Of a DNA stretch of 49,511 nucleotides, positions 1 through 49,511 are shown in pieces. The position numbers and the translations under genes are program-made. This stretch comes from Candidatus Korarchaeum sp. (GTDB lineage: Archaea; Korarchaeota; Korarchaeia; Korarchaeales; Korarchaeaceae). Numbering within the stretch: position 1 is the stretch's first letter; every line of letters begins with the position of its first letter. The notes below the pieces were generated by a model, which saw only the letters and a list, made by a program, of their open reading frames with translations, ran no database searches and was not told where the DNA came from. The stretch spans positions 1-49,511 of the forward strand of contig JAJHQZ010000006.1 in the NCBI GenBank assembly GCA_020833055.1. Direction: 5' to 3'.

Positions 1-115
1 CATTACTTACAGTGCCCTGATCCCGAGTCCCTCGAGCTATCCCCTCTCATTTATTAAAGTGGCTAGTGGGATGATGAGAAAGGTCCCCCTATCAATCGCT
101 GTGCTGCTCATATCC

Positions 116-544
116 TCAGCCTCCCTTCACCTCCTGCAGGATGTGGAGTTCAGGGAGGGCTACGGTATCGTTCATAGCTACCGCAGCTAAGAGACCGAAG
201 AGCAGCGATGATGCGTATATCAGGGAGTACCTGCTCTTAAACATCGATATGAATCATGAGGGGACCATCGCCAGGAGCCCTGAGGACTCCGCGAGCCCCA
301 CGATAGTGAACATGCCTATGAGGAATAGTATCACATCCAGATCTATGACGGATTCGAGCTCATCCAGGCCCACCAAACCCGAGACGATCGTGAGGAATGA
401 TGTGAAAGCCATGATGCTCCAAACGGGTATCTGAGGCCTACGGCTCCTCATGACTAGAGAAACTGTCAGGAATACTGTGATCCCCAGTCCGACCACCGTT
501 TTGTAGTCCACTCCTGGCACCCCCGAAGGGGCTGAAATGTTCAA
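116..544 (-). pseudogene. Broken SLC13/ArsB-type anion transporter, N-terminal part
   Basis: The first 96 codons encode hydrophobic segments typical of the SLC13/ArsB/NhaD ion transporter superfamily, including a stretch reading VILFLIGMFTIVGLAESSG. A TGA stop lies at 256-254. Past it the same frame continues in family-like sequence (FISMFKSRYSLIYASSLLFG, then AMNDTVAL) to about 155, where similarity ends, and a final stop is at 118-116. The TGA sits where a Trp (TGG) codon would fit, so one base change explains it. A full transporter has over 400 residues, so this is a remnant. The listed TTG start at 544 is uncertain; GTG codons at 520 or 511 fit the AT-rich box near 550 better. The family call is from pattern recognition. 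Confidence 0.6.
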
Positions 545-785
545 TTTTTTAAGCTATTGTACGACCCTAGGCCCTCCCATCCAGAAGGTTATGGAGGCAA
601 TAGCCGAATTGCAGCTCCCTTTAACGCTCCCCTGACGTTAGTGGATAGCTGTAATATTTCGTGCAGATAATGATAAAAATAATATCAAATCAATGTTCTA
701 TTTTACCATTAAATAAATTTCACATGGATGTCTGAATAATATTTAGATGGAATACAAGAATATTTTAACTTAACCGTGGGTAAGG

Positions 786-823
786 CTTTTATTCTGGGGC
801 AGAAGTTAACTTCTGGGGCAGAA
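786..823 (+). promoter_or_regulatory. Promoter with two tandem palindromes at an ATPase start
   Basis: A TATA-like CTTTTATT at 786-793 is followed by two exact copies of the 15-base unit TTCTGGGGCAGAAGT, starting at 792 and 811 (19-base period). Each copy holds the inverted repeat TTCTG-GGG-CAGAA. The second palindrome ends at 823, and the GTG start codon follows at 824. The palindromes therefore cover the expected transcription start, as an operator or a leader hairpin would. Confidence 0.75.
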
Positions 824-1858
824 GTGCTCTTCGATGAGAGACCGAAGGAGAGGAGGGAGGACCTTTACGATAGGGAGAGGGAGATAGATGAGATAAAGAG
901 GAACGTTGGGAGGCCCCTCATCCTCATAACTGGGATAAGGAGGATTGGAAAGACTTCAGTGCTCAAAGTGGCCCTGAATGAGGTAGATATTCCAGCAGTG
1001 ATAGTAGATGCTAGAGGGCTCAGGAGGAACTACAGCAGGGCCGATCTCTACAGGCTCATAGCTCACGGGCTCACTAGCTCCCTCGATAAGCTGAGGGATC
1101 TCATCTCAGGGATAAGGGGGATAAGGGTCATGGGCCTCGAGGTTGAGCTCTCTTGGAGGGGGAGGGATTCCCTGAGCCTCATAGAGCTATTCGATAAGCT
1201 CAATGAGAGGAAGATTATCATAGCTATTGATGAAGCTCAGAGGCTCAGGGGACCTCAGTCAAATGAGTTGAAAGATGCCCTCGCTCATTCCTACGATTAC
1301 AATAGGAATATAACCTTCATCCTGACTGGATCCGAGGCGGGCCTCCTTCATGATTTCGTAGGTGTTGAGGACGCCAGCTCACCCCTCTATGGGAGGTTCT
1401 ACTTTGAGGTGAAGTTGGATAGGCTGAGCAGGGATCAATCGATCGATTTCCTGAGTAAGGGCTTCGAGCAGTTGAATCTGAGGGTTAGTGAGGAAGTCCT
1501 GGAGAGAGCTTACGAGGAGTTCGATGGGATACCGGGATGGCTTACTTTCTTCGGGAACGCTTACTCGAGTGGAATTAGCTTAGAGAGGATAAAGATCATG
1601 GCAGTGAGGACTGCTCTGGAGGAGCTTAAGAACATGATAAGGGATAATCCCAGGAGATATGGGCTAGTTTTAAGGGCTATAGCAGAGGGGAAGAGGAGCT
1701 GGAGCGATATTAAGGAGTACGTTGAGGAGAGGGAGGGATCCACGATTTCAAGCAGCGTCCTGAGCAATATCATCAGGAATTTGGAGGATATGAGCGTGAT
1801 AAGCAGATATGAATTCCTCGATCCTGTCTATAGGGAAGCGGCGAAGCTCCTCCCTTGA
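824..1858 (+). CDS. ATPase_2-family archaeal ATPase (STAND-like)
   Basis: An archaeal P-loop ATPase of the ATPase_2 (PF01637) type, 344 residues from the GTG at 824. Walker A is GIRRIGKTS near residues 37-45. Walker B is IIIAIDEAQ near 131-139. A sensor-like LTGSE follows near 165, and the last third looks like a winged helix. The open frame extends to a GTG at 776, but that extension would be encoded by the palindromes. Homology with the neighbouring paralogue begins at the LFD-PKER motif right after 824, so 824 is preferred. Unlike the gene at 12556, it has no visible C-terminal nuclease domain. The role is unknown; members of this class expand in archaeal accessory regions. Confidence 0.85.
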   Translation: MLFDERPKERREDLYDREREIDEIKRNVGRPLILITGIRRIGKTSVLKVALNEVDIPAVIVDARGLRRNYSRADLYRLIAHGLTSSLDKLRDLISGIRGIRVMGLEVELSWRGRDSLSLIELFDKLNERKIIIAIDEAQRLRGPQSNELKDALAHSYDYNRNITFILTGSEAGLLHDFVGVEDASSPLYGRFYFEVKLDRLSRDQSIDFLSKGFEQLNLRVSEEVLERAYEEFDGIPGWLTFFGNAYSSGISLERIKIMAVRTALEELKNMIRDNPRRYGLVLRAIAEGKRSWSDIKEYVEEREGSTISSSVLSNIIRNLEDMSVISRYEFLDPVYREAAKLLP

Positions 1859-1883
1859 ATAGCTACCCAGGGCTGGAATGCAT

Positions 1884-1944
1884 AGCTTTTAATTCGGTGG
1901 TGCTCACTAACGGGGGGAGTTAGTAACTAACGGGGGGAGTTAGT
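1884..1944 (+). promoter_or_regulatory. Promoter with two tandem palindromes at the second ATPase
   Basis: A TATA-like AGCTTTTAATT at 1884-1894 precedes two copies of ACTAAC-N7-GTTAGT at 1906-1924 and 1926-1944 (20-base period), with identical G-rich spacers. The layout matches the upstream ATPase gene, but the arm sequence is unrelated. The start codon follows at 1958. Confidence 0.75.
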
Positions 1945-1957
1945 AACGTACTTCGAT

Positions 1958-3037
1958 GTGAACCCGAAGGAGAGGAAGGAGGACTTGTACGATAGGGAGG
2001 AGGAGCTCAGGAGTATTTCAGAAGCGTTGAACTTGAGGGAGAGGTTGATCATAGTCTATGGGATAAGGAGGATTGGGAAGACGAGTTTAATAAGAGTCTC
2101 CCTGGGGGATTATCCTCACGTCCTTCTGGACATAAGGAAGCTTTACTTCAGTGAGAACACTGTGACGATGCCCCTCTTGGTCAAGTATATCTTAGAAGGA
2201 TTCAGGGAGCAAATGAAAGCCAGTGAGAAACTTTATTTAGGCTTAAGGGATGCTATCAGTAGGATAAAGGGACTGAGAATTGGGGAGATCGGCATTGAGA
2301 TAGAGCCCAATGCCAAGGTGTCCCTCACGGATGTCCTCTCCAGGGTTAACGATTGGTGCGAGGAGAGGGGTGAGAGGTTCGTCTTCGCGTTTGATGAAGC
2401 TCAGTACCTCAGGTTTTCAAACATCAGATACGATGGGATAATCGCGTGGGCAGTTGATAACTTGGAAAATCTCAGTTTCCTGCTCTCTGGAAGCGAAATT
2501 GGGGTTTTAAGGGATTTTCTGAGGATCGATGAGCCTGGAGCACCTCTATTCGGGAGGTACAGGAGGGAAGTCTATGTCGATAGGTTCACGGAGGAGGAGA
2601 GCTTCGACTTCCTCCATAGAGGCTTCAGGGAGTTGGGAGTAGAGCCGAAGGTCGATGAGATAGAGTATACTTTAAAAACGCTCGATGGTATAGTCGGATG
2701 GCTCACTTTATACGGTTACATGAGAGCCGTGAGGAAGCTCCCGCATGAAGATGCGCTGGCTAAAGTGTTCGAGGAGGGATCGAAGCTAGTGATGGAGGAA
2801 CTTGATAAGGTGATCTCACCATCTAGAAAAAGATATTTGGCCATAATGAAAGCTGTCGCCCATGGCTCGGACTCTTGGAGCGATATAAAAGCCTATGTAA
2901 CTGCTAGGACCGGGCCGATCCCGGACAGTAGGCTCGATGAACTCTTGGGGAATTTGATCAAGTACGGTTATCTGGAGAAGAACGATGAATACAGGATACC
3001 CGATCCCATCGTGAAGCGCGCGGTCATCAGTTCATGA
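1958..3037 (+). CDS. ATPase_2-family archaeal ATPase, paralogue of the preceding gene
   Basis: A 359-residue P-loop ATPase sharing the PKER-EDLYDRE N-terminus with the gene at 824. Walker A is GIRRIGKTS near residues 35-43 and Walker B is FVFAFDEAQ near 145-153. A LLSGSE sensor-like segment and a C-terminal winged-helix-like region follow. The start is GTG 1958. The in-frame YFDV just before it aligns with the paralogue but is preceded only by non-start codons and then a stop. The gene lies 99 bases after the first ATPase and has its own promoter, so the pair looks like a tandem duplication with separate control rather than an operon. The function is unknown. Confidence 0.85.
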   Translation: MNPKERKEDLYDREEELRSISEALNLRERLIIVYGIRRIGKTSLIRVSLGDYPHVLLDIRKLYFSENTVTMPLLVKYILEGFREQMKASEKLYLGLRDAISRIKGLRIGEIGIEIEPNAKVSLTDVLSRVNDWCEERGERFVFAFDEAQYLRFSNIRYDGIIAWAVDNLENLSFLLSGSEIGVLRDFLRIDEPGAPLFGRYRREVYVDRFTEEESFDFLHRGFRELGVEPKVDEIEYTLKTLDGIVGWLTLYGYMRAVRKLPHEDALAKVFEEGSKLVMEELDKVISPSRKRYLAIMKAVAHGSDSWSDIKAYVTARTGPIPDSRLDELLGNLIKYGYLEKNDEYRIPDPIVKRAVISS

Positions 3038-3174
3038 AGTCTCCGTGCATTATTAAGAGCTCAACTAGAGCGAAGAGACTCTATGATAATCTCGAATTGC
3101 TATGCTTAAGAACTCATTGAATCAATGATCCCAGCGAATTAAAGCGAGAGCTTGAATTCTCTGAGAATCTAATG

Positions 3175-3435
3175 ATGGCGCCTCCTTTGAGTGTGAAGTT
3201 AACGAGGGAAGGGATACTGATTCCGGAGGAGCTTTTTCAAGGAGGTGAATGCTTTCAATAAGTTGAAGCAAGTCCTAGCTACATTGAGACGCTCGCAGAT
3301 GAGGATGCCCCAGAGAGCTTAAGGAAGGGCGGAGAGGAGATCGTCAGGGGAGAGTATGTGGAATGTTCGATAGAGGATCTGGATAATTTTGAAGGGGATC
3401 TGAACTCCACTTTTAAGGACGGAGCCTCCAATTGA
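3175..3435 (+). pseudogene. Frameshifted antitoxin-like gene relic
   Basis: Three reading frames together give a plausible small antitoxin. An AbrB-like opening (LSVKLTREGILIPEELF) begins at the ATG at 3175. A middle part (VNAFNKLKQVLATL) begins near 3244 in another frame. A tail (ETLADEDAPESLRKGGEEI, then VRGEYVECSIEDL) runs in a third frame to the TGA at 3433-3435. The tail resembles small acidic antitoxins found beside RelE or PIN toxins in archaea. No toxin gene is visible next to it. The assignment rests on style of sequence and is tentative. Confidence 0.45.
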
Positions 3436-3538
3436 TAATAAGGGATTATCAAAGATTTCCGCCGACCTCCGGCTCTATTTTGAAGGATAATCCGGGATCA
3501 ACTATCCGGTTTTTATAGGATCTCCCCTCAGTTAGACT

Positions 3539-4297
3539 GTGGAGAGGGGTTACGATCCCATAGCACTCGCTGAGGTAACGAGGAGGATCGTCGAGAGGGA
3601 TGGGAGCAGGAAGTACTACAGGTTCAGAGGGGGCAGGTGGTACGGCGGAATAGCTACTGCGGATTGCGTTGGCTGCAACCTGAGGTGTATCTTCTGCTGG
3701 AGCAACACGCCTAGGGATAATCCGGCCATGGGCTGGGGGTTCTACAGCCCCGAGGAGGTATATCGCAACTTAGTAAAAATAGCTGAGAGAAGGGGCTACA
3801 GGCTGCTCAGAGTATCCGGGAACGAGCCAACGATATGCTGGGATCACTTGATGAAGATCCTCGAGCTAGTAGAGGAGGATGGACGCTTCAAGTTCATCCT
3901 GGAGACGAACGGTACCCTGATAGATGAGGAGAAGGCTTATGACCTCTCTATGTTCAGGAGGGTCCACGTGAGGGTATCCCTGAAAGGGGCGTGCGAGGAG
4001 GAGTTCAGCCTCCTCACCGGAGCTAGGCCAGAGGCCTTCGAGCTGCAGCTCAATGCATTGAAGCATCTAGCTGATCATAATGTCCCAGCCCATCCGGCTG
4101 TCATGCTCTCCTTCTCGAGTGAGGAGAGCGTAGGGAAGCTCATAGAGAGGCTGAATGAGATAGATCCAGTTTATGTGAGGGAGTTAGAGGAGGAGTACGT
4201 TTTTCTCTACCCTCACGTCAAGGAGAGGCTGAGAAGAGCTGGGATTATGCCAAAAGTGGCATATGAGCCTGATAGAGTGCCAGAGGACCTCGTATGA
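3539..4297 (+). CDS. Radical SAM domain protein
   Basis: A 252-residue protein with the radical SAM cluster motif CNLRCIFCW: Cys46, Cys50 and Cys53 are set to bind a 4Fe-4S cluster that cleaves S-adenosylmethionine. An extra Cys43 precedes the motif. A glycine-rich segment (VSGNEPTICWDH) and an ETNG motif (LETNGTLI) follow as in pyruvate-formate-lyase-activase-like members. The GTG start at 3539 fits a TATA-like GTTTTTATAG about 25 bases upstream, so the mRNA is probably leaderless. It stands alone between an antitoxin relic and a nucleotidyltransferase relic. The substrate cannot be told from sequence. Confidence 0.85.
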   Translation: MERGYDPIALAEVTRRIVERDGSRKYYRFRGGRWYGGIATADCVGCNLRCIFCWSNTPRDNPAMGWGFYSPEEVYRNLVKIAERRGYRLLRVSGNEPTICWDHLMKILELVEEDGRFKFILETNGTLIDEEKAYDLSMFRRVHVRVSLKGACEEEFSLLTGARPEAFELQLNALKHLADHNVPAHPAVMLSFSSEESVGKLIERLNEIDPVYVRELEEEYVFLYPHVKERLRRAGIMPKVAYEPDRVPEDLV

Positions 4298-4375
4298 GTC
4301 ATCATGGGTAGGCTCTTTACCTCATACTGTTTCTGGAGAGCCTCAAATGGGTAGAGGAGGATCGACCTTAAATAT

Positions 4376-4911
4376 GTGATGGATATTCAACTAGTCGTGA
4401 GGAAGCTACTCGAGTACGACCCGGAAATAGTGGAGATAGTCCAATTCGGTTCCTCGGTTTATGCGCCTGAGCACGCCAGGGATCTGGATCTCCTCATCAT
4501 AACGGGGAGTATCCGAGAGAGGGACTTGAGGAGGAGTTCTATAAATGGTTCAGGAGAGTTGAGGAGTATATCTCGAGCTTAGAATCGAAAGTTAAATCTA
4601 GATGACCTCTAGCACTCAGAATGTTTCTAGGAGGTTCACAAATGGCGTATGTTTTTACGCATTCATTGAGAGGATAAGTGGTGGCTTGGAGCTTCAGGAG
4701 TATTCTTCGATCCACGGATTATATTGGGCCTGTGATACGCGCATTAAAGCAGCGGGATCTCATACTGAAGCTACTAGCTGCTGGGATGAGCTTGAGGAAC
4801 TCAGAACTACAGAATCGGTTTGAGGATATAAAAGCTACACTGCTTTATGCTACTAGAGTATTGAGGAGAGAGGATCTCCTTTTCCTCCGAAGGTCCCGAG
4901 CCTTCGGATGA
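4376..4911 (+). pseudogene. Decayed nucleotidyltransferase (MNT-like) gene
   Basis: The first part (ATG at 4376 or 4379) carries the minimal nucleotidyltransferase signature GSSVYAPEHARDLDLLI: a GS motif, then Asp-x-Asp that binds metal. Near 4525 the frame shifts, and the sensible protein continues as GLEEEFYKWFRRVEEYISSL. It is then cut by in-frame TGA (4600) and TAA (near 4677) codons. The last segment, ending at 4911, reads as an alpha-helical region (QNRFEDIKATLLYATRVLRR). With one frameshift and two stops it is a pseudogene. Intact relatives are often paired with HEPN proteins in toxin/antitoxin modules. A TATA-like CCTTAAATATG lies just before the start. Confidence 0.65.
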
Positions 4912-5021
4912 GAGCATGAGGATCGAAACCTGCGAGGGACTGGAAAGCACGAGTTTCGATGCGCAAAGCATTACGGCGGAGAGGAATCAACCTTAAATAT
5001 CCGCATTACGTCATTTACGCG

Positions 5022-5564
5022 ATGGATCCAATATACTACGTGATCAGCATCTCACTCACTATAATAGGAATGCTCGCGGGAGTGACTTATTGGTTGGGGA
5101 GGAAGTTTTCTAGAATAGATCACAGGTTCGAGAAGATTGAGGGGGAGATCTCCAGGTTAAGAGGAGATATTTCGAGAGCTTTCGATGGGATGAAACCTGC
5201 TACTGTAACGATAAACTCCCTCATGCTGGACTTCCTCAGTCTTAAGGGCTTGATAAGGGATGATGAGGCGAGGATGATAGGATCTGAGATGCAGAGGGTT
5301 TTCTCCATCGTGAAGCTGAATCCCTTAGCAAAGGAGGACCTTGAGTACCTGAGGAAGATCTTTTCAAAGGATGTGGATGAGATAACGATAGAGGAGGCGG
5401 AGAAAGTAGCTGAGATAGGGAAGAAATGGTGGTATGAGGACGGGAGCGAGATAGCCTACAAGACTTTTTTAGCGGGGCTCGTGATAAGAGGTTATCACAT
5501 ATCGAAGATGGTGAAGGAGGGAAAGAAACCCTGGCTTGAGCCCCCTTTCAGGGGAAAGGAATGA
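5022..5564 (+). CDS. Membrane-anchored coiled-coil protein of unknown function
   Basis: Predicted 180 residues from the ATG at 5022. The frame is open from 4959, but the TATA-like CCTTAAATAT at 4991-5000 favours 5022 as a leaderless start. Residues 4-25 form one transmembrane helix (YYVISISLTIIGMLAGVTYW). A charged coiled coil follows (FSRIDHRFEKIEGEISRLRG), then a helical C-terminal half. I do not recognise a catalytic motif. It sits between a nucleotidyltransferase relic and ATPase/nuclease-like genes, but spacing gives no evidence of an operon. Confidence 0.7.
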   Translation: MDPIYYVISISLTIIGMLAGVTYWLGRKFSRIDHRFEKIEGEISRLRGDISRAFDGMKPATVTINSLMLDFLSLKGLIRDDEARMIGSEMQRVFSIVKLNPLAKEDLEYLRKIFSKDVDEITIEEAEKVAEIGKKWWYEDGSEIAYKTFLAGLVIRGYHISKMVKEGKKPWLEPPFRGKE

Positions 5565-5611
5565 TTTCCCCTCAAAGGTAAATCTTGCCCTCTCTCAACA
5601 CCACTTTGTAC

Positions 5612-5740
5612 TGGCGAAGCTTATATCTTGTCAGCCGACTGACAAGATGGGGGGTAATGCACTCTCAGAACCTGGGAATGGGGATTAGGGATCTGAGGAA
5701 ATACAATGAAAGCGGGGTCAAATGGAGGCCCTCCTGAATA
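5612..5740 (+). pseudogene. Truncated duplicate of the AAA_14 ATPase promoter and 5' end
   Basis: This stretch is a shortened, decayed copy of 6713-6866. It has a TATA-like AAGCTTATAT, the palindrome CTTGTCAG-CCGA-CTGACAAG at 5627-5646, an ATG at 5647, and a run matching the start of the downstream ATPase gene (GATCTGAGGAAATACAATGA is shared, as is AAATGGAGGCCCTCCTG). It ends in stops near 5740, where the oppositely oriented nuclease-like gene finishes. Only about 30 codons survive. Its arms match those of its sister copy exactly. Confidence 0.8.
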
Positions 5741-5744
5741 GTTA

Positions 5745-6386
5745 TCAGCTATATTCCTCTATCTTCAGGGGCGTCAGGTCCTTCTCCCACCTCATTACCC
5801 ATATATTGTTGTTTCTAGCTGCTTCTACGGCCTCCGGGACAGCGTAATCAGTATATATGACCTTTATGATCCTCTTCCTCAGGAGATCCGGCCTCTTACT
5901 TCTTATTAGCTCTATCTCATCCAAGAGCTCGTAAACGAGATTCACCCCCAATCTGACTGTGGCTTCCCCTATCACGCAGAGATCTTCGGTAGCCCCATAT
6001 ATGTTCACCTCTTTGGAGTCAATGAAAATACTGCTCAGCTCTATATCTACTTTGAGATCCTGCTTTATCCTGTGCTTTATCATGCTCCTCGCTTCCTCCT
6101 CGACTGTCAGGGTGAGCCTCTCCAAGGTAGCGGACATCCTGCTAATCGTGATACGCATTTCCCTCACTTCCTCCCACAGCTTATTCTGCCCTTCTCTGAG
6201 AGCTTTTACCTCCTCCCACAGCTTATTTTGTCCTTCCCAAAGCTTATTTTGGTTCTCTTCAAGGCTATCAAGTCTCTTCAATATCTCGGAAATCCCCAAA
6301 TAGCCAGCAACTGCATATCTAAACTCCAGATCCCTCTCTAGAAGGTCTAGCATCTCCTTTTTGAGCCTGCTAGTAGCCCTAGCCAC
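5745..6386 (-). CDS. Coiled-coil protein with PD-(D/E)XK-like C-terminal domain
   Basis: 213 residues. Residues about 35-75 hold a repetitive coiled coil in which QNKLWE occurs three times. The C-terminal half (DIELSSIFIDSKEVNIYG, then EDLCVIGEATVRLG) resembles archaeal PDDEXK_10/DUF1626-type proteins. The usual acidic ExK catalytic core reads E-A-T, and the Asp position reads Asn, so nuclease activity is doubtful. The GTG start at 6386 fits a TATA-like ATTTTTATATG on this strand near 6410. It lies between the ATPase relic and the full-length ATPase copy, facing both. The nuclease fold is inferred from overall pattern only. Confidence 0.65.
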   Translation of the reverse strand: MARATSRLKKEMLDLLERDLEFRYAVAGYLGISEILKRLDSLEENQNKLWEGQNKLWEEVKALREGQNKLWEEVREMRITISRMSATLERLTLTVEEEARSMIKHRIKQDLKVDIELSSIFIDSKEVNIYGATEDLCVIGEATVRLGVNLVYELLDEIELIRSKRPDLLRKRIIKVIYTDYAVPEAVEAARNNNIWVMRWEKDLTPLKIEEYS

Positions 6387-6494
6387 AGGACAATCGAGCG
6401 AGCTGCATATAAAAATTTTGGGGTGTTCTGGCTCTCGATATATGATGTAGAGCCTCCTCAGATGATGTGGAAAGATAGATTAAAGCCCTCTTTT

Positions 6495-6632
6495 ACAAGC
6501 AGTGACTTCTCACAGAGTTCATCGGAGCCCAGCTTCCCATCTCACGCTTACGGAATCTAATCGATCTGGAAATTACCGAAAGGGCTTAAACCTTCATCCT
6601 CATGAGCATTATGTTGAGAAGCCACTGCTTGT
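6495..6632. repeat. Inverted repeat with 18-base arms, MITE-like or long hairpin
   Basis: The left arm at 6495-6512 (ACAAGCAGTGACTTCTCA) and right arm at 6615-6632 are reverse complements with 17 of 18 matches. They enclose about 100 bases of non-coding sequence. The size and layout fit a miniature inverted-repeat element or a structured transcript. I see no flanking target duplication and no protein-coding sense inside. The surrounding 6387-6692 gap holds nothing else I can identify. Confidence 0.5.
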
Positions 6633-6692
6633 GAACTCCATAAACAAGGGCTCTCCCTGCATTAGTCAGATCTCCTTTTCTCAAGCAATATA

Positions 6693-6744
6693 TTGTCAGT
6701 GCATTGACAAAGCTTTATATATATCTTGTCAGCTGACTGACAAG
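6693..6744 (+). promoter_or_regulatory. Promoter with palindromes flanking the TATA box of the AAA_14 gene
   Basis: TTGTCA-N6-TGACAA lies at 6693-6710. A TATA box CTTTATATATAT is at 6713-6724. The longer palindrome CTTGTCAG-CTGA-CTGACAAG is at 6725-6744 and touches the ATG at 6745. The two palindromes share the TTGTCA half-site, and their centres are 33 bases apart, about three helical turns. This is what a dimeric repressor binding on one DNA face would need. Confidence 0.75.
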
Positions 6745-7932
6745 ATGGAGGAGCTAATATATTCCCAGAATCCCTGTGGGAGTGGGAGAACTGGGAGACA
6801 AGAGACAGAGATCTGAGGAAATACAATGAAAGCAAGGTGAAATGGAGGCCCTCCTGGATAGATAAGGTCTCCCTTGAGCCCTCCTCCATGAACGTAGTGA
6901 TGGGACCCAGGCAAGTTGGGAAGACGACGGGAGCGAAGCTCCTCATATCTGAGCTCCTGAAGGGGAGAAGCTCAGGATCGATCTTCTACTTCAGCTGCGA
7001 TCTCGCCTCCGATTCAAAGGAGCTGAGGGATGTCCTGAACTTCTACAGGAGGTTTAAGGAGAGAAATGGAGTGAAGAGCTCTATTATCTTTCTGGATGAG
7101 GTCACTGGGCTGGAGGGCTGGTGGAGGATATTGAAGGGATACGTTGATCTAGGCCTCCTGGAAAGGGATGCCTTGGTTCTTCTAGGCTCCGCTTCGTTCA
7201 GGTTCGAAGGGTTCTCTGAGGCCTTTCCCGGGAGGAGGGGGATGGGGAGAACTGTGGAGGTACTTCCTCTCAGCTTTCCGGAATATGCGAGGGTGAGAGA
7301 GGTTGAATTGAGGATCAGCGAGTACAGCAGAATTCTCTCGGCTTTTGATGAATATCTCGAGACCGGAGGATTTCCCAGGAGCATAAATGGAGATGAAAGA
7401 TTTCCGGAGGATCTAATTGTCAGCATCGAGATGGACTCCGTTAAGGCGGGAAGAAATCCCAGGATTCTGAGGCTTATAGCTAAATCGATAATAGAGAAGG
7501 CTCCTAGTGCCATCAGCTTCAACTCGATCGCGGGAGATCTCGGGATATCGCACAACACTGTCCATGATTATGTAAGGCTGATGGAGGACATGTTCCTCCT
7601 TGGAGTAGCTTACTTAAAGGAAGATGGGAAGATCCTCTACAGAAGGGAGAAGAAGATCTTCATCAGGGATCCATTCATTGCGATATCTCTCTCTCAAAGC
7701 TCCTCGGGGCAGATCTCTCAAGAGCAGCTCTCCTTGAATGGGTCGTTCAGGAGCACGTCCTAAGGGCATTCGGGGAAGTTTACTTCTGGAGGAATGGATT
7801 CGAGGTGGATGTCATTTCTGGAAAGCTGAAAGTCGAGGTTAAGGCTGGAAAGCCTCACAGGAGATATCCCAGAGGTGTCACGGTCCTTTCCGAAGAGGAT
7901 ATACAGGCTTTCCTCCTGAACTTAGGAAGATA
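6745..7932 (+). pseudogene. AAA_14/DUF4143-type ATPase with C-terminal nuclease-like domain, two frameshifts
   Basis: The main open part (6837-7763) has Walker A MGPRQVGKTTG, Walker B SIIFLDEVTG and the domain order of AAA_14 plus DUF4143 proteins. Translation from the ATG after the palindrome (6745) fits the family N-terminus, but one base is missing at 6775-6777, inside what should be a second TGG codon. Near the 3' end the G-run at 7706-7709 is one base short. In the restored frame the protein continues as ALLEWVVQEHVLRAFGEVYF and ends with FEVDVISGKLKVEVKAGK, a PD-(D/E)XK-like D...ExK core, stopping at 7930-7932. Both lesions are single bases, so a very recent pseudogene, programmed frameshifting or sequence error are all possible. 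A shorter product could start at GTG 6837. Confidence 0.8.
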
Positions 7933-7962
7933 GAGAAATCAGACTTCCTAACTAGGAAACGG

Positions 7963-8571
7963 TCATCTGCTCTCCAGGATCTTCCTTATCTCAGCAGGTC
8001 TCCTCACTATCTTGACCCCCATCCTATCAGCGAAATCAGCGACTCTCTTTGGTATAATCCCTGATCTCGAGTATATTATCAGGAGATCCGGTTTCCTTCC
8101 CCAATCCTCCTCTATAACGCCGATCCCATCCTTCAGCTGCCTTACGTCCTCTATCTTAGGCATCGCTATATCTATGGATGCTAGGATTCCCCTTCCCTCT
8201 ATCAGGACATCCGCCCCCGCTCCATCCCAGATGAAGACCTCGTAATCCGGGGCATTCTTCCTGAACCATCCCTGAAGCATCAATCCAGTTCTGAACTCCA
8301 CATCCCTTTCCCTCAGCTTCCCAGTTTCCCCGAGAAGTCTTTTCACATTTTCAGTCAGCTTATCTATGTTTTCAGTACTCTTATCAACTTTCTCCGTCAA
8401 TTTTGCTATATTCTCAGTATTTCTATCAATTTCCCTCTCTATATGGGATATTAAATCTAGGAGAGGCTTGAACACATCTCTGAACACTATCCTTCCCGCT
8501 TCCTCGTATTTTCCTCTCCTTATAGCCTCCAGCACGATATCCTCAGCTTTCTTTAATGCTTCTTCCATCAT
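7963..8571 (-). CDS. Coiled-coil protein with PD-(D/E)XK-like domain
   Basis: 202 residues. Residues about 45-85 form a coiled coil with repeats of the type TENI-KLTE-VDK. The C-terminal part (YEVFIWDGAGADVLIEGRG, then ASIDIAMPKIEDVRQLKDG) resembles the restriction-like fold of archaeal DUF1626-type proteins. The usual E-x-K reads S-I-D, so catalysis is uncertain. The ATG-ATG start follows a TATA-like CTTTTTAAGATC. It is convergent with the broken AAA_14 gene and has the same architecture as the gene at 5745. The repeated pairing of such proteins with ATPases hints at a joint role, which is inference. Confidence 0.65.
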   Translation of the reverse strand: MMEEALKKAEDIVLEAIRRGKYEEAGRIVFRDVFKPLLDLISHIEREIDRNTENIAKLTEKVDKSTENIDKLTENVKRLLGETGKLRERDVEFRTGLMLQGWFRKNAPDYEVFIWDGAGADVLIEGRGILASIDIAMPKIEDVRQLKDGIGVIEEDWGRKPDLLIIYSRSGIIPKRVADFADRMGVKIVRRPAEIRKILESR

Positions 8572-8644
8572 GGCAATACCTTAAAATGATCTTAAAAAGA
8601 TTACACAAGGCCGCTCAATTCATTAGGATGCGCTGCATGATGGC

Positions 8645-8995
8645 CTATGTGCCTGTCAGCCTCCCCTTCAACAAGTTTATTATATCAGATTTTATGGATG
8701 ATACCTCCTGCTTCAGCAGCCTCACTTCCTCCTTAAGATCGTCGATCTTCCTATTCGTATCATCTATCCTCTTGTTGAGGGAAGCGCTCAGGTCATCTAT
8801 CCTCTTGTTAAGGGAAGTGTTTAGATCATCTATCCTCCTATTCGTATCATCTATCCTCCTGTTTATCTGGTCAAGGAGGAGGATTATTACATCGATGCTA
8901 GTGAGCTTCTTCCCCTCAGTTATCTTCTTCGCTATCCTCTCGGATGCCTGCCTGAGTGCCTCCTCCAAGACGGATGTGACTACAGCTTCTGCCAC
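8645..8995 (-). CDS. Small coiled-coil protein with NRRIDD-type repeats
   Basis: 116 residues. After an amphipathic N-terminus (EEALRQASERIAKKI), residues 42-95 consist of repeated units around N-[RK]-R-I-D-D (NRRIDDTNRRIDDLN and variants), a long parallel-type coiled coil. The DNA repeats too, with TCATCTATCCTC recurring on the plus strand. A TATA-like ACATTTATAT near 9027-9018 on this strand fits leaderless translation from the GTG at 8995. A frameshifted homologue lies at 19384, so the family is mobile or prone to duplication here. Tail-fibre-like and scaffold roles are both possible; none can be assigned. Confidence 0.65.
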   Translation of the reverse strand: MAEAVVTSVLEEALRQASERIAKKITEGKKLTSIDVIILLLDQINRRIDDTNRRIDDLNTSLNKRIDDLSASLNKRIDDTNRKIDDLKEEVRLLKQEVSSIKSDIINLLKGRLTGT

Positions 8996-9279
8996 AGGGG
9001 AAGCTGCTGAGGGAGGGATATAAATGTATCCATTTTATCGAGTCATCTCCTCAATACCTCTGGGGAATAGAAACTGACAGGGCCGTGCGGGGCATGAGAT
9101 AGGCAGTTGATGAATCGAGTTCGATAACCCTATCTGAAGTGAGTCTTATGGAGAATAATTACACGAGCTGAGCTCTGAATGGGAAGTTCCACGTATATTA
9201 TCAATATCCGTTAGTCTGAGGATTGGAAGTAAATCCTCTGAAATATTATAAGCTCCTCACTCGAGACTACCGGATGCGT

Positions 9280-10218
9280 ATGGAGTTCAGGTATATAGGA
9301 GATGTCAAGGTCTCGGAGGTGGGCTTGGGGACCTGGCAGTTCAGCGACTCCTGGGGAGTGACTAGCTACGATCTCGCCAAGTCCATCATAGAGAGAGCTC
9401 TGAATGTCGGAGTGAACTTCTTCGATACCGCAGCAGTATATGGGATGGGGATGAGCGAGAGGTTCCTCGGGCAGGCCCTCAAGGAGCTGGGGGAGAGGGA
9501 GAACGTCTTCATAGCTACTAAGATACCCGGGGAATTCTTATCCAGGCACGACGTATTTAAAGCTACCAAGAGGTCCATGGAGAGGCTGGGGAGCTACATA
9601 GATCTAATGCAGGTCCACTGGCCCCCCTGCTGGGATAACATACCGACGTGCGAGTACATGAGAGCTTTAGAGGAGTTAGTCCACATAGGGGCGATAAGAA
9701 TGATAGGGCTCAGCGATTTCCCCCCTGAGCTCATAGAATCTGCCTGGTCCTGCCTATCAACTGAGGATATAGTCAGCATCCAGGTGAAGTACAACTTAGT
9801 TGAGAGGGATGCTGAGAAGGAGATAATCCCCTACGCAGAGGCATACGATTTGAGCGTTCTTGCATGGTCCCCTCTAGCTAAAGGAGCCCTTTCAGGGAAG
9901 TACAGGCCCGAGAACCTTCCGAAGTTCAGCGATGTCAGGGAGGGCTCCGCCGTATTCCATCCCGAGAACTTCAGGCAGGTTTATGAGATAGTGAAGTTGC
10001 TTGAGGAGATTGGAGCGAAGTACGGGAAGAAACCATCTCAAGTGGCTTTGAAATGGCTCCTCATGGCTAGTGAGAAGGTGATAGTGATACCTGGAGCTAA
10101 GAGCCCGGAGCAAGTGGAGGAGAATGCGGGGGCATCGGGTTGGACCATGAGCTTAGAGGACTGGATGAAGCTGGAGGAGGAGAGCGGTAAGATAAGGATA
10201 ACTAGGGTTCTTTGGTAG
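9280..10218 (+). CDS. Aldo/keto reductase
   Basis: 312 residues from the ATG at 9280. NAD(P)H-dependent aldo/keto reductases reduce sugar or other aldehydes and ketones. The family marks are present: VGLGTWQFSDSWG near the N-terminus, FFDTAAVYGMGMSERFLG with the catalytic Asp and Tyr, the Lys in IATKIP, the His in LMQVHWP, and VIPGAKSPEQVEENAGAS near the cofactor phosphate site. The frame is open from 9223. A TATA-like AATATTATAAG at about 9240-9250 makes a start at 9274 or 9280 likely. It is a single-gene unit. Confidence 0.9.
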   Translation: MEFRYIGDVKVSEVGLGTWQFSDSWGVTSYDLAKSIIERALNVGVNFFDTAAVYGMGMSERFLGQALKELGERENVFIATKIPGEFLSRHDVFKATKRSMERLGSYIDLMQVHWPPCWDNIPTCEYMRALEELVHIGAIRMIGLSDFPPELIESAWSCLSTEDIVSIQVKYNLVERDAEKEIIPYAEAYDLSVLAWSPLAKGALSGKYRPENLPKFSDVREGSAVFHPENFRQVYEIVKLLEEIGAKYGKKPSQVALKWLLMASEKVIVIPGAKSPEQVEENAGASGWTMSLEDWMKLEEESGKIRITRVLW

Positions 10219-10437
10219 ATAGGTTCGGTTGATCACAGCTAGAATAGAGATGCAACGCTGGAGGAGCCTTCCTACCCCTACATCTTTATTCCGAGAGAAA
10301 ATATGAGAAGCAACTCCATCTCTCTTTTATCCTAGGGCTGCAACCAGACTGAGATAAATTCGTATGTTAAGAGTTCCCGGGAAAAATATACCTCTATTCA
10401 CCGAAAGTTTTTTTATGATATCATTCGATCGCTTCGT

Positions 10438-10803
10438 ATGCCAGAGCAGAGAGGGAGCTTACTGCTGGGCGTCATCGTAGGATTCATAATCCACTTGCTG
10501 CTCGGAGGTACGCTCCCAGTGATCGGGGATCTAATAGCGGGCCTCGTCGCTGGATACATAGCGAAGGGCGTGGGCAGAGGAGCTGCAGCTGGCTTCCTAT
10601 CGGGGGCCTTAGGGGGGATAATCCTCGCTATAATCCTGCCCCTCCTACTCACCCCCCTATCGAGCCTCTTTCCATTCTTAGCACCATTCTTAGGTTACCT
10701 TCAGGCTAGTGTCGCGTTATTAGCGATAGCCCTCTCGATCAAAGGAGCTCTGATAGGCTTACTAGGAGGTGTGATAGGAGGGGCTATCTCAGCCAGGCGC
10801 TAA
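10438..10803 (+). CDS. Small glycine-rich membrane protein (DUF5518-like)
   Basis: 121 residues with four predicted transmembrane helices, rich in Gly and Ala (FIIHLLLGGTLPVIGDLIAG, then GAAAGFLSGALGGIILAIIL). The pattern resembles archaeal DUF5518 proteins of unknown function. The ATG at 10438 follows a TATA-like TTTTTTTATGAT by about 25 bases. No partner gene is adjacent. Confidence 0.7.
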   Translation: MPEQRGSLLLGVIVGFIIHLLLGGTLPVIGDLIAGLVAGYIAKGVGRGAAAGFLSGALGGIILAIILPLLLTPLSSLFPFLAPFLGYLQASVALLAIALSIKGALIGLLGGVIGGAISARR

Positions 10804-11089
10804 GCCTTCTAGCGCCTCATCGAGTCCTCTAAAATGCCTCTATAACGAACTTATCTCCGAGCTCCGCCTTTTCTATTTAATAATTTATCTAAGAGTTTCC
10901 AGCCCCAGGGTAACCTCCCTCAATTCCCAGTAGCCCACGCTCTACATCTTTTCCTCTCTCATTAGATGGCATCATCGCTCCATTATTCTCCTTTCAAATC
11001 GATCGAAGCTTAGAAACTACCTTAGGAGTGCTTCCCTGACTCCCTATATGATAGAAGCCGAGATCACAGCGAGGATTGATGTGGACTCA
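10804..11089. other. Intergenic stretch without recognised gene
   Basis: A 286-base gap between the membrane protein and the AbiE-like promoter. It contains TTTAATAATTTATC near 10875 and pyrimidine-rich stretches. I see no open frame with sensible codon use on either strand and no clear hairpin. Confidence 0.5.
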
Positions 11090-11109
11090 GGTTATACTTA
11101 TATATAACC
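11090..11109 (+). promoter_or_regulatory. Palindrome overlapping the TATA box of the AbiE-like pair
   Basis: GGTTATA-CTTATA-TATAACC is a perfect 7-base-arm inverted repeat that contains the TATA box (CTTATATATA). The GTG start is 14 bases downstream. AbiEi-type antitoxins commonly repress their own operon, so this is a natural operator candidate. Confidence 0.6.
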
Positions 11110-11122
11110 GTAGGTCTATATT

Positions 11123-11704
11123 GTGGAACCCAGGAGGATCTCTCTTATCAAGATACTCAAGGGGAAGCTCTTGAAGATAGCTGAGCTCCAAGATGCGGTG
11201 ATTCTAGAGCTCTCCAGGAGATTCAACTTCGTCCTCCATGGAGGTCTAGCTGTCTGGAGGGTTTACGGAGGGAAGAGGTTCTCATTGGACATAGATATCT
11301 ATCATGATAATCCCAGAGAACTCGTGAACATCCCATTTAAATCCACGAGAGTGCTCACGGCATCGGGAGTCCTTTATTTGAGAATCAAGGATGATGTTGA
11401 AATAGAGCTCGAGGCATCCCCCATGTTCGAGGAGGTAGTGGAGGCAGATTACTGGCTCGTCGATGGAAGTAGCATCGTCGTCAGGACTCTCAAACAAGAG
11501 GAGCTCGTCAGGGAGAAGGTGAGGGCATTCCTGGAGAGGGGGAAAGCGGAGGACCTCTACGATATCTACTACCTCCTGGACCTATGCGATCCCGGGCTCA
11601 TAAGGGAGGATATGAGAGTCCTCTCAGGGAAATTGAGGATGCCTGATGATTTCTCAGGACTTAAGGAGCTCATATTGATGGAGCCCCTAGCTTCGATGCT
11701 ATAG
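11123..11704 (+). CDS. AbiEii/AbiGii-type nucleotidyltransferase toxin
   Basis: 193 residues. The nucleotidyltransferase signature HGGLAVWRVYGGKRFSLDID holds the GG...S...DxD metal-binding core seen in AbiEii-type toxins. A further acidic strand, DVEIELEASPMF, provides the third carboxylate region. REKVRAFLERGKAEDLYDIY is the conserved C-terminal AbiEii motif. Bacterial AbiEii transfers nucleotides to RNA and blocks growth. The gene comes first in a two-gene operon, 18 bases before the putative antitoxin. The order is the reverse of classic bacterial abiEi-abiEii. Confidence 0.8.
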   Translation: MEPRRISLIKILKGKLLKIAELQDAVILELSRRFNFVLHGGLAVWRVYGGKRFSLDIDIYHDNPRELVNIPFKSTRVLTASGVLYLRIKDDVEIELEASPMFEEVVEADYWLVDGSSIVVRTLKQEELVREKVRAFLERGKAEDLYDIYYLLDLCDPGLIREDMRVLSGKLRMPDDFSGLKELILMEPLASML

Positions 11705-11722
11705 AGAGGAAAGTGAGGAAGT

Positions 11723-12316
11723 ATGCCTCACTATAAGTACTCACAACTCCTGGAAGAGCTCAGGAGATCCTCCTTCTTCACTTACAGTTTCGTTGAGCGG
11801 GCTGCCGGTAGCTACGCGAAGCTCCTGATCCACAGGCTGAGGGAGAGAGGGGAAATAGAGGAGCTCATTAAAGGGGTCTACACATTCAAGAAGTCCCCCT
11901 ACATGATTGTGAAGGCAATCCCTTCTTATATAGGTCTAGGATCAGCTGCATTCCTCCATGGAGCCTGGGATCAAGTGACAGCTATAACAGTACTCTCCCC
12001 TATGGTCTCGAGCTCGGTAAAGGGAGGGATGAGGGAGATAGCTGGATACAAAGTGTATCTCAGGAGGATCTCTGAGAAGATGTACTTCGGGTACGATTAC
12101 ATATTCATAGATGAGATAGGGGAGTTCTTGAGGGTGAGCGATCCTGAGAAGACCCTGATAGACATCTTATACTACAGATATCCTTTCAGGGATGAGATAA
12201 TTCCGAGGCTCGTTGAGATAGTGGATAGGGGGAAGCTGATGGATTACGCTGATGAGATCAGGAGGAGAGGGGTTAGGGGGTGGAGGTCTTTGAGCAACTA
12301 TCTCGAGAACCTCTGA
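11723..12316 (+). CDS. AbiEi-type antitoxin / winged-helix regulator
   Basis: 197 residues. The N-terminal 60 residues look like a winged helix (LLEELRRSSFFTYSFVERAA, then RLRERGEIEELIKGVYTFKK). The middle resembles AbiEi C-terminal domains: GLGSAAFLHGAWDQVTAITV, then DPEKTLIDILYYRY. Such proteins neutralise the AbiEii toxin and repress the operon. The gene follows the toxin with a short gap and a purine-rich AGAGAGGAAAGTGAGG as ribosome binding region. The palindrome at 11090 is its likely target. Confidence 0.75.
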   Translation: MPHYKYSQLLEELRRSSFFTYSFVERAAGSYAKLLIHRLRERGEIEELIKGVYTFKKSPYMIVKAIPSYIGLGSAAFLHGAWDQVTAITVLSPMVSSSVKGGMREIAGYKVYLRRISEKMYFGYDYIFIDEIGEFLRVSDPEKTLIDILYYRYPFRDEIIPRLVEIVDRGKLMDYADEIRRRGVRGWRSLSNYLENL

Positions 12317-12358
12317 TGAGAGCCTCAGGGAATATACTGGGCAAAATCTGAGCTTGGA

Positions 12359-12477
12359 TCAGATGAAGCAACTCTTTCCGACCTTCCTCCTCCCGTAGAC
12401 TAAGGTCCGCTCCCGGTGTTCCTGAACCTATCCAAATCACTAAACCTGATTATACTAACCGCAATTAGTATAATCAT
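12359..12477 (-). pseudogene. Start fragment of an ATPase_2 gene with its palindrome
   Basis: Reading leftward from an ATG at 12477-12475, the frame gives a hydrophobic start and then IIRFSDLDRFR, like the N-terminus of ATPase_2-DUF234 proteins. After one frameshift near 12407 it gives TLVYGRRKVGKSCFI and a TGA at 12361-12359. VYGRRKVGKS is a canonical Walker A of this family. A perfect inverted repeat GATTATACTAA-N6-TTAGTATAATC lies at 12448-12475, touching the start codon. I see no clear TATA box upstream. The rest of the gene is gone. Confidence 0.75.
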
Positions 12478-12555
12478 GGTTAGGGTATGAGCCTTCCGCT
12501 CGGCGATCCTCGATAGGCCAGCTATATCGACTCCTATCTTCGACCTGCATCCGGC

Positions 12556-13905
12556 TTAAGTGCATTCCTGATCGCAGAGCTCAGCTAGGCTCACCTGCCT
12601 CACGCCCTCCTCCGGCTCAAATGCGAAGCCACTCCTAGAGTAGATGTAGTAGACTTCCCTCCTCTCCCCCCTCCTCCATTCGAACTCCTCAGCCTTCCTC
12701 TCGAGCTCCCTCAGGACGGATTTGTCCAGGGGATTCCTGGACCATTTAGCCTCCATGAAATAAGCTATCCCTTCCCTCTCATCTACAGCCACCCCATCTA
12801 TCTCCACTTCGCCCCGCCACCACCTGCCGGCTCTCAGCTGTACTGAATGGGAGAAGTGCTCGAGAGCTATCTCCTCGAATATCTTAGAAACGTATTCATC
12901 CAGTCTCTCCGAGATCCTCGCAGCAACCCTTTCCACTTCCCCCAGCTCGAGGAGGTGGAGGTTAGGCCTTACGTATGTGAACCAGAAGCTGAGGAAATTA
13001 TCCTTTATGAAGTATCTGGCCCTCCCGCGTCTCCCCTCCTCTAGCAGAGGGTACCTCCTCTCCACAATATCGAGGAGAGCTTCTAGAGTCCTCATGTACC
13101 TCGGCAGCTCGCTGGATGAGAGCCCGCTCTTGGATGCTATCTCCCCCAGCGTAGTAGCTCCCGATGCCATTGCCTCGAGTATCGTCATGTATCTAAGAGG
13201 CTCCCTTGTCTCAGTTGCCAGAAGGAAATAGGGTTCCTCGTGCAAAGGCCCCGTCGGCTCCAATACCAGATTTTTGATGTTTTCGAGGAGGCTCTCATAT
13301 CGAAGGAGCGATAAGTATGCGGGGACACCTCCGAAGACAGCGTAAGCCCTTACTCTATCCTCGCACGACCAAGTGAAGAACTCCTTAGCGCACCTGAACG
13401 TGAAGGGCCTCACCTTGAGCTGTCCCGTCCGCCTCCCGAAGATCGGAGAGGAGGATGAGAGGGCTACTCTCTCGACGACACCGACTGAGGAGCCGCTCAG
13501 CACTAGGAAGACATTGGATCCGCTGAGGAATTCATCCCAGGCTGCCTGCAGTTCATTGAGGAACCCCGGGTCGTACTCCGCCAATCTCTGGAACTCATCT
13601 ATGGCTAGGATGATCCTCCCATTGTCGCTCTCCCTCGCTATGTATCTGAATAGCTCCTTATAGCTCCGTAATAACGGTGGATGGACACCTAGTTGCTCGC
13701 TTATCGCCTCGGAGATCTCCTGGAGGATATTTCCAAGCCTGGAAACCACGAAGTAAACGCCCCTCTTACCTGAGAGGAACTTCCTGAGCAGTAGAGTCTT
13801 GCCCACTCTCCTCCTCCCGTAAACGATTATCAGCTCAGCTCTATGCGAGCGGTACCTCTCCTCCAGGAAGCCGAGCTCCCTGCCCCTATTTATGAATGTG
13901 ATCAT
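12556..13905 (-). CDS. ATPase_2 plus DUF234-type ATPase with PD-(D/E)XK-like C-terminus
   Basis: 449 residues from the ATG at 13905, chosen because MITFINRGRELGFLEERY matches the family N-terminus; the open frame reaches 13935 only by reading through the palindrome. Walker A is YGRRRVGKTLLL near residues 29-40. Walker B is IILAIDEFQRL near 110. A LSGSSVG sensor follows. After a winged-helix region the C-terminal domain contains GEVEIDGVAVDEREGIAYF and then MEAKWSR, an E-x-D...ExK arrangement of restriction-endonuclease-fold nucleases. This looks intact and is the best model for the ATPase-nuclease class in the window. The function is unproven. Confidence 0.85.
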   Translation of the reverse strand: MITFINRGRELGFLEERYRSHRAELIIVYGRRRVGKTLLLRKFLSGKRGVYFVVSRLGNILQEISEAISEQLGVHPPLLRSYKELFRYIARESDNGRIILAIDEFQRLAEYDPGFLNELQAAWDEFLSGSNVFLVLSGSSVGVVERVALSSSSPIFGRRTGQLKVRPFTFRCAKEFFTWSCEDRVRAYAVFGGVPAYLSLLRYESLLENIKNLVLEPTGPLHEEPYFLLATETREPLRYMTILEAMASGATTLGEIASKSGLSSSELPRYMRTLEALLDIVERRYPLLEEGRRGRARYFIKDNFLSFWFTYVRPNLHLLELGEVERVAARISERLDEYVSKIFEEIALEHFSHSVQLRAGRWWRGEVEIDGVAVDEREGIAYFMEAKWSRNPLDKSVLRELERKAEEFEWRRGERREVYYIYSRSGFAFEPEEGVRQVSLAELCDQECT

Positions 13906-13945
13906 CATGATTACAATCATCATGAACATATTCATAAATATAGCC
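13889..13945 (-). promoter_or_regulatory. Promoter with long palindrome across the ATPase start codon
   Basis: Arms of 24 bases at 13889-13912 and 13915-13938 match as reverse complements at 21 of 24 positions, with a 2-base spacer. On the minus strand a TATA-like GCTATATTTA (13944-13935) abuts the palindrome, and the start codon at 13905 lies inside it. Transcription start and start codon are therefore both within the repeat. Confidence 0.75.
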
Positions 13946-13965
13946 CCGAGCGGACAGCTGCATCT

Positions 13966-15071
13966 TCAAGTCCTGGGGGCGTAAACAGATGGAATCCCTG
14001 TTATTATATTCAAATCGAACTTCCTCGGCTTGTGAGCCAGTATGTATCCGCTGTAAGCCCCTCTCCTCATGAAATCCACGTCCTCGAAGAATATCCATGA
14101 GAGGGCAATCGAGCTAGCTATGTCCCAGAAGTAAACGTGCATGGGGTGAGTTCCATCCTTCGTCAAGATTATCCTCGTCGTGTATCCGGTGAGGGGATCG
14201 TGATCGTAGTGGGCTGTGAAGACAGGGCCCCTCTCATCGTACCTCTCAAGGAGGAAGTCCTTGTACCCCGTCATCATCGTGAACCTATCAGCTTCCTCCA
14301 CTATGAATACGCCATCCCTCAGTATAGTGCTCACGCTCCCATAGAGCTTCACCAGGTCGATCGGGTTGAAGTGAGGGGTACTCAAACCCCATAGGATAGC
14401 TATGTCCGCCTCTATCCCAGATTTGTACAACTCCCTGGCGTCAGCAACTAAGGCTTCAGCCTCTATTCCTGCGGCTCTGCTGAACTCCACCGCTTTCTCC
14501 AGCGCATCCTCCCTCAGATCCACGAAAGTGAGCTCCGCATCCCTGCCGTTGCCAGCAGTTTCAAAGTAGATTTAAATAGACGTTGACCTATATGATGGGT
14601 GCTCCAGATGTGGGATGGTAAATGCCCCGAAGGGAGTGCTGCAGGTAGCTAAAAGCTGCCTTAAACCTTCAGATGGAGGGTCTTTCTCCATCCCAGAAGC
14701 TCTCTCATGATGGGATGGAGCGGGTTCACCCTGACAGGGGAGAAGGCTGATGAGGGCCCCAATGAACTCGGGAGGGGCCCAAAGCTGATGAGTCCCAAGG
14801 GCTACGTAAGTCTATCAAAGACTACGTAGCTCAGAACCCTAACTCAACTACCCTCTTGGCGAGGGCTATCCCCCCTACCCCCGGTCCCGCTGCAGACATC
14901 GACGATCCTCACCTTCCCCCTCCTCAGCACCTCCTCGATCCAGCGGTGCGAGATTATCTTGCCGAACTCCTCGAGGGCTCCCTCATACCTCTCCTTCCCC
15001 TCTCCCTCCGATAGGTCCTCGGGCCACCTGAACAACTTGTAGATCTTCTTGAGGCTCTCCGGATCGAACAT
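13966..15071 (-). pseudogene. SAM-dependent methyltransferase gene split by a TnpB remnant
   Basis: The N-terminal piece starts at 15071 (ATG) and reaches motif I, RIVDVCSGTGG, the S-adenosylmethionine-binding glycine loop. After a one-base shift it continues GGIALAKRVVELG and ends near 14832. The C-terminal piece resumes near 14566 with AELTFVDLREDALEKAVEFS and runs to 13966. The two parts join logically as one class I methyltransferase of about 260 residues. Between them lie about 255 bases of TnpB-derived sequence in the opposite orientation. The target molecule is unknown. Because of the insertion and an extra frameshift near 14880 the gene is dead. Confidence 0.8.
14577..14830 (+). mobile_element. 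Remnant of an IS605-type tnpB element
   Basis: Plus-strand frames give GCSRCGMVNAPKG, the zinc-finger start of IS605-type TnpB proteins. A stop and a shifted frame follow, with a TnpB-like tail ending ELGRGPKLMSPKGYVSLSK. The catalytic RuvC part is missing. The right edge is a hairpin at 14801-14830 (GCTACGTA...TACGTAGC, about 12 paired bases), as expected for IS605-type ends recognised by a Y1 transposase. The insert sits between the two halves of a methyltransferase gene. Confidence 0.7.
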
Positions 15072-15137
15072 CTAGGAGTTGCTCAGCTTAACTTTATAAA
15101 TTTTTCACTCGAACCTGAGGGAAGTTATATCTCTTAA

Positions 15138-15476
15138 GTGATCATGAAAGTGAGAATGGTATATTTATGGTATATTGATCGATCTAGAGAGCATAGCTTA
15201 AAGCTTCTCAGGAGGAATTATCAACTTAAAGAGCTCTATACCATTTTTAAGGGATCATCTGACGATATAAGCTCATTTTCTCGGATAAAATCTGAGATAT
15301 ACTTCCTAAGGGAGGAGGGGTCGAGTTCCTCCCTTAGAATCTGGATTTTACATGTTTCCCTTGGATATCTCGCCCCAAGCTCAGAGCTAAGTCTAATTAC
15401 ATCTTCCTACTCAGCCTTTCTAATAGAACTAGGACAGTCCACTAATCAAGATCAGAGACAAGGGAGAATTTCTTAG
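15138..15476. other. Low-complexity gap with a possible minus-strand relic
   Basis: A plus-strand frame exists, but its composition is not gene-like. On the minus strand a better-looking frame of about 55 codons (DVIRLSSELGARYPRETC, then DPSSLRKYISDFIRENELI) ends near 15240, preceded by an in-frame TAG. I do not recognise it. It may be the tail of a lost gene at the edge of the AT-richer cassette. Confidence 0.25.
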
Positions 15477-15488
15477 GATAATGACTCC

Positions 15489-16052
15489 TCATTTGCTGTT
15501 TATGCCTTCCCTAACTATCCTTCTGAACTCCTTTAGAAGGTTGAGGTATCTTTCGAATTCTTTGTCCGATAACGAATAAATGGCAAGTATATTGATAACC
15601 AAATTTCCTGTAAGTTGATCAATTTTTTTAAGTTGCCCCCTATATTTAGAAGCTATTTCTTTTTCCTTTCCCATGAATCCATCAGCTAAGGATAATATGC
15701 GTGCGATTCTCTTCTTTAGAAATTCCTCATCTCGAATCTCTATGCCTAGTCCTTGAATAAATTCTAGCGCATCTCCTATTATCTTTTCAAGTTTATCACG
15801 AGACTTTGGTGAGAGAAAGATCGTATTTTCCCCTCTCCACGAATATCTCCTCTGGATGAGATATCCACGCCTCTCCTCTTTAGAAGATATAAGTCCAGCA
15901 TTCTCCAGCACCTTGAGATGATAATATATTGTTTGTATAGATTTTCCTGTCTCAAATGCTAGATCCTCTGCAGTAGCCTCCCTCCTAGCTAATATATTTG
16001 CGATCATTCTTCTTGTCCTGCTTGCTAATATAGAAAGAAGTTCCTCGGTCAT
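15489..16052 (-). CDS. ArsR/MarR-type winged-helix regulator
   Basis: 187 residues. The first 80 form a winged helix: LASRTRRMIANILARREAT, then ETGKSIQTIYYHLKVLENAG, in which SIQTIYYHLKVLE is the recognition helix of ArsR-like regulators. The C-terminal half is a helical domain (EEFLKKRIARILSLADGFMG) that may bind a ligand or drive dimerisation. The ATG is preceded by GGTGAT with 3-base spacing, a true Shine-Dalgarno site, unlike most genes here. It is divergent from the small protein and MFS exporter and is likely their regulator. The sequence is AT-richer than its surroundings. Confidence 0.8.
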   Translation of the reverse strand: MTEELLSILASRTRRMIANILARREATAEDLAFETGKSIQTIYYHLKVLENAGLISSKEERRGYLIQRRYSWRGENTIFLSPKSRDKLEKIIGDALEFIQGLGIEIRDEEFLKKRIARILSLADGFMGKEKEIASKYRGQLKKIDQLTGNLVINILAIYSLSDKEFERYLNLLKEFRRIVREGINSK

Positions 16053-16339
16053 TATATCACCATCTCTCTACGAGCTTATAGCTTTAACACTGAGAGGAAT
16101 AGATTGGCGTCCCTATAAATTTGTAGGAGTTCTGAGATCTCCATTGTAACCAAGACTCTCAGAACCGCAACCAGGTACCAACATTTCTGCACTCCTTCCT
16201 CCTGTCCTCCTCCCGTCCATCATCACAACCTCGGGATATTATTTCCGGATAGAACTACTTATAAGCATTATCTTCACGATATATATTATTATGAAAATAT
16301 TTATACAGGGAAAATCCCGCTCTACTTTCGGGATGATTA
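16053..16339. promoter_or_regulatory. Divergent control region with inverted repeat near the small-protein start
   Basis: On the plus side a TATA-like AATATTTATAC at about 16296-16306 is followed by ATCCCG-N9-CGGGAT between it and the ATG at 16340. On the minus side TTAAAGCTATAAG lies about 25 bases before the ArsR leader. The repeat could be the regulator's operator or a hairpin over the ribosome binding site. The rest of the 287 bases shows nothing I recognise. Confidence 0.45.
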
Positions 16340-16585
16340 ATGAATCCTGTATCTGCTCTAATAGGATATTTAGGGGGTATAGATTTTATAATACTAAGAG
16401 ATGAGACTGCCTGGTGTGGAAAATATATCTATGTGACTGGAACTTCTTCGAGATTCTCAGAAAGAGAAGGGGGAGTACTGCTAGAGCAAGAGGTCCACTC
16501 TAAGGGATTAGAGGAGAAGATACCTATAGACGGATTCGATATTCCCTCCGCACCACCTGAATGTCATTGGTATTATCTAAAGTAG
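16340..16585 (+). CDS. Small 81-residue protein of unknown function
   Basis: The 81 residues have an amphipathic start (MNPVSALIGYLGGIDFIILR), a TAWCGKYIYVTG segment, an acidic middle and a Pro/Cys/aromatic end (PSAPPECHWYYLK). Only two cysteines occur, Cys26 and Cys75. There is no clear signal peptide. The gene ends 13 bases before the MFS exporter and shares its AT-rich base use, so the two are probably co-transcribed. It could be a substrate or peptide precursor for the exporter, or an accessory subunit; nothing in the sequence decides. Confidence 0.6.
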   Translation: MNPVSALIGYLGGIDFIILRDETAWCGKYIYVTGTSSRFSEREGGVLLEQEVHSKGLEEKIPIDGFDIPSAPPECHWYYLK

Positions 16586-16598
16586 AGAAGGTGATATA

Positions 16599-17759
16599 AT
16601 GAACAGAGCATTGAATGTAACCCTTCTGATGTCTAGCAGCTTTCTCGCATCTATAATAGGAGGGATGCTCTTCTTCTTAATTCCTTTAATTTTTTCATCA
16701 GAAGAGGGGATTATGTGGCTCTATGGAATTTCTTTCTCCGCTCTGATGCTCGCCTCCTTAATCTCCTCATTCATCGGAGGACTGCTCGCTGATTCCATTG
16801 GGATATTGATTATGGTAAAACTGCCGGCTCTTCTCTCCTTCTTTGTCCTTCTGGGAATTTATCTCATGCTTCCGCTGGGAATTTTTTGGATAGCTGCCCT
16901 TCTTCCGCTCTTTGGATTCGTAGGAGGACTTTCAAGTCCGGCAATGCAGACCCTCATCTCCGAACTCATGCCAAGAGAGAGAATGGGGAGAATTTTCTCT
17001 TTGTTCAATGTGGTAATTGCATTGGGGGAGTTATTGGGTCCTCTCTTAGTCGCAATGACATCTAAAGGGCATGAATTCAGACCCTCAATACTCCTCATGG
17101 TGATAATGTGCCTCTTAGCTTTCCTCCTCAGGCTGAGAGTTGAATATGTGGAAGGGGAGAAAGCAAGAAGATTTTCCCATACACTTAGGGTAACAGCATC
17201 ATCCCTTAAGAATTCAAATATAACTAATCTTCTCATCTTTATAGCCCTCGTGGGATCTGCTGAGGCCCTCTTCTCCACCTATCTAGTACCATATCTGTAC
17301 TCTGTCCTGAGGTTCGAGCTGTATACGGTGACTGCGCTTTATATTATGGTAAAAGTAATACATATTACGACGCAACTTCCTGTAGGAATTTTGATCGATA
17401 AAGTTGGCTATCTGAGGATCCTTTATCTATCCTCCTTCATATCCTCCCTTGTCGCGATGGCCCTTCCTCTAGCGCGAAGCTGGCTCATTCCCTTGATCCT
17501 ATGTGTTGGTGCTTTCTCAATGATGATGAACGACCCTGCCGTGAAAGTGGCCATTGGGACGAATTCCCCTAAGGAGGTGAGATCCACTATTTTTGGAATT
17601 GCAAACAACCTTGTGGTCCTATCGCAGAGCCCGATAGTTATAGTTGGTGGGTTCCTCTGGAGCATATGGCCGGGAAGCATTTACATAATCTCCTCGCTAC
17701 TCTTTCTCTTTTCCCTGTTTATCTTGAGCATTCATAAGACAGCAAGAGTAGAGCTGTAA
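16599..17759 (+). CDS. Major facilitator superfamily transporter, 12-TM type
   Basis: 386 residues with about 12 transmembrane helices in two halves. The loop after helix 2 (GGLLADSIGILIMVKLP) is a variant of the MFS motif A. ELMPRERMGRIFSLFNVVIA and GELLGPLLVAM are typical of the third to fifth helices. Such 12-helix members usually export drugs or small molecules by proton antiport. A Shine-Dalgarno GGTGAT sits 3 bases before the ATG, exactly as at the ArsR gene. Codon use is AT-richer than in flanking genes, which suggests transfer together with the regulator and small protein. Confidence 0.85.
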   Translation: MNRALNVTLLMSSSFLASIIGGMLFFLIPLIFSSEEGIMWLYGISFSALMLASLISSFIGGLLADSIGILIMVKLPALLSFFVLLGIYLMLPLGIFWIAALLPLFGFVGGLSSPAMQTLISELMPRERMGRIFSLFNVVIALGELLGPLLVAMTSKGHEFRPSILLMVIMCLLAFLLRLRVEYVEGEKARRFSHTLRVTASSLKNSNITNLLIFIALVGSAEALFSTYLVPYLYSVLRFELYTVTALYIMVKVIHITTQLPVGILIDKVGYLRILYLSSFISSLVAMALPLARSWLIPLILCVGAFSMMMNDPAVKVAIGTNSPKEVRSTIFGIANNLVVLSQSPIVIVGGFLWSIWPGSIYIISSLLFLFSLFILSIHKTARVEL

Positions 17760-17764
17760 ATTAG

Positions 17765-17977
17765 ATCATCCGAAGGATATTGAAGGGACTTGATAGCCTT
17801 GAGGAGACAGAATATAGAAGATTAGAGGAGATTATCAACCCAAAGATCTCCATTCCCCCTGAAAGAGATCTATCTCAGCTCTCGCAAATTCCATTCATGT
17901 CCGGAAACGATCGATTTCCGGACGATCATGATGAGGCATTATCGCGGCGGCTTTCGAGCGGGCTGAGCCGCCATTAA
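17765..17977 (+). pseudogene. Fragment resembling the C-terminus of a MarR-type regulator
   Basis: The frame gives ILKGLDSLEETEYRRLEEII, like the last helix of MarR-type regulators, then drifts into unconvincing sequence. A perfect 9-base-arm inverted repeat (GTCCGGAAA-N7-TTTCCGGAC) lies at 17899-17923. A second hairpin, GGCGGCT...AGCCGCC, is at 17946-17972. The stretch 17978-18127 shows nothing further except a TATA-like CATTAAATA before the next relic. Confidence 0.35.
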
Positions 17978-18127
17978 AGAGCCTTAATCTCAATTTCCGA
18001 ATCCTTTATCGGGTCTAAGCCTCCTGAAACGTATATCTAAGTCAAGCACACGAGAATTCCCACTGATCGCTCGATGAGGGCTTAATCTCTGTTAAAGCAT
18101 TAAATAATGGATTCGCATGTATCATCG

Positions 18128-18755
18128 ATGAATGAGGAGTGTATGTTCATCCTCTCGCTCCTCTCAGAGAGGCCCAGATCCCTCTCCGAGATATCATCTG
18201 AGGCATCTATATCGAGAGCGAGCGCTTACAGGTATTTGAGTGAACTAGAGGGGAGAGGATTGGGTTCTTAAGCGTGGAAGATCCTATTACCTGACGGATA
18301 GGGCTAGGACCCTCCTCAACCTAGAGCCAAAGGATGTCCTAGGCATATTCCTGATAGAGAAGCTGTTCCTGAGGGCCGTTAGGCTGAGGGCGGGAGGATG
18401 GGAAAGGGGTTTGGAGCTTCTGGAGAGATACTCAGGGGGGAAGGGCTATGTCCTCGGATATGAGACAGCTGCATATCTGAGGACGGGATACCAGCTTCCA
18501 TCCGCGACCTTCGCTTACGTGAGGGGAAAGGATCTAGATGATTGGCTCTCCTGCCTGAACATGAGGAGGGGGGCTGGGGACCTCGTCCTGATACCCGTGA
18601 GGGAGCTCCCATCATTCGAACTCATCGGAGGGAAGCCCGTTGTTAATATTGAAAGGCTCAGATTGGAGCTCCTCGCATGGCTCGGGAGGGGGATCATTGA
18701 CCTCGCCGCACTGGGGCAGGCTTTACCGCATGGAGTGAAGGATTCCTCAGAGTGA
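18128..18755 (+). pseudogene. Frameshifted HTH protein, AbiEi-antitoxin-like
   Basis: The ATG at 18128 opens a winged helix: LSLLSERPRSLSEISSEASI, then ASAYRYLSELEGRG. One extra base near 18260 shifts the frame; removing it restores GWVLKRGRSYYLTDRARTLL and a continuous protein to the TGA at 18755. The C-terminal part (YVLGYETAAYLRTGYQLPS, then DLVLIPVRELPSF) resembles AbiEi-type antitoxin domains. Restored length is about 208 residues. No nucleotidyltransferase partner is adjacent. A TATA-like box 25-30 bases upstream suggests it was leaderless. Confidence 0.65.
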
Positions 18756-18830
18756 TTCCCATCATACCGATGAATAGGATCCTGAAGGACTCTCAGCATA
18801 AAAAATCTAAGGGATCTAGAGTCGAGGACT

Positions 18831-19340
18831 CTAGGCATCTCGAGAATTCGAGGCTCTGTGAATCGATGCCCTCATCAAGATTATCAAATACATCAGAGCT
18901 CCTATCAGTAGAGTCAGTACGCAGAACTCGTGGATTGGGAGGGATGGATCATATAGTGGATTCTCCTCGATCGGGTAGAACGGCCTTATGTCTCCGTAGA
19001 GGGGAGAGTCCAGTAGGACATGAGAGAGCGTCCCGATCACTCCAGCTAGCAGGAAGGAGCTCTCACCGACACTATCCTCCAGGAGGAGGCTCCTGTAGAG
19101 AGGGCCCAGTGGTCTCTCGAGCAGAGACATAGCGTAGCCTATCAGAACCCCGTATGGGATTGCCGCGAGGAATGTGTGCAGGTACCCGTGTAAGGGGTAA
19201 TCTAGGCCGAGTAGTATGACCAGAAAAGGCTCAATATCGGGGGCAACGCTGGCCACGAGGAGAGTGGGCATATGCAACCACCTGCGGAGGGGCAGGCCCA
19301 TCGCGATGGAAGGCCCGAGGTGGAGGGGTGTGAAGGGCAT
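18831..19340 (-). CDS. Membrane-bound metal-dependent hydrolase-like protein (DUF457/YdjM type)
   Basis: 169 residues, with a MPFTPLHLGPSIAMGLPL start and conserved PDIEP, HGYLHTF and HVLLDSP motifs. The spaced His and Asp residues fit the metal-binding pattern of the DUF457/YdjM membrane family. Several transmembrane helices are evident. A second family member lies at 22678. The start at 19340 is followed directly by the family's MPFTP motif, so it is secure. Confidence 0.75.
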   Translation of the reverse strand: MPFTPLHLGPSIAMGLPLRRWLHMPTLLVASVAPDIEPFLVILLGLDYPLHGYLHTFLAAIPYGVLIGYAMSLLERPLGPLYRSLLLEDSVGESSFLLAGVIGTLSHVLLDSPLYGDIRPFYPIEENPLYDPSLPIHEFCVLTLLIGALMYLIILMRASIHRASNSRDA

Positions 19341-19383
19341 GATAATTCACGTAGGGATTTAAATTTGATCGTTGAGGATTAAG

Positions 19384-19587
19384 GTGATAGCTGAAGTCTT
19401 AGTCACATCGGTCCTGGAGGGGCATTGAGGCAGTCCTCAGATAAGATAGCCCGCGGAAGGGAAGAGATTGACGGATAGCGAGATAACAGTTCTCCTCCTG
19501 GATCAGATGAACAAAAGAATGGAGATTATAAATCAATCCATCAATAAGAGGATCGACGATTTGAGGGGCTCATTGAATGGAGGATAG
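19384..19587 (+). pseudogene. Frameshifted copy of the coiled-coil gene at 8645
   Basis: Frames from the GTG at 19384 give VIAEVLVTSVLEG, then ALRQSSDKIARGREEI, then DSEITVLLLDQMNKRME and INKRIDDLRGSLN. Each piece aligns in order with the intact protein at 8645-8995 (VVTSVLEEALRQASERIAK, VIILLLDQINRRID, NKRIDDL). Two frameshifts and a stop at 19585-19587 mark it as a relic. The following 19588-19739 holds nothing recognisable. Confidence 0.7.
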
Positions 19588-19739
19588 ATTATGTTAGAGA
19601 TTCGCTAGAGTTCGTGGAGCGTAGAGAAATATTGTACTACATAGAAACTGGAATTTGCTTCTGTCGTTCGCTCAGAGGCTGTAATACACTGAAAACATCT
19701 GGGAAACTTCGATACATCGTTAGAATATTTTCCCACACA

Positions 19740-20171
19740 TCACCAATACTGAGGCTTCTCACTGTACCTCACTTTATCAGACGGGTCATCTGAGAACCTC
19801 CACTTCCCCGATCCAATTGCCAGGAGGACTAAGCAGAGCTCCTCTGCGAGCTTGTCGCTTATCAAGACCTCCTCTTCTATAGGGGATATGACCACATCTG
19901 CGAGCTTAGGGCCAAATTCCCTATCGCTCGTCACGACCCAGACATCCATCGCGTCCCTCACTAGGAAGACTCTCGTCGGACCTCCAGCGGTCCCCACTTC
20001 AATTATGCTGGATGTCACTGGAGGAGGGTAGAGGGATACCTGCCTAGCTGCGGAAATGGGGATCAGGATCTGGGGGCTTTCAGCTTCAAAACCACTATTG
20101 ACTAGTGCTGAGGTCTCGATGACTTGTTGCGAGATCCTAGATTTAAGTCTCAGTTTTACTCTCACCACCAT
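19740..20171 (-). CDS. Aspartic-protease-like protein with altered catalytic motif
   Basis: About 143 residues from the ATG at 20171 (a GTG two codons upstream is the alternative). ETSALVNSGFEAESPQILIP resembles the retropepsin-like (clan AA) active-site loop, in which Asp-Thr/Ser-Gly is the catalytic triad. Here the Asp reads Asn (NSG), so proteolysis is unlikely unless a partner supplies the residue. The rest (FLVRDAMDVWVVTSDREFG) looks like beta strands. Such proteins exist in crenarchaea with unknown roles. A direct repeat lies just upstream. Confidence 0.55.
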   Translation of the reverse strand: MVVRVKLRLKSRISQQVIETSALVNSGFEAESPQILIPISAARQVSLYPPPVTSSIIEVGTAGGPTRVFLVRDAMDVWVVTSDREFGPKLADVVISPIEEEVLISDKLAEELCLVLLAIGSGKWRFSDDPSDKVRYSEKPQYW

Positions 20172-20178
20172 GCTCACG

Positions 20179-20238
20179 CCTCAACGGATATATGTGGCCT
20201 ATCCTCCCCCTCCTCAACGGGTAGATGTGGCCTATCCT
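20179..20238. repeat. Two 27-base direct repeats in the leader of the protease-like gene
   Basis: Units at 20179-20205 and 20212-20238 match at 25 of 27 positions, with a 33-base period. They lie between the TATA-like TTTAAATAG (minus strand, near 20275) and the start codon at 20171. Two copies only, so not a CRISPR array. A tandem binding site is more likely. Confidence 0.65.
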
Positions 20239-20370
20239 AGGCCTCATCCTCCTATCACCAGCGGGACTCTATTTAAACTTTCATTGGGAGGCTGGGATCT
20301 AAAGTCAGTAGGGCCGTGCATAGTTCCGAGAGTTGGGTTCATGGAAGTACGACGTTAAGGGAGCTAAACT

Positions 20371-20979
20371 TCAGATAGGACGCTTCCTCGGGAAGCTCCT
20401 CTCTATAATTACCTTCCCGGAGAGGTCCGAGATACTCACTCTCAGCTCATCCCCTACCTCTATCAAGGAGAAAGTAGTAGGGTAGCCTTTCTTATCGTGA
20501 CTCTTCATGTGACCGGGGTTTATGTAGATTATCCCGCCCTCCTTCTCAGCCCTGGGGATGTGAGTGTGCCCATGGAGTATTACATCGATAGCTCCCCTCT
20601 CAGCGAGCTCCTTGGGATCCGGATCCCAGGGCAGGTCGTTCTCATGCCTCAAGTGAGAGTGAGTAACCAGCGCAAGCCAACCGTTTAAGTTGAGGAGGAT
20701 CCTGTTGGGGATATCTGGCCTCGAGTAATACGATTCATAGACTCCAGGCACCCTGACGAGGGGGAACTCGCTCAGGAAGGAGGCATCATCGTAATCATCC
20801 CCCAGATGCACCACTAGATCCGGGTTCAATTCTCTGAGCTTATTCAAGATCGATCTCATGTTCTCCACCTCACCGTGAGTATCGCTGATGACCACGATCA
20901 TACGGACCCTCGGATTGGGGAAGCGGTGAGATAAATCTATCCCAGGGGGTCCCTCTATCTGCATGATGTTATCGATCAA
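20371..20979 (-). CDS. Metallophosphoesterase of the YfcE/MJ0936 family
   Basis: The five metal-binding blocks are in order: VISDTHG, VHLGDDYDD, a GVYE in place of the usual GNCD block, VTHSH and HGHTHIP, closed by YINPGH. Such enzymes hydrolyse phosphodiesters with Mn or Ni. The frame opens with a TTG at 20979 that overlaps the stop of the epimerase gene. The core starts at MIVVISDTHG (ATG 20901), which gives 176 residues and fits family length better. It is probably co-transcribed with the upstream epimerase. Confidence 0.85.
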   Translation of the reverse strand: MIDNIMQIEGPPGIDLSHRFPNPRVRMIVVISDTHGEVENMRSILNKLRELNPDLVVHLGDDYDDASFLSEFPLVRVPGVYESYYSRPDIPNRILLNLNGWLALVTHSHLRHENDLPWDPDPKELAERGAIDVILHGHTHIPRAEKEGGIIYINPGHMKSHDKKGYPTTFSLIEVGDELRVSISDLSGKVIIERSFPRKRPI

Positions 20980-21893
20980 ACTCCGAACACTATCCTATCC
21001 TCCTTGTAGGCCTCTATTAGCTCCTCTATCCCTCTCCTCAACTCCACTTCAGCCCTGAATCCCAGTTCCTCCTCAGCTAATGATGTATCGGCGCGAGTCC
21101 TGTAAACGTAGTTCTTTATCGGGTTGGGCCTGAACTCCAGCCTGAGGGGCAGCTTCTCAGCTATTATCGAAGCTAGTTCCCTGAAGCTGGTCTCGACTCC
21201 AGTACCGACATTGAATATACCGCTTACTCCAGCTTCCATAGCTATTATGAAAGCCCTAGCAACATCCCTGACGTGTATGAAATCCCTTGTCTGATTCCCA
21301 TCCCCGAAGATTATGAATGGCTTGCCTCCCATGGCCGCCCATATCATCTGAGATGCTACATTAGCGTACTTCCCCTTCTGCCTCTCATTGGGCCCATAGA
21401 CGCTGAATAGTCTCAGACCAACAGATCTAACCCCATATAAGCTTTGGTAGACGCTCGAGATCCTCTCCATGAAGTACCTGGCTTCGGTGTAGAGGTCCAT
21501 GGGCTTTATGGGAGCGTCCTCCCTGTGAGGAGGATCTATCCCATTGTAGAGGGAGGAAGTGGATGCGTAAATTAACTTCAGATCCCTCTTCCTAGCGTAC
21601 TCTATTATCTCCATGAACTCCCCGAGGGAGCTGGAAACTAAGCTAGGGTCCTCCCTGTACATGGGGCTGGATGATGGGATCCCCAAGTGCAATATAGCTT
21701 CCACATCATCCAGCTCGACTAACTTAGATGCGTTGCCCTCTATTACTTTAGCTCCCCTCTCCCTCAGTACCTCGGCTGCCTCCCTCGATCCAGTCATGAA
21801 GTTATCTACTATGGCTACTTCCCTCCCCATCTTAAGCAGCATGAGGGCTACGTTGCTCCCTATGAAGCCGGCGCCACCAGTGACCACTATCAT
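20976..21893 (-). CDS. NAD-dependent sugar epimerase/dehydratase (GalE-like)
   Basis: 305 residues of the extended short-chain dehydrogenase family. TGGAGFIGSNV binds NAD, VDNFMTGSREAA follows, and ASTSSLYNG supplies the catalytic Ser/Thr. The catalytic Tyr lies in DLYTEARYFMER, where the usual Tyr-x3-Lys reads Tyr-x3-Arg. LRLFSVYGPNERQKGKYANV and DGNQTRDFIHVRDVARAFI are typical substrate and dimer segments. It likely acts on nucleotide sugars (UDP-glucose/galactose type). The Lys-to-Arg change may alter activity. Its stop overlaps the phosphoesterase start. Confidence 0.85.
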   Translation of the reverse strand: MIVVTGGAGFIGSNVALMLLKMGREVAIVDNFMTGSREAAEVLRERGAKVIEGNASKLVELDDVEAILHLGIPSSSPMYREDPSLVSSSLGEFMEIIEYARKRDLKLIYASTSSLYNGIDPPHREDAPIKPMDLYTEARYFMERISSVYQSLYGVRSVGLRLFSVYGPNERQKGKYANVASQMIWAAMGGKPFIIFGDGNQTRDFIHVRDVARAFIIAMEAGVSGIFNVGTGVETSFRELASIIAEKLPLRLEFRPNPIKNYVYRTRADTSLAEEELGFRAEVELRRGIEELIEAYKEDRIVFGV

Positions 21894-21969
21894 ATTTACC
21901 CGGGATGCGGGCCGGGGGAATTGATAAAACTTCCGACAATTTTATATCCCGGGGGGTGCTCTAGGCCCT

Positions 21970-22665
21970 ATGGAGTATGAGATAAGGTACAGGCCATCTT
22001 ACAGTATGTTGGTAGTTAAACTGAACCAGGGGGAGACTATAACGGCTGAAGCTGGAGCCATGACTTATATGACGCCGAATATAAAGATTAAGACGAGGGC
22101 CAGGGCTGGGGTGCTCGATACAATCAAGCTAGGGATCCTCGGGGGCCAGTCCTTCTTCGTCAACGATTACACCGCTGTAGGAGGGCCGGGTGAGGTAGCC
22201 TTAGTATCGGCCCCTCTGGGGGATATAGAGAAGCTCACCTTGGACGGGAGGGGGTACATAATACAGAGGTCCTCTTATGTGGCCTCGGACCCTACGGTAG
22301 AGCTCGATATAAAGTGGCAGGGCTTCACTAAGGGGATATTCGGGCAGGGCCTCTTCATGATAAAGACATCTGGGAGGGGGAATTTGTTCATAAACACTTT
22401 CGGAGCTATAGATAGGCATGAGCTATCTGCTGGAGAATCTCTGATAGTCGACAATTTCCATTTAGTTGCTTTCTCAGATACATGCTCTTATGAAGTGAGG
22501 AGGCTGGGCGGACTGAAGGAGCTCGCTTTGAGTGGGGAAGGCCTCGTTGTCGAGATAAGGGGGCCTGGAGAAGTCTTGATACAGACGAAGAGCATATTTG
22601 AATTCGCCAATTGGCTCTGGCAAGTGCTGGAGCCGAAGGTAAGGGCCACTATGGGAGCGAGGTGA
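21970..22665 (+). CDS. TIGR00266/AIM24 family protein
   Basis: 231 residues matching the AIM24/TIGR00266 fold of internal beta repeats: EAGAMTYMTPNIKIKTRARA, GILGGQSFFVNDYTA, FMIKTSGRGNLFINTFGAI and GESLIVDNFHLVAF. Members are widespread and of unknown biochemical role. A TATA-like TTTTATATCC 25-30 bases upstream makes the ATG at 21970 a leaderless start. It is divergent from the epimerase. Confidence 0.85.
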   Translation: MEYEIRYRPSYSMLVVKLNQGETITAEAGAMTYMTPNIKIKTRARAGVLDTIKLGILGGQSFFVNDYTAVGGPGEVALVSAPLGDIEKLTLDGRGYIIQRSSYVASDPTVELDIKWQGFTKGIFGQGLFMIKTSGRGNLFINTFGAIDRHELSAGESLIVDNFHLVAFSDTCSYEVRRLGGLKELALSGEGLVVEIRGPGEVLIQTKSIFEFANWLWQVLEPKVRATMGAR

Positions 22666-22677
22666 ACTCCTCTGAGA

Positions 22678-23097
22678 TCAGGATATGATGAAGTACGAAG
22701 CGCCTATGAGGGAGAGGATCCCTACCATCGTATCAGCTCTGCCTCCTGTCCTCAGGGGGCCGCTCGACTTCCACTTGGAGAGGGGGTAGAGCCACATGAC
22801 CCCTACCTTAGTCAAGCTGTCCATGAGGAGATGGGAAATTATCCCTATTGAGGAGAGCCAAGTTACCAGAGGGCTGCCCGTCAGATAAAATATCGCGTAT
22901 GCCGCAGCTACTGTGAACCAGATGTTGTGGAAGGTCTTCCTGTGCTCTATGAGGGGAAAGCCCCTCAGAGCGAGGTCTAGATCAGGTAGCATGGCCGATA
23001 TGAGGACTATAGGAACGGAGAGAAGATGCTGAGGGCTGGACCTGAAGAGGTAAGCTGAGAGGAGCAGTGCGAATGCTAAATGAGTTCTCTTGCTCAT
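22678..23097 (-). CDS. Membrane-bound metal-dependent hydrolase-like protein (DUF457)
   Basis: 139 residues with about four transmembrane helices. Metal-ligand motifs are MSKRTHLAFALLLS, AMLPDLDLAL, EHRKTFHNIW and HLLMDSLTKVG, characteristic of the DUF457/YdjM family. It ends 12 bases from the AIM24 gene on the opposite strand. The substrate is unknown. Confidence 0.75.
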   Translation of the reverse strand: MSKRTHLAFALLLSAYLFRSSPQHLLSVPIVLISAMLPDLDLALRGFPLIEHRKTFHNIWFTVAAAYAIFYLTGSPLVTWLSSIGIISHLLMDSLTKVGVMWLYPLSKWKSSGPLRTGGRADTMVGILSLIGASYFIIS

Positions 23098-23180
23098 AAC
23101 GAGACCGACCCCTCATACCTTATAAAGGATAGGGGGACTGCGGCATCATAAATAAGAAAGGCCTTAGTGATTCGAGTTCC

Positions 23181-24131
23181 TCAAGCGGACCTCAGCTTCC
23201 TCGATAGCCTCTCCAGCATGTCCTTCACCATAGCTTCGAACGTCCAATCAGGCTTCCATCCCCACTCCCTCCTAGCTAAGCTATCATCTAAGCTCCTGGG
23301 CCAGGAATCAGCTATTTTCTGCCTGAAATCCGGCTTGTACTCTATTTCGAAGTTGGGTATGTGCTTCCTTATCTCCTCAGCTATCTGCTCGGGAGTGAAG
23401 CTGAAGGCAGCGACATTATAGCCTACTAGTATCGTTAGCTTCGAGCGTTCAGCGTTCATCAGCTGAATAGCTGCCTTTATAGCGTCTGGCATGTACATCA
23501 TAGGCAGCATCGTATCTTCCCTCAGGTAACAAGTGTACTTCTTCCCCTCAAGAGCGTAATAGAATATTTCAACAGCGTAATCCGTCGTACCTTCCCCGGG
23601 CATGGCTCCGCTGCTTATTATACCTGGATACCTCACCCCCCTCACATCTACATCGAACTTCTCAGCGTAGTACCTAGCTAAGAGCTCCCCAGCGTACTTA
23701 GAGATACCGTAGATAGTCCTCGGGTCCATCACAGTCACTTGAGGCGTGTTATCTCTAGGGGCGCTCGGTCCGAATGCCGCTATTGAGCTGGGCCAGAAAA
23801 CCCTGAGCTTATACTCCCTAGCTAGCTCGAGCACATTATATAAGCCATCCATATTCGTCCTCCAGGCCAATTGCGGGTTCCTCTCACCAGCAGCTGATAG
23901 AATAGCTGCTAGATGGTATATCTCATCGACATCGTACTTCTTTATCACTTCCTCTACCGATTTAATATCTAAGACATCAACTCCCTCTGCTGGGCCCTCC
24001 AGAGGGACTCTCGGGGGTTCCTTACTGTAATAACAAGCTATTACATTATCCCTCCCATAGATCTTCCTCAGCTCGGGGACTAGCTCAGTCCCTATCTGCC
24101 CAGCAGCCCCGAGCACGAGGATCTTAGTCAT
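23181..24131 (-). CDS. tdh: L-threonine 3-dehydrogenase, epimerase-fold type
   Basis: 316 residues of the extended SDR family. ILVLGAAGQIGTELVPELR binds NAD, WPSSIAAFGP carries the catalytic Ser, and RTIYGISKYAGELLARYY carries Tyr-x3-Lys. VRGVRYPGIISSGAMPGEGT is diagnostic of epimerase-type threonine dehydrogenases. The enzyme oxidises L-threonine to 2-amino-3-ketobutyrate. It starts 9 bases after the kbl gene, whose product uses this intermediate, and GGGTG precedes the ATG. The operon context makes the assignment strong. Confidence 0.88.
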   Translation of the reverse strand: MTKILVLGAAGQIGTELVPELRKIYGRDNVIACYYSKEPPRVPLEGPAEGVDVLDIKSVEEVIKKYDVDEIYHLAAILSAAGERNPQLAWRTNMDGLYNVLELAREYKLRVFWPSSIAAFGPSAPRDNTPQVTVMDPRTIYGISKYAGELLARYYAEKFDVDVRGVRYPGIISSGAMPGEGTTDYAVEIFYYALEGKKYTCYLREDTMLPMMYMPDAIKAAIQLMNAERSKLTILVGYNVAAFSFTPEQIAEEIRKHIPNFEIEYKPDFRQKIADSWPRSLDDSLARREWGWKPDWTFEAMVKDMLERLSRKLRSA

Positions 24132-24140
24132 TTTGACACC

Positions 24141-25325
24141 CTATATTATACCCAGGCTCCTCCCAGCTTTCTCGTAAGCTGATAGAGCCTTGTCCAAGTC
24201 CTCCTTAGTGTGACCTGCGCTCACCTCATTCCTTATCCTCTCGGTACCTCTAGCCACCATAGGGTAGACTATGGGCACTACGAAGATCCCCATATCGTAA
24301 AGCATCTTAGCTAGCTCCCTCGTCTTCTTCGTATCCCCTATTATAGCTGGTATTATCGGCGTCTGGCTCTTCCCCGTGTTGAAGCCCAGCTCATCCAAGC
24401 CCTTCTTGAAGTACTCCCTGTTCTCCCAGAGCTTCCTTATCCTCTCCTTCTCAGTCATCACTATCTCCAAAGCCTTAATATTAGCAGCAACTACAGCAGG
24501 CGGGAATCCAGTGCTCAGGAGCCAGCTCCTGGCCCTGTTCCTTATATACTCTATTATATCGCGATCGGACCCTATCATACCGCCTGTAGAGCCTAATGCT
24601 TTGGAGAAGGTCCCCATGTGGAAGTCCACTTTATCCTCCACTCCGTAATGAGCAGGTGAGCCTCTCCCCTCCCCCAGCACTCCCTCGCCATGGGCATCGT
24701 CGACGTAGACCATAGCGTTGAACTCATCAGCTAGCTTAGTTATCCCATCCAGGGGAGCTATGTCACCGTCCATCGAGAAGACCCCGTCAGTTATTATCAA
24801 TATCTTGTTGTACTTCTTGTGGACCTGCCTCAACTTATCCTCGAGATCCGCTAGATCGCAGTGCTTGTATATGATCTTCTCAGCCCTGGAGAGCCTTATC
24901 CCATCTATTATGCTCCCGTGATTCAACTCATCAGATAGTATTATGTCCCCCTGATCCACTATAGCCGGTATGGAGCCTACATTAGTTGCGTAACCCGTCG
25001 GGAAGACCAAGGCTGCTTCCGTCCTCTTGAACTCCGCTACCTTCCTCTCCAACTCAGCCATGAGCTCGGGATAGCCGGCTATCGCCCAAACGGCCCCCGG
25101 ACCCCATCCGTACTTCTCTATAGCTTCGATAGCAGCTCTCTTGAGCCTGGGATCGTTGGCTAAATTCAGGTAGTTGTTTGTGGAGAGCATTATGAACTCC
25201 CTGCCTTCCACTACAGCCCGGGGACCCGTGGGGCCCATCAGCCTCCTTATCTCCCATATCTCCCCTCTCTCAACTAGTTCCCTGAGCTTAGCAGCGTAAA
25301 AATCCCTGACCCATCCGCGGGCCAT
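24141..25325 (-). CDS. kbl: 2-amino-3-ketobutyrate CoA ligase
   Basis: 394 residues of the alpha-oxoamine synthase family, PLP-dependent. STNNYLNLANDPRLKRAAI, ALVFPTGYATNVG, DELNHGSIIDGIRLSRA and VDDAHGEGVLGEGRGSPAHY are conserved. The PLP Lys is in TFSKALGSTGGMIG. It cleaves 2-amino-3-ketobutyrate with CoA to glycine and acetyl-CoA, so with tdh it completes threonine breakdown. GGTGAT lies five bases before the ATG. A TATA-like CTTTATATC is near 25360. An inverted repeat GGAGCT-N10-AGCTCC at 25376-25397 lies just upstream and could be an operator or the terminator of the DUF429 gene. Confidence 0.9.
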   Translation of the reverse strand: MARGWVRDFYAAKLRELVERGEIWEIRRLMGPTGPRAVVEGREFIMLSTNNYLNLANDPRLKRAAIEAIEKYGWGPGAVWAIAGYPELMAELERKVAEFKRTEAALVFPTGYATNVGSIPAIVDQGDIILSDELNHGSIIDGIRLSRAEKIIYKHCDLADLEDKLRQVHKKYNKILIITDGVFSMDGDIAPLDGITKLADEFNAMVYVDDAHGEGVLGEGRGSPAHYGVEDKVDFHMGTFSKALGSTGGMIGSDRDIIEYIRNRARSWLLSTGFPPAVVAANIKALEIVMTEKERIRKLWENREYFKKGLDELGFNTGKSQTPIIPAIIGDTKKTRELAKMLYDMGIFVVPIVYPMVARGTERIRNEVSAGHTKEDLDKALSAYEKAGRSLGII

Positions 25326-25450
25326 GAAATCACCGTTCTAATCACGCTCAGTAAAAGATATAAAGTTTATCAGGCGGAGCTATTTTATAAAAGCTCCTGA
25401 AGTCCTCCAGATAATCTCGCGGAGCTCCGAATAAGCGCCGAATCTCCGAT

Positions 25451-25990
25451 TCACTCTATCTTGGGGAGGAATATCAAGCCGGAGCTATCGCCGTATGCAA
25501 TAGCTCTCCCCCTCCCCTTCTCCCTCGCGACTATAGCGCAAACGAATGAATCGAGCTCATCCAAGCTCTTTGGCTCCCTTATGAGCTTTATCCCAGTTAC
25601 CTCCTCCAATCTCCTCGCGGCCTCTGGTATCTCCCTCTTCCTCCTCGGCTTCCTGACCCCCATCATTTTGTAGACGGCCGTCGGGAATGTCTCTATCACC
25701 TCGAATCTCAGCCTCCTCGAGAGGAGGAACCCCCTCTCAGATAGCTTCCTCATGTGACTGAAGCTCGGCGGGAGCACTCTGAATCCCATCTTTACCAGCA
25801 TCCTATCGCATCCCCTCAGCTCTGGCTTATCAGTGAGCGGAGCATCTATAGCTATGACCAGAGGCCTTATCTCCTCAGCGAAATCCACTATCTCATCATC
25901 CGAATTCAGCGATAATGTATATGCCCTCTCCCCTTCTATCACGCATATCCCTGAGGGCCTCCTCTCGTATGCTGAGAGGTCTATCCCCAT
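25451..25990 (-). CDS. DUF429 family protein (RNase H-like fold predicted)
   Basis: 179 residues. MGIDLSAYERRPSGICVI, then LVIAIDAPLT, then RGCDRMLVKMGFRVLPPSFS and EVIETFPTAVYKMMG are the DUF429 signatures. LDSFVCAIVAREKGRG carries the final acidic motif. Acidic residues in MGIDLSA, AIDAPL and DSFVCA would sit in an RNase H-like active site, hence the predicted nuclease label. It follows the ECF S component by 9 bases and probably shares its transcript. Confidence 0.8.
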   Translation of the reverse strand: MGIDLSAYERRPSGICVIEGERAYTLSLNSDDEIVDFAEEIRPLVIAIDAPLTDKPELRGCDRMLVKMGFRVLPPSFSHMRKLSERGFLLSRRLRFEVIETFPTAVYKMMGVRKPRRKREIPEAARRLEEVTGIKLIREPKSLDELDSFVCAIVAREKGRGRAIAYGDSSGLIFLPKIE

Positions 25991-25999
25991 GAAAATCGC

Positions 26000-26530
26000 T
26001 CATCCCTCCCTCAGGATACTCCTCAACTTCGGCCTGATGAGCGCTACTCCGAGGGAAGTAGTAACCTCTGTCATAGGGCCTATCAGGAAGATAGATCCTC
26101 CCATGACGGGGAGGAAGAGTCCTATCAGCCCGACTATGAGGGCCTGTATGGGGCTCAATCCGAAGAGCATGTAGAGTATCGAGGAGTTCGCGATATCGAA
26201 TATGAACTCGGATAGGAAGGAGAGGAGGAAAAGAAGCTCCCTCCTCTCTGTCCTTATATATCCCCATATTAAGCCTATTATACCGCATAGAGCTGAATTA
26301 ACTGCCGTCCATGGTCCTATCCCGAAGAGGACGTCCGAGACGGCGTAGCTCATGATACCGGTCAGCAGCCCCGCGCAGGGGGAGATGGAGGAAGCTATTA
26401 GTGTGAACATGAAAGGGAAGTTTATCACTTGGATAGCCCCTATGATTAAGTGCTTCACGACCCTCATAGCTACTGAGAGGGCGGTCATCATTCCCACAGT
26501 AGCCACTGTCCTGCTGCCCCTACACGGCAC
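26000..26530 (-). CDS. ECF transporter S component-like membrane protein
   Basis: About 176 residues from the GTG at 26530, which sits one base past the stop of the upstream SDR; a longer frame would overlap it. Five or six transmembrane helices with MMTALSVAMRVVKHLIIGAI and FPFMFTLIASSISPCAGLLT are typical of the substrate-binding S subunits of energy-coupling-factor vitamin importers. No EcfA or EcfT gene is nearby, so it must share a module encoded elsewhere. The ligand is unknown. Confidence 0.7.
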   Translation of the reverse strand: MPCRGSRTVATVGMMTALSVAMRVVKHLIIGAIQVINFPFMFTLIASSISPCAGLLTGIMSYAVSDVLFGIGPWTAVNSALCGIIGLIWGYIRTERRELLFLLSFLSEFIFDIANSSILYMLFGLSPIQALIVGLIGLFLPVMGGSIFLIGPMTEVTTSLGVALIRPKLRSILREG

Positions 26531-26531
26531 C

Positions 26532-27266
26532 TCAATCCATGTACCTCCCCCCATTGATGTTTATCACCTCCCCATTCACGTGATCGTTCTCTATCAGGAA
26601 TATGACGGCGTGAGCCACCTCCTCAGGCTTAGCTATCCTCCCCTGAGGGGAGAGCTCCGCCCCTCTCCTCTTTATCTCCTCCGAGAGGGCTGAAGTATCT
26701 ACTGGCCCTGGAGCGACAGCGTTCACAGTTATATTGAAGGGAGCCAGCTCCCTGGCTAGAGCTCTAGTGAGCCCTATCACTCCCGCTTTTGATGCTGCGT
26801 AAGCTACTCCCACAGTACCTCCTTCCTTCCCAGCTATAGATGATATGTTCACTATCTTCCCCCTCCTCCTCTCTATCATGTGCCCCACTACGGCTTTGCA
26901 CATGAAGAAAACGCCCGTCAAGTTCACCCCGATTATCCTGTTCCACTCCTCCTCAGTTATCTCCTCTATCCTATAGAGCCTCGGCAAGACCCCAGCGTTA
27001 TTGACCAATATATCCACGGAACCGAAGCTTGAGAGAGCTCGCTCGAATATCCTCAAGCAATCGCTTCGCTTCGATACATCCCCCTTGACAGCTAAGGCTT
27101 CCCTCCCCATCCTCCTTATTGCAGCCACAGTCTCCTCGGCCGATCTCTCATCCGATAGATAGTTTATCAGGACATCAGCTCCCCTCTCCGCTAGAGCTAG
27201 GGATATAGCTCTACCTATCCCCCTGCTCCCTCCTGTGACTATGGCCTTGCTGCCCTCTATCCGCAT
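26532..27266 (-). CDS. Short-chain dehydrogenase/reductase (FabG-like)
   Basis: 244 residues. TGGSRGIGRAIS binds NAD(P), VDILVNNAGVLPRL is the NNAG motif, NISSIAGKEGG has the catalytic Ser and VAYAASKAGVIGLTRALA the Tyr-x3-Lys. VNAVAPGPVDT and GEVININGGRYMD close the domain as in 3-oxoacyl reductases and glucose dehydrogenases. Archaea lack bacterial-type fatty acid synthesis, so the substrate may be a sugar or polyol. It is the first gene of a run with the S component and DUF429. Confidence 0.88.
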   Translation of the reverse strand: MRIEGSKAIVTGGSRGIGRAISLALAERGADVLINYLSDERSAEETVAAIRRMGREALAVKGDVSKRSDCLRIFERALSSFGSVDILVNNAGVLPRLYRIEEITEEEWNRIIGVNLTGVFFMCKAVVGHMIERRRGKIVNISSIAGKEGGTVGVAYAASKAGVIGLTRALARELAPFNITVNAVAPGPVDTSALSEEIKRRGAELSPQGRIAKPEEVAHAVIFLIENDHVNGEVININGGRYMD

Positions 27267-27312
27267 AAGCTTTGGGGGATTCAGAGGGGATAAATTTACC
27301 GCTCCACGATAG

Positions 27313-27879
27313 TCAGAGGCCCCCTTTATAGTGGGGGAAAGCCGGGCATCCGGGGCACAGCCCCTCCTTGAACCTGCCGCAAGAACCGCAATCTGCCCCG
27401 CATGGGACTTCTGATCTCTCGACTATCCTTATTGGCAGATACTCCGGGTAGACTATGCTGCCACCGACTATGACCTCGCTCCTCCTGACCCCTTCAGCTG
27501 TCCTGAGGGCGCAAACGGAAGTTATGCTCTCCAGGACGTTGATGTCCTCAGCCACCATTATGGCAATTATGTTGTTCCCCCCTATCAGCCTGGAGAGGAA
27601 GATGAGCCTCGGACAGTCCCTAAATTTCTCAATTATCTTCGAGATGCTCTTATCATCCGAAGCCTCCATTAGCACCACAGCGTGCCTCAGATCGAGGGCT
27701 CTGGGGCTTAAACAAGCTGATACCTTCATGACCCCTTCCTCAATTAATCTCATCACGTGCTTCCTCACAGCTACGTGCGTCATCCCGAGGGACTTCCCCA
27801 TCTCCGAGTACGAGGCTCTCCCGTCCCTCTGGAGGATCTCCACTATCCTCCTCTCGACGGAGCTCAGCCTCCCGCGCAT
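27313..27879 (-). CDS. Lrp/AsnC-type regulator with cysteine-rich tail
   Basis: 188 residues from the ATG at 27879; the frame stays open upstream only by running through the divergent promoter. The N-terminal helix-turn-helix is VERRIVEILQRDGRASYSEM, then GMTHVAVRKHVMRLIEEGVM. A Lrp-like ligand domain follows. The last 30 residues (CGADCGSCGRFKEGLCPGCP) hold six cysteines in C-x3-C-x2-C-x7-C-x2-C order (plus an earlier one), a likely zinc or iron-sulphur site unusual for Lrp proteins. It may sense metal or redox state. It is divergent from the DGC-domain gene, with a palindrome between them. Confidence 0.82.
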   Translation of the reverse strand: MRGRLSSVERRIVEILQRDGRASYSEMGKSLGMTHVAVRKHVMRLIEEGVMKVSACLSPRALDLRHAVVLMEASDDKSISKIIEKFRDCPRLIFLSRLIGGNNIIAIMVAEDINVLESITSVCALRTAEGVRRSEVIVGGSIVYPEYLPIRIVERSEVPCGADCGSCGRFKEGLCPGCPAFPHYKGGL

Positions 27880-27888
27880 ATTCAAATT

Positions 27889-27914
27889 GTAACCATACCT
27901 TTTATAATGGTTAC
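27889..27914. promoter_or_regulatory. Palindrome over the shared divergent promoter
   Basis: GTAACCAT at 27889-27896 and ATGGTTAC at 27907-27914 are perfect 8-base arms around ACCTTTTATA, which serves as TATA box for the rightward gene. This is a likely binding site of the Lrp-type regulator, 10 bases from its own start codon. Confidence 0.7.
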
Positions 27915-27994
27915 TAAATTTATCCATAGGTGATGGCGATGCAGAGCTATCAATTGTTGCCGCACTGCAGGACCATGCGGAGAACCTCATAATA

Positions 27995-28339
27995 GTGGCT
28001 ACTTGCGATGGAGCATCTTCAGTGGGGCAGATAGGGAATGAAGTCGCGAGGATGCTCACGAAGGAGTTCCCGGATAAGGTGAGGATGTGTTGCCTATCAG
28101 CTGTAGCGGCCGGTTCGAAAACTCACCTAGATATATTCAGAAAAACTAGAGCTGTTCTAGCGATAAATGGATGCCAGCTGATGTGCGCATCCAATGTCCT
28201 GAAGCAGAGAGGGATAGAACCGGCTTACGAAGTCACGATCTCTAATGAGGGCGTCAGCAAAGTACCATCGCTGGATTTCTCATACGATGCCATGAGGGTA
28301 GCTGAAAAGATAGTAGAGGATTTCCTCAAGAAGTTGTAG
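27995..28339 (+). CDS. DGC-domain putative zinc-binding protein
   Basis: CDGASSVGQIGNEVARMLT is the DGC-domain signature (Asp-Gly-Cys-type family, PF08859), and INGCQLMCASNVLKQRGI carries further conserved cysteines. The family is thought to bind metal. The GTG at 27995 lies very close to the signature. In the same frame upstream, 27935-27994 reads AELSIVAALQDHAENLIIV, which looks like genuine N-terminus but has no ATG. A GGTGAT site with ATGs at 27935 and 27941 lies in another frame, so either a one-base frameshift or an unusual start is present. The true 5' end is unresolved. Confidence 0.7.
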   Translation: MATCDGASSVGQIGNEVARMLTKEFPDKVRMCCLSAVAAGSKTHLDIFRKTRAVLAINGCQLMCASNVLKQRGIEPAYEVTISNEGVSKVPSLDFSYDAMRVAEKIVEDFLKKL

Positions 28340-28378
28340 AGTTAAAAATTCTCAATATATGTACGATACGAGAGCAGC

Positions 28379-28781
28379 CTATGGCTTCGGCCACTTTCTT
28401 GTCAGATTTTTCGATTTTTCTATCGATCCTCCCGTCGAGCGGTTTCTCCATGCGTATGAGCCTAAATGTTCAGCTATCCCCCTGTAGATTAGGGGGATGA
28501 GGAGAGCGATGAGCGGTAAGGGGAAAACAGCCGACGTTTTACGTTCACTGGAACTCTTCAGTTTGATCAGCCAGACGTCATAACCGGCCTTAGATGAATT
28601 CGTACCTCCCGCTATTATGTAGCCTCCATCACTAGGTCTGTTGAACTGAGTAACCCCAGTCACTGCCACCGCCATCGAAAGTCCTGCTCCACTCTATTTC
28701 TGGCCCCTTTGATTCAAAGATAGCTAAATATAGGGAGCAAAAGAGGGCTATTAATATGATGAGGGCTATTATTCTCCTCAC
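28379..28781 (-). pseudogene. Relic of a secreted beta-propeller-repeat protein
   Basis: From a GTG at 28781 there is a signal-like helix (IIALIILIALFCSLYLAIF). A propeller-type unit follows (EIEWSRTFDGGGSDWGYSVQ). One extra base near 28655 shifts to SDGGYIIAGGTNSSKAGYDV and WLIKL. A C-terminal hydrophobic anchor (FPLPLIALLIPLIY) and a basic tail end at 28379. Full-length relatives carry many such repeats, so this is a collapsed, frameshifted remnant of a surface protein. Confidence 0.65.
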
Positions 28782-28821
28782 ACCCTCACCGCTAGCTATA
28801 TTCGTTGATAATACTTAAGCC

Positions 28822-28868
28822 TTTCGCTAACGAAATTTTATATATAGCCAGCTATATATCTGTCTATG
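28822..28868. promoter_or_regulatory. Orphan promoter with two palindromes
   Basis: TTTCG-CTAA-CGAAA at 28822-28835 is followed by a TATA-like stretch within ATATATAGC-CA-GCTATATAT at 28840-28859 (9-base arms, 2-base spacer) and an ATG at 28866. The frame stops after two codons, and 28869-29046 shows no gene I recognise. The arrangement resembles the ATPase starts elsewhere in the window, but no ATPase code follows. Confidence 0.4.
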
Positions 28869-29046
28869 GTTATGTAGAAGAAGCTACTAAAAGTTAAAGA
28901 TATACTCAGGAATAACTATTTTGCCAACATTTTCAATGATTTCATCTTATAATTTTATCGTCTGTTGGAGCAATCTCAACGCTATAACATCTCCTAATGC
29001 CATTAGTATCTGAAAGTGCATTAAGTTACGCCAATTTTCCTTGGAT

Positions 29047-29247
29047 TCATCTCCTCCCGTAGATAGCATCGAATGTATCCCTGGGAAGGAATATCCCCTT
29101 TCTTTTAACTCTATGCTTCTCCCTGTATTCCCTCTTGCACCTCTTACTGCAGAAGTGCTTGCCTCTCCACTCGAGCCCCTTGCCCCTGATGATCCTCCCG
29201 CAATTAGCGCACCTCTTAGCTGTGAGAAACTTCAACATCTCACTCAA
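29047..29247 (-). CDS. Small zinc-ribbon protein
   Basis: 66 residues with two Cys pairs: CANCGRIIRG, then FCSKRCKREYREKHR, arranged C-x2-C-x15-C-x3-C as in TRASH-like or treble-clef zinc domains. The tail is basic. Such small proteins may bind nucleic acid or ribosomes. It lies 26 bases after the ilvC remnant on the same strand. Confidence 0.65.
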   Translation of the reverse strand: MSEMLKFLTAKRCANCGRIIRGKGLEWRGKHFCSKRCKREYREKHRVKRKGIFLPRDTFDAIYGRR

Positions 29248-29273
29248 GCTCTCCCAATGATGAAAATAAAAAT

Positions 29274-29655
29274 TTAGGGTTCCCTGAATATTATCTCCCT
29301 TATCTTCCTCCCCGTCTCCTCTATCTTATGCTCACTTACCCTTTTCATCAGCTCCTCAATATTCCCCTCCTTGTAGAACTTCAGCCACTCCTTCGTGAAC
29401 TCCCCGCTCACGACCCTCTCAGCATAGGTCCTCATCTTCCTCTTGACCTCTCCATCTATCACCTTGTTCCCCACAGTCAGGCCCCCGTATCTAGCGGTCA
29501 CTGAGACCCTCTCGAGCATCCCCTTCATCCCGTATCTCCATATGAGATCCATTATGAGCTTCGCCTCATTCAGAGCTTCGAAGTAAGCTACTTCAGGCTG
29601 ATATCCCATCTCCACTAAGGTCTCCCATCCCTTCGTTATCAGCTCCATCAGGCCT
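29274..29655 (-). pseudogene. ilvC: C-terminal fragment of ketol-acid reductoisomerase
   Basis: The frame reads [19 protein letters not shown], then [19 protein letters not shown] and [15 protein letters not shown], the knotted helical domain of IlvC that holds metal and substrate. Only about 125 of some 330 residues remain; the NADP-binding half is missing. The piece begins inside the truncated ilvB gene in a different frame. Codon use is clean, so the loss looks recent. The enzyme would have converted acetolactate to dihydroxyisovalerate. Confidence 0.85.
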
Positions 29656-30426
29656 CCCGTGCATCCCGACCGCCCCTAGGACTAGGGGATGAGTTGAGGG
29701 GACGGATCCCTTCCCGGTCAGCGTAGTCACTATAGGCGCTCTCAAGAGCTCAGCTAGCTTCAAGACCTCCTCATGGGCTCCGGATATCCTCACACCTCCT
29801 CCCACTAAGATAACAGGCCTCTCAGCCTCCATGAGGACTCTGCAAGCTTCTCGAAGCTTGCCCTCATCCGGGAGCGGCGGCTCGTACTTCGAGGGGTCTA
29901 TTGGAAGCTCACGCATTCCGCTAGGATGAGCTACCTGTACATCCCGGGGGAGATCGATCAAAGCGGGACCCGGCCTCCCCTTCATGGATATTCTGTAAGC
30001 CAATTCTATCGCTGGCACAGCTTCCTCCGGATCCCTAACTTGGTAAACGAACTTAGTTACGGGAGCCGCTATGCCGAATATATCGGCCTCCTGAAAGGCA
30101 TCCCTCCCTAAAACGTTCGTTGAGACCTGTCCAGTTATCGCTAAAACGGGAGAGGAGTCCATATATGCATTAGCGAGTCCAGTTATTATGTTCGTAGCTC
30201 CCGGGCCGCTCGTTGTCAGCACCACGCCGGGAGTCCACTTCACCCTCGCATAGGAATCGGCTGCATGAACAGCTCCCTGCTCGTGCCTGAACATCAGTAT
30301 CCTGAAGTGCTCTCTGTGGTAGTAGAGGGCATCATAGAGGGGCATTATGGAGCCCCCTATGACTCCCATTATGTCCCTAACTTTGAGATCTCTGAATAAG
30401 GAAGCGATGAGGTCGACAACCCTCAT
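29653..30426 (-). pseudogene. ilvB: N-terminal fragment of acetolactate synthase large subunit
   Basis: From ATG 30426 the protein shows the ThDP-enzyme N-domain: GVIGGSIMPLYDALYYH, FRHEQGAVHAADSYAR with the catalytic Glu, TSGPGATNIITGLANAYMDS and ITGQVSTNVLGRDAFQEADI. The start of the central domain follows (RPVILVGGGVRISGA). It stops making sense right after [10 protein letters not shown] at about 29655, where ilvC sequence begins out of frame, and the open frame ends at 29593. About half of a normal 550-residue enzyme, including the GDG ThDP site, is gone. The start is uncertain; the frame is open to 30522, with a TATA-like TTTATAAATAG near 30490. Confidence 0.85.
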
Positions 30427-30560
30427 CTGGGAACTTCTAGTTGGATCAACAATCCCACCCCTGAAGTGTGAAGTTTTAACATGACCTCTATTTATAAATT
30501 TTCCGCTCAAGTTGGTGCGCATAGCGATACGATTAAGAGGCCTCGCTTTTAGAGGGAGCT

Positions 30561-31508
30561 ATGCGGTACAATCTGCTGCTCCCACTGATGATGCTTTCAA
30601 TCCTACTGCTATCTGCCATTCCGAATAATACGCTTGAGCTGGGCAGCGGGAAGGTCGCTGTTATGTTCTGGAGCGAGCTCTGTTTCAACTGCGAGAGGAT
30701 CCTGCCCGTATGGCGGAGCATAGAGAGAGATCCGCCCGCCGGAATCAAGGTAATAGATATTAAGCTCACCCCGGGCAAAAACGAAAATATTTTCGTCGAG
30801 TTTGGTATAAAGGAGACACCGACTATAATACTATTCGAGAATGGGAGGGAGGTTAAGAGGATAAGTGGGTTGAGCGATGCCTCCGAGAGCTACCTGAGGG
30901 ATTGGATAGAGGGGAAAAGTGATCTTCAGTTGATAAGCTTTGCTTTCCCCGTACTGGGTGGTCTATTAGCCCTCTCCCCCTGCTCCCTCCCCATAATGAT
31001 GTCCCTGACGCCTCTCGGGAGGTTCTCCAGGAGGAGGGATTACGCGACTTGCTTCATATCATCCACGCTCGGCGTGATCTCACTGGGGATGGCCTTCCTC
31101 CTCATATCATCCCTGCTCAAGTTAGTCGTCAAGTGGATCGTATACGCTCTAGCTCTCTTCAGCGTAATTTTGGGCATATTCATGATCCTCTCCCCTGAGA
31201 AATCTTGCAGAATGACCGGGAAAGTTAAGAGCTCATTTACATGCTTCAGCCTCGGCTTCCTAGCGATGCAATGCAACCTGCCCCTGGTGATCGGTTCCTT
31301 CATGCTCTTGAGCGCTAGTGACTTCGCTCAGGGGATCGTGAACCTCATATCCCTCTCCTTAGGGATGAGCCTGACTTTTCTAATAGTAGTTAGGACATCG
31401 AAGGGTATTTCAGCGAGGCTCTCGCCCTCGAGGAGCTTCAATGTGAGCAGGCTCGGCGGTGCCCTCCTCACTCTGATAGGATTATACCTCATAATTTCTA
31501 ACATTTAG
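30561..31508 (+). CDS. Thioredoxin-CcdA fusion, membrane thiol redox protein
   Basis: 315 residues. A signal-like helix (LLLPLMMLSILLLSAIP) leads to a thioredoxin fold with SELCFNCERILPVW, a C-F-N-C active site near residues 38-41, and TPTIILFENGREVKRISG with the cis-Pro. From about residue 130 there are six transmembrane helices of the CcdA/DsbD type, each half with a key Cys: ALSPCSLPIMMSL and FLAMQCNLPLVIGS. It likely carries reducing power from the cytoplasm across the membrane to extracytoplasmic thiols. Fusion of both parts in one short chain is compact compared with bacterial DsbD. Confidence 0.85.
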   Translation: MRYNLLLPLMMLSILLLSAIPNNTLELGSGKVAVMFWSELCFNCERILPVWRSIERDPPAGIKVIDIKLTPGKNENIFVEFGIKETPTIILFENGREVKRISGLSDASESYLRDWIEGKSDLQLISFAFPVLGGLLALSPCSLPIMMSLTPLGRFSRRRDYATCFISSTLGVISLGMAFLLISSLLKLVVKWIVYALALFSVILGIFMILSPEKSCRMTGKVKSSFTCFSLGFLAMQCNLPLVIGSFMLLSASDFAQGIVNLISLSLGMSLTFLIVVRTSKGISARLSPSRSFNVSRLGGALLTLIGLYLIISNI

Positions 31509-31613
31509 CCCATATTTTTATAATGTATTTCCTTATCACTCCATGGATTTAAAATTTTCAAAGGTTAACACTCCATAATTTTTCGTGAAAAACTTTTTAA
31601 CATACGGAGGGTA

Positions 31614-33005
31614 TTGAAGCTAGTGAGCGAATCCAGAGTAAGCGAGTACAGGGAGGAGATAGTCAACGGCCCGATAGTGAGGACATTCTTCAGGCTCGGG
31701 ATCCCTCCCCTCATAAATCAGCTGATAGCAGTAGCATACAACGTTCTAGATGCCCTATGGCTCAGCATTTATAATGACTTAGCCGTATCCGTCCCCAGGC
31801 AGGTCTGGCCCGTGATATTCCTCTTCAACGCCCCCATGCAAGCTCTCACAACGGTTGGCATGAGCACGATCTCACAGTACATAGGGATGAGAGATTACAG
31901 AGAGGCTGGGATCTCTGCATCCAAGCTATTCACAATGGCCTCCTCCCTCGGTATGTTCCTCTCAATTTCCTTATTCTCTCTGAGATCTTTCATATTCTCC
32001 CAAGTCATAAGGACGCCGGAGGAGATAGAGGGCTGGGTAATGGATTATTCAGCTATAATGTCAGTGAACATACTCCTCAATTACATCGCCTTCTCCTACA
32101 ATACCGTTCTGCAGGCGATAGGGGATACTAAGAGACCAGCGATGATAAATGCCTTCGCTGTATCAGTCAACACAATATTGGATCCTTTCCTCGTGCTGGG
32201 AATACCTCCTTTCCCGAGGACCGGAGTCATAGGGGCTGCTCTAACAGATGTCCTGGGTTCTATTATCTCCTTATCCTTGCTCAGCTCACTCCTTAGGAAG
32301 TATGGGCTGAGGATGGGATTCACTAGCTTGGGATGGGATTGGATAAAACTCAGCATTAAGATAGGGTTTCCAGTCTTCATAATGGCCTCTATGAATAGCT
32401 TAGCTTTCGTAGTGCAGCTGAGGCTCGTGAACGCTTTCAGTATAGTAGCTGTGACCGCGTACTCCATAGGCTTTGTGGTAGCTGATATAGCTGACGCAGC
32501 TCTCTTCGGTCTCGTCAGCGCATCCTCAATAATGATAGGGCAGAATCTAGGGGCCGGGAATCTGAATAGGGCTAAGGAGATATCTCTGAAGGCATCTGCG
32601 TCTGTCTTCTCCTTACTAGTCCTGGGGATCCTCCTCGTTTACCCCCTCAGGATCGGGATAGTGAGGGCTTTCACTGAGGATGCGAGCATAATCTGGGAGA
32701 CGGATAGATTCCTACGATACCTCCTCCCGACTCTCCCATTCTTCGGCCTCTTCATGATCGGGATGTCGGCTGGCAGGGGATCGGGCAGGACGCTCGCTCC
32801 CACGATAATAGGAATATTCAGGCTCTGGGTCGTGAGGATAGGGCTGGGCTACTTGCTGTCCCTCTCCATTGGCGTAATTGGTATATGGATCTCCATCTCA
32901 CTGAGCAATCTACTCGCAGGAGTTGCAGCTCTCATCTGGCTGATCTACGGGAATTGGAACAGGCCAGTCATAAGGAGAGGAGGATTTGAGGTATCAACCA
33001 CATGA
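31614..33005 (+). CDS. MATE family efflux transporter
   Basis: 463 residues with 12 transmembrane helices of the MOP/MATE type. FFRLGIPPLINQLIAVAYNV and LDALWLSIYNDLA are the first-helix signature. QAIGDTKRPAMINAFAVSVN and GQNLGAGNLNRAKEIS are the repeated family motifs. It exports cationic drugs or metabolites by Na+ or H+ antiport. A TATA-like ACTTTTTAACAT precedes the TTG at 31614, with GGAGGG four to five bases before it; the GTG at 31623 is an alternative. The 3' end overlaps the convergent presenilin-like gene by 38 bases. Confidence 0.88.
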   Translation: MKLVSESRVSEYREEIVNGPIVRTFFRLGIPPLINQLIAVAYNVLDALWLSIYNDLAVSVPRQVWPVIFLFNAPMQALTTVGMSTISQYIGMRDYREAGISASKLFTMASSLGMFLSISLFSLRSFIFSQVIRTPEEIEGWVMDYSAIMSVNILLNYIAFSYNTVLQAIGDTKRPAMINAFAVSVNTILDPFLVLGIPPFPRTGVIGAALTDVLGSIISLSLLSSLLRKYGLRMGFTSLGWDWIKLSIKIGFPVFIMASMNSLAFVVQLRLVNAFSIVAVTAYSIGFVVADIADAALFGLVSASSIMIGQNLGAGNLNRAKEISLKASASVFSLLVLGILLVYPLRIGIVRAFTEDASIIWETDRFLRYLLPTLPFFGLFMIGMSAGRGSGRTLAPTIIGIFRLWVVRIGLGYLLSLSIGVIGIWISISLSNLLAGVAALIWLIYGNWNRPVIRRGGFEVSTT

Positions 33006-33729
33006 ATATAGGTATAGTTAAGCCTGGGAGGGGCCTCCTGGACCTCCTGAGTAGTATCAATGTCAATAAAATCCCGAGGTTCAGGGAGGAGACAGGTATC
33101 AAAGCCAGGGAGCGTAGGGATCTGAAGGAAGTGGCGGAGGCCATGGAGTAGCAGAAGACATCCCCGAGCCCCATGCTCACTCCCCCTTGGAAGAGGGACA
33201 GGGGGCCCAGTAGATCCTCTGAAGCGGAGAAGAGCTTACTCAGGGGACCTTTGAAGACTGAGTAAGCATCGTATATAGAGAGGAATGCCAGTAAGAAGTA
33301 AACGAAGGTATCGTTGAAGAAATATATGAATAGGAAGGCCATTGAAGCTGCTAGGAAGGACTTAGCTAAGTTGCCTATCAAATCCGTCCTGAAGCTCAGA
33401 AAAGCTAATATCATCGAGAGGGCTATTTCTAGAATAGGGTTTACCTGAGTATAAGCGCTTATAAGAGTGTCCAGAGATAGGAAGGCTGAGTAAACGAGGA
33501 ATAAGGATATTATGAATTTTATCGCGAGCCCCTTCCCCTTCCTCATGAGGTAGACCATGAGGGAAGCGAAAGCCAGCACTATGGCTACGTATAATATTGA
33601 GAGGCTGAGGGACTCGCTGGCCCCGAGCTCAACCACAGGCGAGGGCCTGATGCTCAGGACGACGGCTACAGCGAATAATTGGGATATCAGAGGCCATATT
33701 AAGACGGATAACGATTTTTCCTCTAGCAT
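32968..33729 (-). CDS. Presenilin/signal-peptide-peptidase-like intramembrane protease
   Basis: 253 residues and about nine transmembrane helices. FLLAFLSIYDAYSVF carries the YD motif (Asp154) and VSMGLGDVFCYSM the GxGD motif (Asp190), the two catalytic aspartates of family A22 proteases. The C-terminal PAL motif appears as PLPGLTIP, with Gly in place of Leu and shifted. These enzymes cleave membrane helices. A TATA-like CTTTTTATTC 30 bases upstream of ATG 33729 fits a leaderless mRNA. Confidence 0.82.
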   Translation of the reverse strand: MLEEKSLSVLIWPLISQLFAVAVVLSIRPSPVVELGASESLSLSILYVAIVLAFASLMVYLMRKGKGLAIKFIISLFLVYSAFLSLDTLISAYTQVNPILEIALSMILAFLSFRTDLIGNLAKSFLAASMAFLFIYFFNDTFVYFLLAFLSIYDAYSVFKGPLSKLFSASEDLLGPLSLFQGGVSMGLGDVFCYSMASATSFRSLRSLALIPVSSLNLGILLTLILLRRSRRPLPGLTIPIFMWLIPQILLSL

Positions 33730-33875
33730 CCAATCTCGGAGTGAGTGATCGAATAAAAAGATTTTGATACAGCGGTAGTTTCAGGAATTGCTCTAGAGAT
33801 GAAATTTGCGTTGGGAAGCGCTCAGGAGTGACCAATCCACTTAAATAATGGTAACGGGATCTATTATGGGGAAAA

Positions 33876-34871
33876 ATGGTGGCTATAGAGGTCGAGGGAT
33901 TGGAGAAGAGATACGTGACTTACTTGAGGAGGGGGCTCAGGAGGGAGAGGAGCGTAATCCATGCCCTCAGGGGGATATCCTTCTCAGTGATGAAAGGCGA
34001 GGTGTTCGGATTGCTAGGGCCGAACGGTGCCGGTAAGACCACTACTGTCAAGATACTGAGCACACTCCTGCTCCCCGATTCCGGTAAGGCGTTCCTGCTG
34101 GGATACGATGTAGTGAGGGAGCCCGAGGAAGTGAGGAAGAGGATAGGCGTCTCCCTATCCGTCGAGAGGGGATTCTTCTGGAAGCTGACGGGCAGGGAGA
34201 ACTTGATTTATTTCGGGATGCTCTACGGCCTCGATGGGAATAAGCTGAGGGAGAGAGTGGACTATTTACTGAAGCTAGTCGGCTTGGATGAGCTTAACTC
34301 CTCCGATAAACTTTATGAGGAATATTCGACTGGGATGAAGGCGAGGTTGAGCATAGCTAGGGCCCTCTTGATAGATCCAGATGTCCTAATACTTGATGAA
34401 CCGACTTTAGGGCTCGATCCGGCCTCATCTAGGATGATAAGGGAGCTCTTGATAAGGCTGGCTCATGATGAGGGGAAGACAGTGCTCATAACTACGCATA
34501 ATATGTTCGAAGCTGAGATAGTCTGCGATAGAGTTGCTATAATAAATGATGGGAGGATAATAGCTGTAGATACGATCGATAACCTCAAGGGGATAGTTGG
34601 AGGGGATCTGAGCATAGAGCTATCGATCCTGCCGAGCGCCAGGATATCGTTGGATAATTTGAGGCCCCATTTCTCAGATCTCAATGCCGAGCTCACGCTG
34701 GATGGCGATGATATCAAGCTCAAGGTACTGACTAAGCCCAGCGAGAGGGATGGAGTGACTCAGGAGCTCTTGTTGAGGTTGCAGAAGCTAGGATGCAGCG
34801 TGAAGCGAGTCGAGGTGAGGGAGCCCAACTTGGAGGACGTATTCATAGAGCTGACGAGGGGGAGATCATGA
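33876..34871 (+). CDS. ABC-2 type exporter, ATP-binding subunit
   Basis: 331 residues. Walker A is LLGPNGAGKTTTVKIL, the signature is EEYSTGMKARLSIARALL, and Walker B is VLILDEPTLGLDPAS, followed by the switch His in LITTHNMFEAE. The last 90 residues are the accessory domain typical of daunorubicin-resistance-type (DrrA) exporters. It is the first gene of a three-gene operon; its stop overlaps the first permease start by four bases. The transported compound is unknown. Confidence 0.92.
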   Translation: MVAIEVEGLEKRYVTYLRRGLRRERSVIHALRGISFSVMKGEVFGLLGPNGAGKTTTVKILSTLLLPDSGKAFLLGYDVVREPEEVRKRIGVSLSVERGFFWKLTGRENLIYFGMLYGLDGNKLRERVDYLLKLVGLDELNSSDKLYEEYSTGMKARLSIARALLIDPDVLILDEPTLGLDPASSRMIRELLIRLAHDEGKTVLITTHNMFEAEIVCDRVAIINDGRIIAVDTIDNLKGIVGGDLSIELSILPSARISLDNLRPHFSDLNAELTLDGDDIKLKVLTKPSERDGVTQELLLRLQKLGCSVKRVEVREPNLEDVFIELTRGRS

Positions 34872-35677
34872 GCCTCGCCTCTCTATTCAAATCCGGCGTG
34901 TTCCTGGATCTCTACTTCGTCAAGAATAATAGGGCCAACTTGATATCCTTCCTCCTCTGGCCCTACCTGATGCTGATCCTCATGCTAGGCGCAGGCTTCC
35001 TCTTAGGATCGGCTCAATCATTCAGATCGAACGTGGGGGATGTCGATCCAATCGTCTTCTTCGTCTCATCCACTCTAATAGCTTCAGCTTCCCTCTCAGT
35101 CATGTGGGATGTCGGAGGGGCTGTCCTATTCCACAGGTGGGCCGGGACACTCCCTTACGTATTACTGGCCCCCTACAGGACTTCAGTCATATTAGTGATG
35201 GCTTACATCCCCAGATACATCCTCTGGAGCTTCATCCAGCTCGCGGAGTTCCTCCCACCTCTCATTATTAGGAAGGGGATTTACGCCCTAATAATAGATC
35301 TCCCGATCCTCTCCATATCTCTAATAGTGGGGATGCTCCCCCTACTAGGTTTCTCAGCGATATTCGCCTCGATACTCTTGATAACGAAGGAGGAGAGCAA
35401 TATACTGAGCTGGCTCAACCCAATAATATTAATACTCTCCGGAGCTTTCTACCCCTCTTACCTCTTCCCCCTATGGGCTAAGATAATATCTCAGGCCCTC
35501 CCGACGACCCACACATTCGAATTAGCTAGATTGAGCGCCTTAATGTCAGCTCCCGGCGTGAGGGAGGTTATACTGATAATAGGCATATTGCTGGGCATGA
35601 GCGTCATCTACAACGCTCTATCATACACTATGCTCGGTAAGGCTGAGGAGAGAGCTTTAGGGAGTGGATCTATATGA
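34868..35677 (+). CDS. ABC-2 type exporter, permease subunit 1
   Basis: 269 residues from ATG 34868, which overlaps the ATPase stop (ATGA). Six transmembrane helices of the ABC-2 type. LFKSGVFLDLYFVKNNRANL is the amphipathic N-terminus. Segments such as SGAFYPSYLFPLWAKIISQA and LPTTHTFELARL match the conserved region before helix 6 in DrrB-like proteins. It overlaps the next gene by four bases, so translation is probably coupled. Confidence 0.85.
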   Translation: MSLASLFKSGVFLDLYFVKNNRANLISFLLWPYLMLILMLGAGFLLGSAQSFRSNVGDVDPIVFFVSSTLIASASLSVMWDVGGAVLFHRWAGTLPYVLLAPYRTSVILVMAYIPRYILWSFIQLAEFLPPLIIRKGIYALIIDLPILSISLIVGMLPLLGFSAIFASILLITKEESNILSWLNPIILILSGAFYPSYLFPLWAKIISQALPTTHTFELARLSALMSAPGVREVILIIGILLGMSVIYNALSYTMLGKAEERALGSGSI

Positions 35678-36450
35678 TTAAAGCTATAATCTGGCTCCAC
35701 GTCCTCAGGCTCTGGAGGCTGAGGTACAGCTTCCTTAACATGGTCGTATCCAATGCGATGTGGGTGCTCTTACTCATACTCGGGGTGCTCCTCTTCGTCC
35801 CGAGATCTCAGCTGCCCCACGCCCTCAAATCGGCTTACTGGACTATAGCATGCTGGAGCGTGATATCTAGCTTCTCCTCCATAGTCGGGGGCTGGACGAA
35901 CTTCTTCATATCCCTGGGGATGGTGGAGGAGCACATGCTCAGGGGAATCTCCCCGTTCCTAGTCATAAGCGGGAGGCTCGTTATAGCTTCTCTAGTGTCG
36001 ATAACTACCATGATATTCATGGGTCTCCTCGTTCAATCCCTCTTCTCAGTACCCCTATTCGATATCAGGCCCGATATAGCCCTCATCAGCCTCATGATAG
36101 TCTCAGTGGAGAGCCTATTCTACAGCCTCTTCATATCAGCTATCTCGATGAGATCGAGCATCTCCGAGCAGTTCCTCGAGATAATGAACTTCGCTGTCAT
36201 AGGGATCTTAATAGTGCCTATTTCAGTTATACCCGAGGGGCTGAGGGTCCTCTACCTCTCCATACCCTACGTGGCTCCAGCTTATATGCTCAAGGTAGCT
36301 TCTGGATCAGAGATTTCCAGTTTATTTATTATAGCGGCAGTTATCTCGATAATAGAGACTATAGCCCTCCTCCTCATAGCTCTCCTGGCAGTAAAAGCCG
36401 CTGAATCCCATATAAGGAGGAACGGGACGAGAGCTATAGGGTTCTACTGA
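35674..36450 (+). CDS. ABC-2 type exporter, permease subunit 2
   Basis: 258 residues with about six transmembrane helices (NMVVSNAMWVLLLILGVLLF, SISMRSSISEQFLEIMNFAV). Pro-rich VIPEGLRVLYLSIPYVAPAY is the ABC-2 segment before the last helix. It starts four bases inside the first permease gene. Two non-identical permeases suggest a heterodimeric channel with the ATPase encoded at 33876. Confidence 0.82.
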   Translation: MIKAIIWLHVLRLWRLRYSFLNMVVSNAMWVLLLILGVLLFVPRSQLPHALKSAYWTIACWSVISSFSSIVGGWTNFFISLGMVEEHMLRGISPFLVISGRLVIASLVSITTMIFMGLLVQSLFSVPLFDIRPDIALISLMIVSVESLFYSLFISAISMRSSISEQFLEIMNFAVIGILIVPISVIPEGLRVLYLSIPYVAPAYMLKVASGSEISSLFIIAAVISIIETIALLLIALLAVKAAESHIRRNGTRAIGFY

Positions 36451-36489
36451 TATCCAAACTTTTTAATAATTCATCGAGCTCCATCCCTT

Positions 36490-37545
36490 ATGTCGAGGAT
36501 AAGGGTAGCTTTCATAGGCATAGGCAACAGCGTATCAGCCACGATACAGGGGATCTACTATTACGCTTCGAATCCAGATAGCGATGGGCTCTGGCATCCT
36601 GTCGTCGGGGGCTTCAAAGTAGATGATCTGGAGGTAGTTGCAGCTCTAGATATAGATTCGAGGAAAGTGGGGAAGGACCTCTCTGAAGCGATATACTCGG
36701 AGCCCAATACCGTCGGGAGGAGGTTCGATGTCCCTAAGATGGGCGTGATCGTCGAGAGGGGGATATTGAAGGATGAGCTGAATCCCCATATGGCCTCCAT
36801 CCTCAAGCTAGAGCTCGGGAGGGATGATGATGCCCTAGATACCCTCAGGGAGAGCAGGCCCGATGTAGTTGTGAACGCAATATCCAGCGGGTTGGATAAG
36901 ACATCATCAGCTTACGCATCCATATCGAGGGAAGCCGGAGCTTCTTTCATAAACTTAACCCCATCACCCGTGGCTACAGATCCGGAGATGGAGAGGAAGT
37001 TCGCTGAGAGGGGGCTAGTATTAGCTGGAGACGATTTGATGAGCCAGATAGGCGGAACTATATTCCACAAGGGGCTGGCCAGCTTCCTGAGGCTCAGGGG
37101 GGTCAAGCCGAGGAGGAGCTATCAGCTGGATGTGGGAGGGGGGCTCGAGACCATAAACACTATGTACGAGGAGCTGAGGATGTACAAGAGGAAAGTTAAG
37201 TCCTCAGTAATAGCGGCTGAATTCGAGGAGGGTTGGGAGATAATAGCGGGGACGAGCGATTACGTCGACTTCCTGGGGAACGATAGGGTCATACACCTCC
37301 ACTTCATAGGGACCGGGTTCATGGGAAGCGAGATAATGATAGAAGCCCATATGAGGGTGAACGATGGTATGAACGCTGGGAATATCATACTTGATGTGAT
37401 AAGAGCTGCTCATAGGGCTAGATTGGATGGGATGAGCGGTTACGTGGATGAGATATGTAATTACGGGTTCAAGAGGACGAGGAAGTGGAAGAGCGTGCTG
37501 GAAGCTACGCTGGCTTTCGAGAGTGCTTACTGCAGATCCGAATGA
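36490..37545 (+). CDS. ino1: Inositol-3-phosphate synthase, archaeal type
   Basis: 351 residues. AFIGIGNSVSATIQGIYYY is the NAD-binding loop of archaeal Ino1. INLTPSPVATDP, LAGDDLMSQIGGTIFHKGLA and QLDVGGGLETINTMYEELRM are the conserved active-site regions. It turns glucose 6-phosphate into inositol 3-phosphate, the precursor of archaeal phosphoinositol lipids and of the thermoprotectant di-myo-inositol phosphate. A TATA-like ACTTTTTAATA lies about 25 bases before the ATG. Single-gene unit. Confidence 0.93.
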   Translation: MSRIRVAFIGIGNSVSATIQGIYYYASNPDSDGLWHPVVGGFKVDDLEVVAALDIDSRKVGKDLSEAIYSEPNTVGRRFDVPKMGVIVERGILKDELNPHMASILKLELGRDDDALDTLRESRPDVVVNAISSGLDKTSSAYASISREAGASFINLTPSPVATDPEMERKFAERGLVLAGDDLMSQIGGTIFHKGLASFLRLRGVKPRRSYQLDVGGGLETINTMYEELRMYKRKVKSSVIAAEFEEGWEIIAGTSDYVDFLGNDRVIHLHFIGTGFMGSEIMIEAHMRVNDGMNAGNIILDVIRAAHRARLDGMSGYVDEICNYGFKRTRKWKSVLEATLAFESAYCRSE

Positions 37546-37615
37546 AAGGTTCAGTGGGATTCGAATCTTTCAGTTGGCTTTATTACCCCGAACCGGGGGA
37601 TGATTCGGTGGAGTC

Positions 37616-38854
37616 ATGAGAGTTGCGTTAGCTTTGATATCGATACTGCTCCCCCTATCCCTCTCCCTAGCATGCCCCCCTAACGCTGGCTACGTCGGGG
37701 CTATCTATAAGCAGGGGAGCGATCTGAATAGTCTAATGGAGTTCCTAAAGGCGAGCGGAATAGCTAGCTCGATGGAGGTCGGTCCCTTCAACTTCTCCCC
37801 CTACAGTAATTTCAGCTACCCCTCTATATACATAAGCATAGGGAGTTACGAGGAGGGAGGTAGCATAAAAGCTTACGTATTCCCCGGGAGTTCCTACACT
37901 CTCCTGATGGTGGAGACAGATACTAATCTTAGTGAGGCCCCCCTCGTATACGCTGAATCCCTCCTCTCCGGGTACCTGAACCCCGAGCTGATAGTGAACG
38001 TATCCTCTAGCCCAAATAACTGGGTCCCCCCGGTCCCGTTGGCTGAGTGGAGCAAGCTCGAGAAGGGGGAGGAGCTCAAGATAAGTGTTTATAAGTGCGG
38101 GTTCATTTACTCCAAGCTGAGGAGACCTCAGATAGAGAAAGTCGGAGTAATAGCTAATGATATAGATTACTCCCTGTCCTTCGATATGATAAGGGATGCT
38201 TTCGAGAGGAGAGGAGTCGGAGTCGACTACTTAGGGAGCGGGGCGAGGGCTCTGATAGCGGCCCAGAAGTACAGGGCCGTCATAATACTCGGAGGTCCTA
38301 AGGCGCCTATCGTGGGGAGAGGGGTCATCCCGATAATGGGTGAGGAGAGGAAGGAGCTAGGGGAGAGGGGATGGGTCATAGTGACGAGGCCCTGGGGAAC
38401 TGGCATTGCAGTAGTAATAGCTGGAGCTGATAGATACTTGACTAGGGAGGCTGTTAAGAAGTTCCTATCGAGCGAGCTCTTCGATCAAGTAGTTAAGGTG
38501 GTGAAGGAGGGGAGGGAGATGAAGAGAGTCTCAGAGAAGAAGGGCTTAGTTGAGCTAGTATCCTCCTTCGGGAGATGCGGTTATCAGGAGGGCCCCAGCT
38601 TGAGCGTGACAGTCAGGGGGAGCTATGCTTACGCTAACTACAGCCTGGGGCACGCTAATCCCTGCGCTAAGTTCGTCCTGAGGGGATACGAGATGGAGGG
38701 TAACAGGATAGAGATCGAGCTGAGCACGGAGGAGACTGCTGAGATATGCGTCCAATGCATTGGAGTGATATACGCTAACTTCGTCATAGGGCCCCTGCCC
38801 CCTGGAAGCTATGAATTGTGCATAGGAGGGTTGTGCGTACCATTCAGGGTCTAA
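37616..38854 (+). CDS. Secreted protein with S-layer/cell-wall-binding-like segment
   Basis: 412 residues. MRVALALISILLPLSLSLAC looks like a signal peptide ending in a lipobox-like LAC. The next 130 residues have many Asn-x-Ser/Thr sites. The middle (KVGVIANDIDYSLSFDMI, AVIILGGPKAPIVGRGVIPI) and WGTGIAVVIAGADRYLTREA resemble segments of archaeal S-layer-associated proteins in which a glycine-rich loop precedes AGADR. The C-terminal 90 residues form a beta-rich domain with several Cys pairs. Probably anchored outside the cell. The role is unknown. Confidence 0.6.
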   Translation: MRVALALISILLPLSLSLACPPNAGYVGAIYKQGSDLNSLMEFLKASGIASSMEVGPFNFSPYSNFSYPSIYISIGSYEEGGSIKAYVFPGSSYTLLMVETDTNLSEAPLVYAESLLSGYLNPELIVNVSSSPNNWVPPVPLAEWSKLEKGEELKISVYKCGFIYSKLRRPQIEKVGVIANDIDYSLSFDMIRDAFERRGVGVDYLGSGARALIAAQKYRAVIILGGPKAPIVGRGVIPIMGEERKELGERGWVIVTRPWGTGIAVVIAGADRYLTREAVKKFLSSELFDQVVKVVKEGREMKRVSEKKGLVELVSSFGRCGYQEGPSLSVTVRGSYAYANYSLGHANPCAKFVLRGYEMEGNRIEIELSTEETAEICVQCIGVIYANFVIGPLPPGSYELCIGGLCVPFRV

Positions 38855-38855
38855 T

Positions 38856-39650
38856 CTACTCAATTTTTTCGTAAATATATATTATAGGTGAAATTATTGA
38901 TGGAATTGACGTGAGGATATAGAGGACTAAGATCACATGGAGGGGCATCAGAGTACCGGTGTGGAAAGCTAGCGTGAGGTAGAGGAAGGATGCGTAGAGG
39001 GCTGCAGTCGGTACCATTATGTATGGATTCGCTAAAACACCTAGGTACTTGCGAGCTACTCCCTCATCTATCTCCCTCAGTACGAGGAACTGCACAGCTA
39101 TCGAGGATAGAGGGGCTAGGAGGAATAGGGGAAGGAATAAGTTCATCGATAGGTCCCTCAATTCATTTTCCAGAGCTGATATATTTGTTTTATCTTTCTC
39201 TATAGCTTTCTCTATCCTGCCTATGGTGTCTAGAGTATCCTGAACCACGTAAGCGAGCTCCTCCTCGTAGAAGCCCTTGAGGGTGTACCTGTAAGGCATC
39301 CCAACTATCTCCGAGACTACCCTGCTGTCCTCGAGCTTGAATCTGATCTGACCGAAGTTCTCCAGATCGTATGTGAAGTTCAAGTCCTTGAGATCTCCCC
39401 TCCATATCTCATTACCCGCGAAGGAGATCCTAATGGATTCCCCATCCCTGGAGTAACTGAAGAGCCTCAGGACTAGAGGGGCTATAGCTTCCCTCCTCAG
39501 ATCGGCCTTTATGCTCAGATAGTTTATCTCGTTCCTGAGTACATCTATCTTCTTTGATGTCTCCCAGATACGCTCCATCTCGAAGAGATAAGATCCGAAC
39601 GCAGTGTATATTGTTATTATGGATAGGAGTAGTATTATGAGTCCCTTCAC
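38856..39650 (-). CDS. Membrane protein with extracytoplasmic domain, unknown
   Basis: 264 residues: an N-terminal helix (GLIILLLSIITIYTAFGSYL), a coiled coil, a beta-rich soluble part (IRISFAGNEIWRGDLKDLN), a second coiled coil near residue 150, and three C-terminal transmembrane helices (LFLPLFLLAPLSSIAVQFL and following). I do not recognise a family. Its start overlaps the DUF763 stop by four bases, so both are on one transcript. Confidence 0.65.
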   Translation of the reverse strand: MKGLIILLLSIITIYTAFGSYLFEMERIWETSKKIDVLRNEINYLSIKADLRREAIAPLVLRLFSYSRDGESIRISFAGNEIWRGDLKDLNFTYDLENFGQIRFKLEDSRVVSEIVGMPYRYTLKGFYEEELAYVVQDTLDTIGRIEKAIEKDKTNISALENELRDLSMNLFLPLFLLAPLSSIAVQFLVLREIDEGVARKYLGVLANPYIMVPTAALYASFLYLTLAFHTGTLMPLHVILVLYILTSIPSIISPIIYIYEKIE

Positions 39651-40723
39651 CTCGATCCACCCGAGAGCCTGAGGAGGGCTTCCCTCTTCTCATAATCAGA
39701 CAGCCTGGATTGAATTATCCCTGAGCGGAGGATCTCTAAAGCTCTATCCATTAGCTTGGGCCTCACTGGGAAGGGGACTCCGTCCTTCCCCCCGAATGCG
39801 AAACTGTACCTAGCTGGATCCCTCCTGCTAGCCGGGGCATCGTAAATCACCTCAGCTATTAAGGAGAGGGCCCTGAGTAGGGAGGGCCCTATGCCCCTTA
39901 TCAGCAAGAGCTCCTCGTAATCCCTCGGATCCATCTGATTAGCTACCTCAACGGCCTTCCAGTCTATCCTGAGGGGCATCTTGAGGTACCTCACTCCCAA
40001 GTAGGGGCTCAGAGGCCCCGCCCTCATCTCCTCGATCAACCTCTCCAGCTTTGATCTGCCCTCTCTTATCAAGTCCAAGGAGGCCTTTCTATTCTCCTCC
40101 GATTCCTCAGCGGCTAGGTTGAGGACCTCCTCCCTGCTCTCAGCTATCACACCGTAATGCGGATCCATCAAGAACCCCTTGATATTGTGGGAGATCCAGT
40201 GGTACCTCCTCGCTGTCCTCTTCTCCACGTTCATCCCCTGCTGTATCACCGCCCACTCACCGTCCTCAGTGAAGAGGAGGGCGTGATGGTATATAGTGTG
40301 GCCGTCCTGGACTGCCGCATTATCTACTTTAGCTGTGAGCCTGCTCACCCTTTTAAGTTCCTCTATAGATCGATCCCTGAGGGAGAGAGCTTCTCCTTTC
40401 CTCTCTATCTCATCAGGAGTCTCTAAAGCCCTCTTCCCCTTACCACCGCAGAGAGCTATCCCCAGATCCTCCTCATCCAGGACCTCCCTTATAACAGCTG
40501 TCAGGACTGTGGTAACGCCAGATGAGTGCCAATCGTATCCTAAGACGCAACCCAAGGATTGGAACCAGTAAGGATCGCTTATCCTGAGCAGGAACTCCCT
40601 CCTACCGAACTCATTCACGATAGTCCTTATTATCTCCCTCCCCAGCGCTTTCATCCTGGAGTAGAGCCAGGGGGGAGCTTTACCCTCGTGCAAGGGGAGT
40701 TCTGCTTCTCCGACTATCCTCAT
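39647..40723 (-). CDS. DUF763 family protein
   Basis: 358 residues. PPWLYSRMKALGREIIRTIV, VLGYDWHSSGVTTVLTAVIR, NAAVQDGHTIYHHALLFTED, GEWAVIQQGMN and ARRYHWIS are the conserved DUF763 blocks. LLIRGIGPSLLRALSLIAEV is a helix-hairpin-helix-like segment that may touch nucleic acid. Biochemistry is unknown. It is the first gene of a unit with the downstream membrane protein. Confidence 0.85.
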   Translation of the reverse strand: MRIVGEAELPLHEGKAPPWLYSRMKALGREIIRTIVNEFGRREFLLRISDPYWFQSLGCVLGYDWHSSGVTTVLTAVIREVLDEEDLGIALCGGKGKRALETPDEIERKGEALSLRDRSIEELKRVSRLTAKVDNAAVQDGHTIYHHALLFTEDGEWAVIQQGMNVEKRTARRYHWISHNIKGFLMDPHYGVIAESREEVLNLAAEESEENRKASLDLIREGRSKLERLIEEMRAGPLSPYLGVRYLKMPLRIDWKAVEVANQMDPRDYEELLLIRGIGPSLLRALSLIAEVIYDAPASRRDPARYSFAFGGKDGVPFPVRPKLMDRALEILRSGIIQSRLSDYEKREALLRLSGGSR

Positions 40724-40762
40724 CCCATAGATCTCGAGAGAGAGCCTAATAACCTTTTCCCA

Positions 40763-41143
40763 TCAGTGACTGATGCGTACTAACTCGCTCAAAATCTTCA
40801 GGAGGAGGGAGAATAGGAGGGAGGATACTAGGATAAAGAGCGAGCTGAGCACAGAAGTAGTTAGGAGGTAGCTAGAGAGGAACCTGAACTCTAGGACATC
40901 CTCAATCCCCCTGAGATACCAGAGACTCAAGAGGAGCTGGACTGAGAGGAGGGGTAGGATGAAGGAGAGCAGATAAATGGGTATCTCCTCGAGATCGTAC
41001 CGGAAGACCAGTATAGATAGAGCTAAAGCTATTAAAATATAGATCTCGAGTATTGGAAGTTTCATGGAATTAAGGATCCATATGAGATCTCCTAATGAGG
41101 CCCCAGCTATCGCGTAGTATAATGCGTGAGCCCTGATCAACAT
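40763..41143 (-). CDS. Small membrane protein with four helices
   Basis: 126 residues, almost all in four transmembrane helices (ALYYAIAGASLGDLIWILNS, EIYILIALALSILVF and following). No motif is recognised. It overlaps the end of the nitroreductase gene by seven bases, so it is co-transcribed and possibly translationally coupled. Confidence 0.65.
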   Translation of the reverse strand: MLIRAHALYYAIAGASLGDLIWILNSMKLPILEIYILIALALSILVFRYDLEEIPIYLLSFILPLLSVQLLLSLWYLRGIEDVLEFRFLSSYLLTTSVLSSLFILVSSLLFSLLLKILSELVRISH

Positions 41144-41715
41144 CCCTCCCTCAGTAACTTCAGCATAGTGGGCTTATGCACGAAGGGAGCTCCATGAATC
41201 TCCGAGAAGACGAAGCTCTCCATCTTCCTCCTCCTAGTTGGCCTTTCGACTTCCCTAGTCTTCCCTATAACTATTATAGCGACTGGCCTCCTATCGGGAG
41301 GAGCTCTCACGACCTCCATCACCTTGGAATCATCGAAGGCCCCTATCCAACAGGTCCCGTAGCCTAAGGCGTGAGCAGCTAGCATCGCGAAAGTAGCTGC
41401 TATAGTGGCATCTTGGAGTGAGTAGAGCTCGGCCCCCCTCCTCCCGTACCTCGTCGAGGACCTCTGCGGGACTGAGAGGAAGACTAAGTGAACTGAAGCA
41501 TTTATCATGAAGTTCTGGTTGTAAGAAGCTCTAGCTAAGATCTTCTTCCTATCAGGATCCCTCACCACAACTATCTCGTAAGCTTGTAAGTTTCCAGCTG
41601 ATGGAGCGCTGCACGCAGCTTCCAGTATTATGTTAAGGTGATCCTCGCTTATCTCCTCCCCCGTGTAACTCCTGACAGATCTCCTCTCAGCGAAGACATC
41701 GAATATGTCTGGCAT
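41137..41715 (-). CDS. Nitroreductase family FMN oxidoreductase
   Basis: 192 residues from ATG 41715, where MPDIFDVFAERRSVRSYTGE gives the usual family start with FMN-binding RRSVR; the longer frame runs through the divergent promoter. CSAPSAGNLQAYEIVVV, DATIAATFAMLAAHALGYGT and CWIGAFDDSKV are the conserved flavin and dimer regions. It reduces nitro compounds, quinones or flavins with NAD(P)H. The partner membrane protein overlaps its 3' end. Confidence 0.88.
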   Translation of the reverse strand: MPDIFDVFAERRSVRSYTGEEISEDHLNIILEAACSAPSAGNLQAYEIVVVRDPDRKKILARASYNQNFMINASVHLVFLSVPQRSSTRYGRRGAELYSLQDATIAATFAMLAAHALGYGTCWIGAFDDSKVMEVVRAPPDRRPVAIIVIGKTREVERPTRRRKMESFVFSEIHGAPFVHKPTMLKLLREGC

Positions 41716-41852
41716 TGTATTACCGCGAGTTCTCAAAATAAAAGTATTTCTGAACTTTAAGGGATTAACCCGTTTATAGGGCTCTAATTTCCCATCGAGG
41801 CTATTGTTAAAATGCATCAGCGGATTTAAATCATGCATGGATGATCGCTGGG

Positions 41853-42971
41853 ATGGGCAGCTGCGCGGTATGCGGTAGGTCCTCGAACCTAATAGCCAGA
41901 GCTGTGGGGGTCTGTCTAGATTGCCTAAGGAGCGATCCTAAATCTGTTGAGTACGCCCTCTCAACTCACAGGAGGGAGAGAGCTAGGATAGGGCTGCCGC
42001 CAGAACCTCCCAGGGGGGAAGGGATTAAGTGCGGGCTCTGCGACTCTGAGTGCGTGATCCCGGAGGGAGGGCTCGGTTACTGCGGGATAGTGATGAACGA
42101 AAATGGGAAACTCATTAATTTAGCTGGATGCCCTGAGAGCGGTCTCCTGGAATATTATTACGATCCGATCCCAACTAATTGCGTCGCTCACTGGTTCTGT
42201 CCAGCATCTACTGGCATAGGCTACCCGAAGTGGTCCGCTAGGAAAGGAGCTGAGCTCGGATACTACAATTTAGCGGTCTTCTATGGAGCATGTAATTTAG
42301 ATTGTCTCTTCTGCCAGAACTGGTTCTTTAGAGATCTTACTATAAGTAAGAGACCTTCAGTGAACTTCAGGGAGCTGATTGAGGCTTCCTTGAGGAGGCC
42401 TGTCACTTGCGTCTGCTTCTTCGGCGGGGATCCATCCCCTCAAGTATCCAACGCTCTGCTAGTGGCTAATGAACTAATGAGGATGGGGAAGATAATGAGG
42501 GTATGCTGGGAGATGAACGGGCATCTGAATCAGAGGACTATGGTAGCTGTGCTCAATAGCTCCCTCAGGAGCGGTGGGATAGTTAAATTCGATCTCAAGG
42601 CTTGGAACCCGAGAGTCTACTTAGCCCTGACCGGCAGGGGTATAGGGAGCGTATATGAGAACGCTAAATTAGCTCTTAAACTCTCCCTGGAGAGGCCAGA
42701 GGTACCTCTATTCACAGCCAGCACTCTACTGGTCCCGGGATACGTAGATGAGGAGGAGGTCAGGATGATAGCTAGGTTCATAGCTTCCATAAACCCCGAC
42801 ACACCTTACAGCCTCCTAGCATTCCATCCGAGCTATTTAATGACGGATCTACCGAATACGAGCAGGAAGCACGCTATGGAAGCTTTTAGAGCGGCTAAGG
42901 ATGAGGGGCTCACTAGAGTGCATATAGGGAATCCATGGCTCCTCACTAGGGAGGATTATCAGTCTCGATAA
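41853..42971 (+). CDS. Radical SAM protein with N-terminal zinc fingers (PflA-like)
   Basis: 372 residues from ATG 41853; a TATA-like GATTTAAATC at 41822-41831 fits a leaderless start there. CAVCGRSS and CLDCLRSD, then CGLCDSECVIPEGGLGYCGI, are Cys-rich modules seen in archaeal pyruvate-formate-lyase-activase relatives. CNLDCLFCQNW at about 147-157 binds the radical SAM cluster, with FFGGDPSPQ and EMNGHLN after it. The substrate is unknown; relatives include the AmmeMemoRadiSam system. The 3' end overlaps the HAD gene by 26 bases. Confidence 0.88.
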   Translation: MGSCAVCGRSSNLIARAVGVCLDCLRSDPKSVEYALSTHRRERARIGLPPEPPRGEGIKCGLCDSECVIPEGGLGYCGIVMNENGKLINLAGCPESGLLEYYYDPIPTNCVAHWFCPASTGIGYPKWSARKGAELGYYNLAVFYGACNLDCLFCQNWFFRDLTISKRPSVNFRELIEASLRRPVTCVCFFGGDPSPQVSNALLVANELMRMGKIMRVCWEMNGHLNQRTMVAVLNSSLRSGGIVKFDLKAWNPRVYLALTGRGIGSVYENAKLALKLSLERPEVPLFTASTLLVPGYVDEEEVRMIARFIASINPDTPYSLLAFHPSYLMTDLPNTSRKHAMEAFRAAKDEGLTRVHIGNPWLLTREDYQSR

Positions 42972-43677
42972 TATCTAAGAGCTTCCAGAGGCTCTCTATC
43001 CTCGGCAAATTCCCGCAGTTCACTTTAGATCCCCTGAGCTCAGCTAGTTTAGTGTAATGGACTGCTCTGAGCCCCGACCTCATGGCCCCTATGACGTCCT
43101 GGTAGCACGAATCCCCCACGTGAATTATCTGACTCCCATCCAAGCCCAGTTCACTCTTCAGGACCCTGAAGATCTCAGCTTGAGGCTTGATCAACCCCAG
43201 GTCCGATGATGATAGTATCACATCGAATAGATCTAATCCCACGTTCCTCAATATCCCCCTTATGCTCCTAGCTGAGAAGGATGTGTTAGAAACTAGAGCT
43301 AGCTTGATCCCCCTCCTCTTCAGCTCCCTCAGCACCTCTGGAGCCTCTTGATTCAACCTGGGGGTGAATCCATCAGTGGATTCCTCGTAAGCTCTCGCTA
43401 GGCCATCTACATCTGAGCTCACGCCCAATCCCATTAAAATCATGCCCAGCAGTTCCCTCGCGGGCAAGAGCATCCTGAATTCCTTAGTGGCTGCGTAAGC
43501 TTCCCTTATCACGCTCTCCTCTATATCGTATCCTGAGCTTTTGAGGAAATCCTTTATCGCCCTAACTCTCATCCCCACATATATTTCCTCGTCCTCCTTG
43601 GTCTCCCATATCAGAGTGAACCATAAGTCGAAGGAGACGGCCCTTATCAAATCGACCCCTCGATAATATCGTTGCAT
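42946..43677 (-). CDS. HAD-family hydrolase
   Basis: 243 residues from ATG 43677, which shares a base with the stop of the TIGR04076 gene. RAVSFDLWFTLIWET holds motif I, where the nucleophile Asp is in FDLW and the usual second Asp is Phe or Thr. ALVSNTSFSARS is motif II, and LIKPQAEIFRVLKSELGL with HVGDSCYQDVIGAMRSGL are motifs III and IV. Likely a phosphatase. The second acid of motif I (DxD) is replaced, as in some haloacid-dehalogenase-type members. Confidence 0.85.
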   Translation of the reverse strand: MQRYYRGVDLIRAVSFDLWFTLIWETKEDEEIYVGMRVRAIKDFLKSSGYDIEESVIREAYAATKEFRMLLPARELLGMILMGLGVSSDVDGLARAYEESTDGFTPRLNQEAPEVLRELKRRGIKLALVSNTSFSARSIRGILRNVGLDLFDVILSSSDLGLIKPQAEIFRVLKSELGLDGSQIIHVGDSCYQDVIGAMRSGLRAVHYTKLAELRGSKVNCGNLPRIESLWKLLDIIETDNPP

Positions 43678-43970
43678 TAAAAATCCTTGAGCTTCCTCTC
43701 CAGCTCGAAGATAACGGTACCGCCGCAAGTATAAGGTGGTCCGGGGTCGGGGCATTGCACGTAGCCCAGATCCCCGCTCCCTATACCCAGGAGCTCCGCT
43801 TTAACGCCCTTCAGGAAGGGGCTGAGGAGGGTAAGCATAGAGGAGAGGGCGTGTATGCATACCCTCCCCTCTACGCAGAACCCTATTATGGAGAAGGAGT
43901 CACCCTCCGAGTAACCGGCGGCGCACCTCCCCCTGACCTCCCTGACCCTAACTACGACCTCGTAGCTCAT
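43677..43970 (-). CDS. TIGR04076 family protein
   Basis: 97 residues. EVVVRVREVRGRCAAGYSEG, DSFSIIGFCVEGRVCIHALS and CPDPGPPYTCGGTVIFELER match the small Cys-containing TIGR04076 family, whose function is unknown. Four or more conserved cysteines may bind metal. Translation appears coupled to the HAD hydrolase through an overlapping TAATG. Confidence 0.8.
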   Translation of the reverse strand: MSYEVVVRVREVRGRCAAGYSEGDSFSIIGFCVEGRVCIHALSSMLTLLSPFLKGVKAELLGIGSGDLGYVQCPDPGPPYTCGGTVIFELERKLKDF

Positions 43971-43990
43971 GCTATAACCTCCCTCAATTC

Positions 43991-44129
43991 AGTGCGAGAA
44001 GATGAGCTTAAGGATATCTGAAGGCTCTAACCTCATTCTCACCCTTCCACCGAATCCCACTTCCCTCTCCAATTCTATGAGGCGATCATTCATTATTATC
44101 CTGGGCTCGCCGACTTTCCCCACCATGAA
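43991..44129 (-). pseudogene. Short C-terminal gene fragment at a breakpoint
   Basis: The minus frame gives HYAELEFMVGKVGEPRIIMN, then DRLIELEREVGFGGRVRMRL and EPSDILKLIFSH with a stop at 43991-43993. Codon use is gene-like. A TGA lies upstream near 44174, and the sequence beyond about 44148 belongs to a plus-strand gene. It is either a 45-residue protein from the ATG at 44129 or the tail of a longer protein cut by rearrangement. I do not recognise it. Confidence 0.4.
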
Positions 44130-44148
44130 CTCCAGCTCAGCGTAATGC

Positions 44149-44948
44149 TTGGAGATATTGGAAGCGTGGGAGGGTCACCCCTCATACAGCGTTTACCTAG
44201 CGATTCCACTCCTGAATAGGCTCCTACCTGAGATATATGAGGATGAGGAAGTGATGTACGAGATCAGAGGGCACATATCACATTGCATACTATCGCATGG
44301 AGCAGATACCAGGGATCTCACTGAGGAAGCTAGTATAGTGGGCATAGCCGATGGCACTGATATGACTAAGGGCAGGGGGAGGCTCGCTTTCGACAAGGGG
44401 CTTTGGAGCTGTTTCTCTCTAGCGTAAAGTTCATCAATCTAGCATAAGCTCCCATTGATGGAATATGTCGAAGCTGAAGGGACTTCTAGCCTGCGCCCGA
44501 TATGTGGGGAAAGGCTGAGCCCGAATGGGCGCAAGAGGTTGAAGCGCAGAACCTGCTCCGCAGGTACCTGATGGATGTGGGGGCTCCGTCCGTTCACCCC
44601 GAAGGCCTCCCATGACGACCGAGAGGGATGAAGAGTAAGAGGGGGGAAGGGATGAAAGTTCATTCTAGACCAGAACGGAACGTCAACATACATACTGTAT
44701 CGGCGTTAAGCATAGAGGAAGTTCATGCGAGGGAGGGGGAGAGGGTGCCCATAAGGATAGAGGCCCACATGAACAACAGCGCTGGCATATTCCAAGTTCA
44801 GGAGACCCTGGATAAGAAGATAAAGGGCAGTCCAATAGAGGATTACGTTGAAGTAGTAGCTTTGACTATGCCGGATGAACCTAGGATGGATCAGAGGATA
44901 GCGAATCAGTTAGTCATAATGGAGGGGAAGTTCAAGCCCAAGGATTAG
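44149..44948 (+). pseudogene. HD-domain phosphohydrolase gene split by a TnpB remnant
   Basis: The first half has EGHPSYSVYLAIPLLNRLLP, HISHCILSHGADTRDLTEEA and SIVGIADGTDMTKGRGRLAF, His and Asp motifs of an archaeal HD phosphohydrolase family. It breaks off at DKG near 44402. The second half resumes near 44676 with NVNIHTVSALSIEEVHAREG, PIRIEAHMNNSAGIFQVQET and ends at 44948. Together they read as one protein missing its N-terminus. The left end at 44148 abuts an unrelated minus-strand fragment, so the 5' part was also lost. Confidence 0.78.
44403..44675 (+). mobile_element. Remnant of an IS605-type tnpB element
   Basis: Plus-strand frames read LMEYVEAEGTSSL, then PICGERLSPNGRKRLKRRTC, the zinc-ribbon of TnpB with two cysteines replaced by Arg (CPIC reads RPIC and KCRTC reads KRRTC). 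Another frame continues NLLRRYLMDVGAPSVHPEGL, the TnpB C-terminus. The RuvC-like catalytic region is absent. The insert lies between the halves of the HD gene and has the same orientation. Its edges are inferred from where HD sequence stops and resumes. Confidence 0.75.
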
Positions 44949-45349
44949 CCCACTACAGTCACTACCACATTCCTCTCCCTCGGGCCGTCCAGCTCGATCA
45001 ACAGTATGCTCTGCCAAGTCCCCCTCAGGATCCTGCCCGAGGAGACGGGGAAAGCTCTCGAAGGTCCTATGAATGATGAGGCTAGATGAGCGTAGGCGTT
45101 ATCATCGATCCTGTCATGCTCCCATCCCTCCCTCACGAACTCCTCCCTTATCTTCCTGATTATATCATTTATCAGGCCCCTCTCATTCTCATTCGCCACT
45201 AGAGCGGCTGTAGCATGAGGGAGGTGCACTAAGCAGATCCCCTCGCTTATCCCGGATCTCCTAACTATTGCTTCTACGTCCTCAGTTATATCTATAACTT
45301 GGATCCTCTCCTTGCTCCTGACCCGCAGGGTCTCGATGTAGGAAGCCAT
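44945..45349 (-). CDS. YjbQ/UPF0047 family protein
   Basis: 134 residues. GICLVHLPHATAALVANENE has the conserved His pair, HDRIDDNAYAHLASSFIGPS the second His region, and RILRGTWQSILLIELDGPRE the closing motif. Some family members show thiamin phosphate synthase activity. It ends within the stop region of the HD relic on the other strand. Start ATG 45349 matches family length. Confidence 0.88.
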   Translation of the reverse strand: MASYIETLRVRSKERIQVIDITEDVEAIVRRSGISEGICLVHLPHATAALVANENERGLINDIIRKIREEFVREGWEHDRIDDNAYAHLASSFIGPSRAFPVSSGRILRGTWQSILLIELDGPRERNVVVTVVG

Positions 45350-45546
45350 AAGTCTTCAGAGATTACGGGATAAAAAATCTTCCCCGATGCGGGCTCAGAT
45401 TCAGATGTACTATTTGCATTTAGATGGATCTACTCATGCGGGATAGTCCAGAAGCACTTCTAAAACACTCCCCATCCACACTCCTTAAGCCCTGGAATGA
45501 GTGATCGAGCGATAAGTTCTTCAGGGGTCAGCTCCCTATAAGGGGG

Positions 45547-46641
45547 ATGGAGTTCTACGCCACGTGCACCCCCGGACTGGAGTTCATCTCAGCCAGGGAG
45601 ATAGAGGGGAAGGGGCTGGGGAGAGTGATTGAATTGAGGGAAGGGAGGGGGAGAGTGATCTTCGAGTCGGAGTACGATATGATCCCCTCGCTGAACTGCT
45701 CCCTCAGGAGCGTTGAGAGGATAGTGCTCCTGCTGGCCAGGGAGAGGACCTCTGAGCTTGGTGGAATATACAGGGCCGTTAAGGGGATAGATTTCAGCTT
45801 CATGAGACCTGAATGGAGTTTCGCCGTGAGATCGAATAGATTGGGGGAGCATGACTTCACTTCAGTTGACATAGGGAGGGTGGCGGGGCAGGCTGTCATA
45901 GATAGCTACATGGAGGCCAGGGGGGTCAGGCTCAAGGTGAACCTGGATTCTCCGGACGTCATAGTGAGGTGCGATCTGATAAAGGACGAGCTCTTAGTCG
46001 GTATAGATATGACTGGAGATGAGGGCCTTCATAAGAGGAATTACAGGGTTTATCAGCATCCTGCTCCCCTGAACCCTACGCTAGCTTCCTCTCTGATCTA
46101 CTTATCCGAGTGGAGCCACGAGCACACCCTCCTCGATCCCTTCTGCGGCAGCGGGACCATACTCTTCGAGGCCGGGATGATAGCTAGAGGCACTCCAGTA
46201 TGCAAGTTCAGGAGGGACTTCGCTTTCCTGAAGTTCTTCGGGGAGCTTCCGAGTTTTGAGGAGAGGGATGTCGAGCTGAAGCTTTATGGAGTCGAGAAGT
46301 TCAGGAAGCACATAGAGGGAGCTGAGCTGATAGCTAGATACGTCGGGATATACCCTGAGTTCATCCAGGGGCACGCTGAGAGGATAGGGGAGTACTTCGA
46401 TAGCGTGGATTTCATCGTCACAAATCCACCGTACGGCTTGAGGATCGGGAAGAAGGGGATTATAGAGAAGATCTACGCTGGATTCCTGAGGGCCGCTAGC
46501 TCGATATTAAAGGAGAGGATGGTCGTCATAACTTCCGAGACGTCTATATTTGAGAAGCACGCCCGGGATAACTTCGAAAAAATTGAGAAGCTCGAGGTCA
46601 TGTACGGTGGCCTGAGGGCAGGTGTCTATATCGTGAGGTGA
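45547..46641 (+). CDS. THUMP-domain tRNA guanine-N2 methyltransferase (Trm14-like)
   Basis: 364 residues. An N-terminal ferredoxin-like/THUMP module spans about 1-160, with FYATCTPGLEFISAREIEG and VKVNLDSP-type strands (RLKVNLDSPDVIVRC). The Rossmann methyltransferase follows: HKRNYRVYQHPAPLNPTLAS, LLDPFCGSGTILFEAGMIA with the SAM loop, and DFIVTNPPYGLRIG with the catalytic NPPY. Trm14/TrmN enzymes make N2-methylguanosine at position 6 of tRNA. Other COG0116 members modify rRNA, so the exact target is inferred. Confidence 0.85.
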   Translation: MEFYATCTPGLEFISAREIEGKGLGRVIELREGRGRVIFESEYDMIPSLNCSLRSVERIVLLLARERTSELGGIYRAVKGIDFSFMRPEWSFAVRSNRLGEHDFTSVDIGRVAGQAVIDSYMEARGVRLKVNLDSPDVIVRCDLIKDELLVGIDMTGDEGLHKRNYRVYQHPAPLNPTLASSLIYLSEWSHEHTLLDPFCGSGTILFEAGMIARGTPVCKFRRDFAFLKFFGELPSFEERDVELKLYGVEKFRKHIEGAELIARYVGIYPEFIQGHAERIGEYFDSVDFIVTNPPYGLRIGKKGIIEKIYAGFLRAASSILKERMVVITSETSIFEKHARDNFEKIEKLEVMYGGLRAGVYIVR

Positions 46642-46677
46642 GGAAATGAATTTATCTTCGCGATGCCACCATTCACG

Positions 46678-47289
46678 ATGCCCTACAGCTTCAACTTCGA
46701 CCTCTCATCCCTGCCTAAGAGCTTCTTCTCGGAGATAATCAGAGCTTCTCATAAAGCCAGGATCCACAGGAAGCTCACTTCCACAGCCAGGAGGATAGTG
46801 AAACTCTTCAAACTGGAGGAAATAACAGGACTGGATTTGGAGAAAGCCATATCCCTTGTTGAGGACCTCATCGAGATATTCATGCTCAATGAGATGAACA
46901 GGGGGAGGTTCGAGGGAGTGAGGAGGAAGGCCCTATTCCTCCCCCATTGCTCGAGGAAGTACATGGATTCGAGGTGCAGGGCTGAGTTCAGGGAGGATCT
47001 ATCTACTTACGTCTGCGGGAAGTGCTCCGATGATTGTCTCATAAGGAGGGCCAGCGAGCTCGCTGAGGAGAGGGGTTACGATGTCTATGTGGTCCCGGGG
47101 GGATCCTGCATACCTAAGATAATAGAGAAGATGAATTACGAAGCTGTAGTAGGTGTCGCTTGCGGCATGGAGCTCCTCTTGGCTTACCGATACTTGAAGG
47201 ACTTCCCAGCCCAAGGTGTACCTTTAATGAGGAATGGATGCTCTAGAACTATCTTTGACCTCGAATCCCTTGAGAACTCCCTTCTCTGA
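46678..47289 (+). CDS. DUF116 family protein
   Basis: About 203 residues. FLPHCSRKYMDSRCRAEFRE, then CGKCSDDCLIRRASELAEER, then YVVPGGSCIPKIIEK and VGVACGMELLLAYRYLK are DUF116 hallmarks, with seven or more cysteines that may hold an iron-sulphur cluster. The function is unknown. It begins 37 bases after the tRNA methyltransferase. It is convergent with the MFS gene and overlaps it by 66 bases. The in-frame ATG at 46663 is an alternative start. Confidence 0.85.
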   Translation: MPYSFNFDLSSLPKSFFSEIIRASHKARIHRKLTSTARRIVKLFKLEEITGLDLEKAISLVEDLIEIFMLNEMNRGRFEGVRRKALFLPHCSRKYMDSRCRAEFREDLSTYVCGKCSDDCLIRRASELAEERGYDVYVVPGGSCIPKIIEKMNYEAVVGVACGMELLLAYRYLKDFPAQGVPLMRNGCSRTIFDLESLENSLL

Positions 47290-48717
47290 TTTTCGAATCG
47301 CCCTATTCAGGGGGAGCCTAGATGCTGAGAAGAGCATCGCTGATGCCATTATCAACGATTGAAATTTGAAGGTCTCGCTCAGAGCCCTCGAGAGCAGATT
47401 CACATTCCCCAGATCTATCGGATTCGTTAACTCGGCAGCTATGAGCTTCGAGGCTAAATCGTAGGGGATGAAGCCAGTCATAAGGAGGACGCTCAGATTC
47501 AAGCTGGCTGCAAATCCTATGTTGAAGGATAGAGTCCTCATGGATGAGGCGACTCCCCTCCTCTCCTGAGGGGCCCCTGCCATTATCGAGCTAGCGTTTG
47601 GAGTGACGAAGAGGCCGGCTCCGCAGCCCAGGAGGAGCATAGTCGCTACTATTAACCCTATTGATGTCTGAGTGGAGAAAAGGGACATCATATAGAGGGA
47701 AGTTGAGGAGAGAGCGAGACCCAGCATCGTTATAGGGGCATATCCGTATTTATCGGAGAGCTTACCTCCCAGAGTCCCGAATATGAGGAAGGAGAACTCG
47801 AAGGGGAGGAGGAGCATCCCGGTCAAGGATGCGCTCAACCCCTTAACTACTGAGAGGTAGATGACTAGCAGCACTGTGACGGAGCCGAAGGCGAGGGAGT
47901 AGAGGAACTGAGCTACTATGCCCCCTGCGAACTGCCAATTCCTGAAGATCCTCAGATCTAGGGCTGGTGAAGACGACTTCAGCTCGAGATAGATGAAGAG
48001 GAGGAGTATCAGGGATCCCAGGGAAGCTAAGATGAGCGATGCCCTGATGTAAGCGCTACCGTATGCGGCGAGCGTGAGGGATAGTAGTATCGATGAGATC
48101 GCTGAAGTGAAGGAGAGGAAGCCAGGATAATCTACTTTCGCTTTAACAGGCCTGTAAACTTCCTTGAGCCTCATCTTAGACCAGAAAACTGAGATGAGCC
48201 CCAGGGGGACGTGAACCCAGAAGACCCACCTCCAGCCCAAGTTATCTATTATCAGACCCCCCAGGGTCAGGCCTATGAGGGAACCTAGCCTGAAGGCTAT
48301 CTGATTGACCCCTATCCATGTCCCCAGCTGTCCCTTGGGCACAGAATCTGTTATTATTGTCAAGCTCAAGCTCATGAGGAAAGCTGCCCCGATCCCCTGG
48401 ATTAGCCTCAGGGAGATCAATTGAAATACGTTAGAGGAGAAGCCGCAGAGCAATGAGGATAGTGAGAAAAAGGCGAAACCCATTGAGAAGAGGTTAACTC
48501 TCCCGTAGATATCGCTCAAGCTCCCGACAATCAATTGTACAGCTGTAGAACCGAGCATATAAGCTTGAGTCAACCATATCACTTGCTCGACATCGGCCCC
48601 TAAGGAGTGGGCTAGCTCAGGTATCCCGACCACAAGTATCCTGGCGTTTATTCCTGTGAGGAAGGAGGCTAAGGTGGTGACTGAGAGAACGTGCAGTATT
48701 TCTCTTCTTTCGCTCAT
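47224..48717 (-). CDS. MFS exporter, 14-TM DHA2-like
   Basis: 497 residues with about 14 transmembrane helices. VVGIPELAHSLGADVEQVIW and LTQAYMLGSTAVQLIVGSLS, followed by DIYGRVNLFSMGFAFFSLSS, are the first helices and motif A of drug:H+ antiporters of the DHA2 group. RLIQGIGAAFLMSLSLTII and IIDNLGWRWVFWVHVPLG are motifs B and C regions. It probably expels drugs or metabolites. It overlaps DUF116 by 66 bases tail to tail. Confidence 0.88.
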   Translation of the reverse strand: MSERREILHVLSVTTLASFLTGINARILVVGIPELAHSLGADVEQVIWLTQAYMLGSTAVQLIVGSLSDIYGRVNLFSMGFAFFSLSSLLCGFSSNVFQLISLRLIQGIGAAFLMSLSLTIITDSVPKGQLGTWIGVNQIAFRLGSLIGLTLGGLIIDNLGWRWVFWVHVPLGLISVFWSKMRLKEVYRPVKAKVDYPGFLSFTSAISSILLSLTLAAYGSAYIRASLILASLGSLILLLFIYLELKSSSPALDLRIFRNWQFAGGIVAQFLYSLAFGSVTVLLVIYLSVVKGLSASLTGMLLLPFEFSFLIFGTLGGKLSDKYGYAPITMLGLALSSTSLYMMSLFSTQTSIGLIVATMLLLGCGAGLFVTPNASSIMAGAPQERRGVASSMRTLSFNIGFAASLNLSVLLMTGFIPYDLASKLIAAELTNPIDLGNVNLLSRALSETFKFQSLIMASAMLFSASRLPLNRAIRKSEKGVLKGFEVKDSSRASIPH

Positions 48718-48733
48718 TTCAGCTCACGTCCCT

Positions 48734-48925
48734 TCACATATAGTTTCGCCTGGGATGACAATCTGATTGAGATAAAAAGGTATCATCGCAAGGTATGAGC
48801 GTCTTATCTTCCTTCTTCAGGAGGATGGACTTATCTTTGTAAAGTACCCTGGCTGCGAGGGCGGCCGTGAACCCGCTCGCGCCCCCACCAACGATTATTG
48901 TATCGCGTGCCCGCACCCTGAACAC
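48734..48925 (-). pseudogene. N-terminal fragment of a flavin-dependent oxidoreductase
   Basis: DTIIVGGGASGFTAALAARV is a Rossmann FAD-binding loop. LKKEDKTLIPCDD resembles the region before the redox Cys of NADH oxidase/CoA-disulfide reductase proteins. After that the sequence makes no sense and stops at 48734. A working enzyme has over 400 residues. The fragment lies 16 bases upstream of the MFS start on the same strand. Confidence 0.7.
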
Positions 48926-49332
48926 CTTCGCATGGATTGAGTTTTAAATTTAAACTTTTCAATTGCATGAAGGCCATCTGACCAGTATCCACTTAAAATT
49001 ATTAGATACATCCAGTATATCATTAAAATATGAACGTTATATATCATAAATATCTTTATTTTTACCTAAAAAGCGGATCGATGCGGATATCTCGGAATGT
49101 TGAAGATATATGGGAATAGTAGGGAGTTTGAGGATCAGATCCCTCTGATAGGCATCGCTCTGGATATCTTTTTAAATATTGGAGCCCTTTAGCTCGCAAT
49201 GAAAACCTCGGGCTAGCGGCCGAGGGGCTGTGAGAACCCACTAAACGCAATAGAAAGTAGCTGAGAGATCAGCTAGGAAGCCTCTGGTTTATGCGAAGGA
49301 GATCCAAAGAGTTTTAAGTTCTGGTATTCAGC
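48926..49332. other. Gene-free stretch with a possible third TnpB tail
   Basis: 48960-49090 is AT-rich with no sensible frame. At 49199-49310 the plus strand reads RPRGCENPLNAIES, then EASGLCEGDPKSFKF, with in-frame stops. This vaguely resembles the C-terminal tail of TnpB proteins. A hairpin CCTCGG-N8-CCGAGG lies at about 49207-49226. The identification is weak; a small structured RNA is an alternative. Confidence 0.3.
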
Positions 49333-49511
49333 TCATCTCACCTTCAACCCCATGCCAGTCAGTATCACGAGGGAAGGCCCATCCACCTTACCCAACCACT
49401 TCTTGTAAGCTGCGTAAGCTACAGCGGAGCTGGGTTCGACGTATAAGCCCTGGAGAGCTAGCTCCCTATGGGCTTCTATTATCTCTTCCTCCTCAACTAT
49501 CTCGGCATCAC
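49333..49511 (-). CDS. thrC: Threonine synthase, C-terminal part (continues beyond window)
   Basis: The minus frame from the window edge reads EEEEIIEAHRELALQGLYVE, then PSSAVAYAAYKKWLGK and SLVILTGMGLKVR with stop TGA at 49335-49333. GLYVEPSSAVAYAAYK followed by LTG-GLK is the C-terminal signature of PLP-dependent threonine synthases. It makes L-threonine from O-phosphohomoserine. Related fold type II enzymes are possible but less likely. Confidence 0.8.
   Translation of the reverse strand, partial: DAEIVEEEEIIEAHRELALQGLYVEPSSAVAYAAYKKWLGKVDGPSLVILTGMGLKVR

Follow-up and report, generated by a model that had tools for sequence, protein, structure and literature searches.

Twin palindromes over the core promoters of ATPase_2 and AAA_14/DUF4143 genes in Korarchaeum and beyond: probable operators of autogenous repression

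Genes of the ATPase_2 and AAA_14/DUF4143 families in Korarchaeum carry at their own starts two palindromes that match each other and lie over the core promoter at a fixed spacing. The arrangement is conserved, and the three operators that were searched for in two genomes were found nowhere but at the gene to which they belong or at its relic. The layout probably reflects autogenous repression, in which the HTH of each encoded protein would bind the twin operator that overlies the core promoter of its gene. Palindromes at ATPase starts had been noticed in a first-pass annotation of one window, which here means the whole analysed stretch of 49,511 nucleotides (contig C6 of a 1.39-Mb Candidatus Korarchaeum sp. 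genome, G000); the observation was confirmed and extends far beyond that first description.

Results

Start-proximal palindromes were present in the window at four ATPase genes and at one 5' relic, and all six palindrome sites of the first-pass annotation were found and located exactly in the sequence. Four of the palindrome sets were twin sites, with dyad centres 19, 20, 33 and 15 bp apart. The gene of ATPase A (824..1858, + strand), which encodes an ATPase_2 domain and an MCM_C-type winged helix according to Pfam, is preceded on the + strand by two copies of TTCTGGGGCAGAA, the first at 792-804 and matching TTCTG-GGG-CAGAA exactly, the second at 811-823 and abutting the likely GTG start at 824; their centres are 19 bp apart. 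The start was taken as 824, although the longest ORF begins at 776, because homologues and the operator point there. Just 5' of the first copy, GCTTTTATTC (785..794, + strand) was read from the sequence as a putative TATA-like box, as the layout of archaeal promoters suggests. The gene of ATPase B (1958..3037, + strand), with the same two Pfam domains, has two copies of ACTAACGGGGGGAGTTAGT (ACTAAC-GGGGGGA-GTTAGT) at 1906-1924 and 1926-1944 on the + strand, with centres 20 bp apart, and a TATA-like box AGCTTTTAATTC was read at 1884..1895 (+ strand). In both genes the two copies stand head-to-tail, directly 5' of the start.

The AAA_14/DUF4143 gene at 6745..7933 (+ strand) encodes an AAA+ domain, an HTH and a (D/E)-K nuclease-like C-terminus. 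Its TATA box CTTTATATATATC (6713-6725, + strand) is situated between both operator copies: an upstream copy TTGTCAGTGCATTGACAA at 6693-6710 (+ strand) with a TTGTCAG half-site, and a downstream copy CTTGTCAGCTGACTGACAAG at 6725-6744 (+ strand) that abuts the ATG at 6745. The centres are 33 bp apart. The palindromes of this gene had been placed downstream of the TATA box, which holds for one copy, while the other is upstream. Compared with its relatives, frame changes interrupt the gene at two points, near 6775 and 7700. It belongs to the AAA_14/DUF4143 family (PF13173 and PF13635), with 77.1 bits for AAA_14 and, in this frame-broken gene, 25.5 bits for DUF4143, slightly below the cut-off of 28.1; its genus relatives score well above the DUF4143 cut-off. 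Sequence comparison identified 5647..5740 (+ strand) as a partial duplicate of the 5' end of this gene, with 18 codons at 89% and 55 nt at 91%, and the earlier description of this locus as a relic was thereby borne out. The relic retains a single operator copy, CTTGTCAGCCGACTGACAAG at 5627-5646 (+ strand), whose arms are identical to those at 6725-6744.

The fourth gene (12556..13907, - strand) is of the ATPase_2/DUF234 type and encodes an AAA+ domain, a winged helix and a nuclease-like C-terminus. In the open reading frame 12556-13935 of the window, both Pfam domains exceeded the gathering score (PF01637, 78.2 bits; PF03008, 68.1 bits), and the PADLOC model PDC-S27 matched at 1.8e-44 over residues 2-444 of 474. 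Its twin operator (13888..13926, - strand) overlaps the start and covers the ATG at 13905, and a TATA-like box CTATATTTATG was read at 13933..13943 (- strand). The first-pass annotation had rightly seen a palindrome at this start; what it described as 24-base arms is really an imperfect long palindrome composed of two dyads, centred at 13913.5 and 13898.5, thus 15 bp apart. The longest perfect palindrome of the window, TGATTATACTAACCGCAATTAGTATAATCA, lies at 12447-12476 (+ strand) and overlaps an ATG. The longest perfect inverted repeats include this one (arm 12) and those at 5625/6723 (arm 10); arms of at least 11 bp occurred twice in the window and in none of five Markov simulations. A relic gene had been proposed to start at 12477. 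No protein relic was detected downstream of the palindrome, and a second, weak dyad (score 14.4) was found 15 bp away. As this is the DUF234 spacing, the palindrome is possibly a relic of a DUF234-type twin operator.

The generality of the pattern was investigated in 16 genomes, namely that of the window and 15 relatives from the genus. The sequence upstream of 48 ATPase_2 entries and of 49 AAA_14/DUF4143 entries was examined; genome G001 contributed two loci that both searches recovered and that are counted in both sets. The controls were 204 other genes from the same sequence stretches, not from whole genomes. The paired-dyad score was designed for pairs of dyads resembling each other, and it left the centre distance free between 13 and 60 bp. 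The median score was 16.6 for ATPase_2 and 17.4 for AAA_14/DUF4143 genes vs 9.8 for the controls, and 85% and 80% of the genes, respectively, exceeded the control 95% point. After similar proteins had been collapsed, 28 of 37 family members remained above it vs 11 of 204 controls (Fisher p = 4e-20). When the same region was Markov-shuffled 60 times, no shuffle attained the score for 75% of the family genes, vs 3% of the controls. The best single inverted repeat was also tried as a statistic; it works but is weaker, since mis-chosen starts and short arms dilute it, and the paired-dyad score was used instead. Approximately 20% of the genus members scored inside the control range, which is partly due to a wrong choice of start, and some of them perhaps have no site. 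Two ATPase_2 genes of the window genome that lie outside the window (L006 and L007) were below the threshold with automatic start choice; by eye, they have the same kind of twin units.

The first-pass annotation had assumed one architecture across both families. Instead, three classes emerged without any tuning of the distance, each with its own spacing. The centre distance was 15 bp in 22 of 22 DUF234-type genes above the threshold, 17-20 bp in the short ATPase_2 genes whose product has an MCM_C-like winged helix (wHTH type), and 32-35 bp in 37 of 39 AAA_14/DUF4143 genes above the threshold. A TATA-like element was present between the copies in 30 of 37 AAA_14/DUF4143 genes vs 3.4% of control stretches. 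In wHTH-type genes both copies are downstream of the TATA box, and the spacer of the dyads is usually a G run on the coding strand.

Beyond the genus, a genome collection was scanned for DUF4143 genes, and the 80 loci obtained represent many phyla of both bacteria and archaea. The starts of these distant genes scored far above their neighbours (79 genes vs 256 neighbours, p = 3.5e-20), although the signal was weaker, with 49% of the genes above the control 95% point. Among these 39 genes, 17 had a spacing of 22 bp and 18 one of 31-34 bp; in all, 36 fell at 22-23 or 31-34 bp, distances near two and three turns of DNA. The twin layout was present in DUF4143 genes of bacteria, other archaea and also viruses, and in viral DUF234-type genes 15 bp often recurs. 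Three plasmid homologues (Thermus, Moraxella and Treponema) had a single strong palindrome, close to the annotated start or on it, in place of two sites, and some plasmid homologues had no clear site; the twin form is therefore common, not universal. Taken together, the start-proximal palindromes are kept in orthologues and in distant homologues, and control genes do not show palindrome pairs in the score, shuffle or TATA comparisons, as the first-pass annotation had led one to expect of a feature specific to these ATPases.

The uniqueness of three window operators was determined in two genomes, G000 and G001, the latter a single contig of 1,590,757 bp and probably Korarchaeum cryptofilum. The operators of ATPase A and of ATPase B each had two copies, both at their own promoter, in either genome, and CTTGTCAG-N4-CTGACAAG was confined to the 6745 gene and its relic. 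For the operators searched, no copy was found at the 3' end of the gene or elsewhere in these two genomes. A transposon or another element bounded by inverted repeats was rejected for these operators, their copies being on the 5' side only. The idea that the palindromes are private tags thus held between paralogue groups in Korarchaea; it was weaker in bacteria, where the half-site TTTACTCAAT is common to homologues of many phyla, and these homologues also have the same recognition helix.

It had further been suggested that the palindrome arms covary with the winged helix, and in the DUF4143 family the result was positive, with phylogenetic caveats. Recognition-helix types sorted with half-sites in DUF4143 proteins and, by inspection, in ATPase_2 groups. 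The pairs were GxSYKTVRDY with TTAGAAG, GYSYKVVQxY with TTGAGA, xMSKKTLYKY with TTAGTTT, NTTTLAHYL with TTTACTCAAT and NTDLxKxYI with TTTACTAG, of which the last two distinguish two sets of related proteins that share the 22-bp spacing. G001 was dropped as a source of covariation: it is 97% identical to the window genome across the locus, its operators are identical and it is hence without information. When operator similarity was regressed globally on the sequence identities of helix, ATPase domain and nuclease, the coefficient was 0.53 for the ATPase domain vs 0.16 for the recognition helix (p = 0.009). As this regression is confounded by relatedness, it was set aside, and all columns of the DUF4143 alignment were instead scanned with overall identity regressed out. 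The top two columns were Y284 and D289 of L104, a full-length DUF4143 relative, both within the HTH recognition helix. Because a gap-rich stretch near I243, which is not part of the HTH, was also among the top sliding windows, the scan lends support but is not conclusive. The covariation of helix and operator in the AAA_14/DUF4143 family likewise supports recognition and does not prove it, because the genes are related and not independent.

All protein types combine an AAA+ domain with an HTH. The nuclease-like C-termini noted in the first pass were recovered in DUF234-type and DUF4143-type proteins, where D and E-x-K positions are conserved; Pfam recognised no nuclease domain in the short wHTH group. 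The predicted structures were confident (pLDDT 90.8). The DUF234-type model matched PAB2304, SSO1545 and DNA-bound Orc1/Cdc6 (2qby, 2v1u), and the AAA_14 model matched Apaf-1, CED-4, Cdc6/Orc1-DNA, MalT, NLRC4 and Avs5. The AAA_14/DUF4143 proteins matched PADLOC PDC-S01 (L086, 3.7e-51; window gene, 5.6e-30). Together with the PDC-S27 match, these HMM-level hits to candidate models make the proteins candidates for a role in phage defence; the S in both model names presumably stands for single gene. In the window, no obvious small partner gene of the kind seen in toxin-antitoxin systems was found beside the ATPase genes.

Discussion

Among the three readings offered in the first-pass annotation, self-repression or an identity tag read by the encoded protein is the best supported by the controls, the conservation, the covariation and the private operators. 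We infer three steps: that the encoded protein binds the sites, that binding represses transcription instead of activating it, and that a signal lifts the repression. On this reading, an ATPase of the AAA+/STAND-like kind, which has a winged-helix segment and often a nuclease-like C-terminus, would use its HTH to read the twin operator at its own core promoter, where the copies flank or follow the TATA box at the distance typical of the family. The TATA box and the transcription start would then be covered by two bound dimers or a single higher oligomer and transcription blocked, so that the protein would hold its own level low until a change of its ATP state, or titration by a trigger, released the repression. 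Since half-site and matching helix differ for each paralogue group, neighbouring paralogues would not be expected to repress one another.

Other explanations have to account for the same geometry. Weak palindromes are common in AT-rich DNA, and the sites could in principle be an artefact of chance or of promoter composition. This is hardly credible given the fixed spacings, exact doubling and conservation, and it was refuted by the comparisons with control genes, distant genomes, collapsed proteins and shuffles. The palindromes might instead act in RNA, as a leader hairpin that controls translation or stability, since the second copies reach up to or into the start codon and have arms that are able to pair. 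In most AAA_14/DUF4143 genes, however, one copy is upstream of the TATA box and therefore outside the expected transcript; moreover, a hairpin does not need copies that match each other at a fixed spacing, and no Rfam family matched. The leader hairpin, which was also proposed in the first pass, is accordingly disfavoured as a very improbable reading.

The nuclease-like C-termini of the DUF234 and DUF4143 proteins, the fold matches to Orc1/Cdc6 on DNA and the existence of paralogues, relics and viral and plasmid copies of these genes would all suit sites that are targets of the ATPase-nuclease in a mobile or selfish cycle, for cleavage, homing or the start of replication. Orc1/Cdc6 genes adjoin their own origin boxes, and the G-run spacer of the wHTH dyads may resemble the G run of such origin recognition boxes. 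Nevertheless, this seems improbable: the searched operators have no further copies at the 3' end or elsewhere, the sites hold a constant position with respect to TATA box and start codon, as one would expect of operators, and the wHTH group has the same kind of sites with no recognised nuclease domain. Activation by the encoded STAND protein, or a switch with an activator at one copy and a repressor at the other, is rather unlikely, yet it finds some support in sites both up- and downstream of the core promoter, which would permit both roles, in the induction of a Thermus homologue described below, and in the STAND relatives MalT and IniR, which are transcription activators (IniR with a ChIP peak; PMC5760070). 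Against it, both copies are on or adjoin the core promoter, where a bound protein should block, and those of the wHTH type are both downstream of the TATA box. Autogenous repression by the encoded protein is thus the reading we prefer.

Control of this kind is familiar. Toxin-antitoxin operons and the controller proteins of restriction-modification systems have gene-specific, self-regulating twin palindromes over the promoter; those systems use a separate antitoxin or controller gene, whereas here one large ATPase or ATPase-nuclease appears to be regulator and effector. Orc1/Cdc6 initiators likewise combine AAA+ and winged helix; here, in contrast, nothing points to an origin, and the position of the sites is tied to the start codon and the TATA box. 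IniR resembles the present proteins as a STAND ATPase with a DNA-binding domain on a promoter (PMC5760070), and MalT is a STAND regulator by fold; both activate other operons, whereas here the sites are only at the gene's own start. The archaeal AAA+ ATPases SSO1545 (2fna) and PAB2304 (2qen) share fold and sequence family with the DUF234-type protein, and no description of their function or operator was found in openly searchable papers. PDC-S01 and PDC-S27 cover the same families, and the PADLOC models are silent on operators. In the openly searchable literature, neither such operators for DUF234, DUF4143, SSO1545, COG1373/COG1672, AAA_14 or Korarchaeum nor a function for the widespread AAA_14/DUF4143 and ATPase_2/DUF234 families was found described. 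As subscription papers and preprints were outside the search, the systematic use of twin-operator autoregulation in these families is provisionally new.

A private twin operator provides a handle on the control of these ATPases and on the target of their HTH. It predicts a binding site for each gene, permits correction of start codons and makes the role of these genes as single-gene defence candidates directly testable, while the lists of paired helices and half-sites constitute a natural recognition code that spans many paralogue groups. A more speculative and on balance doubtful extension is that these genes form a pan-prokaryotic class of single-gene defence modules built on a STAND ATPase-nuclease, with the sensor-effector sitting as a dimer pair on the private operator in its own promoter. 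Infection might alter its ATP state, or bring in foreign DNA or proteins that titrate it away; the freed protein could then act at once, while repression of its gene would be lifted, and the operator/helix pairs of the paralogues would be an expandable set of orthogonal self-addresses.

A hint of inducibility comes from Thermus thermophilus, where the AAA_14/DUF4143 gene TT_P0211 rose 6.6-fold in ago+ cells when a plasmid was present (PMC4406477). The only DUF4143-like gene found on the record of a Thermus plasmid, which is probably TT_P0211, has the palindrome TGAATGA-CTA-TCATTCA immediately 5' of its start.

Proposed operators of the ATPase_2 and DUF4143 genes

In the short ATPase_2 group, whose members encode an MCM_C-like winged helix, the spacer of each dyad was usually a coding-strand G-run (window 792-823 and 1906-1944, and relatives), and the symmetry of the dyad was broken by it. 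A G-string is also present in archaeal origin boxes, and the G-run spacers resemble it.

For the DUF234-type gene in the window, the start given by the longest ORF (13935) is probably wrong: across 13905-13935 the ATG/CAT-rich operator would then be translated through as MNMFMMIVIMM, and homologues favour a start at 13905. In a DUF234-type subgroup (L029 and L031, from genomes G004 and G008) a single wide palindrome around the start, GTTGACTC...GAGTCAAC, replaced the twin dyads 15 bp apart.

The half-site TTTACTCAAT, with a 22-bp spacing, was found repeatedly in DUF4143 genes across many phyla (bacterial loci L164, L171, L179-L182, L193, L199, L204, L206, L211, L212, L216 and L218), where it was mostly accompanied by the recognition helix NT(T/V)TL(A/S)HYL. 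Compared with its relatives, the AAA_14/DUF4143 gene at window 6745-7933 changes frame at two places, near 6775 and 7700, which reflects either a broken gene or a sequence error. The stretch 4802-7244 is absent from the genus relative G001, and takes in the 5' part of this gene together with its partial duplicate, the 5647 relic.

Other features of the window

Three coiled-coil-like ORFs close to one another and with heptad-like repeats lie on the minus strand (5745-6386, 7963-8571 and 8645-8995); a Pfam scan of two of the three gave no match above the curated cut-off. An AbiEii/AbiEi_4-like toxin-antitoxin pair (11123-12316) has in its promoter the palindrome GGTTATACTTATATATAACC (11090-11109), which overlaps the TATA box and is consistent with autoregulation of the kind that is ordinary for such pairs. 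A perfect inverted repeat with 11-bp arms, CTAAGGGAGGA...TCCTCCCTTAG, was located at 15306-15337, without a link to an ATPase gene.

Follow-up and report, generated by a model that had tools for sequence, protein, structure and literature searches.

The window analysed here, a stretch of 49,511 nucleotides from Candidatus Korarchaeum sp. (assembly GCA_020833055.1, contig JAJHQZ010000006.1), carries a gene for a Lrp-type regulator with a Cys-rich tail that faces a gene for a DGC-domain protein across a palindrome, and raises the question of which signal this regulator reads and which genes it controls. The features needed to follow the argument are (window coordinates):

27313-27879, minus strand: Cys-tailed Lrp/AsnC-type regulator of 188 aa (ORF reading, Pfam HTH_AsnC, Lrp fold match to PH0140)
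27727-27861, minus strand: winged helix, residues 7-51, with the recognition-helix motif THVAV including His35 (Pfam HTH_AsnC-type and HTH_24; model helices 7-18, 24-31 and 35-47)
27463-27687, minus strand: RAM/AsnC ligand-binding domain, residues 65-139, with the conserved C89 and C123 (weak PF01037; model strands and helices over 65-139)
27316-27417, minus strand: C-terminal Cys tail, residues 155-188, with C160, C164, C167, C175 and C178 in the pattern CGxxCxxCxR(x5)CxGCP (sequence and alignment)
27879-27893, minus strand: predicted operator at the regulator start, TATTCAAATTGTAAC on the plus strand, 8.7 bits (PWM), overlapping the A of the start codon
27889-27914, no strand: palindrome GTAACCAT-N10-ATGGTTAC, re-read as the inner half-sites of two operators
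27900-27907, no strand: putative TATA box TTTTATAA between both operators (sequence reading; common to the loci L003-L005)
27910-27924, plus strand: predicted operator on the DGC side, GTTACTAAATTTATC, 9.3 bits (PWM), 31 bp from the other operator
27933-28339, plus strand: DGC-domain (PF08859) gene, the open frame of the domain being 27908-28339 (Pfam; comparison with the genome G009)

The Lrp-type regulator with a Cys-rich tail announced by the preliminary description was borne out by the 188-aa minus-strand ORF and by a Pfam profile match to HTH_AsnC (E 2.5e-8). An ORF reaching up to a GTG limit at 28059 was rejected, since it is only an open-frame extension overlapping the DGC gene; the real gene limit is the ATG at 27879. 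The AsnC-type winged helix passed the cut-off of PF13404 (34 bits, cut-off 27), and the RAM domain stayed below that of PF01037 (E 0.0064, 16.8 bits, cut-off 25). The AlphaFold model is confident throughout (pLDDT 94.8; tail mean ~89-94), and its best structural match is PH0140 (Z 14.1, rmsd 2.0, 151 aligned residues) over residues 1-154. The model thus predicts a Lrp fold, and this fold match, together with PF01037 in other members, identifies the second domain as the RAM ligand domain of the Lrp/AsnC (FFRP) proteins. The cysteines are at positions 55, 89, 123, 160, 164, 167, 175 and 178, and the Cys tail falls outside the regions matching Lrp structures.

None of the Pfam profiles covers the tail. 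The nearest model is DUF3795 (PF12675), whose start resembles the first 16-18 residues of three of the five tails tested (E 0.014-0.11, all below cut-off; best score 16.3 bits against 22.6, in another member's tail), and which does not match the tail of the window regulator itself. The TRASH motif reads C-x(19-22)-C-x3-C; the Cys spacing of the regulator is unsuitable for it and no TRASH model was found at E<=1 (Pfam), which rules out a TRASH tail.

A similarity search across 29 korarchaeal genomes retrieved 21 strong regulator matches in 18 of them, as well as 14 weaker ones; the former (regulators with the Cys tail) and the latter (ordinary Lrp) were treated as separate sets. All five tail cysteines are kept in the 20 korarchaeal members read, which had been retrieved by whole-protein similarity (the remaining strong match, G028:C22, is outside these 20), and an alignment of 17 members shows C89, C123 and the five tail cysteines to be all invariant. 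A degenerate tail pattern is present in at least 120 contigs, 119 of the matches listed being archaeal (Asgard groups, Bathy-, Brock- and Korarchaeota, Archaeoglobi) and one a Firmicutes MAG; this single Firmicutes-labelled contig (L090) bears an otherwise archaeal regulator, pointing to transfer or mis-binning. Among the matches listed, the motif CP[RYKH] containing C89 is found in 102 out of 102 full-length ORFs, although it is absent from the scan pattern, and a C123-type motif in 89 of them (full-length meaning that the tail is preceded by at least 145 aa; the other 18 of the 120 listed contigs, with shorter or cut ORFs, were excluded). HTH_AsnC is matched at E<=0.01 by 73 of 74 aligned members and PF01037 by 47. 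The cysteines are therefore conserved, whereas a lack of conservation would have refuted the preliminary description by its own terms. Its remark that the tail is unusual holds for Lrp proteins in general but not within the Cys-tail subfamily, where the tail is universal; judged from the sequences, CGxxCxxCxR(x5)CxGCP marks out an archaeal subfamily of wide distribution.

The inverted repeat of the shared promoter is real: its arms GTAACCAT and ATGGTTAC (27889-27896 and 27907-27914) are exact with a 10-nt spacer and intact in the nearest relative L003, and a shorter GTAACC/GGTTAC pair is left in L004 and L005. To place it in context, a palindromic EM was run on the upstream regions of 93 dereplicated regulators, including the window and two close relatives. 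The resulting motif, GTT[A/T][C/A]-N5-[G/T][A/T]AAC, reached a log-likelihood of 217 versus 14-22 in ten mononucleotide shuffles, scores at least 9 bits in 55 of the 93 regions, and has a consensus, GTTAC-N5-GTAAC, that recurs upstream of the regulator gene across archaea. A second site of at least 5 bits accompanies the first in 24 of 71 promoters (6-18 in shuffled promoters, spacing ignored), at a distance of 31-32 bp in 16 of these 24. The two operators of the window score low (8.7 and 9.3 bits), the window itself being one of the 93 training sequences. Since two 15-bp sites with a spacing of 31-32 bp account for both arms, the single palindrome of the preliminary description cannot be taken as one operator; each arm is the inner half-site of a separate one. 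A search for the outer half-site pattern in the genome of the window (G000) gave no match and is uninformative. The TATA box TTTTATAA would be used by both promoters and, from its position, both divergent transcripts would be nearly leaderless. The base at operator positions 5/11 may vary with the residue that the recognition helix has at the place of His35: His is combined with C/G at these positions in 28 against 2 cases, compared with 3 against 20 (Fisher p 1.7e-9). Taken as independent events, this association fails on the tree, where the trait changes only four times with one well-supported independent pair, so we keep it as a lead.

A predicted regulon came into view when the consensus was searched in whole genomes. 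The 1.39-Mb G000 genome contains the exact GTTACN5GTAAC a single time, on another contig, just upstream of its sole TauE gene (C2:10172-10186, 14.5 bits, ~48 bp before the first start codon), a site that was not in the motif training. In G009, a genome of the same genus whose regulator is 97% identical to that of the window and which has two TauE matches, the only exact copy is likewise located at a tauE; the reversed pattern has no copy in either genome. Because the two genomes are near-identical, both sites count as one event. More generally, a site of at least 13 bits precedes four of the 24 tauE copies that do not adjoin the regulator in regulator-bearing genomes (G000, G009, G006 and G001), and the other 20 have no strong site, two of the 24 stretches being cut by contig ends. 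In genomes where no Cys-tail regulator was detected, some of them incomplete, none of 16 tauE genes reaches 11 bits, a score that random 331-bp windows attain in 0.1% of cases. This survey excludes seven tauE matches that are weak or fragmentary. The sole exact site is at the regulator itself in G032, G056, G068 and G069. Further exact sites in G029 (L208), G055 and G060 have no clear target by the HMMs used, except for a Mrp-type gene near L205, and the exact site is absent from six of 13 further genomes searched, including G010, G024 and G026. The operator of tauE is located between this gene and a divergent one, a ferredoxin-type ORF in G000 (L204) and an aldehyde:ferredoxin-oxidoreductase-like ORF in G009 (L203), both ORFs being named by the look of their sequence.

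Gene neighbourhoods point to the same target. TauE/SafE permeases are the main neighbours of the Cys-tail regulators and DGC is a minority partner. A TauE gene is located within 350 bp of 10 of the 21 korarchaeal Cys-tail regulators (G024, G010, G013, G017, G021, G006, G007, G005, G028 and G003) and of none of the 14 ordinary korarchaeal Lrp matches, while DGC adjoins three of the 21 (G000, G009 and G026). Among the 120 contigs listed with the tail pattern, TauE is found in 28, SBF (SBF/ACR3-like) in 10, SLAC1 in four and ArsP_1 in three, any of these exporters in 40, and DGC in five. Linkage between regulator and DGC, the co-occurrence that the preliminary description proposed to check, does recur, as a minority arrangement: the regulator diverges from Mrp-DGC in the Brockarchaeota-type loci L182, L183 and L185 (with a shortened regulator ORF in L185) and from USP-antiporter-radical SAM-DGC in L189 and L190. 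Close relatives of the window regulator face tauE in G024 and G010, and the DGC frame of G026 (L033, 1348-1875) opens with ~20 residues resembling the TauE start of G024; this tauE-like remnant suggests that a deletion has put DGC in the place of tauE. The picture of a regulator plus DGC over one palindrome thus gives way to two operators and an interchangeable partner, TauE being the dominant linked gene. Adjacency and the trans operator together place a TauE-type gene under the predicted control of the regulator. In a further neighbourhood, at least 14-15 Asgard contigs (Thorarchaeota and relatives; L043, L049, L051, L060, L114 and others) have the regulator beside left-handed beta-helix transferase-like and EF-2-like genes (named by eye), exporters being missing.

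The divergent DGC gene itself was confirmed (PF08859, E 2.6e-27, 95.4 bits, above the cut-off of 27), with a frame broken relative to G009. Its natural start is the ATG at 27933; one base is missing at ~27973 relative to G009, so that this ATG does not share its frame with the DGC domain. The matching ATG of G009 opens a frame that continues through MAMQSYQLLPHCGTHAENLIIVATCDGAS, in contrast to the window, where the first in-frame ATG/GTG/TTG is a GTG at 27995 that cuts into strand 1. The break may be either a mutation or an assembly error. Relative to G009, the regulator shows 4 synonymous and 7 non-synonymous codon changes and DGC 6 of each over 114 codons, numbers too small for a verdict on decay. 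C25, C81 and C85 are invariant in 13 aligned DGC proteins (L032 numbering). The DGC model is confident (pLDDT 94.5) and has no Foldseek match at E<=0.001; its best structural Z is 9.1, with 3pu6 (rmsd 3.1, 109 aligned). In L171 (G053), the DGC protein runs in frame into a GcvH-like domain (by eye), which could tie DGC to lipoate-based sulfur chemistry.

We propose that this protein is probably a Lrp repressor with Cys ligands that regulates its own gene as well as DGC and TauE, and that it responds to a thiol-reactive species of sulfur or a metalloid. The computation argues strongly for the operator and the regulon; the signal and the cofactor are inferred. From this locus a small stress regulon would be governed: the regulator would bind the two 15-bp operators (GTTAC-N5-GTAAC) flanking the TATA box shared with DGC, thereby controlling its own gene, and the third one upstream of the tauE-type exporter gene located elsewhere in the genome. 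Repression is the simplest mode of action for a Lrp-type protein that controls its own gene through paired sites at the core promoter, and in the resting state the regulator would most likely exert it by covering the TATA box. As sensor we envisage a Cys cluster formed by the five tail cysteines together with C89 of the ligand domain and, in most members, C123; the joint conservation and position of C89 and the tail suggest one site linking the two. The cluster may be triggered when it binds a thiol-reactive species, be it sulfite, persulfide-type sulfur or a soft metalloid (e.g., As(III)), or through a change in a Fe-S/zinc centre. We prefer reactive sulfur or a soft metalloid because the neighbouring exporters are of kinds that handle thiol-reactive anions. 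After derepression, TauE would export the anion and DGC would handle sulfur or metal. TauE is a broad family, and the protein here is considered a putative exporter with a substrate suggested by analogy. The metal or redox sensing unit of the preliminary description survives as one version of this broader sensor, without its framing as a regulator-DGC unit.

Could the cluster instead report Fe-S or redox status, C89 and the CxxxCxxC...CxxC tail holding an iron-sulfur cluster, with the exporters as one output only? The Cys spacing, as read from the sequence, permits this, the regulator is directly divergent to Mrp-DGC in three genomes, and Mrp/NUBPL (9), Fe-S PF04060 (7), radical SAM (-SPASM) (6) and NifX-type genes (5) among the 120 contigs listed also fit a Fe-S role. 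We nevertheless regard this explanation as rather unlikely, since anion or metalloid exporters are the commonest neighbours (40 of 120 contigs listed) and the korarchaeal regulon site stands at tauE. Somewhat improbable too is a purely structural role, in which the tail is a zinc knuckle stabilising the oligomer and the signal an ordinary small RAM ligand, e.g., an amino acid or a sulfonate. The Lrp fold over residues 1-154, the confident prediction of the tail as part of the fold and the limited resemblance that the tails of other members bear to DUF3795 (E at best 0.014, below cut-off) agree with this role; a conserved C89 inside the RAM domain (102 of 102 full ORFs listed) and the recurrence of exporters of thiol-reactive anions speak against it. 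A metalloid sensor proper, binding As(III)/Sb(III) or organoarsenicals in parallel to ArsR, would account for the SBF/ACR3-like and ArsP_1 neighbours and for the occurrence, in several genomes, of Trx_3 and ArsR-type genes close to DGC or the regulator, but the SBF protein of L057 is far under the ACR3 cut-off (68 of 283 bits) and TauE, whose bacterial representatives are described as putative sulfite/thiosulfate exporters (PMC7315123), is commoner, which makes this reading unlikely. A dedicated regulator-DGC unit, adjacent in G000, G009 and G026 and recurrent nearby elsewhere, is highly improbable and as a general rule ruled out, given the rarity of DGC (in four of 29 korarchaeal genomes, versus 18 of 29 with a strong regulator match), the divergent place held by tauE in close relatives and the trans site at tauE.

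Several features of the reactive-species repressor that we favour have counterparts in known systems. CstR, BigR/SqrR and FisR have the folds of CsoR, ArsR and a sigma-54 activator, respectively; the window regulator has a predicted Lrp fold that fits neither CsoR nor ArsR, and persulfide sensing is hypothetical for it. What it would share with these bacterial regulators is a Cys-based, or suspected, control of TauE-type exporters, the putative sulfite/thiosulfate exporters that are under reactive-sulfur sensors (PMC7315123). In CopR of Pyrococcus furiosus, a Lrp/AsnC HTH is combined with a C-terminal TRASH metal domain and the gene is divergent to copA (PMC7830388). The window regulator resembles this archaeal protein in its Lrp-type HTH, its C-terminal metal-binding-type Cys domain and its divergence from a transporter gene in related genomes, and the 15-bp semi-palindrome of CopR, TTNNCAWWWTGNNAA, has a similar CA/TG core. 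It differs in its tail (CxxxCxxC(x7)CxxC, not TRASH), its partner (TauE or DGC), the operators that flank the TATA box and overlap the regulator start, and the conserved C89 in the RAM domain. Moreover, CopR was shown to activate (PMC7830388), so activation is possible for such regulators, whereas the window regulator would repress. Ordinary archaeal Lrp/FFRP proteins (LrpA, FL11 and PH0140) share the HTH and RAM fold and clustered semi-palindromic sites, and lack the Cys tail and C89; the word 'cysteine' does not occur in the text of the source describing them (PMC2995911).

Ordinary archaeal Lrp/FFRP proteins are known for autoregulation and amino-acid effectors; the signal is known for few archaeal regulators, and amino acids are the subject of most studies on Lrp. 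A full-text word search of the open-licence literature, which cannot prove absence, yielded no publication on an archaeal Lrp family that combines a Cys tail with TauE. CopR sets a precedent for joining a C-terminal Cys domain to a Lrp fold; nothing in the literature reached describes this tail, its link to C89, the operator or a regulon containing TauE. It is possible, and we advance it tentatively, that these proteins form an undescribed archaea-wide class of Lrp-fold sensors in which a Cys cluster joining a C-terminal knuckle to the RAM domain detects stress by reactive sulfur or metalloids, with an ancient operator (GTTAC-N5-GTAAC) in paired sites flanking the TATA box, an archaeal counterpart of the CstR/BigR persulfide sensors. 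A Cys-tailed switch, found in many deep-branching archaea, that appears to act on a likely sulfite-type exporter and a small Cys protein by way of a conserved site in the DNA suggests that archaea have an alarm for reactive sulfur or for other chemicals of this kind that attack thiols. A large subfamily whose cysteines are invariant, an operator prediction and the blind discovery of a target (the single exact genome site at tauE) make archaeal sensing of sulfur oxyanions or metalloids directly testable, also in Asgard archaea and in sulfite- or sulfate-reducing lineages.

The window contains three further elements of interest. Its best operator-like sequence, GTTTTAAATTTAAAC (48941-48955, 12.3 bits), is located ~220 bp upstream of an ORF for a MFS-type transporter (47224-48717, minus strand; named by eye) and is of the A/T type, unlike the sites of the window regulator itself. 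A Cys-rich ORF of 66 aa (29047-29247) probably encodes a treble-clef zinc protein, all its Pfam matches being below cut-off. Finally, the ORF at 30561-31508 encodes a thioredoxin domain (PF00085, 7.9e-10) fused to a region with multiple membrane spans, the membrane part being recognized by eye.
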